From Sialis fuliginosa (Eukaryota; Arthropoda; Insecta; Megaloptera; Sialidae): DNA of 64,000 nucleotides. A program made the translations under genes and the position numbers. Shown in pieces: positions 1-64,000 of this stretch; position 1 is the first letter of the stretch; every line of letters starts with the position of its first letter. The notes under the pieces are model-generated. The model saw nothing but the letters and a program-made list of their open reading frames with translations. It was not told the origin of the DNA and did no database searches. The stretch covers positions 15,450,267-15,514,266 of the forward strand of contig OY540809.1 of the NCBI GenBank assembly GCA_961205875.1, written 5' to 3'.

Positions 1-1659
1 GGGGGGGGGGTGTAATTACTTTTTACTGTAAATAAAAATGATGCGATGTTTTTAGTGGATTTATTTTTAGATGTATTTAATAAAATTTATACATATAAAT
101 ATATACACATTTTACAAATGACTGATTTTTAATTATTATTATTATTAAATGCCAGTTAAATTTTTTTCCGATTTGAAAATATTACATAATTTAATACACA
201 TAATTCGTATTTTTTGTCCTAAAGCCATTATCTAAAGCAGTAATTTACAAACTTTTTTTAAATCAGGCACCGTAATATGAAATTTAAAAAAATGTTTTTT
301 TATAAATAAAACTTTTCAGTTACGCTGTTTTTTACGCGCTGTTTTCATGGAACCAATTAACCGCATAAATGGAGGAATTACTGTATATATTTAACAAAGT
401 AATCTCGCCTTTCAAAATATCAAGCTCTAGCTAAATATATATATGTAGCAATAATAATATATACAATTAATTTATAACAACAACTGCGACTGTTGATTGC
501 TGCAGCCGTTGCCAGAGGTCGCTAGTTCGCACCCCCGCCCCCTACACCCCCTCCCAGCTATTGACACAAGTTTCTCTTGTGCTTATTGTTATGTAACAGA
601 TGTACTGAAGATTTAGTGCGAGCCGGGACTACTTTATGTGTTATTATATAAGTCTAAATATGTTCTGTCGATGTTTTCACTTAATTGATGTACCCCCTCT
701 CCCCCTCCTACACTCTCACACACCCGTCCCTGAAACTACTGTTTATATTGATTTGTTTTGATAGTGGGTAATAATGTTATATTTTTGCTATAATTTTTTT
801 CTACAGGTTGTTTCTTCCGGGAAAATCACCTGTATAAGAAAATACGATTTTTTAATTTTTAAAGATAAGAAAATCATAAATACATTTTTAAATTGACTAT
901 TTAAATGTATATTTATTACTTGACAAGAACTAACATATATGTGTATGAGTGTCCGCATAAAGGAGAAAACGGGGCAACCCCCACGAATAAATTGAAATAA
1001 TTTTATAACCTACTTATGAAATAAAAAAAAAAATTTTTTTATTCATGTGATTATTTATCGATAAGCTTTACCCACTTCTGCGGACGCCTCTGTATATCAA
1101 TTTAACCCTCCCACAAATAATGTACCTTTACTGTTTATAAAAAAACGATTTATTTATGTACTAATTTTAATTATTGCAATAATATTATTTTAATCATGAT
1201 CACAAAATATCAAAAATTTTAAAATCCTAGAACAAAGGACCATGTTATATAGATACATATAATAATTTCAACAGTCCAAAACATATTTTGTAAAGCGTTG
1301 TATTATTATAACAATACAATATATAATATTATGTTTTGTCATTTGCGAAATTAACGCAGAGCTTTTGGGGAAACGTCAAGTGTCCTTGCGTACGTGTGTG
1401 TGTGTGTGAGATAAATGTCAAGGGTCAGGCCGACTTCATTACGACCTGCCGGGGTCACAGATCCGAGGCAATCTGGCGGCATATGGCAGTACCATTATGT
1501 CGTTCGGACGATATTGATGGGAAATATTTTCAAGTATATATCAGAAATTTGTCGTAATGACTTCGTGAGTCCACTACAGTTGTTAACATTTCAGTTTCTC
1601 TTGTTCTGATTTTAGCAACACAAATTAGATATTTTACCCCTTATATTATATATTTTCTC

Positions 1660-1890
1660 TTTAAAAGAAATTCGAATGTTGGAAATCCGACCCTATAAAA
1701 TAAGAATCCGTCCGCAGAGCTTTCTGCGTTCGGATTCCCAACTTCCCAGCTTTCCACTATGTGACATTCGATGAATAGGGAGTGGGCGGGTGTGTATGCG
1801 GGGGTGTGAGTGTATGTGTGTGTGTGAGGGACGCTATACACAGCATTCTTTATTTGTCGGCCCGGCAGGAGGCGCGCGCGGCGCATAGAA
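1660..1890. promoter_or_regulatory. candidate conserved non-coding islet
   Basis: A block of mixed, CpG-containing sequence between AT-rich flanks. It carries an imperfect inverted pair (AGAATCCGTCCGCAGAG with GCGTTCGGATTCCCA) and a short TG repeat. A frame is open across part of it on the minus strand but resembles no family I know. A regulatory role is inferred only from the contrast in composition. Confidence 0.25.
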
Positions 1891-2639
1891 ATGGCCATCA
1901 AGTAGCCAATAATGTGTGATCTGAAAGCTCACCTTAACGCCTTGGAATAGGGCTTTAGTGGCGTCCGATTGTTACGGGATTGGATTTTTAGGTGGGATTT
2001 CGACGATTCCATGTAAGCAGTATGTTTTTTGATATCCCAGGGTCTTACGCAATGTGCAATTTGAAGATTTTTATCAACGAGAAATAGCGGTTGGAAAACA
2101 TTGTTTCGTTGTACTCAATTATTTTGAAATTTCGTTTAATAAATTGAAGTACAGCACACCTTCGTTATTACGAACAAAAAGAAATAATCAATGCATGTTT
2201 AGTATGTATTAAAAAATATCTATTTCAATACTACAATAATTTTTTGTCTTTAAATTACAATTTTTTAATAATAATACATATATCTTCAAACAAGTATATT
2301 TCAGCAAAGAAAAATCATACATTTAAAAGTAAAAAATCATTTTAAAGAGGAAAGACAGTACTATCTGTTACCGTAACGAAAAAAATTACCTACTTGGAAA
2401 TAAATTTTTAAACATTGTCAAAAACATGACGTGAAAAACTGATACAATAGTAATTTTTCAAAAATATCTTATCAGATTCCCAGTGTATTCGACGAAACGT
2501 TAGACAGATAACTAACCTAAAAAACTCGACCTACATATTTCCAAAGAATCATTGCAAAATCTCGAGTAAAATAAATCATAAATACCATCGACATTTCGCT
2601 CTTTCAAAAGAAATAAAAACACAAGTATACAATGTGCTT

Positions 2640-2880
2640 TATAAATTGGAGTCCTCCTCGCAAAACCCCCGGCGCATAAACACGAGAGTGCGGGCGCGGG
2701 ATAAGAGCCACCCGGCCGCCCCCCCGGTCCGGCCGCCCGATGTTAAATAGCCAATTTAGGGCTCAGGCACGTAGACAACTAATGTTTGATCGCGACCCAC
2801 CGAATACGCGTGGCGCTCTAATACCACGTGTGTGGGAGGGGGTGAGAGGGGGGGGGCTCACGTATGCACGTATGAATAGT
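2640..2880. promoter_or_regulatory. CpG-rich islet with G-runs, candidate regulatory element
   Basis: The sequence is densely CpG- and C/G-rich (CCCGGCGCATAAA, GGGCGCGGGATAAGAG, CCGGTCCGGCCGCC) in an otherwise AT-rich intron. It is followed by a G-run block (about 2832-2858) that could form a G-quadruplex on the plus strand. There is no open frame of note. Function is inferred only. Confidence 0.3.
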
Positions 2881-5029
2881 ATAGGTATGTAGTTATAACA
2901 GTGGTTCTATATATTTTAATCGTTAGTAGATGGGGATCCTCGAATTTATTATTTTAGAAAATAAAGAATAAATTACTATTTAATAAGAAGTTATGGATTT
3001 TGGCTTGTACCCAGAAAATTCATATTTAAAGTAATTTTCGATATTTTGTTAAGCGATTGTTCGGCTAGGTACTATTTTTTTAAATAAAAAATATGTACCT
3101 TTTGTTATGTTCGAAAAAATAAATATTTCATATACAAATAGTCAAAAATCATTGTTTTTCAATAAATGAAATATTGAAAGGTTTGGATAACTTAAAGATG
3201 CTCATAGTAAGAGTTCTGACAGCACGAATTAATTATAGTAGCCAAGTCTCACTCACAGCTCTAATTTCTGATTTCATCAATCAATATCAGTAAATATACT
3301 TTATATTATTTTACATTATGTCCAATTTTAATTGTAATTTTTTTTGTACTTGCTAAAAATAATACTTAAATTAATTTTTAATAAATCGCGTCGCCGCCGG
3401 TTTGGCCAAAAACGGCGACGCTGTCATAACTCTTCCTTGAGTATCTCTAGGTTAGCAGTCTTTCTACGCACTGCTACTGAAATTGATGAATTTAAACTTC
3501 ACAAAGCGATTTCAAATTACAACAAAAATTATCATCTCAATCAGATAACTAGTTATATTAATTTACATAACATCATTTTCTTCGGAACCATACCACCGTA
3601 CAAAGCGAGGTACACGCATACCAACCAACCAAAAAATATTTCACCAATTCCAAATAAAAAAAGTATATATAAATCCGCAATTTGACGATCTCAATAGAAC
3701 ACGTCGATTCGGCTTACTTACTGCGTGGGTGTATGCGAGAAAGCGTGGGTGTGAGCGGAGTCACCGCACAGAAGTGTCGGTACAGTGAGTGAGAGGTGCG
3801 GGATAGGGCACGGTGGAAGGGCGCTAGAAGGGAGGGGGGGGCGACACACAACACACGTAAATCAAACCGTGACTGCGACAGAAGCGGTGTTCCGGTTTAA
3901 TCCGGAGCCGAGGAAAAACCGGACAAAGGAAGCGTAATCCGAACGAGAATTTACGACATGTCGCGGTGCTCACATCCCCCCTTCCCTCAAACTCTCTCGT
4001 GCCACAACCCTGGAACATGTGGACTTTACCGGGATACTAAAGACTTATATTCCGAATTTCTTCGTTACGATTTAAAAAAAATAATATAAAAATATATAGA
4101 AGAAACATATATCATCAGCATAGTCTTTTTTGATTCTACCAAATGCTTATAATTCCAATAAATAAAAATAATATTTTAGTCTAAAGTTGTTGCGAAAGTT
4201 ACTCTGAAATTATTATTTTAAAAATTTTAATCATTTAATTTATTATTTGTTTTATCTTAAAACATTTTTACCACCATGCATGTGTAACACTTTTATAAAG
4301 AGAACATTCTTATTGCTATAAAATCCAATAATAATAAACAGGGTAAGTATTCCATTTAAAAAAAAGGTTAAATATCAATATATCTTTTAAATTCGACATT
4401 CAATTGATTTTTTCTTTTTGAGACCGGGAAAAAACTGATTCTTTGCCCATTCAACCGATCTTCTAGCTCCAATATTAACAGAGTTAGCAACTGGCGAACA
4501 GCCTGTATACATGAACATTTAATGACAGTAACATAATAATCAGTATTTTTTACTGGTAAAGAAACGCCAGGGCTTTTGAAGACAAAAAGCCACAATATCT
4601 CAACAAGAGAGTCCCCAAACTACTACGGGTCTTATCGCGACATACAATTATTAATCAGGAACCACGTCACATATCCGATAAAGCAAATGAAAACGACCCA
4701 CGATAACAGCATAGTCCCAACACATACTCACACACACTCACCCGAACACACACCCGCACCTTAAACACTTGATACATCTTCCCCTTTAACGTTTCTATCA
4801 AATTTGTATTATGTGAAAATGTTAAATACTCCTGCCTAATTATTTGTGTTAAATTTCTAGAATATATTTTCATATCAAATCAATGAATTATTACAATTTT
4901 AATTTGATACGTTTTTTAATGGAAAATATAAAAAATGTTATTTATAAATTGATATTTTTATGAAAGGATGAAATTTAAACGTTGAAATACGACTAAAATT
5001 TTTTTAATTTTAGATTTCGTATGTTTTTG

Positions 5030-5165
5030 TTATGTAGAAAATGACGTGAAAACTTGACATTTTCAAACCGCAGATCTGTATCTCAAACCATTCTTGAGAT
5101 ATGGATTCTCAAAATTTTAATTTTGGTGAAAATTTATCAAATTTCATGGTTCAAATTTTTATAAA
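5030..5165 (+). repeat. interspersed repeat fragment, TTTTCAAACCGCAG family
   Basis: ATGACGTGAAAACTTGACAT, TTTTCAAACCGCAGATCTGT and CTTGAGATATGGATTCTCAA match one arm of the foldback repeat at 35455 and the copy at 58808. Confidence 0.6.
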
Positions 5166-5779
5166 AATATCAAATTAATGATAAGAAATTAAGAAGGAAC
5201 ATTATAACTTACTATTTATCATGCATAACCAAACATATTCATATGCTTATAGGTAAGACAAATGTCTTCCAGGCTCTAACAGTTATTACTTATGCACTCA
5301 GAACACAATACCTAATTCCCAATTATCCAAACAGTCCCCATATGTACAGCATCCCACTAATAATCTCCCCAGATATCCAGTTATCATATAAAGCAATTTA
5401 TCTTAAAACAATTAAACAGTACTGCACATGTATATAATATAATAAATCATCTACAAAAATCCCACGTCGAAATTAGGGCATAATACACACCCCCCCGGGC
5501 ATTCTCCCAAAGTGCGAATAAGTGTACGCGGCGGTGGCCGCCCCCTCTAACAACCCTTTGTTTATTTGAAACAAATAATACATCAATGCCGTTAACCCTT
5601 TACTCACTAATCTGTCATTTATCGAACGGAAGGGTGAGCTATGTTGGATTGCTTACATTTCCTTTATTTGTTGTTAGAAAAGGTTTTATCTTGGCTTGAT
5701 CAGATTATGGATATTTTTTTAACATAGTACTTGATATAATCCATAGCATGCTATGTTTTTTTTGTATTTTATTAATTAC

Positions 5780-5905
5780 TAGCGCATTAGACCCGGTGTT
5801 ATCCTAGTTAATATCCACAAATTATACACCAAAACGTTCATTGTGAAACATTCAATACATTAGTGAAAACCGGAATAAAATCCGTTCAGTAGTTACTGAT
5901 TCTCA
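5780..5905 (+). repeat. interspersed repeat fragment, CCGGTGTTAT...GTGAAAACCGGAATAAAAT family
   Basis: Shares its wording (ACCCGGTGTTATCC, ACCGGAATAAAATCCGT) with copies at about 24235-24420 and 41205-41465. The latter two run on into short CAGACAGA repeats and an ACTTTGTTTTA or GTTGTTTTATG end. This looks like the 3' part of a non-LTR element or a SINE. Family not identified. Confidence 0.6.
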
Positions 5906-6074
5906 GTCTCATACAAACGAGTATCAATTTTTATATAAATAACTTAACTTATTTTGGCATTTCCGGTCAAATCTTAGAACGCAATTTTAATCTGATAGTA
6001 ACTTTAGATAAATTCTATTTATAAGTTTGTCATAATATTAAAAGGAATATAAAAACTTGCATTAATTTAGAATT

Positions 6075-6254
6075 TAGCTGTTATCCGTAACTTCTTGCAT
6101 AGAATTTGGATACAAAGTAGCCTATTTCCTTTCTCAGGATGCAAGTTATCTCCCTGTCAAATTTCATCAAGATTGGCTCAGCGGTTTAGTCGTGAAAAGA
6201 TAATACACAGACAAACAGACAAAGTTACTTTCGCATTTATAATATTAGTATGGA
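6075..6254 (-). mobile_element. Helitron-like repeat (Lep1/MINE type)
   Basis: Read on the minus strand it begins TCCATACTAATATTATAAAT and passes through the GACAGAC-type repeat and the AACCGCTGA block. Its terminal hairpin (CGCGGACGAAGTCGCG in better copies) is eroded. Non-autonomous, no coding capacity. Confidence 0.75.
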
Positions 6255-7505
6255 TACAATCGTGGCTATCCGTTCAATAAAGAGCTCTTTAAACTATTAC
6301 TAAAAAATAGGATTTTTAGGCTTTTTTCATCTTTTCAATTTTGGGACTAAATGCGAAAATTAGTTTAAGATGTACCTAGTATTATAAATACTCAGGTTTT
6401 TTTTTTGTATTTCGAATAGTATCTATATTTAAAATTTTGAAATAAAGTTTTACATTTTTTTTGAGATTTAAACATATTATTTTGATAATTTTAGATAAAA
6501 TTTTTAAGCAATTTCAACCATCGAAACCTCTATTATAGGCGGTTTAATCAGAAAAACAATTAAATATTCCAAAATAGAAAAAATTTGAAAAATTTATTTA
6601 TAACCGAATCAATTTAATATGGTTTATGTAATATGACTTTCACATATTATTTCGATTTTTCATTAGACACAAATTGAAAAATATAACTGCATCATACAAC
6701 CATATCAAATACACATGAACCAAAATGCAGTATTCATGTTCTGGCACTAAAACCTCACAATACAGTCATCCTTAGGGACTTAGAAGACCGTATGTAGCAT
6801 CACACTCACACACACGTAGATGTATATGTGTGACTGGGGTTCGAAGGAGTGTCGAGTGCACTTCGAGTGACTTTTTGAGTACCGCTTAACGTCCAATTGT
6901 TGAGTTATTTTGATTTAATTCACGCTTGTTACACTTCCTGATACAAATGCAATAAGGAAGTCGCCTAATTCTAATTGTACCGAATGTGTCAATTGGTTTA
7001 TTTATTTATTTATTTCTCGTCGTCTGAGGATGTACAGTATGATTATAAAGTAATCATACTTAAATATTTAATAACAATAACAAGTTTTTACTTTATACAA
7101 AGGTGTAATGAGTGCCATATGACTTTCTTATACGTAATATTGAGAGTGAGTTTAAAAAATGTATAAGATAAAAGTTTGTAGTTGTAGAGAATATTATCTA
7201 CAATTTATGTCCCATTAAATTTATTCGATATTTTATAAGTTTTCCAGAAATATTTAATAAACAAATGTATAAAAGTAAGCCATAAAGATGTTCTAGTAAA
7301 TAATAAGTTTAGGAATAAATTATTAGAAAACAGTGTTAATGAATGTAATATTTTATGCAAATACAATTACTTGTGATTCATAGAACACTAGATTTCAACA
7401 CAAGTGTCTGGTAAAATAAATAAATACATATATAAAAATATAATCGAAGGATTGAAACCGACATTGGTGCAGTGTTAAAACAAAGCAAACAAATAATCCG
7501 GGTTA

Positions 7506-7620
7506 ATGATGAACGCCCAATTTGCCTCCAGGGAGAACGATAGGGACCCGGAGCTGCCGGACAATCGCATTAGTGCACTGCGACATACCGCACCCCCAAC
7601 TCCTGCAGGGTTTAAACTAC
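7506..7620. promoter_or_regulatory. candidate conserved non-coding islet
   Basis: A block of balanced composition (GGGAGAACGATAGGGACC, GGACAATCGCATTAGTGC) in an AT-rich setting, matching no other repeat in the window. The short open frame across it has no recognisable domain. A role as an hth enhancer is possible but unproven. Confidence 0.25.
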
Positions 7621-7852
7621 CCCATGTATGTACAAATACAAACATTCATTATTTGTCTTGTGTCGATTTTTTTCGATTTTTTTTAAACTGGTGATACGTA
7701 TTAAAAATTACTAATCGGAAATAACGTGGTATTGTATTTCATATTATAAAAAAAAATCGTTAATACTGATTTTTTTACTTTTCATTTTTTGGTCGAAAAG
7801 TGACCTACCTTAATTTTGATAAATCTTTATATTTTAATCCAAAGAACATGTT

Positions 7853-8340
7853 TTGAGGGTTCCGTTGAAAACTAGGAACCCTTATAGTTTCACTCTGTTC
7901 GTCTGTCTATAAAAAGTTTATACTTATTAAGATGGAATTTGGTATAGTGACGTAGATTGATGACCCAAAAACAGAAATTATGAGATTTTTGAAAAAAAAA
8001 AGTATATTCAAACTTTTTTTCATTTATTTCATTGAATAGGTCCTCTAAAATGTAACAAAAAATATTAAATGACTCTTTGATTTGAATCCTTCAGTCACGA
8101 TATATTTGCTTTATGTGGTTATCAGAGCGTCCCCCCTTCTAATTTCTAAACTATCGATGCAAAAAATCTAAAAAAATTCCAGAATGTAGCTTTTAATTAG
8201 TACTTTCAATGAAATATATAACAAACACTGTCGCAATAATAGTTTATGAAAATTTTTGAAATCTCTTTCTTATAAATCGTAGTGAAAATTACTACGGAAC
8301 CTTATCATGTGTGTGCCTAACGCGCACTTGGCCATTTTAT
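7853..8340 (+). repeat. interspersed repeat beginning GGGTTCCGTTGAAAA
   Basis: Opens with AGGGTTCCGTTGAAAACTAG, then a TCTGTTCGTCTGTCTAT run, AATTTGGTATAGTGACGTAG and a polymorphic A/T tract. It closes near ACTACGGAACCTTATCATG. An inverted relative lies at 28478-28862. This is probably a decayed non-LTR-derived repeat. No intact frame. Confidence 0.6.
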
Positions 8341-8344
8341 TTTA

Positions 8345-10050
8345 GAAAAATATATATTTAACAAAAAAATTAAATTTGCATTTGTTCGATAAAAATTGTT
8401 TAATTAGTAAGTTATTTTTTTATAAAACTAGTTAGATTGGCTTCTGAATGATATAATAAGGTCTTCAGCCTCTATTCATTAATACATACATCATCATTAT
8501 TCATTACAAGAAAATGAATAAAAAAACATACACACCTTATACGTCTGCGAACACAAATTATTTATTCGCATACAAACACACATACAAACATATATACATG
8601 CATATTGCATAGCCACCACAATGTACCGGATATGCAATTGAAGTTGCTTGAGAAACGGTTTCCGGCACTGTTGCTACGGAAGTGCAATCAGCCGGGATTA
8701 TTGAATAATTACAGCAACATCTTGACCGTGAATATGTAACAAGCGTGTCCACTCGTAAGGTGTTTAGAGCAACACACTTGTGTGAGCAAAAACAAAATTT
8801 ATTTAATTAAGTAATTTTTAAATTAGTTCCAGGAATAGAATATTTTGAATAGGTCGAATTAATCTTCTAAGATTTTTATCAAACTATTTAAAATATAAAA
8901 CATACTCCTGTTTAGCGACATAGAACTCTGAAACTATACATTGCACAACATTCAGATTTGTCTTAAAATATTTGTTGTATAATATATTTATACATTTTAA
9001 ATTTTTAAATAAAAAGGTTTGGAAGTTACAGCTACATATTTAAATAAAATTCATAAAAAAATATTTTTTTCAATTACTTAAATCAGTAGAAAAAGGGTAT
9101 TTTTATTATCCTATACCTGCAAATACATGGGTTTTTATTTATTTTTAATAATTCGTTATTTTAAAATACTATTCATAATTTTTTTCTGAATTACTGACGT
9201 TTTAATTTTATTGCAAATACAATAATCGAGTTGATTAAAGTTTGAATGGTTAAGAACCCACTCATTTGATTTTGCGGACTCAAAAATAATTGCAATACTA
9301 ACATCCATTTATTAAATTAATGAGTTAAAACTACGAAACGATTGGAAACTAAAAGACGTACAACTAGAATAAATAAACATTTTAAGACCATTTTAATGTT
9401 TTTATGATGTATATCCACTATTTTTATCCACCCAGTATACATTTTGGATTAGATATAGTTGCAGTATTTTGTGGCGAGAGATCAAGAGAAGAGGGGTGAT
9501 GGGGGGGAGGGGGTTGATGGCAGCGGTGGCGGTAGCAATCACTCATCCGCGCGACGCCCGATGGCGCGCTAATCGCACTAGCATTGTCGGTGGTCAGTGA
9601 GTCGCGCATAATGGTCCCATAACAACTCCCGCGGAAACACACACACACGTGATGGTCTTCCGATATAATACAGGTTACCTCCTCTTCCCCCCCCCCTCTC
9701 CCTCAGCACCTCACATAGAACAGATATATCTCATACCGTCCATATATGTCGATTTAGAATTTTACTATAAAATAGAGTTTACTTAAAATTTTTGGAAAAA
9801 TGAAATTTTCCGGAATTTTTTTCTGCATTTTAAGAGAAGCCAACAGTTTATAGTCATAAAATCTTGATCTCAGTTTAAATTTGAAAACATTACTAATTAA
9901 TATTCAATTATTACATTTCTGAAAAATTCATTAATTTTATTGCAAAAGTTATAATGACTTTTTTTTATAGAAAACTGGCTGTTATCGACTCAGTTTGGTT
10001 AGGTAGGAGTTGCCAGACATAGAAAATAAGGACGCGTGTACAAATGTCTC
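8345..10050. other. gene-free intron stretch
   Basis: AT-rich sequence with two islets: 8530-8760 (CA-type repeat next to balanced sequence) and 9465-9720 (GGGG runs, then a CpG-rich block GTCGCGCATAATGG, a CA run and a C-run). The G-run block at about 9493-9516 fits a G-quadruplex pattern on the plus strand. No gene or complete repeat was recognised. Confidence 0.5.
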
Positions 10051-10194
10051 ACACCCATTTTTTCGGGATACAAAGTAGTATTTGTCCTTCCTCAAGATAT
10101 AAGCTATCTCCTTTCATCAAGATCGGTTCAGCAGTTTAACCGAGAAAAGGTAACATAGACAGACATACTTTCGCATTTATATTAGTAGTATGGA
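10050..10194 (-). mobile_element. Helitron-like repeat (Lep1/MINE type), internally shortened
   Basis: Minus-strand TCCATACTACTAATATAAAT start, then the AACCGATCTTGATGAAAG block and the ATACTACTTTGTATCCCGAA block. The CTAG end is not clear. The adjoining ACACCCATTTTTT and GTACAAATGTCTCACA wording links it to the variant copies at 46092 and 54102. Confidence 0.65.
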
Positions 10195-11079
10195 TTTAAT
10201 GATCTTTAAAAATTTTACGTAATATACATCGTTCTTGAGATATTTAAAAAAAAGAAACATTTTTTTGTATTTTTAATAATTAATTGCAAAACTTATTAAG
10301 CCAGAAAAACTGAAAATATTAAGTCCGCTTTTCTTAGTCGCATTAGCTTCTGAACAACCCATTTGATGATCTGTCATTAAATATCATCATATATTACTCA
10401 CATCCTAAAGTTTACATGTCTTATGAAAAATCGTTGGTGTATTCACATTAAAAAACACACGTTTGGTGACAGTAATGTCTGAAAAAATGACCTGTCGTGA
10501 TTTCTTCTAAGATCAAAGTGAAGGAAGCACTTAGAGAAAATGCTAAAAGATTATTTGTTTATTTTTTGATGTTTTTTTTTTATTTACTTTTGTCACATTA
10601 ACAGTCCATTTATTTAATTCGAGTGCAATTGCATCAAAGACAAACTGAATAACAAATTTACTTACGAATTGGCAAAGAGATGGATGTAATTAAATATTTA
10701 TTTGTAATAATTTACTTAACTTAAGTAAAGTTTACAGTTTTCTTTGATATTTGTTAAAATTAATAACACTAATTCACATGGTCATTAAAAAACTTTTTTT
10801 TTATGAAATATTTTGTAAAGTGAAATTATCTATTTTTACATAATAATTGTTGAGTTATAGATTAAGACACATCACTTAAGTAGTAGGAATAATTATATTC
10901 ATTACAATTAAACCCCATTAAGATAAGTTAGAACACCCATACAGAAAGCTAGCTAAAAATACATCGTATTTATTCTTATCTTAAATTATTTAATACAATA
11001 TACTTAATTTCTTTCTGTTTTAATGGTATCCTATTAATATAATTGTATGGAAGAGTGGTTTCCAAAATGTTTGATTTTT

Positions 11080-11260
11080 GTAACCATTTTATGCATAACT
11101 ACAACAAATATACACTGATTTGAGCGATTTTTGTTTGTTTGAAAGAGTATAATCCCAATATGGTCCCATATAAATTTTATCAAAATTTGACCATCGTCTT
11201 TGAAGATACCCCACTCAAAAGGAAAAATTAAAAACTTTTTAAGAAAAAAATAAACCAACC
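11080..11260 (-). repeat. interspersed repeat of the GAAGTCGGTT family (fragment)
   Basis: Shares the ordered blocks GGGATTATACTCTTTCAAAC, TATGGGACCATATTGG-like and TTTGAGTGGGGTATCTTCAA with copies at 28160, 55453 and 59946. Such repeats are common in lepidopteran introns. No coding frame. Confidence 0.55.
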
Positions 11261-11639
11261 TAAAAAAACTAAAAACACTGAAAACTATTTAATAATTTAA
11301 TTTAACAATTTTTGACGTTGCTTTTACTTTTTCTTTCTTAAAAAGTTGTATATTTGATTAGCACCGACTCCAAAATTTTTTAAGTCGAATTTATTTAATA
11401 CATTTTTTTTATGTTTCTTTTTAATATTATATAATAATAAATTATTGCTTTATTCCTATATCATTCCTTAGAAAATACTAAAGCTTCACATGATAACCTC
11501 CCTTCCCCCCCACGAAGAGACTTTAGAAAACACTTATCTACAAAATGAAAAAAAAATACAAAATTTTATTTATGCTCAAAAACTTATATTAAAAAAAACT
11601 GAATAAAATCCGATTCACCATCTTTTTCTATCGCACACC

Positions 11640-11860
11640 ATCACGTTTGATCGTCTCCCATTGACACATCGGCAGCCGGCGCACTTTTACTTGGCGCTCT
11701 CTAGTAGAGTGGTACAATATTTCATTTCCCTCTAGATCTAGCCGAGTCTGTCAAACTCATGCCATTGGGGAAATGGCCGCGACGTCATTACGTTGACGTA
11801 ATACCCCAGAAGATGGCCTTCTTCTAGCACACTTTGCACCCCCACAACACCCCTTTTGTC
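11640..11860. promoter_or_regulatory. candidate regulatory islet with a bZIP-like palindrome
   Basis: A balanced, CpG-containing block. At 11787-11802 it holds ATTACGTTGACGTAAT, a perfect 7-bp inverted repeat with a 2-bp spacer and bZIP half-sites (TTACGT), just after a second GACGTC site at 11781. It also carries CTGTCAAAC (TGTCA, the Meis/Hth core) near 11748. Role inferred from motifs only. Confidence 0.35.
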
Positions 11861-11968
11861 GCGCCACGATCTTTACTTTATATCTACTGCACTTTTATTC
11901 TTATATAATGTTTTTGTTACATAATTTAACTCATTTACGCCCAAATAAATAAAATTTATATATACAAG

Positions 11969-12173
11969 TAGTAACTGCTACCTGCGACTTACTCAAAGTA
12001 AAATTTGTATTTTTTTAATCTAATTAATTTTTATTTCGGGATACAAAGTAGCTTATATCCTTCCTCAGGATACAAACTATCTCTCTGCAAAATATCATCA
12101 AGATCGGTTTAGTAGTTTAGCCGTGAAAAGGTAACAGACAGAGTTACTTTCGCATTTATAATATTAGTAAGGA
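11969..12173 (-). mobile_element. Helitron-like repeat (Lep1/MINE type)
   Basis: Plus-strand reading shows GCTACCTGCGACTTAC, then GGGATACAAAGTAGCTTATA, TCAAGATCGGTTTAGTAG and TTTATAATATTAGTAAGGAT. This is the family in reverse, with both ends still recognisable though diverged. Confidence 0.75.
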
Positions 12174-12975
12174 TTATTTTAAAATACATACATAGATAAA
12201 CATATTATTGCATTTTTATCTTTATATATTTTTTTAGTTATCACCTTGAAAATTATTGGATTAATATAAATACAGATTGTATATTTTATTAAAAAAATTT
12301 TTTGAGTGTTTTCAAGGCGATATATTCGAGCTCATTCTATGCATTATAAGTTATATATTTGAAAATATCAGGTACGACAACTGATATTTTTTCGTAGTTT
12401 TTTAAATTAAAATTATTTAAAAACAGAAATTTTATTAAAAATAAATTAATTCACAACTATTCTAATTTACGTTATTATTTTTGGCATCCACCTAAGAGTC
12501 TAGTTAAAAAAGTTTACCCGTTATACTGATGTATTTTTTTTTTTTAAATAATAAATTAAAATTTATATAATTTGCTTTCAAGTAAAAATAAAATATAAAT
12601 AAAAAAAGATCAAACGATAAAATTATACATTCTTTTATTCCACCAAAAGTGACCATATAACATTAAAAATAAATCAAGTACCAGCATATGTAAAATATTC
12701 ATGTCCCGGAAATTCATTAGAATTCGTAAACAATAAAAATATTTACTCCCCCATCCCACTCCCATCGAAAAAGCGGGACATTACACATAAATATGAATTT
12801 TTATATAAAATGTTCCTAATCGAAATCCTGCATTATTGCATATTGCTAAACACAGAATGGGCACGCAGAAACAGGGTCTGGTATATTTAATCGACGTAAA
12901 TTCATCGCTATTGATTGTTAGGTTAGTGGGGCAATTTTTCGTCGGGCTATTTTAATTTTTTTTTATTTATAGATT

Positions 12976-13085
12976 TTTCTTGGCTAAACCAATAGCTTGT
13001 ATCTTGAGATAGAACATAGGCTACTTTGTATCCCGAAAAATTGATTAGATAAAAAAATACAAATTTCACGCGAACGAATCTGCTA
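12976..13085 (+). mobile_element. Helitron-like repeat (Lep1/MINE type), 3' part
   Basis: Holds TTGGCTAAACCAATAGCTTG, AGGCTACTTTGTATCCCGAA and the 3' end ACGCGAACGAATCTGCTAG. The 5' part is missing. Confidence 0.65.
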
Positions 13086-13369
13086 GTACTTAAATTAATA
13101 ATAATATTTATTTCTTGAATCTATATTTTGAAACGAACTTTTTACGAGCAATATTGCTCTGATCAAAAGGTCTTGGTTTGAAAATGGGTTTTTTGGGGGG
13201 TTTCAGGTCCCCAGTTCTTTCTTTTATTTATGAATCGAATAAATATTTTAAGTTCCAAAAAATAGGTATTAAAAAAAAAAAATTTATGAGTTTATCACTT
13301 CTTCAAAAAGGCAGTAACTAGTTGATTGATAAAATTAAATTGTTATTTAATTGAAAACATTCAGTTATT

Positions 13370-13565
13370 TTACAGACATCGACCAAATAGCCAGTTTTCG
13401 GCGATGGAATATCCCATTTCGAAAAAAAATAGGAAAAAATGTACATTATTTTTATAATTACTGATAAGTTACCTACTTTCTATTAGTGGTAATTAAGTAT
13501 CATGTCGATTAAAATACATCTATAGCGATCAAATTGTCGGCGATGAAACGTCCAATTCCCAAAAA
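13370..13565. repeat. paired short repeat (TCGGCGATGGAAT / TCGGCGATGAAACG)
   Basis: Two direct copies about 150 bp apart share ACATCGACCAAATAGCC-like and GGCGATGRAAYRTCC wording and are followed by A/G runs. Unassigned. They may be the two ends of one decayed small element. Confidence 0.35.
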
Positions 13566-13825
13566 GAGGGGGGGGGGAAGAAGTGAAGCTAGTGTGTGCA
13601 GGGGACGGTATGGTAATGCTGAACAAATATATCATTCTACTTGACAGTGCAATTCCCTTATCTCGTCCCTGCTGGCGCTCGACCCTGCCGACGAATGAGT
13701 AGCACCCCCCCCCCCCTCACTCACTCCTCCACCGCCCAACTCTCGCAACGCTCCTCAGACTCCGCGACGTCACCCCGCCGCCCGGATGCCGTACCGACGC
13801 CGAAATGCTTATATTCAGTATCGTG
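13560..13825. promoter_or_regulatory. CpG-rich islet, candidate regulatory element
   Basis: Starts with a GGGG run and has a C-run (13706-13716) and a dense CpG block (CTCCGCGACGTCACCCCGCC). A frame of 79 codons is open here but shows no domain and ends in AT-rich sequence, so I do not call it a gene. Confidence 0.25.
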
Positions 13826-14282
13826 GTACCAATTCTTTTTTTCTTTTTTTATATATATTTCTAGATTGAATTTTATTTGAAGGGGTTCTTGTTAGAAGAC
13901 AAGACTTTTGAAATTATGACGGGATAGAAAAAAATTGACCATTGAAAACAGTGTACGCGATTTATATAAAATCAACTTTCAAATTGGGTCTCAAATGTAT
14001 ATAACAGTTCTCTTAAAGTTTCATGAAATATTTGACATGTTTTTCGTACGCGCAGTAAGTAAACACCAACAAACACTGCACTGTTAAAAATTTTTGTAAA
14101 TTTACTACATTTTTACTAAGCAGTTGCTTTGTAAAATTACAAACTCTCGTATTGTATTGGAATTTTCAAACGCATTCGTAGTAATATTGCAATTTGTAAT
14201 AACAAGAGTACTAAGCAGGTTGCAATTTTACAAATTTTTTGTATTCGTCAGAAACTTGTTGTAATTTTACCATTCAAAGTTG

Positions 14283-15110
14283 TAGAATTAAATCTAAAGT
14301 TTTGTAAAATTTCCATACATATTCGGAATTTAATTTTACCACAATTATCTGTAAAATTACTAACCAAAATTTGCAATTACAATCTCAAGAAGTGATTGGA
14401 AATTTACAAATCATTATTTATTTTTTCAAATTCTGTTTGCATTTTTACAAAAATTCATTCAAGTCATGAGCGCTATGTATTTTTACAAGTCTTGTTTGTA
14501 ATTTTAAGTCTAAAACTTTGTAAAATTTCTACACATATTCGGAATTTAATTTTACCACATTTATCTGTAAAATTACTAACCAAAATTTGCAATTACAATC
14601 TCAAGAAGTGATTGGAAATTTACAAATTATTATTTATTTTTTCAAATTCTGTTTGCATTTTTACAAAAATTCATTCAAGTCATGAGCGCTATGTATTTTT
14701 ACAATTCTTATTTGTAATTTCAAGTCTAAAACTTTGTAAAATTTCTACACATATTCGGATTTTGATTTTACCAAGATTAATAGTAAAATTACTAACCGAA
14801 ACTTGCAGTTACAATTACAGGAAATTTACAAATCATTACTTTTTTTTTTGAAAATTCTGTTTGCATTTTTACAAAATTTCTTTCAAGTCATGAGCGCTAT
14901 GTATTTTTACAATTCTTGTTTGTAATTTCAAGTCTAAAATTTTGTAAAATTTCTATACCTATTTGTAGTCTAATCTTACTACAGTTATCAAAAAAATGAC
15001 TAACTGAAATACGTAATCCAAATTGCAAAAAGTGATTGAAAAATTGTAAAACTTTAATTACTTTAGATTTGTTTATATTTTTACTAGTGTCTCTTACAAT
15101 CATATAGTTT
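14283..15110. repeat. left terminal tandem array, about 216-bp unit, roughly four copies
   Basis: The phrase TTTGTAAAATTTCYAYACAT recurs near 14297, 14513, 14731 and, more diverged, 14939, and CATGAGCGCTATGTATTTTT recurs near 14466, 14682 and 14888. The first two units are nearly identical, and divergence grows inward. The array sits inside the inverted end of the composite transposon. The short frames open in it are by-products of the repeat. Confidence 0.85.
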
Positions 15111-15696
15111 TATGTAATCTTCTAATTCTGCTGTGTAGTTTCAAGTATAAAACTTGGTATATTTATTTTGCATTTTTATAAAATTGTGACTTATGCAGAT
15201 TTAAAATTTAATTTGAATGCAGTTCTAAGTAAAATTAGTAGCAAACATTTATACTTGAATTGCAAGTATGAAGTATAGATTATAAAAAAATATTTTTTTT
15301 TTATTAAAATGTTTTAATATACATGTTGTTTCTGAATATGAAATATGTTAGTTTTATAAAAAAAACCTCATAGAATCGATCAAGTGTATAAAAAAAATTG
15401 TGAAAGAACCGAATTATTCACTGTGGTAAAAAATAGTGATAAAATTTAATTGTAAGTGTAATAGGGTATGTTCAAATCTGCATATCAACATTTTTTATAT
15501 TTGAAAGTAAGTAAATCTTTGCTAATTATTATTTATGAATTATATATAAACTGGTCAAAAAGCCTAAAACAACCTTTATAAATGCTCCATATGCCGGTGT
15601 AAAACAACCTTTAATTTTATTCGAATTTGCAAGTCCCGACCAGCATAGAAAAAATCATTGTTGCGTTTCTTTTGACATGCCGACACAAGTATAGAA

Positions 15697-17504
15697 CAGT
15701 GATTCTCAAAGTGTGGGTCGCGACTCCTAGGAAGGTCGCAGAAAAATTGATGACATAAACCGAGTTTAGTAAGCAAACAATTATTTTTTACTTGGTGTGA
15801 AAACAGTGTCCACTATTCGCTGAATTAACAATGACAGTTCTCTTGCCATTTGCAACCAACTTATTTATAGGCGAGCGGATTATCGAGTCTAGCTCGCTTA
15901 GAAATGACAATAACCGACCAATCGACGTTCTAGTGGCTAAAAATGATTTTATTAAATTCTTTATATTTTTCTGAGAAAAAACATCTATATACATGATATT
16001 TTTTTATGCGGTCCTTCAATAGGTACACACATTTTTTTGTTTAATAAATCTAAATCTGCATTAAAAAATCTGAAAAAATTATGTAAGCTTCATTGGATTA
16101 AAATGAACATTTTTTGTCTCATAAACTTTTTTTTAAAATCAATTGTTTTGAAGATAAAAAATATTTATACTTTAAAAATAGCGAAAAATTCGTATATTTG
16201 TGATTTTTTTTCTCGGAAACTAATTGTTCAATCAAAATAAATCAAAAACAAAAAGAATCAGCCAACTTTGAACTATAACTATATTTTTTTTCATTTTGAT
16301 CATTACTGTAATTAAATGTAAAAACTTCATTAGAGCCGAACTCACTCTTTGCGCCGTAAATCGATACCATGGCTGGCTACAACATTCATTTAATAATAAT
16401 TGAAATATTTAAATACTGGGATGAATGCATCAATAAAAACACTTTAGAATATTTTTATTGCACATTTATTTGTCACGATTATTTTCTTTATTATAATATT
16501 ATACTTATCAGAACATCTACAAAAAATATTTCTGTTCTTGTTGCGGAAAATTTCCTTGTACAGCTAAAACATGCTCTTGTTTGGATTTAGATTTAAAATG
16601 TTGTTCAGTTTGTAGATGTTTTGATAAGTGTAACAATAAAGAAAATAATTGTAACAAATAAATGTGCAATAAAAATATTCTAAAGTGTTTTTATTGAAAC
16701 TTTCATCCCAGTATTTAAATATTTCAATTATTAAACGAAAATTGTAGCCAGCCATGGTATCGATTTACGGCGCAAGGAGTGAGTTCGGCTCTAATGAAGT
16801 TTTTACATTTAATTACAGTAATAATCAAAATGAAAAAAAATCTAATTATAGTTTAAAGTTGGCTGATTCTTTTTGTTTATGTTTTATTCTGATTGAACAA
16901 TTAGTTACCGAGAAAAAAATTCACAAATATACGAATTTTTCGCTATTTTTAAAGTTAAAATATTTTTTATCTTCAAAACTATAGCTTTAAAAAAAAAGTT
17001 TATGAGACAAAAAATGTTTATTTTAATCCAATGAAGCTTACATAATTTTTTCAGATTTTTTAATGCAGATTTAGATTTATTAAACAAAAAAATGTGTGTA
17101 CCTATTGAAGGACCGCATAAAAAAATATCATGTATATAGATGTTTTTTCTCAGAAAAATATAAAGAATTTAATAAAATCATTTTTAGCCACTAGAACGTC
17201 GATTGGTTGGTTAGTGTACTCGAAATAGCTGTAATCCGCTCGCCCTATTATACGAAATGGTATTTTCAGTACTGACCAACATCAAAACAAAGCCGCGCTC
17301 ACTCATCACATTAAATTTAATTTAAAATATTTTAAGTAAACTCAATTAGTTAGTTAAGTTAATGTCGAAAAATATACAAATAATATTTTGTTCAAAGATG
17401 TACTCGAGATAAGTTATTAACTTGTTATTAATTATTATTGATATTAAATTTCGCTATTAATCACAATTATGAGTGATTCAATTCAAAAAGTTTGAGAAAT
17501 ACTG
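15697..17504. mobile_element. non-autonomous hAT transposon with long inverted arms, nested in the composite element
   Basis: Left end CAGTGATTCTCAAAGTGTGG, right end (reverse-complemented) CAGTATTTCTCAAACTTTTT, both typical hAT termini. The flanking 8-mers are GTATAGAA (15689-15696) and GTATAAAA (17505-17512), a target duplication with one difference. Most of the body is an inverted repeat: arms at about 15868-16523 and 16609-17247, roughly 640 bp each, around an 85-bp spacer. The spacer and the start of the right arm hold a Cys-rich frame. No hAT transposase frame was recognised. Inserted after the host element was in place. Confidence 0.85.
16497..16661 (+). pseudogene. fragment encoding a CXC (tesmin/TSO1-like) Cys-rich domain inside the hAT element
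   Basis: A 54-codon open stretch without its own start codon ends in TAA at 16659-16661. Its cysteines follow C-x-C-x5-C-x4-C-x-C-x6-C-x3-C-x-C-x3-C (for example KTCSCLDLDLKC), close to the CXC/CRC DNA-binding fold of tesmin, TSO1 and MSL2, which also occurs in insect transposon proteins. It begins in the left arm, crosses the palindrome spacer and ends in the right arm. An AATAAA follows at about 16668. Likely the last exon of a protein from an autonomous relative, or a captured piece. No upstream exon was identified. The domain call rests on cysteine spacing alone. Confidence 0.5.
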
Positions 17505-17994
17505 GTATAAAACATAGTTTCATGTGAACGCGCTGGCGGAAGGGGTAAATTTTGTTACATTTTATTTTCTCACGATGCTAAGCTACTGCGTATGAGCAAT
17601 AATACGATTTTTGAACAGTCGTTATTAAAAATTTGTTGTGTAAAGATTGATGCTGCTACAAGTGATTTTTTATAATTCTGTTGTTTAATCCAATAATTGT
17701 TTTTAACGTTTATTGAATATATATCTGTTATAATTCAGGTAACTTTTTCACCTACTTACATCTTTAAGCTGTAGCCATTTGTCTAAACAAATGATTTTTA
17801 TTTTTGGAGTTAAAATTTTAAGGCAAAAGAAATATTTTCTTGTTTCAAATAATTTTTTTCCAAAACTAAGATTTTAATATTTGAAATGTGTAATCAAATT
17901 TTGATCAGTGTTTTAAAATTTCACGACAAATAAGTATTACTTCTAACGCGTGTACATAAGTACACATACCCACTTTTTGTTTTGTTTTTTATAG

Positions 17995-19397
17995 ACATGG
18001 ATCATAAATATCGTCTTATATTATATTATATTATATATACATGGCTTCATTTTGAAGAAGATTCTGATAAGGTATATTGCAAATATATGCCAGGCCTGCT
18101 TGATGATCCAAATGTATGCGAAGAACTGCAAGAAATGGTGAAAAATTTAGAACCACCCAAATCTACATAGCCAACATTTCTAGTGGATATTCGCGGAAGT
18201 GCTCGTAAGTAATGATATGTTATTTTAAAATAAATTCTTTACCACAATATTAATTTTTTTACATTTTATTAATTTTTTATGAGCAAAAAAAATATTTTGA
18301 CATATTATTAATCAATTTTTTAGATACTTATAAAGAAGCTGAAAATAAAATCGTTGAGTTAGAAACAAAACCATATGTATACTCGACAGCAAATGAAGAA
18401 TCTGCAAAAAAAAGCAGATACTGATAAGAAGGCTCTGAAGCGCAAATTTGTTGCAAAGAATAAAGAGCTCATTAACAAACAATTTAGTCAAGCAGCATTG
18501 AAATGGACAGACGATCTTGGTATAAAAATTCGTAAGTAGTTTTAATTTTTTTTGGTAAAATTTTTTGTTATAAATATGCAACAAATATATTTTTTTTAAT
18601 GTTAGATTCATCTAATCCTAAAAGTCAACACACAAAAAGAAAAAAATTGAATTCTAAATCGATTTCAATCCCAAGTTGTCACCCATCTGATGACACTGAC
18701 ATTAAGTCAACTTCAACGGAATTTTCCAGTGATGAAGACAACACTAACGGATTAGATCCAAACAATATATTAAATCCAAAAAGGATTGTAAAAAAAAAAC
18801 GCTGAAGAAAAACTCGAGACCAGTGCAAATCAACCAATGACAATAGGTAAAAACATACATCGTTTTTTTTTTCTTTAATGTGTATTGGAAACGTGATTTT
18901 TTTTGTTACAGAAGATCTGCATCAATTCATATCGAGCTGTTTTGTAAGCATCGGCAAACGTTTGTCAAATTTAGGAAGTCAATTAACCAATTATTCAACC
19001 AGATTACAAAGCCTTGAAAATGTCATTGAAAAACTTCATAATTCAACAAGCATTTTGAGTGACGAAATCAGTAACTCTGAGAGTGAATTTGACATGATTC
19101 TTCCACTACAAAATGAAGAAAGTTTTATTAAATTTAATGATAAAATTAAAAATGATGTTGATTTTAAAAAAAAATTGGTAAGTAATCACAAATAAAATTA
19201 TTATTTTTTTATATAAGCCCTATTTTATATAATTCGTTTATAAGACATGAATAATAATTTTCTTTTTTTAGATTTACAAATTGTTATGCTAAATAAACAA
19301 GACAGTAGATATAACCAAGAATATTGGAAAGATACTCCGTGCCTACATTACTCGTGATTTGGCAATTAATTATGTGGCAATCAAAACGTCAGAATAA
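17995..19397 (+). pseudogene. broken DUF4806-family gene of the composite transposon (five exons)
   Basis: Five segments with good splice sites line up: 17995-18204, 18324-18531, 18606-18846, 18912-19177 and 19272-19397. The first three introns share one phase. The N-terminal exon carries MDHKYRLIL and an acidic stretch (HFEEDSDKVYCKYMPG). Exon 2 is Lys-rich and helical, and exon 3 is a Ser/Asp-rich linker (STEFSSDEDNTN). Exon 4 has a coiled-coil-like region (NYSTRLQSLENVIEKLHN) and then PLQNEESFIKFNDKIKND, and exon 5 holds ITKNIGKILRAYITRDLAIN. The last two match the DUF4806 C-terminal domain of insect proteins of unknown function. AATAAA signals follow near 19510-19535. The copy carries about four breaks and is not expected to be functional. 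The family assignment is from memory of its motifs. Confidence 0.7.
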
Positions 19398-19559
19398 TCT
19401 TCAAAAAAAATTTAAAATTTGTGTTAGCATTAAATTATGTTATTATTTTCATAATATAAATTATTGATAACACTGTTATAATTAATGACATATGTTTAAT
19501 TGTTAATTAAATAATTAATAAATTAATATTTAATAAATATTTTATATTTAACACTAAAA

Positions 19560-19971
19560 TACGCTGTTGTAGCATTCATTGATTTAACAATTTTTTTCAG
19601 TAAAATTACAGTCTGATATTGAAATAAAGCTATGCAAGTTATATCCCGATGCATAGTAATATTGCAACGAGCGGTTTGTATTTTTTTCAAATTGACTTGA
19701 TGTAAGTTGGGTAGTAAAAATTCAATACTGCAACAAATAGTTTGTAATTTTTCGAAACTAAATTGGTATTAGTTGGGTTGAAAAATTACGATATATGGTT
19801 GTAAAATTACTAAATGTATTTAATCTAATTTGTTTAGTAAAATTCCGACTATTGTATTGTAATATTACTAAACAATTTTTTAATAAAGGTTAGTAATATT
19901 GCAACAAATAGTTTGTAATTTTTCTAAACTAAATTGGTATAAATTGTCTAGTATAATTACAATAAATTTTT
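19560..19971. repeat. right terminal region of the composite transposon, short AT words
   Basis: Irregular repeats of GTAATATTGCAACAAATAG, TTTGTAATTTTTC and TTAGTAAAATTRC wording occur about every 60-180 bp. They mirror, in reverse, the words of the left end, and lead into the 219-bp duplication. No gene. Confidence 0.7.
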
Positions 19972-20409
19972 GTAAAATTACTAAAATTATTAGAAACATT
20001 TGGCTTAGTAAAATTACGAATAATGTACAGTAATATTACTAAACATAAGTCTAGTAAATGATTAGTAATTTTGCGACAGATGATTTGTAATAGTTTAAAA
20101 TTGAGTTGTGATAAATTGTATAGTAAATTTACAAAACTGTGTTCCATAATTCCGAAAATTGTGGTGCGTAAAAACTTCCTACACATTTTTGTAAAATTAC
20201 TAAAATTATTAGAAACATTTGGCTTAGTAAAATTACGAATAATGTACAGTAATATTACTAAACATAAGTCTAGTAAATGATTAGTAATTTTGCGACAGAT
20301 GATTTGTAATAGTTTAAAATTGAGTTGTGATAAATTGTATAGTAAATTTACAAAACTGTGTTCCATAATTCCGAAAATTGTGGTGCGTAAAAACTTCCTA
20401 CACATTTTT
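19972..20409. repeat. 219-bp tandem duplication in the right end of the composite transposon
   Basis: Two copies (19972-20190 and 20191-20409) look identical by eye. For example, TGTTCCATAATTCCGAAAAT occurs in each at the same offset. The duplication makes a repetitive 158-codon open frame on the minus strand, an artefact and not a gene. The near-identity points to a recent duplication or slippage. Confidence 0.9.
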
Positions 20410-20637
20410 GTAAAATTACTAAAGAAATTTTTGACAGTGTGGTGATATTATGGAAATTATTTCGTACAATCAGAGTCACCAACTGTGTTATAATAAGTTG
20501 AAATATCACTAACCTAAATTCTAAAACAAATCCATAGATAATATTACAGAATAAATACCCCGTTGTAAGCTAATAAGTTGTTAGTTTCTTTATAATAAAA
20601 CTGAATACAGTATAAGATGATTCCATACACAGGGTGT

Positions 20638-21085
20638 CCCACGGGAAGGTGTTGAAACTAATCAGCTGTCATTTTTAAATGGAGTTATTGAAAAAATAAA
20701 TGAAAATATCGTTGAAAAGAGGAGTCTGCAATTTTATTCGGGCTATAGTAGAACAAGCAAGTACGTTCGCGTCAAAATGAATAATCTGACTTTTTCTCTT
20801 GAAAAGTGCTTTTTTTGAGAAGAAAAGTGTTTGACAATTCTAATATAAAATAATTTAATAATTCAATTAAAATAATTTGTTATGTTATTTTTAACAGAAT
20901 TATCGATATTTAGTATATTTTTCATCAATAAAATAAATTGATGCACAAAAATTTTATAAAATTTTATTTATACCCATTAAAAACTGCAGACTTTCTTCTT
21001 TTCGACGCTTTTTTTTTTCAATAATAGCATCCATTTGAAAATGACAGCTGATTAGTTACAACACCTTTCCGTGGGACACCCTGTG
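20638..21085. mobile_element. MITE with CACAGGGTGTCCCAC ends
   Basis: Inverted ends CACAGGGTGTCCCACGGGAA / CACAGGGTGTCCCACGGAAA, continuing to the ATCAGCTGTCATTTT block on both sides (more than 50 bp). TA flanks each side, consistent with a 2-bp target duplication as in Tc1/mariner- or ISL2EU-like elements. A diverged copy lies at 36409-36907. Non-coding. Confidence 0.8.
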
Positions 21086-21089
21086 TATT

Positions 21090-23478
21090 TTTACATTTTA
21101 TTAACTTCTACTTACTTCATCCATAAACCTTATTTAAAAAATAACGAAAAAAAATATGCATTCTTCGATTTAAAGAATTATTTATATCGTCATTCAATGC
21201 AACATTGTTTACAATACTTCATACACACGTACCAAGCTCATTAAATTCATAAACGACACAAAAGATTCTTGTATATGAGACTACAAAAATAAAATATCTT
21301 AGCATCTGTGCGTCCAGATATCAGAATCGAGAATTATAATAATATATATATATAAAAAAGAAAAAGTACAAGAAACATGACACACACAAATACCGTGAGA
21401 TGTGTGCAGCGTTTTCCCACAAAGATTATAATTAGGTGGATGTGTGTACGTGCAGTGGCGCTATCTAGAAAGTACGTGCGGGGGTCGTGTATGTACATGA
21501 ATAATAAATGTATATATTCAAATCGATCATTTTTGACGTGAATAACATCTAGTGTTTCAAGCCAGAAACTTGATGTAACGCGCAGAGATCAGTTTTGCGC
21601 GCAAGCGTAAATGTAAAATCAGAATATCTCAACACTCAGAGCAGTCACCACGCAGGTTTTGGTCTCTAATTAAAGATCTTGATTAGAATACAAAACATTT
21701 AACCTGTTTTAATGGGTAATAAATTTAATATTATAAAAAAATATGAACAAAAAATTAAATTTTGTATATCCACGATTACGCATGGAAATACTAAATAACT
21801 GAATTGAAGAAAAATAAAATAAAACCGACTTCAAAAACTGTTAAATTTAATTACTATAATATACTTTTTAGTGTTTTTTTTTATAATTAAGTATTAATAA
21901 GTATAATTTTTTAGGGTGGGTAGATTTAACTTTTTCACGTTGGCGCCAGTGTACGTACGACACATACATACACGGTGAAGGTGTTAAACTTAACCAGTTG
22001 GTAACAAATCATGGGACGCAGTAGGTGACGTAACAGCGGGACGCGCTATGTGGACATTAACAAGGCTGCCCGCGGTGAGGCTTCATTTGCATACATCGGT
22101 AACGCGATACACACAAGCCTCGAAGGCCTTTTTGTAGTAGGTACCGGCCGCCGGCGGTGTTGGTACAACCGTTCCGTCGGATTGTGTCGTCCAGTAACAT
22201 CGGAGAGAGAGAGAGAGACGCTATTAAAAATAAACTACATATCATGATAAATTGTTTGAATGTTTCTCAATATGCAGGAGCTCTACTGTAAGACTGGCCT
22301 AAATAATTTTCTAATCATTATTGCTTCCGAAGATACGGAAAGCTTTGCGATCGTTTTTCAATGAGAATAAAATGTTCACTTGATCTTTCCGATTCAGATC
22401 AAGACAAACACTTTTTTCCGTGTCTGAACCACTTAACCGATCTTAATGAAACTTGGTTGGTTGTTGGATATGGCTAGAGGACGGTCCCGGTGTAAGAAGT
22501 CAGGGTTACATCTCAAAATAGTTATTTTTCAAGATATCTCAAAAACGACACATTTCACGTGAAAATTTTATAGAATCTTTTTTGTAGAGCATTTAAGTCC
22601 ACTACAACTTTGCAGTAAAACATTCCATTTTACTAGAGAATTTAAATTTAAATTAAAATTGTTAAAAAACTAAAAATAAACGAAAATAATCAGGCGCGTA
22701 TTAAGAAAAGATTCACAAACTTTTGCAAATAGAGTTTTTTTTGTTGAGAATATCGTATATCGATGCTCTACTGTATTCATATCTGTCCTATTAAAAAGCT
22801 ATCGGTTCCTGCAAAAATGCCATCAGATCTTAAAACATAAAATTCTGATGTCAATGTTGAATTCTATGATTTATAAATCATTAACAATGAAAAAAACCCG
22901 ATTCTTTATTGTACAAAATTGTATTATAATTCGATTATAGTTTTTTAAGTTGCACAATCATTGGGTGGCCTCATAAAAACGTCGGGCATTTAATTTTTTC
23001 TCAACGTAATGTAAATTCCGTTCCATCAGTGCACAGCTAACTAACAATCTATCACAACTTGTAGCAGTAGTAGAGAGTTTTTGTACGTTTTCACACTTAA
23101 TTGATTTAGTTCTTCAACATCACTCACTCATGAAATAGACAACTTTGTCTATTTTCTTTTTAGTAAAAAATCATAACAATGCGACTGGCCGAAAGAAGCT
23201 AAGCATGCGGATATGAAATATAAGAATGTCATCTCAGGTATCTAAATTATTTCCTTTGATGTATTTTTTTTAAATTTTACCGTAGAAAATATGGTTTGGG
23301 ACTGTATTCATTTTTAATAGATTCGTAAATTATTTAACTACATACAGTACTAAAAAACATTACGTAATGGAGTAATTTCTTTGTTCCATTTACGCGGTTT
23401 TTTACGCGCTGTTTTCATGGAACCAATTAATCGCTTAAACGAAGAGATTACTTTATCTAGAAGTTTAAAAATATATTA
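21090..23478. other. gene-free intron stretch with one GC-rich islet and old repeat pieces
   Basis: AT-rich. 21410-21490 and 21940-22220 are more balanced. 21809-21850 is a fragment of the GAAGTCGGTT family. 22385-22640 (TGAACCACTTAACCGATCTT, TTCAAGATATCTC) looks like the tail of a decayed non-LTR element. 23380-23460 shares GCTGTTTTCATGGAACCAAT with 320-390. No gene. Confidence 0.5.
22020..22215. promoter_or_regulatory. candidate conserved non-coding islet
   Basis: A balanced CpG-containing block with ATTTGCATA (a POU-type octamer half) near 22087 and an inverted GGCCGCCGGC, ending in a GA run. Frames are open on both strands over it, which argues against either being coding. Role inferred. 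Confidence 0.3.
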
Positions 23479-23653
23479 TCCATACTATAATATTATAAAT
23501 ACGAAAGTAGCTATGTCTGTCTGTATGCTTGTTACCTTTACACGTTGAACCGATCTTTATGAAGTTTGGAAGTTCTGGGAAGGACATAGGCTACTTTGTA
23601 TCCCAATAAATAAATACAAATTCTACGCGGACGAAGTCGCGGATGAAAGATAG
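23479..23653 (+). mobile_element. Helitron-like repeat (Lep1/MINE type)
   Basis: Starts TCCATACTATAATATTATAA and passes AACCGATCTTTATGAAGTTT. It ends with hairpin ACGCGGACGAAGTCGCGG and a decayed TAG end. Confidence 0.8.
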
Positions 23654-23693
23654 TTTTAATATGGTTTATGGAAAAAAAATTGTTGGTATATAG

Positions 23694-23990
23694 CAGCGAT
23701 TTCCAAACTGAGAGGCGCTCCTCCCTAATATGAAATCCAAATATCGAGACCGTTTAGTAGTAGAAAAAGAGATACGAGTAGCACTCTCCTCAATGACACC
23801 TAGATTTAATGAAGTTTGTGCTAATAAACAAGCACATTCATCTATCAATTACGTTTTTTTAATTTATTTAATTAATACATTTTATACCTTTTTAAAATTT
23901 ATCTTTATTATTTTATACAATAGGGGGGGGGGGGGGGGCAAGATTATATTCTTTTAAAGAAGGCGTAAACATAACGTTTGGAAACCACTG
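23694..23990. mobile_element. hAT-type MITE with perfect 8-bp target duplication
   Basis: Ends CAGCGATTTCCAAACTGAGA / CAGTGGTTTCCAAACGTTAT. Flanked by GTATATAG at 23686-23693 and 23991-23998, a perfect duplication. It contains a run of 16 G at 23923-23938. The open frames inside are not genes. Confidence 0.85.
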
Positions 23991-24234
23991 GTATATAGTA
24001 TCATCGAAAGTTGATAATTAACAATTTTTGATTATGTAAAAACAATATAAAAATCAAGAAACTATGATTCTAAATTCAACACCTTAAAATCATTTCATAA
24101 AATCTATAGAAAAATCAATTTTTTTTCAACAGAGGCAGTCCACTTTATAAGCTATTTTTACTAACTAATAATGATTAAATGTTACCATTTCAACAAAAAC
24201 GAACGTATATATGACGTCACATATCAACTGATTT

Positions 24235-24420
24235 TTTGTTACCCTACTTGAAATATATTATAACTAAATAATGTTTTCACTTATCGCTAACTATTTACTT
24301 AAAGATTGTTTTTACAGAAATTAAATCTTCCTCGGGGAACACTTTATCCATTAGTAAAAACCGGAATAAAATTCGTGCACAGACAGATAGACGCGACGAT
24401 GGACGTTGTTTTATGCTATG
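24235..24420 (+). repeat. interspersed repeat fragment, ACCGGAATAAAAT family
   Basis: Shares TAATGTTTTCACTTATCGCT and AAAACCGGAATAAAATTCGT with the copies at 5780 and 41205, and ends in CAGACAGATAGACGCG and a TTTTATGCTATGTATA tail. Confidence 0.6.
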
Positions 24421-25323
24421 TATACTATACTATACTATGAATTTTTAGCTTTTACGTATAAACCACGAGATATCGATTGTTAGTTACTGAATATCAATGT
24501 AATAATTAACATAAAAAAGTTATGAAAACAATTAACAATTTTTTTATTAATATACGGGGAAAAAATTAAACGGACGCGGCGAGGGAATTTTTTATAATAT
24601 GTATAAATGTACTAAGTATTTTAAATTCATTTAGTAGAAGTCTTACTGTATATTCTAAACAACTAATCAAGCAAATTTCATCTCAAATATTCACCAAAAC
24701 TGGAAATCAAATACAAGCATACATAAGATATTCATCACAGAATAAAAAACAACTTCTATAATATAAAATGTCGCCTATTCAACCGTATGTATATTTTTTT
24801 CATGGTCTTTGTAGCTGTCAGGAATTCCACGTTGCTTTATTCAAAGTTGATCCTTGCGATCAAAGCATGCGTGGTATGTGAGGTCAGGTAAATAACATAA
24901 GATCTAGATAGCTGCAAGATTCAAACTTGTTTATTTTTTTTAGTTTTTTTTTTTTTTCGACAGTGACCAAACGCTGTTATCTCGCCACGCATCGAATAAT
25001 TCCCAAATATGTCCATTTTCCCACAGTTACGTTCGAATTGATTTGTTTCGGTTGTGTCTAATAAGCATGATGGCTGACTTTTTAAAACATGGGTATGGAA
25101 TATTGACTGTATAAATTAATACCAACTTTCTTTGCAAATTCAAAAGATGATTCAGTAATTTCTTCATGGTCCAGTCACTATGACAAATAAAACTAATATT
25201 CATTAGGATAATTTTAATATCAATGAATAGCAAAATCAATATATATTTTTTTAAATTGAACACTGTTTGTATTTAAATCGCCGATGAAGTGAAAACAATA
25301 TAAGATCGAGCAAAAATATACAA

Positions 25324-25525
25324 GGTAACTGGCACCAGTTTTGGATATGACCTCAGTAATGACTATTTTTAAATTAAATGTACTGAATTAGAAATATTTG
25401 TAGATATTTGATTACTACCATTTCTAAATATAAATCTATATACATTTAACTGTCTTACAGCGTAATTTGAAGACCATCAGCCAATAGGTGTCAAAATGGT
25501 GGACATTTAAACCGTGCCTCCAATG
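25324..25525 (+). mobile_element. GGTACTGG-family MITE, left part only
   Basis: Begins GGTAACTGGCACCAGTTTTG and runs through TGTAGATATTTGATTACTAC and GTGTCAAAATGGTGGACATT, then breaks off. The right end is missing. Confidence 0.75.
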
Positions 25526-25529
25526 CATG

Positions 25530-26795
25530 AATGCATAATATTTCTAACAAAATATTTGGGTTTAAATTTATAATTTATATATAGCTCACACCTATAACTT
25601 TTATCAAGTACCCTAAGATCGTCACGACCCCTTTTCTCTATTTAAACAAATTAAATTTGATAAATTAACAAATAAGTTGAATAATTAATATTTCAGCTGG
25701 CGCAATTCTACAGATACTCAAAATTTAAAAAAAATACACTTTCTATCGTTTTAAAATACAATGAAATGAAAAAAAATTGCATTCCAAATAATATTGAACG
25801 TATTTTTTAAGGGGGTTTTGGGGGCGTACTTTATGTCTTAATATCATTCAAACAAATTTATTTATTTTTATTAATGACCATTACGGCCCTCAATTGGATT
25901 TAAAACAAAAACATTGTCAATCTAACTCGATTTAAATATAAAGGTAATAACATTTCGATAATAGCCACTGTTACAATGAAAATAATCCTTTTATTCAAAT
26001 AACATTACCAAGTAATTCATTCACTTGCATGTACAAATAAAAAACCCACCCCCAGAAACAGAGAGATAAATATATAATTACATAACATCCCCATATCGCG
26101 TACCTTTGTTAACATCACCGCATAAAAAAATCCTAATTCAGATCCGAAAAACAAAGAGAGCGATAGAATTTAAAAGGGCACATAAATCAGCTTATCTCTT
26201 TCGGATACAGGGCACTATCTATTCGCAACAAAGATATGAATACGTTCAGAAATTGAAACGCTATACTCGGTTTCTCTTTCAAAGACGCGAGAAGGGTGGG
26301 TGGCGGAGGGGGGCTAGAAATCTTTTTCAAACAATGGTTCTATTAAGGCCTTTTGTTCAGCGTACGGTGGCAGCACTGGGTGTCATGTTACTGCTGCAGC
26401 GCCGCGTGGTGAGTACGAGCGAAATTAAATCAGTGAACGACGCGAATTTGAATTTATTTGTTGTTGTCGTCCCAACCGTCATTGTCTGTGGAAGAGCGCC
26501 ACGTTTCATTGTTCGGATCGCTTTCTGCCTCGGTTTGTAGGATTGACTGATGTTAATGATGTAAAAATATACAGTGCTGTGGAACACAATACATACACGA
26601 TATGTGTGGCTCGGCATAATGGGTCAGCGATCAGACAATTTTCAAATAGGGTAGACTTTTTTTAATCCACTTTTACTACGTATATATTTTACTAATTCAA
26701 TCAAATTCAAAAACCGTTTTGGTTACAGAGCGTTCACAGACCGATAGACACCTAGGTACTAAAAAAAAAATCATTGCATAAAATTTTAATCTCTA
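25530..26795. other. gene-free intron stretch including a GC-rich islet
   Basis: AT-rich with a C-run near 26050 and an islet at 26270-26540. The 144-codon open frame over 26106-26540 has no initiator context, domain or neighbour that would make it a gene, and an overlapping frame is also open on the other strand. Confidence 0.45.
26270..26540. promoter_or_regulatory. GC-rich islet with G-runs, candidate regulatory element
   Basis: GGGTGGGTGGCGGAGGGG at about 26295-26312 fits a G-quadruplex pattern. It is followed by balanced sequence (CTGCTGCAGCGCCGCGTGG, GTCGTCCCAACCGTCATTG) not repeated elsewhere in the window. Role inferred. Confidence 0.3.
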
Positions 26796-26998
26796 TCCAT
26801 AAATTCATATTAATGTCATAAATGCGAAAGTTACTTTGTCTGTCTATATGTTTGTGAACTTTTCACGGCTAAACCGCTTAACCGATCTTGGTGAAATTTG
26901 GCAGGGAGATAGCTTGTATACTAAGGAAGGGCATAGGCTATTTTGTATACCGAAAAAAATACAATTTCCACGCGGACGAAGTCGCGAGTAACAGCTAG
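26796..26998 (+). mobile_element. Helitron-like repeat (Lep1/MINE type), nearly full length
   Basis: Starts TCCATAAATTCATATTAATG and passes GGCTAAACCGCTTAACCGAT and GGCTATTTTGTATACCGAAA. It ends with hairpin CGCGGACGAAGTCGCG and AACAGCTAG, the canonical Helitron 3' end. Confidence 0.85.
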
Positions 26999-27367
26999 CA
27001 TTTTATAATTCATAGATGACAACGGTCAATCGCATTGGTGGCATCTCGTAAAGAAACTGGAATTTGATTTTACTTAACAAAAAAAAAACAGTAATTTAAT
27101 GTCAAAGAAAAAGCGAACAACTTCGTTAAGGAATTCCTATAATTCAACAAAACCCAATTCAAATCAAACCTAACAATTCTTTACAATTTTAAATCTAATT
27201 TGCAGAAATTCAACAGTAAAAACTAATCAGTGTCAAAAAAACTCACAAAAACTGAATGGATAAAAAAAACCTTTTTTGATAATTATCTCTATTAAATCTA
27301 CAAGAATTCCCACCAAATGCATTACAGATTCTTCTAAATTCTAAACCAACAGAATTTAATCAAATAC

Positions 27368-27733
27368 CTCTTTATTAAATCAATGTAATTACCAAAGTAC
27401 GCAATTATAGTTTGTTTTTAAATTATAGCCTTTTATTGTTTGTTGTTTATATTTTTCTTCAGTGATGGACAAAGCACAACCAGTAATAAAAAAACGTAAA
27501 AATGCTATGAAAATATAATAATAAATAAATATAGATTACACTAATAATTAATTTAAATGTTCACCATTTTGATACCCAATTGTCATCAAATTAAGCTATT
27601 TTACAGATAAATGTCTATAGATTATGATTAAGTAATGGCAGTAATCAAATATCAACTTTTTCTAATTTAGTACATTTAATTAAACAAGAATCCAATACTG
27701 AGGTATGATGATCCAAGACTTGTGCAAGTACCT
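27368..27733 (-). mobile_element. GGTACTGG-family MITE, reverse orientation
   Basis: Minus-strand start GGTACTTGCACAAGTCTTGG, then TTGATATTTGATTACTGCCA and AATTGGGTATCAAAATGGTG. The other end is truncated near TTAAATCAATGTAATTACC. Confidence 0.8.
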
Positions 27734-28159
27734 TATTTGGTAAAGCAATCCGTTCTCGATTTCGTCTAAAATAAATTCTATTAAATCTACAGAGCGGTGA
27801 TACATTACATTAGCTATTGTACTCGCAAGATAGCGTTCGCCTATTGTACACGTATAATGCAGCCCGATCGGTTGTCAATTCTTTAAGCGAATTAAAACAG
27901 ATACGGGAACAATCGAACACTCCCAGATAAACGGATTGTCAAAGCCCGGGCTTGATTAAGCGACTCCTATATACCTTTTACAAGCGTATTCTATCCATTT
28001 TTGTTAAATGTAAATGAAATTACACTAGAATTTGATTATGTACATACATTGAGACACAGTATCGAAGAAAGCTCTTTTTTGTATAACGGATTTTAATTTT
28101 CTTGTAATGTAAATTTGCAGTAAGGAAAATCTGATTCAATTATTTTGCATAATTTATAA

Positions 28160-28456
28160 AAAAACTTTTTATGAAAAAAATAAAATCGACTTAAAAAAGT
28201 ACTTATATAAAAATTAAATTTAACAGCTTTTGAAGTCAATTTTATTTTATTTTTTCCCTTTTGATTGATGTATCTTCGAAGTCAATCGTCAGATTCTGAA
28301 AAAAATTTGTATAGTGCCATTTCGGGAGTATATACTCTTTCGAACAAATAAAAAATCGGTGCATATTTGTAGAAATTATGCTCAAACATACATAAAAATA
28401 TATATATCTACAGCCGAATTGAAAATCTCCTACTTTTTTTGAAGTCGGTTAAAAAT
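28160..28456 (+). repeat. interspersed repeat of the GAAGTCGGTT family
   Basis: Contains TTTTGAAGTCAATTTTATTT, GATGTATCTTCGAAGTCAAT, ATTTCGGGAGTATATACTC and the end CCTACTTTTTTTGAAGTCGG. Its left edge carries an inverted CGACTTAAAA word. Non-coding, common in Lepidoptera. Confidence 0.65.
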
Positions 28457-28477
28457 TTAATGTAAGTTACTGTTATC

Positions 28478-28862
28478 ATACTACATTCTGGATTTTTCAG
28501 ATTTTTGAATTGATAGTTTAGAAGCTAGAGGGGAGGGATTCTCTGATAATGACATTTTATGGCAAATAATCCATTTAAAGGGTTAAAATCAAAAGGTCAT
28601 AAAGCATTTTTTGTTACATTTTAGAAGACCTATTTAAAGACATCCCACTTAATGGATTAAGTGAATTTTTTTTAATATACTTTTCCGTCTATGGAAAAGG
28701 GGTCTAAAAAATGATTTTTTTCAAAATCTCATCATTTCTGTTTTTGGGTTATCAATCTACGTCCGTGTACCAAATTTCTTCTTTATCGGTATAAAATTTA
28801 TATAGACAGATGGACAGAGTGAATATAGAAGGGCTCCTAGTTTTCTACGGAACCCTAAAAAT
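28478..28862 (-). repeat. interspersed repeat of the GGGTTCCG family, reverse orientation
   Basis: On the minus strand it begins near AGGGTTCCGTAGAAAACTAG and contains TTTGGTACACGGACGTAGAT and AACCCAAAAACAGAAATGAT, the counterpart of 7853-8340. The 74-codon frame at its end is not a gene. Confidence 0.6.
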
Positions 28863-28869
28863 GAATCTA

Positions 28870-31800
28870 TGCTTGTCTTTAATTAAACTTGTGTATGTAA
28901 GAAAGATATATTGTTGGGTTATCATTACGGCTGTAGTAGATTTTATAAAATTCAATTTTATTTCTAAGAAAATTTATAAATTTAATAAAAATTATAATAA
29001 TACAAGTATCATTACTAAAATAAATAATTTCTAAATAAAACAACCGTCCCCTGAGAACAAAAACAAAGATTACATTTGCCTTTCATAACAAAATGAACCA
29101 GTAAAATCATCCTAAAACATTAAAAAGAATACAATTACACATGAAACAAAAACAAAAACAAACAAAAGGGCAAAAAACAACAGTGAGAGTGGCCCGCCCC
29201 CTCCCAGTCGACGTCCCCCAATCCCCGGGCCGTGGTGTGGTCGTGCTCGATTATTAAAAAGCCAAACAATCGCATACATACAAAGGATAACTCCTACGGC
29301 GTATAATAACATACCGCATCGTAATAAAACTGCGAAAGGATCAAGTCGCCCATGGTACATGTCCGTTCGTTTGTTATCATTTTTACCATATGTCATAAAT
29401 TAATATTTATTTTTTAAATGTGCTTTTTGAAAATAAAGAAGGGTGGTCTCTTTTTACACGGTAGATACGTTCCTCTGCAAATCGCACATAAAAAATCATT
29501 GCTTACATTGTACAATTAGGGATACGTTCAGTCAATTAAAATAGGCCGAAAATCATGTAAAAAGTTTCTAAAAATTCATGAAAATAAGAATGTCTAAAAA
29601 AGAAAATCAGTTCGAAAATATTAAAGAAATTGATGTAAAACTTAAAATAAAATATGTTTGTTTTGTTGAATTTTATTTATAAAATTTTATTGAAAAGTAG
29701 GTTAACAATATTTTCTCATCAAAATTATCGTCACTATCTGCAAATACAACTCGACATCGTTTGTGAAATCTTGTTAAACAAAGATTTAATAATAACAAAA
29801 CGTTTACATTTTTAAATTCCTTGAATTGTCAGCTTTCATTAGATACCCCACTCGCCGAAATTAATCTTAATTAATCTTGATTTTTAAATTTTTTCCAAGA
29901 AAATATCTTAAAATAAAAGTTTCGATTTTAAACAATTTATGTTTAAATACTTAACTCCTACAAATAGAAAATACATTTTAAAATAATCTAAATTCATCTG
30001 TTTCTTCTTACTGGAACTAATTTTTTTTCATTTTAGAAACCATATAGGTAATCAGTTTTGAGAAGTTTCACTGTGATACTAATTTAGATAAATTCCACCT
30101 AGATACGAGTAGCAAAAACTATGTATATAAAATAGAGAAATGAAGTGACTCATGCAGCCCTATTTATGAGATCAAAGATAACAAAGAAGGCCTTTGTTTA
30201 GCCACATAAAACAAGTGACTATTGTAACCAAAATAATGGTCCCAAACTTACCACAGCCTTAATTTTATAAACATTATATTTACGAGTGAATAGACGCGTA
30301 TTATTCTTGTTATAGTTACTTAAACACCAAGTGGAAGATGTTTTGGCTGTATGAATTACATAAAATGGATCATAAAATACGTATAAAAATTACATATAAA
30401 GATACTATAAACTTCTGTCCCAGTTTTTCCAAGTAGAGAGAAATTTTATTTCCATACAAAAAAATAACATCTACCAACTCATATAAGTGGATATTAAATT
30501 ATTGAAGTTTGCAGTAAGTAAGGTCAGATAGTTTTTTGATTCGTGTATTTTTTTGTGGATGTTTTTATTTTATATAGCTAATCGTATTAATACTTTCTAG
30601 TTTCCCGAAAAATGAACAGTATGTCTGTCTGTCTGCCACAGCCTACTAACTACTGAACAGTTTGACCTAGAGAGCTGAAATTGTTTAGCATTATTATTGT
30701 AAATGGTAGACCAATAATAGAACTAACAATAAATTAGAAAATTTTAATTTTCAAAATTATAATCTACATAATATAAGTGAAATTGAAAACAAAATAATTG
30801 TATTGAAAAAAATATATGTACGGAAAGGTACAGTAATACGCGAGGCTCGACGCGCATTTGATATTTTTCTTAATAATTATAGCCAAAACTTTTACACAAT
30901 AATATTTTTGATTTCTCTAAATATTTTGGAAATGGTCTCTAACAGAAAAAATGATATTTATGTAAATTATAGAAAATATTATTATCTAAAATTTATGTCC
31001 TATTAACTTTTCTGGTAAAATGAACCATTTTCATTATATTAGGATATGTACAATAAAGTATAAAATTAGAATATTGTAGAGTTACTCGCGTTGTCTTCTG
31101 AATAATGCAAACGGCAAAAAATCAAATACAAAGTTGTTTTTATACTTTATTGATCTTTATAACTAATTTTAAATCCGTTTTTAAATATTTACATCCAACA
31201 ATTTTTATTTACACGATTATATCTGTTTGTTTCATTTTAAAGAATCTGTTGAATGACGGGAGATATTTTTTATTTGAAAAAATTTGTTAGTGGTAAATAA
31301 AAGTTAACATTAAACATTGAAGAAATTGACATTTAAGATTATTTTTATACCGCTATATATTCGTGTTTTTTTGTTTAAACATTCATTTATACTTGTTTTT
31401 TATTTATTTATATTCATTACAAAACTTTGACTTATGTTTTATTTTTAAAATATTTTTTGAATGTTATTGGCTATTAAAATGTTATTTTTGTATTGCAGTT
31501 AATTAAATCGTTGTTACAATATTCATTTTATTTTATTTGATTTGTTATATTTTGTTTTATATTTCATAATTGACTTACTCATCAATGCACAGTACAAATA
31601 TATAACGTTATTAAAAATAAAAATATGCTCCCTAACCCCCCCCCCCAAAAAAAAATCTAGTTACGCTACTGATTAACATAAAGTATTAATCATTATACAA
31701 AAATTCGTTACATCTTAACCATAAATTATAATTCAAATTACATCAATTTTCTTGTATATGAAATAAAAATAACAATAAAAAAACATTTTTACGTTTAATT

Positions 31801-32470
31801 ACTACAACAGTCTAGTTTATAGGCAGTTAAAATTTATAGTCATAGGCGATTCAGTACCGTACTTAATTATCTTAAAACTAATTAGATAATTTTGTTGATT
31901 GGAAGCAAGTAAAATGTATAAACAAAACATTTTCACTGCTTTTTAATTGGATTGCTAGAGTATATCAATTGGTACTGATTTTTTTAACTAAAATATTATT
32001 TTCTTATACTAGGTAGATGTCGTAATGTCACCTGAATGTAATTTTTGCCCGGCTTGCGCCATATTTTTCTTAATTGAATTTTTACTAAGGTATACTTTGT
32101 TAGTGAGAGTGAAATTGGTAAATGAGACGTCACTTACGAGACAAATAAAAAATATGTCGCGTATTATCTATTAAATATATATAAGGTTTTGTAGACTTTT
32201 ACCTACAACTAACTAATTGAAATCAATATTTTTTAGTTTAGTCATTTTTCACCTTCAGTTCTCTGATAAAATTACAAGGAATACTTCCTACAGTGAAAAT
32301 TTCATCAAAATTGGTTCAGTGGTTTTTAAGATAATCGAAGATAAAGATAGTAAGAATAATATAAAAATATATGGCAGTTTAAAATTTTTAAATAGATATT
32401 ACCTACCTACTCCTAATTTTTTTTTCTGTATTATAAAAAACATTTAAAATCAACTGATGATTAATCCCAA
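28870..32470. other. gene-free AT-rich intron stretch
   Basis: A GC-rich islet at 29170-29360 (GTCGACGTCCCCCAATCCCC) is the only block of contrasting composition. 30610-30720 (TATGTCTGTCTGTCTGCCAC) and 32250-32350 (CATCAAAATTGGTTCAGTGG) are tails of decayed repeats. A C-run/A-run lies at 31636-31656. The 94-codon minus-strand frame at 29112-29396 has two hydrophobic stretches but no family resemblance, and I do not call it. Confidence 0.45.
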
Positions 32471-32473
32471 AGA

Positions 32474-32815
32474 CCAGCATTTCTCAAACTGTGGATCGTG
32501 AGTCGATATTTAGTGACTCGCGAAAATATTTTTCATTGTTTCCAATTTTAAGATTTTTTATTTCACAACTTTAGTGTCGCATCGTAGTTTTTGTAATCAT
32601 TAGAAAATGTCTATCACTGGGTGATCCATTATTTGAGAAAAAACAAACAAAATAAAAGGCAATAATTAAAAAAAAAGTTGATATATTTGCGGACTTTGGT
32701 AATTAAATAAATTTGATAAAGATGTACTTATAACATGAAATAAAAAAAAAAAACCATCAATCCAAAAAAAACATTATACTTTGCTCTTAAAGCGACGAAG
32801 ACTGATTCTAGTATC
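32474..32815 (+). mobile_element. chimeric remnant: hAT-like end joined to a GGTACTGG-family MITE
   Basis: 32476-32530 reads CAGCATTTCTCAAACTGTGG with CGTGAGTCG, a hAT-like terminus. From about 32540 it is the interior and right end of the GGTACTGG family (CATTGTTTCCAATTTTAAGA, GCGGACTTTGGTAATTAAAT, CTCTTAAAGCGACGAAGACT). The proper left end of the MITE is missing. Confidence 0.6.
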
Positions 32816-32819
32816 ACAA

Positions 32820-34250
32820 TCAGAATCAAAGTGATTTTAGGAAACTAACAAGCACTAGAGAATCAAAATAAAACAACAGAAATATCCTGTAACACAAACG
32901 CAAGAAAGGAAACGGATAACTTGTCAACAGGATCAATTATCGGCAGACCGAATATATCGCGTGCTATTGCAAGTGTGTGTGTGACTGTGAGTGTGTGTGG
33001 AAACCACAAGCACAGAAACCACTTTTATGTCAAACGTTGTGACATGCTCCCTACATTATTTATTACATAATTCAAGTATAACAAAAGATTTGTTACGGGT
33101 ATACACTTGCGAGTGTGTATACGAGTGCGTGTGTGTGTAATATTTAATACGATACGTGGAATAGTATGAGTACATTATGTATTTATAATAAAAAATTGTG
33201 GTTGATATTATGCCGAGAAAATTATTATTGAATCAAATTATAATACACGAATATTTTGGAGGGGATCTGTAGTTTAAAATCGAAAATATTACGTCCCAAA
33301 TTAAAAAAAATGTTTTCTATTCTTGGTTTAAAAGTGATTGCATATACTTATATTTTAGTTGATAAAATGATTAATATTTTTGAAACTTATTTAAAAGTTT
33401 ACTTTTTTTGATAAAGCAAAGTTTTGGTGCTTTTCAAGAATATAATTCAACCTTGGCTGATTGTGAATATTTAGTACAAAATTATATTTATAATAAATGT
33501 AAGTAGGTACTTACAAATTGAGAAGAATCAATGTAATATTTTTTGAACTCACCTGAAAAAGAAAAAAAAACATTATAAATAAAGTATAAATTTTCTATAT
33601 TAAAAAAATCACATTTAAAAATAAAATCATTAAGAATTCTTATAAATTCTATACATTTATATGATTTTTTTGTAAGAACTATTCATTTATATTCGCTTCG
33701 AGCAAGAGAACCACTGAACAAATTTTTATGAGATTTTAAAAATAATATTTTAGAATAGAAAGTTTCAAGATGCTGAACAATTATATTAAATATAATGAAA
33801 CGTTTAATTTAAAATATTTACCATAAAAAACAGAACTAGAAAATTAGAAATAGGAACAAAGTGTGTATTTTTTAAATCGATTTAAAAATTACATCTCAAA
33901 GTTCACAATCAATTTTATATTTAAAAAGATATTTCTCCTCATTTTCACGAAGTTTGTACAGGTAACGCTATACTTATTATAAGAAATATATTCTTAATCC
34001 AATTATATAATTATTTCGTCCATATTAAGAAAATATTGTTGTCGTTATATAATTATATATAAAACAAGGATTTTCTGGCCTAAGTCAACGTTTCTACTAG
34101 CGTATTTGTGGTAACAGCTTGTAGTTAAAATTCTAGACTCTGATTGATCTATTTGTTAGAAATAACTGATTTTTGAGATTAAATGTGGTTGTTGTGGTAT
34201 AAATTGTTTAATAATAAATATAAAATATTACAAACCCTTGAACAACATCA
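32820..34250. other. gene-free intron stretch holding the candidate ratchet site
   Basis: TG-rich short repeats at 32970-33000 and 33105-33140, then AT-rich sequence with the zero-length splice junction at 33554/33555. 33980-34105 shares ATTCTTAATCCAA and ATAAAACAAGGA words with 56990-57150. Confidence 0.5.
33543..33575 (-). other. candidate recursive splice site (ratchet point) in the hth intron
   Basis: On the minus strand a 17-base almost pure pyrimidine run (RC of 33557-33573) is followed at once by CAG|GTGAGT. A strong 3' splice site and a strong 5' splice site thus abut with no exon between them, the AG/GT junction falling between 33555 and 33554. This is the form of zero-nucleotide ratchet points known from long Drosophila introns such as those of Ubx and kuzbanian. 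It lies on the same strand as the hth exon, 28 kb downstream of its donor. I found no second example on this strand by eye. Splicing use is inferred; the motif itself is visible. Confidence 0.7.
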
Positions 34251-34258
34251 TTGATGGC

Positions 34259-34547
34259 TAGGGTGACCCGATTTTAATTTTGGTAAGCCCTGAGATGTAA
34301 ATGAAGACCCCTTTTTTAATGTATCTTATCTATTTTATTTTTATTTTATTCTTTTTATTTTTATTTTCATAAAATTTGTAACCATAATGTGCACTGTTCT
34401 GTCCCTTGCTCTATTTTTGACGACCTTTTTTTTTAGTCTTCGTCACTTTTTGCAAAACCCAAGGAAATTGTACCCAAATCCGGAGCCTGGAGATCCAGTG
34501 TGTAAACCCTGAGACTCCGAGTCAAAACCGGAAACCTGGTCACCCTA
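34259..34547. mobile_element. hAT-type MITE with TAGGGTGACC ends and perfect 8-bp target duplication
   Basis: Ends TAGGGTGACCCGATTTT and, reversed, TAGGGTGACCAGGTTTCC. Flanked by TTGATGGC at 34251-34258 and 34548-34555. 289 bp, non-coding. The TAGGGTGACC end is a common hAT terminus. Confidence 0.9.
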
Positions 34548-34799
34548 TTGATGGCTATACCATTTTGTATTAAAAGACTTGAACATAATTAATATGTCAA
34601 TAATATACAATGGATTAAAAGAATTCTTATCAGTTCCTTTTAAAAATCCTTTCTCATTTCGCATTCCAACTTTACAAGAAATACAACCAATAACATTAAA
34701 ATTTAAAACAAAAGAGAATAAACTTACAAAAAAACAAAACACATAAAAAACAACTTTTCAATCCTGCAGGCAATGTATATACAGTAAATTGAAATATAC

Positions 34800-34960
34800 C
34801 ATTCTGAAGTTGGCTTTGAAATGAAACATCCCCGAGTGGGGTCCACCCCCCACCCACCCCCTCCAACTCATGTACCACCCCTCCCGCCGCGCCACCACGA
34901 CCGAATTCGCATCTGGTACTAATATCTTTATATATGGCACTACGTAGCGAAGGTATATAA
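34800..34960. promoter_or_regulatory. GC-rich islet with C-runs, candidate regulatory element
   Basis: Plus-strand C-runs (CCACCCCCCACCCACCCCCT, about 34845-34864) give a G-quadruplex-type pattern on the hth sense strand. They are followed by CpG-containing balanced sequence (CCTCCCGCCGCGCCACCACG). Two overlapping frames are open on the minus strand, neither recognisable. Confidence 0.3.
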
Positions 34961-35454
34961 AGAATTTTCTTTAACAATTTTCCGCTGGTCTCTAAGGAAA
35001 TCATTGGAAATGCAACTGGAAAATGTGTTTTGGTTTCTAGATGGGTAGCTTCGCGACTCGATTCTGATATTTATACGCGGCGTGTGTTGTGTTTTTTTTT
35101 TTGTGTTTTGTTTTATTTTTTTTAGTTAACACTATTTATGGTACACTTATGTACCGAGGTTCACTTCAGTTCTGGGGAAATTAAATTCAGATTGTAATTT
35201 ATTATGTAATTTTTTTATAAAGTTTCTGGTTTTTTTAAAGGAAAGTTTGATTTTTTTTAAATTAAATGTACTACAAAATTGAAAGAAAGAAAAACTGTAA
35301 TTTCAATTTCAATAAAAATGAAATATGACTGTTTTAATAATTTCCTTATCTCTTTATATATACATGGTGTTCCAGACTAAATTGGATTACAAGGTTAATA
35401 AAATGTGAAAAATGACTGAAAGTTGACTTTCAGATTTCGTTAAAAGTATGTTTA

Positions 35455-35880
35455 TTATACAGAAAATGACGTGAAAAGTTGGAATTTTCAAACCGCAGGT
35501 ATGTATCTCAATCGTTTCTCGAGATATGGTCTCTCAAACTTTCAGTTTTTAAAAATTTTTAGAGAAAAATAGCCGTAACTTTTGAACGCGTTGTCGGAAT
35601 TGATTTTAGTTAACAGATTTTGAATTTTTTGATTTTTCGTGAAAAATTTTTTGTCTGCTTTTGAAGAATTATACAATATTATATACGTAATTATATAGAT
35701 TTTAACATGCTGATTTCAAATCCCTCAACTAAAATCAATTCAACTCAACTCGTTCAAAAGTTACGGCCATTTTTCTCCAAAATTTCAAAAAAATCGAAAC
35801 TTCGAGAGGCCATATCTCGAGAACGGTTTGAGTTATAGAACTCAAAATTTTTGACACAGATTTCATGATTTCAATTTTTC
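35455..35880. repeat. foldback repeat with CGAGATATGG arms
   Basis: The left arm (35505-35625: CTCGAGATATGG, GCCGTAACTTTTGAACGCG, GAATTGATTTTAGTT) is answered in reverse by the right arm (35720-35845: AACTAAAATCAATTCAAC, CGTTCAAAAGTTACGGCC, GGCCATATCTCGAGAACGG). The outer wording TTTTCAAACCGCAGGT recurs at 5060 and 58830. Confidence 0.7.
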
Positions 35881-36408
35881 GAAGAAATAATATTTTTATT
35901 TAAATCACAGGCATTTTGCCCTTTATACCTATATGATAACGCCCCACTACCTATAATTTACTGTTGAATTCTCATGGAAATATACTTTGACAGTTAAATA
36001 ATATATCATAACACGACAATGACTAAATAACATATAAAAATAACGAAAACCTATCTACCTATAAGAAAAACCACAAAAAATTATATATGTATACCCTTAC
36101 AACCGATGTCAATTCCCACAAAAGTAACCACAAATCGGTTAGACCGTGTCTCAAGTTAGCAAGTCAACCACAATTTAACAATTGTTTAATAAATAAATAA
36201 AAAGTTTACGTGTTTTGAAATTACCCTCAAATTGGACATCTCAACCCCTTTTCTTACTCTAATTGCGGGGTAACCGCAATCGGATGTTAAGCGATATAAT
36301 AACAGGTGCGGTTAGAACTGTTGTTTTTAATAAATAATAATAGTTCAGAAGAACTTGAAAATTAAATAAAAAGTCGAGTTTTCTTTCCATCCGTTTTTTA
36401 TGCATTGT

Positions 36409-36907
36409 ACAGGGGTGTACTACGGGAAGGTATTGAAACTAATCAGCTGTCATTTTTAAACGGATCCTGTTATTGAAAAAAAAGAGATTTTAAAAGAGGA
36501 AAGTCTGCAGTTTTTAATGGGTATAAATTAAATTTAATAAAATATTTGCCAATTTATTTTATTGATGAGAAATATGCTAAAATTACCGATAATTCTGTTA
36601 AAAAGGACAAATGGATTGACGTAAGGCATAAGTTTAAATAAATAATGAGTTATAACCATTTTAGTGTAGTTACACTCTTAACCTTAAATTTTCTGTATTT
36701 AATACGAAACCCCCTACAAGAAGGAAAGTGTAGGGCAGCACCCTTTCAAAAGTCAGATTATTAATTTTGACGCGCACGTACTTGTTTCTACCATAGTTTG
36801 AATAAAATTGCAAACTCTCCTCTTTTCAACGCAATTTTTGTTTTTCAATAACTGCACCCATTTGAAAATGACAGTTGATTCTACACCTTCCCGTGGGACA
36901 CCCTGTG
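36409..36907. mobile_element. MITE with CACAGGGTGTCCCAC ends, second copy
   Basis: Left end ACAGGGGTGTACTACGGGAA (diverged), right end reversed CACAGGGTGTCCCACGGGAA. The inner block CTAATCAGCTGTCATTTTTA is as in the copy at 20638. It holds about 150 bp of additional central sequence. Non-coding. Confidence 0.75.
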
Positions 36908-37417
36908 TATTAATCATGAAAAAAATTGAAATATACATTTATTGAAGTCAAAACGGCGAGTAGGATATTGCCCAAAAGTTGTTTTAATAGACAAGCTAAA
37001 TCATAAAAATATGTCTCACAGAATTACGGTATTTTTTTGAATTTTGAAGTACTTGCGAAGGCGTATTTAGATATAAAATATATATTTTCAAAGTGTAACA
37101 AATAAGTAAGTAGGTTGGCTGGGTACATATGTAAGAAGCTCTTCACACATGCTCTTTATATGTATTTCGCGAGGTATTTTAACGATTCATACTGGCGTAG
37201 ACGTTCTGCCACTCTATGTTAAATGTAAACATCTACAGCCGCGCCAAGTCCTCGGGGAAATAAAAGATTTGAGGTGAAAATATTCCACAAAAAGAAATAT
37301 ATGCTTGCATACATTGTACGTGTCTATATATGAATGTATACATATGTACTATGTTTTGTAACGAAAACGTTACAGGAATTTAAAAAAGAAGCTCATGAAT
37401 GTACTATTTATAATATA

Positions 37418-37617
37418 CTAGCTATTACCTGCGACTTCGTTCCCGTGGAATTTGTATTTTTTTATGTAATCAATATACAAATTAGCATATATCCTTCCTC
37501 AGGATGCAAGCTATCTCCCTGCCAAATTTCATCAATATCGGTTCAGCGGTTTAGCCGTGAAAAGGTAACAAACAGACAGACAGACAATTACTTTTACATT
37601 TATAATATTAGTATGGA
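37418..37617 (-). mobile_element. Helitron-like repeat (Lep1/MINE type), nearly full length
   Basis: Plus-strand order CTAGCTATTACCTGCGACTT, TCCTTCCTCAGGATGCAAGC, GGTTCAGCGGTTTAGCCGTG, TTTATAATATTAGTATGGA. Both ends are recognisable. Confidence 0.85.
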
Positions 37618-38358
37618 TTTTTATAAAATATGTTGATTCACTTATGCGACGAAACTAATTATTTTTAAAATGTATATGTGTATGTATTTTTAAAATGTTG
37701 ACGTAAAATATACAGAATTTTTTCTATAATATATACGTTATAAAATATTTAGATAGCGGTGTTTTTTTATTTTTATTTTTTTAATGTTAGCAATTAATTT
37801 TGATAAAAAATATCGTTTCTTAATAATTTGGAAATAGCGGGAGGTCAATTAACTGATACCTTTACCAATTATTCACTGAAAGCACTGAAATTCTACACTT
37901 TTTATATCTAAACAAAAACTAATAATCTATTTCAAAAATACCATTTTTTGGGGAATTTTCAACCTATAACCTTCCTAAATATAAATATCAAAAAGTACCT
38001 TCCAATTTTTAGAGATATACCATATATTTTGTTTAGATTAATTAATACAATGTATGTATTTGGAAAACATACATTATAGCTTTTGAAATATCTTATTCAA
38101 TTTCAACTGGACTTAAGTGAAATCCTAGACACTGCGTCTTCACCACATTTGCATGCTGATAGTAGTGAGAGTATACGCTGAAAAGAGAGGGACATACTGA
38201 GTACGTACACAGATTGATGACTTAAGTGGACATCCGTACATAGCGTCATCTCCCGTGTCACCGGATGTCACTGGTTAGCGCGTTCCTATTGCGTCACATC
38301 ACACCCATTATTAACATTTATAGTGCCAAGATATCGAATCACAGTTGTTCATACAACT

Positions 38359-38549
38359 TCTGCTTACCCGCGCTTCGTCCGCGTAATTTTTTTTTAAACT
38401 AATCAATTTTTCGGGAAACAGAGCAGCTTATGTCCTTCCTCAGGATGTAAGCTATCTCTCTGCCGAGTTCATCAAGATCATTTCAGCGGTTTAACCGTGA
38501 AAAGGTAACACACAGATAGACAGTTACTTTCGGATTTATAATACTAGTC
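38359..38549 (-). mobile_element. Helitron-like repeat (Lep1/MINE type)
   Basis: Contains TTACCCGCGCTTCGTCCGCG (the terminal hairpin), CAGGATGTAAGCTATCTCTC and GGTTTAACCGTGAAAAGGTA. The right end is diverged (ATAATACTAGTCG). Confidence 0.75.
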
Positions 38550-38773
38550 GTACTCTCATTAAAAAATAAGGTAAACTTTCTAAATATACATACGGAAAAA
38601 AATAATTTGCGAAAAATAATCAGGGAAATTGTCGTTATAATTTAGAAGTTTCAAGAAATACTCAATATAAATTGACATTCCAGCCTAAAATTATATTATT
38701 ACAGTTTCAGACAGTAAAATATTATAAGTTTCCGCTTACTGTCCAGAATAGACAGGATAAACTGTAATTCTTA

Positions 38774-38911
38774 TGCCGTGTTTACACCGAAAGAACAAAA
38801 CAGCAACATCGTGTCTTTTTGACAAAAGTGAAATAAACCCTATTCATTTTAAATACGATGTGTTTTCAAACACCGTGTTGCTGTTTTATTTTCTATGATC
38901 TAAACACGGCA
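38774..38911. mobile_element. 138-bp PIF/Harbinger-like MITE
   Basis: Inverted ends TGCCGTGTTTA / TAAACACGGCA with the 3-bp duplication TTA at 38771-38773 and 38912-38914. The CAACATCGTGT...ACACCGTGTTG interior is also inverted. Size, TTA site and end sequence suit a Tourist-type element. Confidence 0.8.
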
Positions 38912-38977
38912 TTACTATTAGTACGTTTATCACGGTTATGATAAAATGTACATATTTGTGTCGAATTTAACCCCTTA

Positions 38978-39343
38978 GGGTTGATCCAGACTATCGAGCC
39001 GGTCTCGGTTCGATCTCGCTTCAATCAAATATAAATAAACAATAAACAATTAAATCATTCACACTATAGGTATCGATCAGATATCGGTCCAATCACGCTC
39101 CGATACAGTATAGTGTCGAAGAATATTTTACTGGACCGTGATCGAACCTGGCATGAATTGTACCCATAGTGCGAATAGGAATTTCAGTTCGTCTTCGATC
39201 ATTCTAGTACTGACCACCGAGTATAATATGAATACCATACAATTTTATTGGACCAAACCGAGATCAGCCCGAGACCGGCTCGTTAATGTGAATATCATAA
39301 AATTTGATTGGAGCGAGACCAGCTCGATAGTCTGGATCGACCC
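38978..39343. mobile_element. 366-bp PIF/Harbinger-like MITE, GGGTTGATCCAGACTATCGA ends
   Basis: Inverted ends GGGTTGATCCAGACTATCGA / GGGTCGATCCAGACTATCGA, flanked by TTA at 38975-38977 and 39344-39346. The interior repeats GAGCCGGTCTCGGTTCGATC-like words. A partial copy lies at 42190-42298. The 69-codon open frame inside is not a gene. Confidence 0.85.
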
Positions 39344-40015
39344 TTAAGGTGCTACTGTATAAAGTATAAAATAATCACAGTTAGTAAACCGTCCGTTTAT
39401 TAACTGTATCTCCTGATGAGAAAACTTAAATATTTTAAAATCATTTAATTAAATTTGGATTGATCCATAAACATATAAAATTAATTTAATAATTTTATTT
39501 CTACTTAAATGTCACAGTTGACAACCTGACAGAAATAAAAAAAAACATTGTGTACACAAAATTAATTCTACGAAGAATCAAACGCACAGTAAATATATCA
39601 CAAAGAGAAAACGGGAAAATAAAAATACCCTTAGGAATTTCCATTGATCCTATTGTGGTGTGTTTTTCTTTTGAGGGATGCCTACTGTGTTAAAAGTTTT
39701 CCGTGGTGAAAAAGTTACCGGAAAATTAAACGGGAACCGAGCGGCAGGCGGTCACAAAACTGGCGGATAAATATTTGCACTCTGTGCACTTTTCATGGAG
39801 AGAAAAAAAAAACTCGAATTGTTGTTTCACGTTTTTGTGCGTTGCCAGCAAATTCGACAACAGTATATATTTTTCTCTCTATAAATGTTACAAGTTTCCT
39901 TACTTATTTTACTCCTTATTTCCGGATGTGATCTTTTTATTTGTTTAATGTTTTATTGTATTCTTCATTCGAGACAAATCCTTTTTTGTCTTTTGATGTG
40001 ACATTTATTATTTTA

Positions 40016-40195
40016 CTAACTGTTACCCCCCCCCCACTTCGTTCGCATGGAAATTAAGTTCAGTAGGAGCTGTCAGATATAAAACACATGAAAAAGAAGA
40101 ATCTCTCTGCCAAATTTCATCAAGATCGGTTCAGCGGTTTAGCCGTGAAAAAGTAACAAACAGATACACTTTTGAATTTATAATATGAATATGGA
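40016..40195 (-). mobile_element. Helitron-like repeat (Lep1/MINE type)
   Basis: Contains AACTGTTACC, then a C-run where the terminal hairpin should be, ACTTCGTTCGCATGGAA, AAATTTCATCAAGATCGGTT and TATAATATGAATATGGA. The C-run replaced part of the hairpin. Confidence 0.75.
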
Positions 40196-40739
40196 TTTGA
40201 CTTTTTTGCGGTTTACCTCAAATGTTTTCCAAAAAATCCAAAAACGTTTAATTTTTATGTATTTTTTTTATAGAAAATATCAATTTTCCTTAAAGCATAC
40301 ACTAATTCCATGTTCTTAAGTTTTCTAATGATGAAATAAAACTAAAACAAACTAACAAGACAAAGTTTAAAAAAAATACTACGATTAAATTACTATAAAA
40401 CAAAGTAAAGATTAAAAAAATATATGTTCATGCATAGCAGTGATTTGTCCTACTCATTTTTGATGTATGGGGGGGAAGTGGGGGCAATATTTGTTCTAAT
40501 ATTTCCAAAAGTTCGTTGTTTTTTTTACCATTTTCATTATTCTGTATATCTTATCTGATTGGAACAATAGTATTATTACAAGAGCATAAAGTACTGATTA
40601 TAATTCGGACAGAATTCTTTCACGAAATATCAATCCAATTACACTTTCAGGCAATTAGCATTCGCAGTAAAATTCCGCATAAGAGAGAAAAACAAAATTC
40701 CAACAATATTTCGCGTACACAATTTCCCAGCGCGATCTG

Positions 40740-40860
40740 ACGGCATGTGCGAGTAATTCACAACAAACATCTCTGCTCACCCCCACCCCCCACCCCAACC
40801 CCCACACACACCCACCAACGCCTACGGCCTGCCAGCGTACGCACCAGGCGCGTACATGAC
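40740..40860. promoter_or_regulatory. C-run islet
   Basis: CACCCCCACCCCCCACCCC and CCCCCACACACACCC on the plus strand make a G-quadruplex-type pattern on the hth sense strand. They are followed by a CpG-containing block (CCTGCCAGCGTACGCACC). Role inferred only. Confidence 0.25.
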
Positions 40861-41204
40861 ATTAAAATTTAAACAATAACAAAATAACTGTATCGGTTTA
40901 ATATTCTGGGTGTAAACAATGTCTTTTCCAACATCCTAATATATTTTAGATTGATTATCAAGCATAACTTATCTTATAAATGGTTTTATAATTTATTTAC
41001 ATGTCATACAGGCAAATAATAGGAGACTTTTCAGAAAGAACAAAAAATTTAAGACTTTTATGAAACTTTTTTATGAGATATTTATCCATTTTTAAATTAT
41101 TGGGACAAGCTGAGAAGAATATATGTATGTCTAGCACCCTTTCAACACTAAATTATTAAAAATACAAAATTAAAACAAAAAAAATATCGACTTAATTTAG
41201 TACT

Positions 41205-41590
41205 TTGGATCCGGTGTTACTCGGGGATATAAATTTAATCTGTAATAAACCTATTAAACATTGTTTTCACTTGTCTCTAACTATTTCTGCAGCACACGCG
41301 AAGATAAATCTCCGTCTTGATGAAATTTATACAAAATATCAACAAATTATGCACCGAAACCTTTCTCGTGAAACCGGAATAAAAACCATTCAATAGTTAT
41401 TGAGAAAACCGTGCACAGACAGACAGACAGACAGACGTGGGGAAGGACTTTGTTTTATACTATGTATAATAGATTACTAATTTTAACTTCAAATATGAAT
41501 CAAACTCAAAAATTTTATTACTCAAGAAATAATTTGATAGAGTCGTGTATAAACAGACAGACGCGGCGAGGGACTTTGTTTTACTTCTAA
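41205..41590 (+). repeat. interspersed repeat, ACCGGAATAAAAA family, longest copy with a second partial tail
   Basis: ATCCGGTGTTACTCGGGGAT, CCGTCTTGATGAAATTTATA, ACCGGAATAAAAACCATTCA, four CAGA units and an ACTTTGTTTTATACTATGTA tail at 41470. A second tail (GACGCGGCGAGGGACTTTGT) follows at 41555. It resembles the 3' part of a non-LTR element. Confidence 0.6.
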
Positions 41591-41689
41591 ATGGTTCAAA
41601 TACGAATCAAACTAAAAAAATTAGATCAAAGTAACTCAAAAAATGTTTAGATAGAGAAACCAATGAATTCAAAAATCGAACTTTCGGTC

Positions 41690-41960
41690 CTACGCTACTG
41701 CACAACGGGGCGGCCTGTACACGGGTGTTTTTAGAAGGGGGGGGAGGGAAGGGGTAGGGGTTTCGTTCGGCGTTGCTACACTGGCGTACACACAACAGTC
41801 GCCTTATTCATAATAAATGATCGTGCAGCGCAGCTTCACAATTAGCGAGACGCTGTAATTAGCGCAAATTGTTTCTGTAGCGCATCTGCGTTCCGCGGGA
41901 TTCGGGGGTTGGCGCACTCGGAGAGGGCGCGGGAGAAAGGTGAGACCCTCTAAACACGGC
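41690..41960. promoter_or_regulatory. CpG-rich islet with clustered homeodomain-type sites, candidate enhancer
   Basis: After a G-rich block (41738-41761, a G-quadruplex pattern) comes ATTCATAATAAATGATCG, then CACAATTAGCGAGACGCTG and TGTAATTAGCGCAAATTG. These are two TAATTAGCG/CAATTAGCG sites 19 bp apart, ahead of a CpG-dense end (GTTCCGCGGGATTCGGGG). Paired homeodomain cores in a homeobox-gene intron suggest an enhancer. This is inference. Confidence 0.4.
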
Positions 41961-42189
41961 AGAAAGGGTTGTGTACGAGCGGTTTTACTAAATCAATTTG
42001 CTTTTTTTAAATTTTGTTAATATTTGATGATGCAGAAGGGTGGAACAACTCGCTACGTTTTAATTTAATGTCTCTTTGGTTTAAGACAGGACTTTTGGGT
42101 TATTTTTTTTAATGAAAGGAGAAATGACGATTGAATTTTATTTTTTTTGTTATCGACTTAAGACAATCGAAAATATTTTTGTCGAATTT

Positions 42190-42298
42190 AACCGAGAATG
42201 GCCCGATACCGGCTCGTTAATGTAAATATCATAAGATTTGATTGCAGTGAGCCGTTTCAAGACCAACCCGAGACATGCTCGATAGTCTGGATCAACCC
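42190..42298 (+). mobile_element. partial copy of the GGGTTGATCCAGAC MITE
   Basis: CGGCTCGTTAATGTAAATAT and GCTCGATAGTCTGGATCAAC match the right third of the element at 38978-39343. The left part is missing. It is followed by TTA, as expected for the target site. Confidence 0.75.
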
Positions 42299-42413
42299 TT
42301 ATAAAATTCAACAATAAGTCCATATACGAGGAAGATGAGGGAGGGGGTACATTATTAGTTAATCTATCTAGCTTCGATAAACCTCCTAACTGTTTTTTTT
42401 TCATGTAAATATA

Positions 42414-42634
42414 TCCATCTAATATTATATACATAAATACGAAAGTAATTCTATCTGTCTGTCTGTTTGTTACGTTTTCACGGCATAACCGCTTCACCGA
42501 TCTCAATGAAATTTGGCATGGAGATAGCTTGCATTATGAGGAAGGACATAAGCCACTTTGTATTCCGAAAAATATAGATTAGATGTAAACAAAAATACAA
42601 ATTCCAAGCGGACGAAATCGCAGGTAACGGCTAG
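42414..42634 (+). mobile_element. Helitron-like repeat (Lep1/MINE type), nearly full length
   Basis: Starts TCCATCTAATATTATATACA and passes CGGCATAACCGCTTCACCGA. It ends AAGCGGACGAAATCGCAGGT and ACGGCTAG. Both ends are present. Confidence 0.85.
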
Positions 42635-42639
42635 TAATA

Positions 42640-43755
42640 AATAAACTGTGAAATGTAATAATTCTGCTTTGATTTCTTCCATTCGTGTATTAGGCAGTTT
42701 ATTATAATTACCCTCATTATCCTAATGTTCCTGTAAACTATACCTAACATACATTGCCATAAATAGCAATATAATCATTATTATTTTAATGGGCGGCCAT
42801 GTAATTAGATTAATTTTTCATGGAGAGCACTTACTCGAAAATACATAAATTATTTTGGATTTATTACACGGTTATGCTTCTAAAAAAAGCAGAGAAAAAA
42901 AAACAATTAATTATTACTTTTTGTGTGTGTATCAAATCATATCTGTTATTGAAGCGGAAAATAAAAATTAAAAATATATATGGTTAATTAATAAATTTTC
43001 AATGTTTTATTGAAATTTTAATGAGCGTGACTGTTGATACAAATATGGTATTTAATTATTATTAGTGGGTCGTATTTAATCTGTGGAATTGTTATTAATG
43101 TTGAGTGCCATTTGCTATTTTGTATTTTAACAAAATTGATGGTTTTTGATACGTTGAAATAACCAACAAACTTTCTCCCATTCCACGGCCATTTTAGTTA
43201 ATTCAAAAAGTGGCTAACACATTGTTACATTATTTTAAACGAAAATAATGAAATATAGCAATTTTTTACTGAATCAACCAAATCATTTAACTAGTTTAAC
43301 AGACAAACATACTGATATCAATCTTTAAAAGTACATAAAAATTATCAATTTACGATAAACCCGAAAAACAATATTCCGGTTATGGAATTTTCAAACTTAA
43401 TTTTCAACCAAAAACAATGTGTAAAGTTAAAATATGGCCACCTTCAAAAAATAAATAAATCAATGTAAAAAACAAACAACCAATATAATAAACAAATAAA
43501 CAAACAAAATTTCAGGGCACTCTTGATTCTTGTATATACTTACAAAGCGCATACTGCCAGTTACCCGTAGCGTTTATAAGTCTGGGGAGTACCATTAAGG
43601 AACCACGATTTCCTCCTCCGTCACACACTCGCAAACACACACACACACACACACACACAGACGTCACTTCTGCAATATCCAAATCGCCAATTTGCAATAC
43701 CATTGACACAGTAAACGACTTTGTCCTTTTATACCATCACATCTTTTCTTTTATA
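42640..43755. other. gene-free AT-rich intron stretch
   Basis: No gene or recognised element apart from a (CA)n run at about 43633-43659, next to a short GC-rich piece (43555-43625). Confidence 0.55.
43633..43659. repeat. CA dinucleotide microsatellite
   Basis: About thirteen AC units in a row. The TG strand gives a run of valine/cysteine codons in a short minus-strand frame that is not a gene. Confidence 0.95.
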
Positions 43756-43756
43756 A

Positions 43757-44212
43757 GGTACTGGCTTCAGTCTTGGATACCCTAGTGTTGGACACCAAAT
43801 TAGAAAAATTTGTTGATATTTGATTACTGCCATTACTGAATCATAATCTATAGACATTCAGCTGTAAAACATCTTAATTTGATGGCATTCGGTCAATGGG
43901 TGTCAAAATGGTCGACATTTAAACTAATTATTAGTGTAATCTATTTATTGATTATTATATTACTATAGCATCTGCTTTACATTGTTTCAAATTTTACGAT
44001 TCTTTATTTTATAACTTTTGTGTGTCCATTATTGGTTTTACTTTATTCATTACTAGAGAAAAAATATAAACAAAATAAAAGGCGGACTTTCGTAATTAAA
44101 TTGATTTAATAAAGGGATACTTGTTTTATTAGTAACATGAGTTCATGAAAATTACAGAAAAAGCCCATCAATTCCAAAAAACAGTTAACCTTGCTCTGAA
44201 AGCGTCCAAGAC
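43757..44212 (+). mobile_element. GGTACTGG-family MITE
   Basis: Starts GGTACTGGCTTCAGTCTTGG and contains TGTTGATATTTGATTACTGC, TTTGATGGCATTCGGTCAAT and CATGAGTTCATGAAAATTAC. It ends near GCTCTGAAAGCGTCCAAGAC. Confidence 0.85.
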
Positions 44213-44745
44213 AAACATAAGTATTATATTTTTTATTAATTAATTGAAATTTTAAGGGTGTATTTAGACTTTATTTATACAAAAATACAGATGTATTAGA
44301 ATAAGTTCCACAATTTCAATAATAATCTTCCGGAAACAAGTGTCCCCCCAGTATATTACATAACTGCGCTACCCTAGCGACATCTATCCGCCACACAACA
44401 AACTAATCTCGGAAACGGATACGGCACAACCTCAATGCTTAGTAATTATACATTTCTGCAATTAACTATTTAGGATTATATCTTTGTAAATGTATATGTA
44501 GAGTACAATGTGCAAGGAAGCGTTACTCTGGATTTTAACAACTTCATAATTTTCAAATTACATATATAACTAACATTTCTTTGTGTTGTTATTATTATTA
44601 TATTATGCTGTATTGAAACTAATTACATGTACATATGGGTCTATTAGTGTAATTATGATAATGATTTTATGTACCTATGTAAAGTTTGGGGTTAATCTGA
44701 TATATCTATTATAGTCTGAAATTCTTATTTTTTGTCATAAACTAA

Positions 44746-45031
44746 TCCATACTAATATTATAAATGCGAAAGTGTATCTGCCTCTCTTTGTTAACTTTTA
44801 ACGGCTAAACCGCTAAACCGATCTTGATGAAATTTGGTAGAGAGATAGCTTGCATCATGAGGAAGGACATGGGTTACTTTGTATCCCAAAAAAAATTATA
44901 TAAAAAAAATGGTGACATTTGTACGTTCAATAGGTTAGGTTAGTTCTGTATTATTGTATTATTTACCTAATCTAACTTTATGACGTTGTTTTCAGTAACT
45001 TAAATTCCACTATGTCGCGGGTAACAGCTAG
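44746..45031 (+). mobile_element. Helitron-like repeat (Lep1/MINE type) with inserted segment
   Basis: Starts TCCATACTAATATTATAAAT and passes ACGGCTAAACCGCTAAACCG and GGGTTACTTTGTATCCCAAA. About 100 bp of other sequence follows (GTACGTTCAATAGGTTAGGT), then TGTCGCGGGTAACAGCTAG. The extra segment breaks the terminal hairpin. Confidence 0.8.
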
Positions 45032-45589
45032 TTTAATATAGTGTAATATCAATTTTAATAATTTTTACTATGTCTGTTTGGTCCGACTTGATTTGATACC
45101 TACTGAATCGATTTTGATGGAACTTTTACTGTTCGAAAGCCTTAATTTATGTCATATATGAATGAATTATACTAAAATACAACCGCAATGCAGTATGGCA
45201 TTTAATAAATAAATAAAATTATCCGAAGAACGTGTGTGATTCATTCTTCAATAGAAAAAGACTATAAATTTTATTATCTTCTTATAAAATAATGTTTACA
45301 AGAAAAAAATCATTGTTCAAAATTTAATAAGTAGTAAAACACACATGTTGTTACAACCTGCCCAATATCTACTCAATTGAATAAAAAAAAACACACACAC
45401 ACATAAAGGTAGATTTTAGCACGGTCATAAACAAAATTTTAATAGATTTTTTATTACCTCCATACAATAAATTTCATTCATGATAAATTTCGAATCAACA
45501 TTTACCACAGTGTACTCACACACAAACACAAATACACACACACACCCACTACAATAATTACTGTCCATTTACAGACACCTTAATATCCC

Positions 45590-45770
45590 CAGTGGGACTC
45601 GAACACTCGGCCCGTGGAAAATATTAACAGGGGAGTGCTGAAGCGAGTGAGACAGAGCCACTGAACGTTGTTAGATATCAGAGAGAGAGGGGACGTCGCT
45701 GTAACGGGCTCAGGTTCGAAGGGTAATCTGCGGCGATGGCACCAAGTTGAATCATAAAGTAAATAATGCC
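45590..45770. promoter_or_regulatory. candidate conserved non-coding islet
   Basis: A balanced, CpG-containing block (CGAACACTCGGCCCGTGG, GGGGACGTCGCTGTAACGG, TCTGCGGCGATGGCACCAAG) between CA repeats and AT-rich sequence. No frame of note. Role inferred. Confidence 0.25.
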
Positions 45771-46091
45771 ATTATCCCAATGGGTATGGTGGGATTTCAT
45801 CAGAACACACTATGTACATGTTACTGCTGTAGGTACTTCTTCATTGTTGTTATTATGAACTTGTGAGCTGAGATTTGATTGTACTCGTATGTACTACTGG
45901 AATTATTATTATTATTCTAAACCTCGAGTTGCAGAACTAATCATTTATATGTTGGATGATATAAATATATATTTGCAGTTAATAGCTTATATACTTGTTT
46001 GCATATATTATTTTACATTTTGAAAATAATTATATAAATACATTAGTAATACAAATTTCTTTTATGATGATAGTCGATAAAAAAAGTTTTT

Positions 46092-46297
46092 AGTTTTGCA
46101 TTTGCACGTTAGAAGTCTACGTCAAAAAAGTATAACCTTCGCAAGTAAAAATTTCACACACCCATTTTTTATTTAATCAATTTTTGGGATACAAAGTAGC
46201 TTATGTCCTTCCTCAGGATGCAAGCTAACTCCCTGCCAAAATTTCATCAATATCGGTTCAGCGGTTTAGCCATAAAAATGTAACATACAGACAGAAA
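46092..46297 (-). mobile_element. Helitron-like repeat, variant subfamily, truncated
   Basis: Contains GGGATACAAAGTAGCTTATG, CCTTCCTCAGGATGCAAGCT and GGTTCAGCGGTTTAGCCATA. Its left flank (CACGTTAGAAGTCTACG, AAAAAAGTATAACCTTCG, TCACACACCCATTTTTT) is shared in reverse by the copy at 54102. The TCCATACTAATA end is missing. Confidence 0.7.
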
Positions 46298-46299
46298 AA

Positions 46300-47416
46300 G
46301 TTTGGACATTCATTAAACATGAAGTGAAAGTTTGTAGATTTGACTTGGATATCTTACCCCCTCTCAAATTATCATTTATTTCTTCCCTTAAAGAATTACC
46401 TATAAAGATATTCCTTGGTAAGCAACAAGCTTTGCTATGTAATAGAAAAATAGAAATCAAGAGTAAGCTCAAATTTTATAAATAACTAAAAAAAAATTAT
46501 AAGAAACTTCATTCAAAATTCTGTGGGCAAATATATCGTTACAATAAAATCAATTTTAACATTGATTACGTTCGCAATGTAAAAATATATTGCTTTTATT
46601 TTGACTATATCTTTGTTTACATTTCAGTATTTTAAATGAAGCTTCATATAATTTTTTTAAAGTTATTTACAAAATTTTCGCCTACTCTTGATATTTTAAA
46701 ATTTTTCCGAGAAATAGATTTTTTTAGAACATTGTAAAAATCATTGGAATGTTTATAAACGAAAAAATAAATAAACATTTTAGGTGAAGTTAAAAAATTA
46801 GACTAATTTATCCATTTTACGAAGACCTACTTTATTATATAAAAGATTTTTGACTTCTCGTTGTATCAAAGTTATATTGAAGCATATAAAATTTAAAATT
46901 AATTATTTTTAGTTCAATCTTTTCACATCGTATTAAAACATGTCACCCAGAAATAAAATACAGTGTTGTAAACATACATCAACAGCTGTATTAAAAAAAA
47001 GCAAGCACATTTACTCTCGATATAAAAATCCAATAAAACTATTTTAAAATTAGCGATTGTTCTTAAAGACTCATACAGATGTGACACTTTTTCTTAACGA
47101 CGCTGATTTTACATTTGCGCATAAATGTTTTTTTATGAAAATTTACGACTGTCTGCCACCAAAAATAGATGCAAATATAATGTTACTATATAATTAACAT
47201 CTGTAATTATGTCATTATGAATATGTGCACATACATTTTATGGGGATATGGGGCATATGTGCATACAATTAAATGTAAATATGTGGTTTTCAATTATCAA
47301 AATATATTATTCTAATAAATAATGTATCAATATATGTTTATTTATCAGTTATGTACGAACCTAGCTATAGAAAAGGGGAGGGGAGTAAAATATATCTAGA
47401 GAAAAAAGAGCAATAT
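46300..47416. other. gene-free AT-rich intron stretch
   Basis: Nothing recognised beyond AT-rich sequence and a short G-rich piece near 47375. Confidence 0.5.
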
Positions 47417-47784
47417 GGTACTGGCACCAGTCTTGGATAATACCCAATTGTTGGGCACTTTTTAAATGTACTAAATTAGAAAGATTTGTTAATATTTGAT
47501 AACTGCCATTACTGAATCATAATCTTTGGACATTTAATTGTAAAATAGCTTAATTTGATGACAATTTGCCAATGGGTATAAAAATGGTGGATATTAAAAC
47601 TAATTATTACTGTAATCTATATATTAATTATTATATCATTACCATAGCATCTGCTTTATATTGTTTCAAAATTTGAAATGAAATTGATTTAATAAAGAAA
47701 TATTTATTTTATTTATGAGTTCATGAGAATTACAAAAAACAGTGTATACCTTGCTTTTAAAGCGATCAAGACTGGTGCCAGTAT
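47417..47784 (+). mobile_element. GGTACTGG-family MITE, both ends intact
   Basis: Begins GGTACTGGCACCAGTCTTGG and ends (reverse-complemented) ATACTGGCACCAGTCTTGAT. The interior is shortened relative to other copies: GTATAAAAATGGTGGATATT is followed soon by TTGATTTAATAAAGAAATAT. It serves as a guide copy for the ends. Confidence 0.9.
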
Positions 47785-47859
47785 CTTATTTAAGTTCTGT
47801 AATGATTTGACAAAAATACAAAGTGCACGAACCCCGTTGATTCTAGCGGGAGTACAGTT

Positions 47860-48060
47860 ATATTAGTTTGAACTTGACAAAAGAAAGAAGGCGCGGGAAA
47901 GAGCGAGGAGGTTAATATCATGATGAAGATGACACAGACAGTCCCAATGAAAAATGATGATGATGTTACCGAAAGAACGAAGGAAAAAACTATCAGCACC
48001 CCTCCTATCTTCGCCACCCCTCTAGTTATTGCCTACGGGGTGTAAAAAATAACAGTCACC
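47860..48060. promoter_or_regulatory. candidate non-coding islet
   Basis: A balanced block (AAAGAAGGCGCGGGAAAGAG, ATGATGAAGATGACACAGAC) after a MITE end, not repeated in the window. The open frame on the minus strand (75 codons) is hydrophobic but unrecognised. Role uncertain. Confidence 0.2.
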
Positions 48061-48297
48061 TATGATGTAATAGATGTGTAAGTCTACAATCGTGCCAAAT
48101 TGGTCAATACGTATACCACTGTAGTGGGGGGGGGGGGCATTATTGATGTTTGCGATATGCCACTTGAAAACTATGAAAACAATACCTTAATTTACTCTTT
48201 TATTTTAAACAACATTTTTGTAAACATACAAAGTTAAGCTGAAATGATCTTTTAAAATTCTGAAAAAATTAGATATTTTTGTTATTTTAAATTGATG

Positions 48298-48806
48298 TTG
48301 ATGGACTACTTTGTTGTAATTCTCATGAACCCATGTTACTAATAAAACAACTACTTCTTTGATAAATCAATTTAATTACCAAAATCCGCAAACAAAATTT
48401 CTTTTTTTAATTATCGCCTTTTATTTTTTTTATTTTTTTTCTCCAGTAAAGAACAACGTAAATCCAATAATGAACATCCAGTGATGAACACTTGCTAAAA
48501 ATTACAAAATGATAAATACAAAGACACAAACGTTATAAAATAAAGAATCGTAAAAAAACCAATGTAAAGCATATATAAGAATATAAACTTTTCTTGATAG
48601 TGTGCTGAGCTGCGATAATTATTTGTCCACTGTTTTTAAACAAAATGATCAATTATCATCAAATCACGCTGTTTTACAGTTAAATGTATATACATAGATT
48701 AATATCCAGTAATGACAGTAATAAAATATTAACAAATACTTCTAATTCAATACATTTAATTTTAAAATGTTCAACATTGGGGTATTGTTCATGACTGGTA
48801 CCAGTA
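48298..48806 (-). mobile_element. GGTACTGG-family MITE, reverse orientation
   Basis: The right edge, reverse-complemented, starts TACTGGTACCAGTCATGAAC. The interior holds GTAATTCTCATGAACCCATG and TATTACTGTCATTACTGGAT in the expected reverse order. It is the longest interior of the family here. Confidence 0.85.
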
Positions 48807-49441
48807 AAAAATATTCCCCATTTTTAAAGTCAAAACTATTACATAGATGTGATCCCATTTACAAAAACGAAATGATATAAATAGGACACACATCCATTGC
48901 TCATATTGTCCACCGGGAGAAACAAAAGTGCAACCTGCGACAACAACTATATCTAGCGGTTCCCAAACACACACACACACACACCCTTCTTCTTCTTCTT
49001 CCAGATCATTTCGGTCTTCTCATCTCATCCCGCAGGCAGTGTTCCTACAGAAATGGCTCTCCGGAGTACCATTCCCAACCATCTAATAGCTTACCAAATA
49101 GCCTCTGAAACACCTTTTTAATGAACTATTGTAGCAGGAAATGAATATGGGGTTCACACGCTCCAGACACACGGTCGACACGTAGAAAGAGAGGTCAATA
49201 CAATACTGTTTTAGAGCTGTATGTGTCTGTCTTTGTCCGTGAGAGGTAGTGGGAGACACGGGATACTGTCTTGAAGGAAATTCTCAGTTGCTTACGAAAG
49301 AAAGAAGTGTGTATTTGCAACTATTCATTTCGGTACGATTATCCTTTTCCTGCATTAAGGGTGATAGAGGTATTACAGTTGGTTAACTAATATATTATGA
49401 ATTATATCTTCAGATATGATTGCTTATTTCTTTATATTTAA
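48807..49441. other. gene-free intron stretch with CA repeat and balanced sequence
   Basis: (CA)n at 48965-48983 is followed by a CTT run and balanced, single-copy-looking sequence to about 49300 (GGCTCTCCGGAGTACCATTC, CGCTCCAGACACACGGTCG). No gene. Confidence 0.5.
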
Positions 49442-49613
49442 CTAGCTATTTTTTATCCAACCAATTTTACGGGATAGAAAGTCGCCTATGTCCTTCCTCA
49501 GGATACAAGCTATCTCCCTGCTAAATTTCATCAATCGGTTCAGCGGTTTAACCGTGAAAAGTTAAAAAAACAAACAGATAAAGTTACTTTCGCATTTATA
49601 ATATTAGAATGGA
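49442..49613 (-). mobile_element. Helitron-like repeat (Lep1/MINE type), hairpin deleted
   Basis: Begins CTAGCTATTTTTTATCCAAC and passes TCCTTCCTCAGGATACAAGC and GGTTCAGCGGTTTAACCGTG, to TATAATATTAGAATGGA. The GCGACTTCGTCCGCG hairpin is missing. Confidence 0.8.
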
Positions 49614-49738
49614 TTGTTAGAACTTACTAAGAATTTACATTACACTTTTTTTAGTTTCCCGAAGCAAAAATACATGTTTTTTCTTATGTTTGGGTAAAGA
49701 ATAATTGAACCGTTAATTTTGATAGATATTTTTTTTTT

Positions 49739-49772
49739 AATCAATCATAATCTACAGACACTTAACTGTAAA
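49739..49772 (+). mobile_element. GGTACTGG-family MITE, left fragment interrupted by the 3.3-kb palindrome
   Basis: ATCAATCATAATCTACAGAC and ACTTAACTGTAAA correspond to the middle of the family (compare 47515-47545). The MITE resumes exactly at 53101. Confidence 0.8.
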
Positions 49773-52700
49773 TAGTCCGGACGTTAAGAACTTTTCATCT
49801 GCACTTTTTGATAGAAGCATGAAAATTGGTATAGTTGTACATTAAACCTTCCTCTACAAAACTAGAAATGGCGACATTTCAAAAACCCGTGTAGTCCCCC
49901 TTTTAGGGGCAAAAATATCTCCGCGGATTTAGTTTTTCTTATTTATCTCGCAAATGGTTATCCGGACGACACAAATAGAAGACACCTAAAATAATGTTTA
50001 TTAGATTCTAAACAAAAGTTGTTATTATAAATTTTACGATAAGAGTCACCGTTGCCGTATAAATGGGGGTTAAAATTATGTGAAAATTTGCGCGCGCGGT
50101 GAAACTTGCGTTCATGCTCAAATATCTCGTAAACGGGTTTTCTCACGAGAAAAATTAATAGAACAAATATTAAAGAGCAGACAATTCTCTATCAGAGGTA
50201 TGAATCTGTTATCCTGTAAAATTATTTTTTAATTAATTTTGGTCACCACAAGTAGAATGACATATATGACAATTTAAGAAAAGTAACGGTTCTCGTCCAA
50301 TTTTGTTTTCGTTATGTATAATTAAGCACTTGTAAAGTTAAGTTAAGGTTCTTTTATAATAATTTATGAATATATAGAGAAAGAAAGAGAAAAAAATTGT
50401 GTTTAATTGACCTGCATTTATCAATAAATCAAAAAATAACTATACGAACAAAAAAAAAAATTTTTAATTATAAAGTAAACCCTGTATAATATATTATATG
50501 TACTTATGTTATAAATATAACAAAACATTAAAATTATAAATATTTATAGGCTACAAACATGTTTTTTATTCTCTTTAGTTGGAAAAACTTCTATTAACAC
50601 TAGTGCAGAATCTCTTGATAGCTCCTATTTGTTATACAAACCTTCAAACGCCCAAAACTTTAGGATGAATATATTTGTCATAAAGTTTAGAATAATAAAC
50701 AATTAATTATTTTTTACTTAATATTGTACATTTAGAGTAATTTGAAGTTGAAATTGATGACTATAAGACGATAACAGTAAGAATTGTATCGGATATATTC
50801 TTTTTTGTTTCAAATCTCGTGAACGGTCAATTAGATGTAAAAAATGTACTGAAACTAAATTGTCGGCAATGAAATTTTGAATAATATTTCGTTATGTTTT
50901 ACATGTCAAATATTAAAGTTTCCAAGTAAATAAAGGTCAAAGTTACAAATTAATTGATATATTACATGAACGGTGAAAAGCAGGGTATATTTGTCACACA
51001 ATATTTTATGACCAGTTTTTTATAATTCAAAAAATTATAGAAAATATAATAGAGTGGACTTATATCTACCATACATAAATTTTACTTTTACAAAAAATAT
51101 GATAGTTTTATTGTTAAACATGATTTCTCAGCATTGTTATTTTGTATGATATTTTTAGTATGTATGGTAATTATTATTTTTTTATTCCGTCCGATCTTTA
51201 TGATTTCAACACTGCAATTCATGATGGAAATATAAAATTTTATACAGTTGTACATCAAACCCACCTCTACAAACCTAGATATGACTATCCTCAAATCTTG
51301 TGCGGTCCTCCATTCAGAGGTTAAAATAGTATCTCCACAAGTTTTTTTATTTAAATTTTGTAAATAATACTATAAATAAAATATAAAAATCGTATAACAC
51401 AATTCAAATATTGCATTTTAATAGATGAGTAAAATGCACATATGAATATTTAAATGTATGTATATATTTATCGTATCATTTTCAAAAATTAAAATTAAAA
51501 AATTTAAATAAAGAAAACTTGTGAAGATATTATGTTAACCTCTGAATGTGGGACCGCACAAGATTTGAGGATAGTCATATCTAGGTTTTTAGAGGTGGGT
51601 TTGATGTACAACTGTATAAAATTTTATATTTCCATCATGAATTGCAGTGTTGAAATCATAAAGATCGGACGGAATAAAAAAATAATAATTACCATACATA
51701 CTAAAAATATCATACAAAATAACAATGCTGAGAAATCATGTTTAACAATAAAACTATCATATTTTTTGTAAAAGTAAAATTTATGTATGGTAGATATAAG
51801 TCCACTCTATTATATTTTCTATAATTTTTTGAATTATAAAAAACTGGTCATAAAATATTGTGTGACAAATATACCCTGCTTTTCACCGTTCATGTAATAT
51901 ATCAATTAATTTGTAACTTTGACCTTTATTTACTTGGAAACTTTAATATTTGACATGTGAAACATAACGAAATATTATTCAAAATTTCATTGCCGACAAT
52001 TTAGTTTCAGTACATTTTTTACATCTAATTGACCGTTCACGAGATTTGAAACAAAAAAGAATATATTCGACACAATTCTTACTGTTATCGTCTTATAGTC
52101 ATCAATTTCAACTTCAAATTACTCTAAATGTACAATATTAAGTAAAAAATAATTAATTGTTTATTATTCTAAACTTTATGACAAATATATTCATCCTAAA
52201 GTTTTGGGCGTTTGAAGGTTTGTATAACAAATAGGAGCTATCAAGAGATTCTGCACTAGTGTTAATAGAAGTTTTTCCAACTAAAGAAAATAAAAAACAT
52301 GTTTGTAGCCTATAAATATTTATAATTTTAATGTTTTGTTATATTTATAACATAAGTTTAATATAATATATTATACAGGGTGTACTTTATAATTAAAAAA
52401 AATTTTTTTTGTTCGTATAGTTATTTTTTTATTTATTGATAAATGCAGGTCTATTTAACACAATTTTTTTCTCTTTCTTTCTCTATATATTCATAAATTA
52501 TTATAAAAGAACCTTAACTTAACTTTACAAGTGCTTAATTATACATAACGAAAACAAAATTGGACGAGAACCGTTACTTTTCTTAAATTGTCATATATGT
52601 CATTCTACTTGTGGTGACCAAAATTAATTAAAAAATAATTTTACAGGATAACAGATTCATACCTCTGATAGAGAATTGTCTGCTCTTTAATATTTGTTCT

Positions 52701-53097
52701 ATTAATTTTTCTCGTGAGAAAACCCGTTTACGAGATATTTGAGCATGAACGCAAGTTTCACCGCGCGCGCAAATTTTCACATAATTTTAACCCCCATTTA
52801 TACGGCAACGGTGACTCTTATCGTAAAATTTATAATAACAACTTTTGTTTAGAATCTAATAAACATTATTTTAGGTGTCTTCTATTTGTGTCGTCCGGAT
52901 AACCATTTGCGAGATAAATAAGAAAAACTAAATCCGCGGAGATATTTTTGCCCCTAAAAGGGGGACTACACGGGTTTTTGAAATGTCGCCATTTCTAGTT
53001 TTGTAGAGGAAGGTTTAATGTACAACTATACCAATTTTCATTCTTCTATCAAAAAGTGCAGAGATTAGTCGAAATATCGCTCTTAACGTCCGGACTA
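49773..53097. mobile_element. 3.3-kb near-perfect palindromic (foldback) element
   Basis: Left arm 49773-51359, right arm 51500-53097, about 1.59 kb each, round a loop of about 140 bp. The ends are TAGTCCGGACGTTAAGA and its inverse. Corresponding stretches differ at only a few places: the same 62-codon frame occurs in both arms without a change. The host sequence is a GGTACTGG-family MITE that continues on the other side, with AAA on both sides (49770-49772 and 53098-53100), a 3-bp target duplication. No transposase or other known domain is encoded. The superfamily is unassigned. A 3-bp site would suit PIF/Harbinger, Zator or CACTA-like elements, but the end sequence fits none that I know. 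Confidence 0.9.
49786..49935 (+). repeat. outer subterminal module of the palindrome
   Basis: GGTATAGTTGTACATTAAAC, CTTCCTCTACAAAACTAGAA, GTGTAGTCCCCCTTTTAGGG and ATATCTCCGCGG are repeated, diverged but in the same order and orientation, at 51180-51340 (ATACAGTTGTACATCAAACC, CACCTCTACAAACCTAGATA, GCGGTCCTCCATTCAGAGG, GTATCTCCACAA). Mirror copies lie in the right arm. Confidence 0.75.
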
Positions 53098-53100
53098 AAA

Positions 53101-53419
53101 ACAGCTTAATTTAATGAAAATCGGCCATTGGGTGTCAAAATGGTGGGCATTTAAACTAATTATTAGAAAAATCTACTTATTAATTATAATATTATCATAG
53201 CATCTTCTTTACATTGTTTCAATTTTTACGATTATTTATTTTATAACTTTTGCGTCATAGTTACAATTTAAAAAACGAACTTTGGTAATTAAATTAGTTT
53301 TAATAAAGAGGTACTTGTTTTATTAGTAACATGAGTTCATTAGAATTACAAAAAAGAAGCCTATCAATCCCAAAAAACTGTATACCATGCTCTTAAAGCG
53401 GCTAAGATTGGTGCCAGTA
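53101..53419 (+). mobile_element. GGTACTGG-family MITE, right fragment
   Basis: Resumes at ACAGCTTAATTTAATGAAAA and runs through GTGTCAAAATGGTGGGCATT and TAACATGAGTTCATTAGAAT to the end, reverse-complemented TACTGGCACCAATCTTAGCC. With 49739-49772 it makes one MITE split by the palindrome. Confidence 0.85.
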
Positions 53420-53424
53420 ACTTT

Positions 53425-54100
53425 CTTTCGTTTAAATTTCTACTAGAATAATATCCGAAATCATAGAACATAAAAATCCATGTACACACAAAAAATACAA
53501 AATCTGAAAATTTCTATGTATATAGATCTATAGATGATTTACATATGACTATACACTCACACCTTTGCAAAGGTATGTATGTTTTCTTTTCACGATTTGT
53601 TTTCACCATTACTCTTAGAGAAAACCAGCGCCGACCTGCAAATATCTCCCCACAGTGTTCTTTGCTTAAATTTACGATCAGCCCATATTGCTTTTACGAC
53701 CCTTTTCTCTTCAACGCCGCGTAAAAATCCGCGACCGGATCAACAGTAACGTGTCTATGTATATATGTGTGTAGTAATCAATGTGTTAAAATCGATGACG
53801 GTGGCAGCATACGTGTCTTTTCTTTTACACTCAAGAATAAATCTTCAGATTTAAGTAAATAGATTTTTTTATCTCAATACAGGTTATTTTAACACCATAC
53901 ATAAATAGGATTTTTTGAATTCTAGTGTAGTTTAATTTAGGTAAAATTTTAACAAAAGTAACCCCTTATTTTTTTAAGAAAAATAAAAAAAAACACAATT
54001 CCGCTAGTGCTATGTTCAGTGCTGCTTCGAAAAATTATTTTTTGGAGTACAAGTTATAAAAAAGAGCTTCATTCTAATGTACTAATGGAGTTCTTTCCTT
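53425..54100. other. gene-free intron stretch
   Basis: Mostly AT-rich. 53620-53770 is more balanced (CCAGCGCCGACCTGC, CAACGCCGCGTAAAAATCCG) and not repeated here. No gene. Confidence 0.5.
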
Positions 54101-54101
54101 A

Positions 54102-54301
54102 TCCATACTAATATTATAAGCACGAAAGTGTGTCTGTCTGTCTCTTTGTTACCTATTTACGGCTAAACGGCTAAGCCGATCTTGATAAAATTTGGCAAGG
54201 AGATGGCTTGCATCCTAAGAAGGACATAGGCTATTTTTTTTAAATGGGTGTGTGACATTTGTACGCATTATAAGTTATACTTTTTTGGCGTAGCCATCTA
54301 G
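54102..54301 (+). mobile_element. Helitron-like repeat, variant subfamily
   Basis: Starts TCCATACTAATATTATAAGC and passes ACGGCTAAACGGCTAAGCCG and AAGGACATAGGCTATTTTTT. The variant 3' part is TGGGTGTGTGACATTTGTAC, TATACTTTTTTGGCGTAG and CCATCTAG. It still ends in CTAG but lacks the usual hairpin. Confidence 0.8.
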
Positions 54302-54769
54302 CGTGTAAATGCGAAACTAAACAGAAATTTGAATTACCACGAACGTATTTTGAATAAAAATAGCGTGGCTAACTTGTGCTTCAAAAATTATATCATTCTT
54401 TTCATTTAGGACAATTTTTAAAATATTTTTTCAATAAAGGTAGAGCTAAGTTATTGGACATGTTTATTTGATATCTGCAGTATTATAGAATATAGACAAT
54501 GAGTCAAAAGTCAAACTTTTAAATTGTTTTATTTTTCCATCGAAAAACGAAATTATTATTTTATATCTTCATTAATTCTAACTCAATTCTCCCGGAACAA
54601 ATGCTTGTGTGTGTATTTAAAACTGTTCCACTAATAATAAAACAAATCCATTATCCTAACTTTGTAAGGAAGAAGAGCTCCACTCTTGTAATTGTGATAA
54701 ATAGGGAAAAAGGAAACTCCGTACATTGTTATTACATTACACAAAAATCAATAACAATTAACTCACTAT

Positions 54770-55160
54770 CGTGGCGGCATCCGACAAAGACGACCGTATA
54801 AAACAACCCTATGAAATACAATCACTTCTCTCTTTTTTGAAACCTGTATCAAACCCTGCACGAACACACGCACTAAAAAGAGAGAGACATACAATTCAAC
54901 ACGCACCTCCCATATATCCGTTTCGTTTTATTATCTTGCCTACTTTTTATCGGCTGTCTCTATTTTGCGAATCCCGCTCGACCACCCTATACTACCATTT
55001 TCAGTATGGGGCCGTAATCTCATTTAGGCCACCCCTGGGATGCAGGGATGTACGCGCGTATATCCAATTAAGGCGAAAGTTGTACGATAATTACAACATA
55101 TTAATCAGTTCGTTTTCCGCCAGTTGCGTGTCGGTTTGTCCGTGTGTCCGTATGTGTGTG
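54770..55160. promoter_or_regulatory. long balanced islet, candidate regulatory element
   Basis: About 390 bp of mixed composition (ATCGTGGCGGCATCCGACAA, GGCTGTCTCTATTTTGCG, CCACCCCTGGGATGCAGGGA) ending in a TGTG run. A 132-codon plus-strand frame spans it, the second longest host-like frame in the window. It has no recognisable domain, no good splice borders and ends in TG-repeat codons, so I leave it uncalled. Confidence 0.3.
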
Positions 55161-55452
55161 TGTATGTAATTTTTTAATGGCGATGATGGTTTTATTACTC
55201 TATTTACTATATGTATGTGTGTCGGTTGTATATCAATTGAAATATAATTTTTGTAATTAAAAATGTCACATTTATTATTTCATCGAATATTTTTCCTAAT
55301 AACTGTTATATTTTATAGTTTTTTTTAATCGCATATCCAAGCGAAATCTTTAAATATACTCTACTTATGTTGTCCCCCCTCCATCCTTAAATTCCGTGTG
55401 ATAATTATACAAAACTATTTAGCTGAATTTGTAAAGAAAATTTCAAGAAATT

Positions 55453-55735
55453 TCGACTTAAAAAAAAAAGTAAAAATACTGCAAAGTATACAATAAAAAA
55501 AATAACGTTTTTTGAAATCGGTTTTATTTTTTCTTAAAAAGTTTTTTTATTTTTCCCTTTTAAGTACCGTATCTTTGAAAAGCCTATGGTCAGATCCTGA
55601 TAAAATTTACATGGGACCATCTTGGGAGTATACTTTTTCAAACAATCAAAAAATTATACCAGAACATACATAAAAAATAACCATAGCCGAATTGAGAACC
55701 TCCTTCTTTTCTGAAGTCGGTTAAAAAATTGTATT
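55453..55735 (+). repeat. interspersed repeat of the GAAGTCGGTT family
   Basis: TTTGAAATCGGTTTTATTTT, CGTATCTTTGAAAAGCCTAT, TTTACATGGGACCATCTTGG and the end TCCTTCTTTTCTGAAGTCGG. An inverted CGACTTAAAA word marks its left edge. Confidence 0.7.
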
Positions 55736-55739
55736 CTAA

Positions 55740-58175
55740 TTTTAAAAGTTATTTCAACATTATGAGATCACATATATGTACCTATACAATAATATACTTA
55801 CATATCTAAAAAGAAAATATCATGTTAATTCACAGTTAAGTAAGTTACAAAAACATACCAATAAATTGTCGCCATTTTGAAACCCCGACACGTTATAAAA
55901 GTTAACGAGCAAATTTTCGAATGTTAATCAGTCAATTAATCCGACCACCTATTTAACTCCAACACCTTCAGACTGCATTATAATATAATAATCATCATAT
56001 CAGCAACACAAATATTTGCAATTTGCACAATTTGCATGTATTTGTCTGATTAGAGAGCTTAAAAAACAAAAAAAAATACACAATGGAAAACAAAACCGTA
56101 CATGAAAAGTACAAATTTATCTCGGCTTGCATAATTAGAGTTGAAACAAATTTCCCAACCACATGTTATTGTTTTCCATACAGAGAAAAAAGAATAGTAA
56201 ACACAAAGGCGCAAAGTAGTAGAGCGTGTAAGGCTGCAGAAATGGGGGGGTCTCCCTAAGCAGGGCCGGATCTAGAAACAAATTTAAAGATTATAATTTT
56301 TTTTTTTAGAAAAATATTAATTTAAAATGATATATAGGGGAAATGGGAGGGAGTAGATTATTTTAGACTTATAAAAATGTTTATAAGATTTTTTACATTC
56401 CAAACAAAAAATATCGCAATCTCAAGAAAATTGTACAATACCGTGTCTGCACGCACCGGGAATAGAATCCTACGGGAGTGGGTGCGTCTGTCTAGGGTGG
56501 GGGTGGTTGGGTGGGTTGTGCAGTGCGTGGGAACACGATGACAATTTATCACGTGGGCCGTGACATCGTCTTAACCCATCGCAGTGTCACCTTTTCTTAC
56601 ACATTCTTTCTTTTCTGCACGCCTTTGTTGTTCTCGCGTTCGATAAAATTTCTCGAATAATTTTATTCATGGAAATTGAATTCGCTAGTATTTCTTGAAT
56701 TATATTATACATGACCGATTTTTGCCAAAGACACTTTAATGAATATTTCTTGCCATAAAGAAGCAAATATCTTACGTTTAATTTAATTTTATCATATTTC
56801 AATCCTTTATTATATTTACTCTTGAATGAAAACTCCATAGACGAAAAAATTTTATGTTTTTTTTCTACAATATTTTTTGTTTTTTAATGTATATCACGTA
56901 TTTTCTACCACCAAAAAAAAACTTTTTGCCATGTTTATACCTTTGTATAATATAGTTTAAAAACACGGGTAGAAATATTAACAGTATTTTCTTAATATAA
57001 GAATATACTCTTAATCCAACTATATCACATTTTCATCAAACAATATTGCTTTAAAGAGAAACAATAATATAAATAGATTAAGAGTATATTCTTATATTAA
57101 GCAAATATTGTTTTCGTTACATATAAAACAAGGAATTCTTGGCCCAAGTCATTTTTTACATTATTCCATACATATTTTTTAAATATCTGATTTGAACAAT
57201 TTTAAGGCATGCTAAGGTAAAACCAAATATATAAATAATTAAAGTTTGCTGGAAGAAAAGAAATTTGATAAAAACAAGAATTGAATATTTTTTTTCGGAT
57301 TTTCATTTTTTTCGATATACGTATGGGTTAGAAACAAAAAATCACGAAATATTCTCCTCAATATATTAATTTTGAAATTATAAAACTAACTAATTTTGAT
57401 AAGTGCACGGTTAAAGTGAAACTTCTTTTGTTTTTAGTAACCATACGAATTAAATAAATAAAGCTAAACGTATAAAATTAATAATCAAACATATTATTTT
57501 AACACAAAAACCACATACAAAACAAATAGCTTCTTGACACCGACATAAACTGACTTGTACGCATTCATATATCTTTCTCTTATACATTTACTCATCTCTT
57601 TCTCTCACGCATAACCAACGTAAAGTGACTTGTACGCACGCGCTATTCATCCATATTTCTCTTATACATCTACTCACGCATATACGGTTAATTATACACA
57701 CTATCCTTAGTGTTTCATCTTTAAAATCTGTCGAAGTTAAAGAAGTTTCACTTCAACAAGTATTCTTCCTATCTAGTAAAAGCAGCTCTACAGTTTATTA
57801 CATTAGTCTGATTGGCATCCGGACGGGTAATTTGTTTTCACAGCATGCTTGATCAGCCGTTCACCTCAGCAGAGCGAGTCAAAACAAAACAAGCCGATGT
57901 GTTAAAATTAGCATAACGTCGCGAATATATAGCGCTCTGAATTTTTGTACACACTAATACCACCATAGCGCAACTAAATATATGTGTCACCAACATGTTG
58001 TAAACATACATACATTAATAATATGTGCATGTGTGAAATAATATATTTATAACATGGGTTTTAGTTTAAGTATATATTATTATTCATGTAATAAAATAAA
58101 TAAATATATCTATGGACCTTGGTAGGCACCGGTTTTTATGATCATCTTTGTCTCACAAGTTCTTGAATCAATTAA
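55740..58175. other. gene-free intron stretch with hairpin and balanced islets
   Basis: Islets at 56220-56260 and 56440-56600 (CGTGTCTGCACGCACCGGG, CCGTGACATCGTCTTAACCC). A perfect 26-bp hairpin stem lies at 56991-57101. Two direct copies of a block with TGACTTGTACGCA and TTTCTCTTATACAT lie at 57545-57595 and 57620-57675. No gene. Confidence 0.5.
56991..57101. repeat. perfect 26-bp inverted repeat (hairpin)
   Basis: The stem opening CTTAATATAAGAATATAC (56991-57016) is exactly reverse-complemented at 57076-57101, with a 59-bp AT-rich loop. A related half-word lies at 33981-34010 and both are followed by ATAAAACAAGGA, so this is likely a small foldback repeat rather than an RNA gene. Confidence 0.8.
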
Positions 58176-58668
58176 GGTACTAGCACTAGTCTTGGATCAT
58201 ATCCTAGTGTTGGACACTTGTTTAATTAAATGTACTAAATTAGAAATATTTGTTGATATTTGATTATTGCCATTAGTCTATCATAATCTATAGACACCTC
58301 ACTCTAAAACAGCTTAATTTGATGATAATCGGCCAATGGGTGTCAAAGTGCTGGACATTTAAACTAATTATCAGTGTAATCTATTTATTAATTATTATAC
58401 GATTCCTTATTTTATAACTTTTGTTTCGTAGTATACTTAATATTTTGTAATCATTAGCAAGTGTTCATCACTGGGTACCCATTACTAGTTTTACTTTATC
58501 CATTATTGGAAAAAAACATAAACAAAATAAAGGACTATAATTAAAAAATACTATACTTGCGGTAATTAAATTGATTTAATAAAGAGGAACTTGTTTTATT
58601 TGTAACATGAGTTCATGAGAATTTCAAAAAATAATCCCTTGCTCTTAAAGTGTCCAAAAATGGTGTGC
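58176..58668 (+). mobile_element. GGTACTGG-family MITE
   Basis: Starts GGTACTAGCACTAGTCTTGG and continues with TGATATTTGATTATTGCCAT, GATGATAATCGGCCAATGGG and TTTGTAACATGAGTTCATGA. The right end is eroded (GTCCAAAAATGGTGTGCG). Confidence 0.85.
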
Positions 58669-58807
58669 GAATTCTATCAACGACAATTGAAATGTTTAAC
58701 TAACTAACTCCACTTGAACTATACTTGTTTGGGTTAATTTTCATTTTACTTCCTTTTGCAATAAATAAAATTAAAAAAAAATTCTTTTGTGAGTTAATTT
58801 TATAGAC

Positions 58808-58885
58808 AATTAGGTGAAAAGTTGAAATTTTCAAACCGTAGGTTTGTATCTTAAACCGTTCTCGAGATATAACCGCTCAAAATTG
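58808..58885 (+). repeat. interspersed repeat fragment, TTTTCAAACCG family
   Basis: GGTGAAAAGTTGAAATTTTC, AAACCGTAGGTTTGTATCTT and CCGTTCTCGAGATATAACCG match the arms of the foldback repeat at 35455. Confidence 0.6.
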
Positions 58886-59214
58886 TATTTTATTTATTTT
58901 TTCAAAATTATTAATTACTAATTTCAAACAGATTTCGTGAGAAATAACCAATAAATTGTAATAGTTCATTCACTATCTAAAAATTTTGGTTCCATACGAC
59001 ATGACATTAACCATGGAAACAATTAAAAACGTAAAAAAAATGAATTAGTATAGAAGGACAAATGCGGTACATTATTTTTTCTATTTCTACCATCCCCCGT
59101 TCTCCCATTCTAGTTATAACTCCAGTTATGCTAACTACAGACAAGCAAAATGCGATACACAACAAACTAAAAGCACTTTGACCAAAAAAAAAATGGTATT
59201 ACATGAAACGTGTG

Positions 59215-59455
59215 CTGTGCTAGAGATGGCAGCACTTGACGGTAACTAATCCCGACTATAAAATATGCAATGCGACGGGCGTAACTGTGACACAGCGGAT
59301 TCATCTCACCTACCAATGCATCGCCGCCGGTGCAAAAAACTTTTATATAGAAGCCGATAAATCAGTGTATTTAATTTACTATGCACGCGGATGCGCTTTA
59401 TATTGTTTTAACATCAATTACGTATTTAATGAGGCCGGTTAAAATATATATTGGA
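59215..59455. promoter_or_regulatory. balanced islet, candidate regulatory element
   Basis: GATGGCAGCACTTGACGG, CTAATCCCGAC (a Bicoid/Otx-type TAATCC core), GCATCGCCGCCGGTGC and GGACGCGGTTAGG stand out from AT-rich flanks and are not repeated in the window. A 68-codon open frame covers it but shows no known domain. Confidence 0.3.
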
Positions 59456-59507
59456 CGCGGTTAGGTTATAAAATATGGTAACTAAATAGAATTTTCTTTT
59501 ATACGGG

Positions 59508-59686
59508 ACTAAACTGTTACCCACGACTTGGTCCGTGTGGAATTTTTTTATTTAATAATTTTTCGAGATGCAAAGTAACCTATGTCCTTCCTCAGGTTGT
59601 AAGGTATCTCTCTGCCAAATTTCATCAAGATCGGTTCGGCAGTTTAGTCGTGAAAAGGTAATAGACAGACAGACAGATTGTATAAT
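59508..59686 (-). mobile_element. Helitron-like repeat (Lep1/MINE type)
   Basis: Plus-strand order AAACTGTTACCCACGACTTG, CGAGATGCAAAGTAACCTAT, AAATTTCATCAAGATCGGTT, CAGACAGACAGATTGTATAA. The TCCATACTAATA end is replaced. Confidence 0.75.
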
Positions 59687-59945
59687 AAACAAACAAACAG
59701 ATAGAAATACCTTCTAGCTTGATGTCGCCACCAACAATAAGTAATTAAAAATTTAAACTACTGACAAGAAACAAAAAAATTTGTAGAAAAAAATATTAAA
59801 CTCTTTTTAAAACGTTCTAACCCTCAAACATTGAAGAAAACTCAAAAAATATCACAGATATAGAATTTTTTAAAAATGCTGACAAAAACTAAAAAAAAAT
59901 ATTTTTCCGGCCTACAAATTTATTTATTTGGTTTTAACAGATTCC

Positions 59946-60165
59946 AAAAAAGGAGAAGGTTCTCAATTCCACAATAAATTTTTTATGTAAGCTCGGGCAT
60001 AACCAGCAAATATGCATCGATTTGAATGATTTTTTTTTGTTTGAAAGAGTATACTCCCGAAGTGGTCCCATATTATCAGAATCTAACCATGGACTTTGTA
60101 GATACATCACTCAAAAGGGAAAAATACAAAACATAAAAAATAAATAAAACCGATTTTAAAATTAT
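59946..60165 (-). repeat. interspersed repeat of the GAAGTCGGTT family, reverse orientation
   Basis: AAAAAAGGAGAAGGTTCTCA, AGAGTATACTCCCGAAGTGG and CTTTGTAGATACATCACTCA, ending at AATAAAACCGATTTTAAAA. Confidence 0.7.
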
Positions 60166-60369
60166 TATATATTTTTCAGTTTTCAGGGTTTTTTAAGTCA
60201 TTTTTTTTTTTTTGATATTTTATAATATTGTTATTAGCTTCGACTTGTAGTACAATTCTGACCTCTTTCAATCATCCAAAATATTTATAACTATCTACAC
60301 AGTAATATATTCTAAAAGAGCAATGTAAACTATAGACATTGGACAGACAAACCAACACACAGACTATAC

Positions 60370-60500
60370 AAACATAGCTTGTGTTTGTTGTCATCTAGTG
60401 ACCTCTGCTACAAATGCACACAGTATGCTGTGATTTGTGACCAATTGACGCCGCAGATAAGTATCTGCAAATGCAATAATACGACTCCGTTTATAGCACA
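60370..60500. promoter_or_regulatory. islet with a perfect GATA-type palindrome
   Basis: GCAGATAAGTATCTGC (60453-60468) is a perfect 7-bp inverted repeat with a 2-bp spacer. It holds AGATAAG and a facing AGATA. It lies in balanced sequence about 1 kb 3' of the hth exon on the sense strand. GATA-factor binding is inferred. Confidence 0.35.
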
Positions 60501-61518
60501 TATATATATAAAAACAACAAAACACTATCTGTGCGAACAATCGTTATTAGCTTGGGTGTTTTTTATTTAAACTGTTAATTTCACGTTGTATGGATTGAAT
60601 TACAAAAAAAATAGATTTCAATACATCCAGATATGTTCACTGCTCAACACATTGATCAGATAGCGTGATAAATATTTTTGTCGAAAAAGTTTTTTTCTAA
60701 AACTAGTGGTTCGGCAATTATAAGAAAATAAACAATTAAATTGATAATTTTGGCTCTATCTGCACTTTATTCTCAATGTTCGTAATTTTTTTCAGGTATT
60801 TCTGAGTGATCCTTTTGGTAATAAGGGTAGGGGACAGCAATTTTTAAGTGTTGTAACCGAAAAATGTTTAGAAAAATGCATAAAAAAATACATATTGTTG
60901 AATTTGTGCTTCAGTAAGCTTTCATTAAATTTTTTTTTTCATTTCCCAATTTACCCTCTAAAATTAACCACCAGAATCAAAATTAAGCTTTTTATACATT
61001 ACGTCTATAATTAGGCCACCATACTCTATCTTTGTGCTAAATTTCAAATTTTTACGTCGAATAGTTTCAGATAAAATCACCTGTGACAGACGGACGGACA
61101 CCGAAGTGATTCTATAAGTTTTTTCACGAAACACTAAAAAAGTCTAGAGAAATTGTGGGTTCTCGAGTTAAACAGTTAAGGAAGCACTGATTTAGAATCT
61201 AGATAAGTATCTCCTAAAGAACATACGAATTTAATATTAAATTGTCTTGCATTCCATCGCATTAAATAAGTACATGCATATATGTATATTTCACAATTGT
61301 ATGTAAGAACAAATACACGAGTCAATTTATTTATTTAAGAAGCTTATCTACGTTTTTTTGGACGAGAAATACATGCTTTTCGAGTTAATTTTATTTAAAT
61401 TACTGCATGTAAAAATTTGTTTCGCGTATCATTACGATCTATGCAAATTTATGTATCGTACTGGAAATTAATAGTATGTAGAAAAATAAGAAGAAGAAGA
61501 AAGGAAAATATCACTCAC
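60500..61518. other. gene-free intron stretch next to the exon
   Basis: AT-rich. 61010-61135 (TTTGTGCTAAATTTCAAATT, GACAGACGGACGGACACCGA) is the tail of a decayed non-LTR-type repeat. Nothing else is recognised before the exon donor. Confidence 0.5.
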
Positions 61519-61595
61519 CAGTTGTTGACTTGAAGGATTGTAAGACCCGTATCTTGAGCTAGCTGTTTTTTCTGATCTTCTGAGGGGTAGGGATG
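61519..61595 (-). CDS. hth: homothorax internal exon: TALE homeodomain loop, helix 2 and start of helix 3
   Basis: On the minus strand the exon opens with [11 protein letters not shown] and closes with ILQVNN plus the first two bases (TG) of a Trp codon, 25 full codons in all. This matches the Meis/Homothorax class of TALE homeodomains: PYP is the diagnostic three-residue insertion between helices 1 and 2, QKKQLAQ lies in helix 2, and the split Trp is the invariant residue of the WFIN recognition helix. The acceptor is a pyrimidine run, then ACAG (AG at 61596-61597). The donor is GTGAGTG (GT at 61517-61518), and the exit phase is 2. Hth binds Extradenticle and carries it to the nucleus, and the two help Hox proteins choose DNA sites. 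The preceding exon (helix 1, ending near WLFQHLT) and the following one (FINARRR...) were searched for by eye and not found, so this exon is isolated among long introns. A Prep-class gene is less likely from the [11 protein letters not shown] wording. Confidence 0.95.
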
Positions 61596-62399
61596 CTGTA
61601 AAGAAAAAAACAAGAATTTTATTAATTATGTGTAACTCGAATCGCATAAATTTCATCTTGACAAATTTTTTGAATAGATATGTATCATTTAATTTTATAC
61701 CGTCTTGTTTATATAAATTATCTATTATGTTTTAACAAAGCGATAACCTACATACCTATTCTTAATATTCATAAAGGTAATAAACATTACAAAATTAAGA
61801 TAATATATATTTGCAATTCGTTTTTTACTTCCATGTTCAGAAATAAATAAAAGTATTGTAATACCGTCGAAAATTTTTATTCGAGATAAAAGCAGATTCT
61901 GATTGTACTAACTTCAAAACGTAAAGAAAAGTTGTTTTAGGCATGCGCGTGTCTGGATGTAGAATTTTTTTTTCGTTCACAATTATTTTTAGGGAAAATG
62001 TTTATCTTACAATTAGTGAGTACTCCAGACCTGTTGATTTAGGTGCTAATTGGATTAGGGGTTTTGGAAATATTCGAAATTTTGTATTCATATCTATTAT
62101 CGTCTAAAAAGTGAACTTATCTCGCCAGTTTTGAATAATGGACACTAGATACCAAAACAATGGACACTAAATACCAAAGCAGTCAATAAAAGAAGTGAAA
62201 AACACCCTCAAGGAACAAATGTTATAAAGGATATTACAAAGCTAATATTAAAAATATAAGAAAAATATTATGGAATATGGAAGTCATATGTATAGAGTTC
62301 TCTATATCGTTATTTTTTTTGATAAAACATTTTCTAGGTTACTTATAAATTATTTTTGCACAAAAATTACTGTTATTAAAAACATGTATTCTATCTGAT

Positions 62400-62640
62400 T
62401 TTATTACTCCCATTTTGTCAACATGTTATTCGACTGTTGGCATTAAAAGAAGACGCCATTAGTCGAGTATATTGAGAGTAAATCATCCGTCCTTGTTGCA
62501 TTCGGACAGATAACGTATAATCTGATAGCCATAACCGTATTACGTAGCGTTCTCCAATTATCTAGATTGCTTTTCGGTATAACTTTATCTTCATTGCTGG
62601 AGAACTGAGGGGAGAACAGACAGATAAACAGAACAGAGAT
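62400..62640. promoter_or_regulatory. balanced islet upstream of the homeodomain exon
   Basis: Non-repeated sequence with AAGACGCCATTAGTCGAG, GCATTCGGACAGATAACG and CGTATTACGTAGCGTTCTCC, about 0.8-1.0 kb from the exon. Possible intronic enhancer. No frame. Confidence 0.25.
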
Positions 62641-62802
62641 GCTTTAAACTATATTGCCGATGTATATACATACACTCTAGATTGTTTAATGTATAACGTT
62701 TCATTTTGCTTAAAAAAAATTAAAAACAGTATTTTTTTCTGTTACACAAAAATATCATTTTATTATTAGTCAATCAAAATAAAGTTTACACTATTACAGA
62801 AT

Positions 62803-63112
62803 AAGGTATTGGCGCACCAGGTTTTAATAGCAAGGTATACTATTTTTTGGGATTGATGGGCTTCTTTTTTGTAATTCCCATGAACTCATGTTACTAATAA
62901 AACAAGTAACTCTTTAAAAATCAATTTAATTATCAAAATCTGCAAATATAGTTTTTTAAATTTATTATTATTTTGTTTATGTTTTTTCTCCAGTAATGGA
63001 TAAAGTAAAACCAGTAATTGGCACCCAGTGATGGATACACTACGATCTATAGATTATGATTCAGTAATGGCAGTAATCAAATATCAACAAATATTTCTAG
63101 TTTAGCTTACAA
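62803..63112 (-). mobile_element. GGTACTGG-family MITE, partial, reverse orientation
   Basis: GGGATTGATGGGCTTCTTTT, CATGAACTCATGTTACTAAT and GATTCAGTAATGGCAGTAAT are in the reverse order of the family. The far end is lost after TTTCTAGTTTAGC. Confidence 0.75.
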
Positions 63113-63239
63113 TTAGTAAATAGTTGATAATATAAAAACAGTAAATGCTAAAATATTGATCGAATAAAACTAATTGTCTTCAAGATAAAATAAAAAGAAT
63201 AATACCATAGCAATCTATGTTTTTGTTATATTTTAATCA

Positions 63240-63370
63240 TCTGGTCGATGCTAACTTGATCGCAGCAGAAATTGACGAATCGCTTTCGGGAGCGGGAAAA
63301 AGTTTGAAGCGTGTAGTATGCTACAATCTAGCAGATTGATTGAACGCTGGAAAAACTTAGCTCATGGGAA
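63240..63370. promoter_or_regulatory. balanced islet with Exd/Pbx-like site
   Basis: GATCGCAGCAGAAATTGACG, CGCTTTCGGGAGCGGG (a CGCTTTCGGGAGCG near-hairpin) and GCAGATTGATTGAACGC (TTGATTGA, a Pbx/Exd-type core, near 63337). Not repeated in the window. An autoregulatory Hth/Exd input is an attractive guess only. Confidence 0.3.
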
Positions 63371-64000
63371 GTCTACAGTCTACATAAACACACACACAAA
63401 TACTGGAACAGTTACATTTGTTTTTGTATAAAATCGTCTTCTTCTTCTATATCTATTATTGTTATTAAATATTTATAAAAGTAATTAGGAATAGTTTTAT
63501 TTAAATTATTGTACATAAAAATAAAATAATACACATTTCTTTTTATGATTTCATGAGACAGTTTAAATTTCAACGAGACTTAATCAAGGATTTTAGGTTC
63601 ATTGATACAATGGAAACAATATGAATCATATGATTAAATAAAAAATTGTATATTGGGTGAAATTCGCACGAGTTAGGGAAAGAAAGAAAACAAAACTTAT
63701 TTACACCTATTTTTATCTCCTCTCATATGTTTTACGCTAAATAGCATATAAAAAAATAATCGGAAAACTTTGGGGAATTCGTAGAAAAAAATAATTACTA
63801 TATCCCCTTCCCCCCACACACACACATCAAAATACCTCCTCTTTGATATATATCACACAGACAAAAAACTTTACCCATAATGCATTCGCATAAATAAATA
63901 AATGCAAACAATTGAAACATCTCTTCAAAAATCACCTGTCATCACGAATCATGTCACGGGTATTGCCAACCTGACAACATTGAAAAAAAAATAAAACATG

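Follow-up and report, generated by a model that had tools for sequence, protein, structure and literature searches.

At positions 14079 to 20439 of the window, the whole 64,000-nucleotide stretch analysed here, a gene of the DUF4806 class lies between transposon-like inverted ends, which raises the question of whether DUF4806 proteins belong to mobile elements and, if so, in which capacity. A sequence-only reading of the locus had taken the gene for either an unrecognised transposase or an accessory cargo protein of an undescribed system. DUF4806, given as a BEN subtype in the accessible text of PMC11075544, is of unknown function and unevenly distributed across animal genomes, with counts of 69 and 54 in two Hydra species versus 0 to 6 in five others, in a table that also includes transposase domains (PMC7642931, accessible part); a physical link to a transposase would give the family a testable job. 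No published link between DUF4806 and a transposase was found in the literature searched, Repbase and most subscription journals being outside its reach.

A young, high-copy transposon family

The element spans 6,361 bp (14079..20439, + strand) and is a non-autonomous transposon with CACTA-like ends and near-identical copies genome-wide. The left terminal inverted repeat, CACTGTTAAAAATTT (14079..14093, + strand, 0 mismatches), and the right one (20425..20439, - strand, 0 mismatches to CACTGTCAAAAATTT and one against the left repeat) were found where the sequence-only reading had placed them. Judged from the window alone the pair is within chance, as the 15-bp end with up to two mismatches has 5 matches versus 2.26 expected and at least 5 in 10 of 100 shuffles; the genome counts decide in its favour. 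Exact genome matches to CACTGTNAAAAATTT amount to 428 (212 forward, 216 reverse), against the 76 (30 and 46) of the reversed control. Among the first 100 matches listed, 26 have no partner and neighbouring matches converge within 12 kb in 37 cases; of these 37 pairs, 35 span 6,082-6,532 bp, one 8,573 bp and one 9,654 bp. A genome search with exon 4 of the enclosed gene returned 172 candidate places.

Flanking sequence varies from copy to copy. The window copy is bordered by a TG target duplication (14077..14078 and 20440..20441), recognised by flank comparison and by a related empty site in L052. An identical 2-bp duplication is present in seven of the eight copies with both flanks (TA in four, TG in two including the window, AA in one), the eighth, L069, having CG and TG at its borders; a 3-bp duplication occurs in none of the eight. 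TA stands at 24 of 30 left flanks and 23 of 30 right flanks of family copies. Related empty sites in which the dinucleotide is present once were identified for the window copy and for C1:24127115, and in three further alignments the junction itself is gapped or mismatched.

Both termini are rich in repeats. The left array (14096..15238) contains 216-bp tandem units at 14293-15004 and a GTAAAATTAC-like motif at 18 positions, and the right array (19724..20423) consists of 171-bp and 219-bp units with the motif at 18 positions. With one mismatch allowed, strand hits to GTAAAATTAC number 19 in the left 1,250 bp and 23 in the right 812 bp, at 18 positions on each side, where 0.49 and 0.35 are expected; the interior 3,880 bp has 0 against 1.03 expected. 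The locus at 14079-20439 is thus a single copy from a DNA transposon family that is young, high in copy number and recently multiplied, and the inverted ends, repeat-rich termini and clear transposon context of the earlier reading are borne out, including by the comparisons proposed with it, of same-ended copies elsewhere and of filled with empty sites. The CACTG..CAGTG ends, the 2-bp, mostly TA duplications and the subterminal repeats point to the CMC (CACTA/EnSpm-Mirage-Chapaev) group: CAC..GTG-type inverted ends and dense subterminal repeats are both criteria of the group, and 2 bp lies within the range of 2-5 bp given for CMC duplications in the accessible text of PMC12730594.

The element also contains an insert (15697..17504), called hAT-like from its ends only (CAGTGATTCTCAAA and TTTGAGAAATACTG, with 8-bp flanks GTATAGAA and GTATAAAA), which has long inverted arms (15907-16492 and 16635-17217). 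Its left border is found in 30 of 30 left-end loci and the insertion therefore predates the spread of the family; the insertion described by the sequence-only reading is present, and its being "later" does not hold.

The window family is probably non-autonomous. No transposase was detected in the four copies read whole, of about 170, the best E value in tblastn with four CMC-type transposases being 0.38; this is the outcome of the proposed search for a DDE transposase in long copies, as far as those four extend. Likewise, no autonomous element with the family's ends was found among the few of about 170 copies read. Two over-long copies were considered as autonomous candidates and discarded: the extra 3.5 kb of L069 resembles a Helitron at its ends by eye (TC..CTAG between A and T) and gave no transposase match, and L063, with roughly 2.2 kb of extra sequence in its left arm, gave none below E 0.38. 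The genome-wide transposase family search is incomplete, C11 being PF02992-positive yet absent from its listing.

A DUF4806-like gene dead before the family spread

The gene model has five exons on the + strand. Exon 1 (17997..18204) carries an in-frame stop at 18168-18170, the same in W, L063 and L064; exon 2 (18324..18531) has a broken frame in all four copies read; exon 3 (18606..18846) of the window copy loses its frame close to the end; exon 4 (18912..19177) is open and encodes the N-terminal part of the DUF4806 domain; and exon 5 (19272..19397) encodes the remainder, with an in-frame stop at 19290-19292 that is common to 33 of 33 copies read there. The frame of the window copy is thus broken in exons 1, 2, 3 and 5. 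With X at the stop, exons 4 and 5 score highest in Pfam against PF16064 (DUF4806), at 20.5 bits (E 5.9e-4); the cut-off is 25 bits, and the gene is for this reason named DUF4806-like. The family call made from the sequence is in this way weakly supported, its profile ranking first under the threshold, with the correction that the five-exon frame is broken. A PF16064 profile search of the genome was uninformative, giving 0 candidates with equally silent controls; an intron interrupts the domain.

The gene was already dead before the family spread. Since all 33 copies read at exon 5 carry the stop, its protein is not the transposase of this element and was not needed in cis. The same decay during multiplication, together with the lack of a transposase in the family copies read whole, agrees with an accidental capture, in which a CMC-type element took up DUF4806 as cargo with no role in transposition. 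This explanation is nevertheless unlikely, as genes of DUF4806 type lie directly downstream of CMC-type transposases at three other places, C13, C6 and C14:2.94M, and the C13 and C14 pairs are so far diverged (transposases 42% identical) that a single accidental capture is hard to fit.

Pairing of DUF4806 with CMC-type transposases

At C13 an intact CMC-type transposase of 714 aa is followed, 190 bp downstream, by the start of an open DUF4806 gene. The pair occupies C13:17827005-17831051, and repeats are present downstream of it. The ATG of its DUF4806 gene comes after TTACAG, which resembles a splice acceptor, so that both genes may be on one transcript. The spliced model of the second gene (404 aa) matches PF16064 with 31.9 bits (E 1.7e-7), over the 25-bit cut-off and as its only Pfam hit above cut-off, and no DDE pattern was seen in it. 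The transposase, with D220, D296, C315xxC318, H518xxxH522 and E542, fits the CMC pattern D, D, C(2)C, H(3-4)H, E given in the accessible text of PMC12730594; it has no match to Pfam Transposase_21 (PF02992) at E <= 1 and came to light in a protein search with the C10 protein, itself PF02992-positive, as query (E 7e-24).

These observations bear directly on the first of the two roles proposed from the sequence. That the DUF4806 protein is itself the family's transposase would agree with the mobility of the family, whose ends enclose no other spliced gene model; the gene is broken in every one of the copies read while the family still multiplied, its intact relative accompanies a separate transposase of CMC pattern, and no DDE pattern was seen in the protein of that relative. 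The reading is extremely improbable and close to refuted, and an accessory, or partner, protein fits better.

The DUF4806 domains of the window and C13 align (28% identity, E 9e-6), and an intron interrupts both of them at one and the same alignment column. The N-terminal exons of the window gene have no similarity to the C13 protein, and an intron common to exons 1-2 of both genes was dropped as a candidate because the proteins are dissimilar there. The C13 DUF4806 query matches C13 and C6 only. C6 holds partial, decayed pieces of a C13-type pair, with the transposase piece (89% identical) and the DUF4806 exons in the same order and strand. At C14:2.94M a broken transposase, 42% identical to that of C13, is followed 272 bp further by a relative of the C13 N-terminus (E 6e-7, single comparison), and this C14 N-terminal region has a meaningful E value only at its own place.

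The C13 pair might instead be domesticated, or be two host neighbours, with a separate history for the DUF4806 of the window. It is single and intact, no convincing terminal repeats were found around it in 6.7 kb, and the two domains are identical at so few positions; against this stand the decayed pieces at C6 in the same order, the third pair on C14 and the intron common to both domains, which make such an origin unlikely. Sequence common to C13 and C6 from C:697 onward adjoins a weak inverted match at C:691, which was insufficient to call an element end there.

The pairing of DUF4806 with a CMC-type transposase elsewhere in the genome is well supported and ties the domain to mobile elements, as had been proposed. 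It is not general, because the 17 kb covered at each of the transposases of C10 and C14:1.73M contain no DUF4806 gene. The C10 transposase is of CMC type, and the ends seen there by eye are of CACTGTTTTTA type but have no matching duplication; in that of C14:1.73M R replaces the second H of the pattern. Among viral contigs no relatives of the transposase were found, and 22 pattern matches for DUF4806 included no relative; phages and NCBIfam gave no match and PDB one chance-level hit.

The pairing suggests that DUF4806 proteins are transposon partners. We consider a two-gene origin fairly probable, in which the window family would be a transposase-less CMC-type derivative and DUF4806 a TNPA-like DNA-binding partner; descent of the family from a transposase and DUF4806 pair is most likely, and DUF4806 is probably the DNA-binding second protein of one animal CMC lineage. 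The ancestor would have been an animal transposon with two genes, a DDE transposase and then DUF4806. Its transposase would cut at the CACTG termini and leave a 2-bp, TA-preferring duplication, and the DUF4806 protein may bind the subterminal repeats and help to join the ends, as TNPA does in maize En/Spm. The window family would lack the transposase of this ancestor; it gained the hAT-like insertion, its DUF4806 gene decayed, and it then multiplied recently, presumably mobilised in trans with proteins from a different element. The sequence-only reading of an undescribed system stands in part: the system is not wholly undescribed, because a known transposase group occurs among its relatives, an outcome that the reading itself had named as counting against it.

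Comparison with known systems

Extended to the whole family, the proposal that DUF4806 serves one lineage of animal CMC transposases as DNA-binding partner, a counterpart of TNPA drawn from an unrelated BEN-like domain, is tentative and slightly more doubtful than not. Were it true, the many DUF4806 "host genes" annotated in fish, cnidarians and insects would be genes of transposons, whether live, dead or domesticated, those of zebrafish and insects would become candidates for transposon domestication, annotators would be warned that such genes may be mobile, and some animal CACTA-like elements would likewise have a two-protein design.

DUF4806 (PF16064) proteins resemble the C13 gene, which exceeds the Pfam cut-off, and more weakly exons 4 and 5 of the window; they differ in that no transposon role is stated for them in the accessible text of the literature naming DUF4806. 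With animal CMC transposons the window family has in common the CAC..GTG ends, the short duplication and the subterminal repeats, and a transposase of the group is present in the same genome; the family differs in having no transposase of its own in the copies read whole, and DUF4806 as second gene. The best-described animal CACTA relatives begin with CCC according to the accessible part of PMC1636069, whereas the window family begins with CACTG. Plant CACTA elements make 3-bp duplications, as in the soybean example (PMC2613891, accessible part), compared with 2 bp here.

A second gene that acts on DNA also accompanies the CMC transposase in fungal EnSpm and other transposons with TET/JBP; there it encodes an enzyme that changes DNA methylation, whereas in the window family it is DUF4806 (PMC12730594, accessible text). 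Maize En/Spm, with TNPD and TNPA, is the proposed functional parallel: it combines a transposase gene with a second gene, has subterminal repeat arrays, and its defective copies are mobilised in trans (PMC2613891, accessible part). TNPA, however, is made in maize by alternative splicing of the same gene (PMC1636069; PMC2613891, accessible parts), unlike the separate DUF4806 gene, and the likeness proposed here is one of function.

Copies, target sites and age of the transposon family

The two 15-bp ends of the window element (14079-20439, 6,361 bp) lie exactly where the sequence-only reading had placed them, and on the window sequence alone their pairing does not exceed chance. Searches of the genome (392 Mb in 20 contigs, the window being C1:15450267-15514266) settled the matter. 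With the right 265 bp as query, 167 candidate places came up (40 scored, all ~100% identical), and with the left 242 bp, 164 (40 scored, all 100%); exact CACTGTNAAAAATTT occurs 428 times versus 76 for its reversed control. Among the first 100 CACTGTNAAAAATTT places listed, 37 convergent pairs were found, 35 of them spanning 6,082-6,532 bp; a further 26 of these 100 had no partner within 12 kb, and some of the unpaired matches may be chance, as the control count indicates, and others cut copies or relatives. The window element is real.

The family has also moved. Flanking sequences vary from copy to copy, TA adjoins the ends in 24/30 left-end and 23/30 right-end loci, and an exact 2-bp duplication, extending to 3 bp in none, is present in seven of the eight copies with both flanks (the single exception being locus L069). 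For the window copy and that at C1:24127115, the joined flanks align across the junction with element-free repeats carrying the dinucleotide once; three more such alignments show junction gaps or mismatches and are no more than consistent with this. At 73-90% identity to the target sites, these repeats are relatives of the sites rather than the sites themselves. Pieces of the repeat family targeted by several copies elsewhere, ~66-89% identical, also occur in the window (27357-27684, 43798-44208, 47462-47791, 48298-48774, 53109-53423, 58213-58638 and 62800-63115). Just right of the transposon lies a small MITE-like inverted repeat (20612-21101) with ends like CACAGGGTGTCCCACGG and 72-nt arms, 88% complementary and 346 nt apart; an arm is found again at ~36.4-36.9 kb.

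Sequence divergence indicates that the spread is recent: compared in pairs, 30 right ends differ by substitutions at a median of 0.06%, a mean of 0.7% and a maximum of 9.7%, in a sample of best matches that includes the window's own copy (L029) and leans young. Exon 4 as query gave 172 candidates, and each of the 150 scored was at least 98% identical.

Gene content and class of the element

The DUF4806-like gene (17997-19397) comprises five exons in a model built from splice sites. With X for stop, exons 4 and 5 place DUF4806 (PF16064) top among Pfam families at 20.5 bits, under the curated cut-off of 25 bits; the original family call is thus right as the best match and weak for this copy. In the window copy a stop interrupts exon 1, the frame of exon 2 is shifted, that of exon 3 breaks close to the 3' end, and exon 5 has an early stop. 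The exon 5 stop recurs in 32/32 copies of one set plus L069, the exon 1 stop in all three copies having the whole exon, and the broken exon 2 frame in 4/4 copies. Since these lesions are common to the copies, the gene was already dead when the family began to spread. The spread is also younger than the hAT-like insert (15697-17504), whose left border is present in 30/30 left-end loci; the insert is a snapback element whose arms measure 491 and 99 nt and are 95-96% complementary.

In its CAC..GTG termini, 2-bp duplication and subterminal arrays, the element agrees with the CMC group (CACTA/EnSpm, Mirage, Chapaev), for which mostly CA..TG ends and duplications of 2-5 bp are described (PMC12730594). 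Published animal CACTA relatives share the 2-bp repeats, but their ends begin CCC (PMC1636069). The motif GTAAAATTAC is packed into both element ends with none in the interior, in a count omitting element positions 1,251-1,600 and 5,481-5,550; because the motif was selected on this very sequence, the shuffle control speaks to density and not prediction.

Four CMC-type queries against the window copy, L063, L064 and L069 gave one transposase match at E 0.38 and none better, the two longest of these copies holding other insertions. Most simply, the family moved in trans. In the longer copy L069, exon 1 carries a ~3.5 kb insertion (~3827-7380), Helitron-like by its ends only.

CMC-type transposases and a probable DUF4806 partner

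A genome search with PF02992 (Transposase_21) returned two loci, C10 and C14:1.73M; it misses C11, PF02992-positive on direct scan, so failure to appear among its hits carries little weight. With the C10 transposase as protein query, 16 matches among 25 candidates were obtained, including C11 (933-aa frame), C13 (716-aa frame) and broken pieces. The C13 transposase has no PF02992 match, yet in an alignment with the others it shows the CMC residue pattern. At C10 (L065 and L066 joined, 7314-11002) an intact 748-aa PF02992 transposase frame is bounded by CACTGTTTTTA-type ends with differing flanking dinucleotides, and a second gene seems to be lacking there. The intact C11 CMC transposase frame (L071, 1501-4299) is 50% identical to that of C10 and has a long acidic D/E run close to its N-terminus. 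Broken CMC transposase pieces, several seemingly duplicated, cluster at C14:5946980-6306526.

At C13, a spliced gene on the transposase strand begins with an ATG 190 bp past the transposase stop, directly 3' of a TTACAG acceptor-like site; its seven-exon model (404 aa) is open throughout and scores 31.9 bits for DUF4806, above the cut-off. As genome query its protein matched C13 and C6 only (10 matches, 9 candidates). C6 holds a transposase piece 89% identical to C13 over residues 129-211 followed by DUF4806 exons; strand and order agree with C13, and the sequence is incomplete and interrupted by stops. At C14:2.94M, 272 bp past a transposase with stops (42% identical to C13), lies a sequence related to the N-terminus of the C13 DUF4806 protein (E 6e-7, single comparison) and then a retroelement-like frame; no DUF4806 domain proper was seen at this locus. 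The pairing is very probably real. When eight transposase loci were compared locally with the DUF4806 query, just C13 and C14:2.94M matched at E <0.1; C10 and C14:1.73M had no match within 17 kb each, and C11, L075, L076 and L077 were represented by just 3.4-4.7 kb each. Pairing seems to mark one CMC transposase lineage, not all. The suggestion that the DUF4806 protein is an unrecognised transposase is rejected; that of a partner protein gains support from this gene pairing in the same genome, its function being predicted.

Probable descent of the family and comparison with En/Spm

The DUF4806 domains of window exons 4 and 5 and of the C13 gene can be aligned (28% identity, E 9e-6), with a phase-0 intron at the same alignment column in both. 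The upstream exons show no detectable similarity, and the transposase loci retrieved contained no window-family ends that could be seen. We infer that the family probably descended from such a transposase and DUF4806 pair. DUF4806 has been mentioned for a zebrafish sex chromosome, Hydra genomes, an ambrosia beetle and a mosquito scan, in passages that state no transposon role.

In maize En/Spm, TNPA binds subterminal repeats and is required along with TNPD, and both can be supplied in trans to defective elements (PMC2613891). By analogy, the DUF4806 protein could quite possibly do the job of TNPA beside a CMC-type transposase, the likeness lying in a probable DNA-binding protein next to such a transposase and in DUF4806-carrying elements with dense subterminal arrays.
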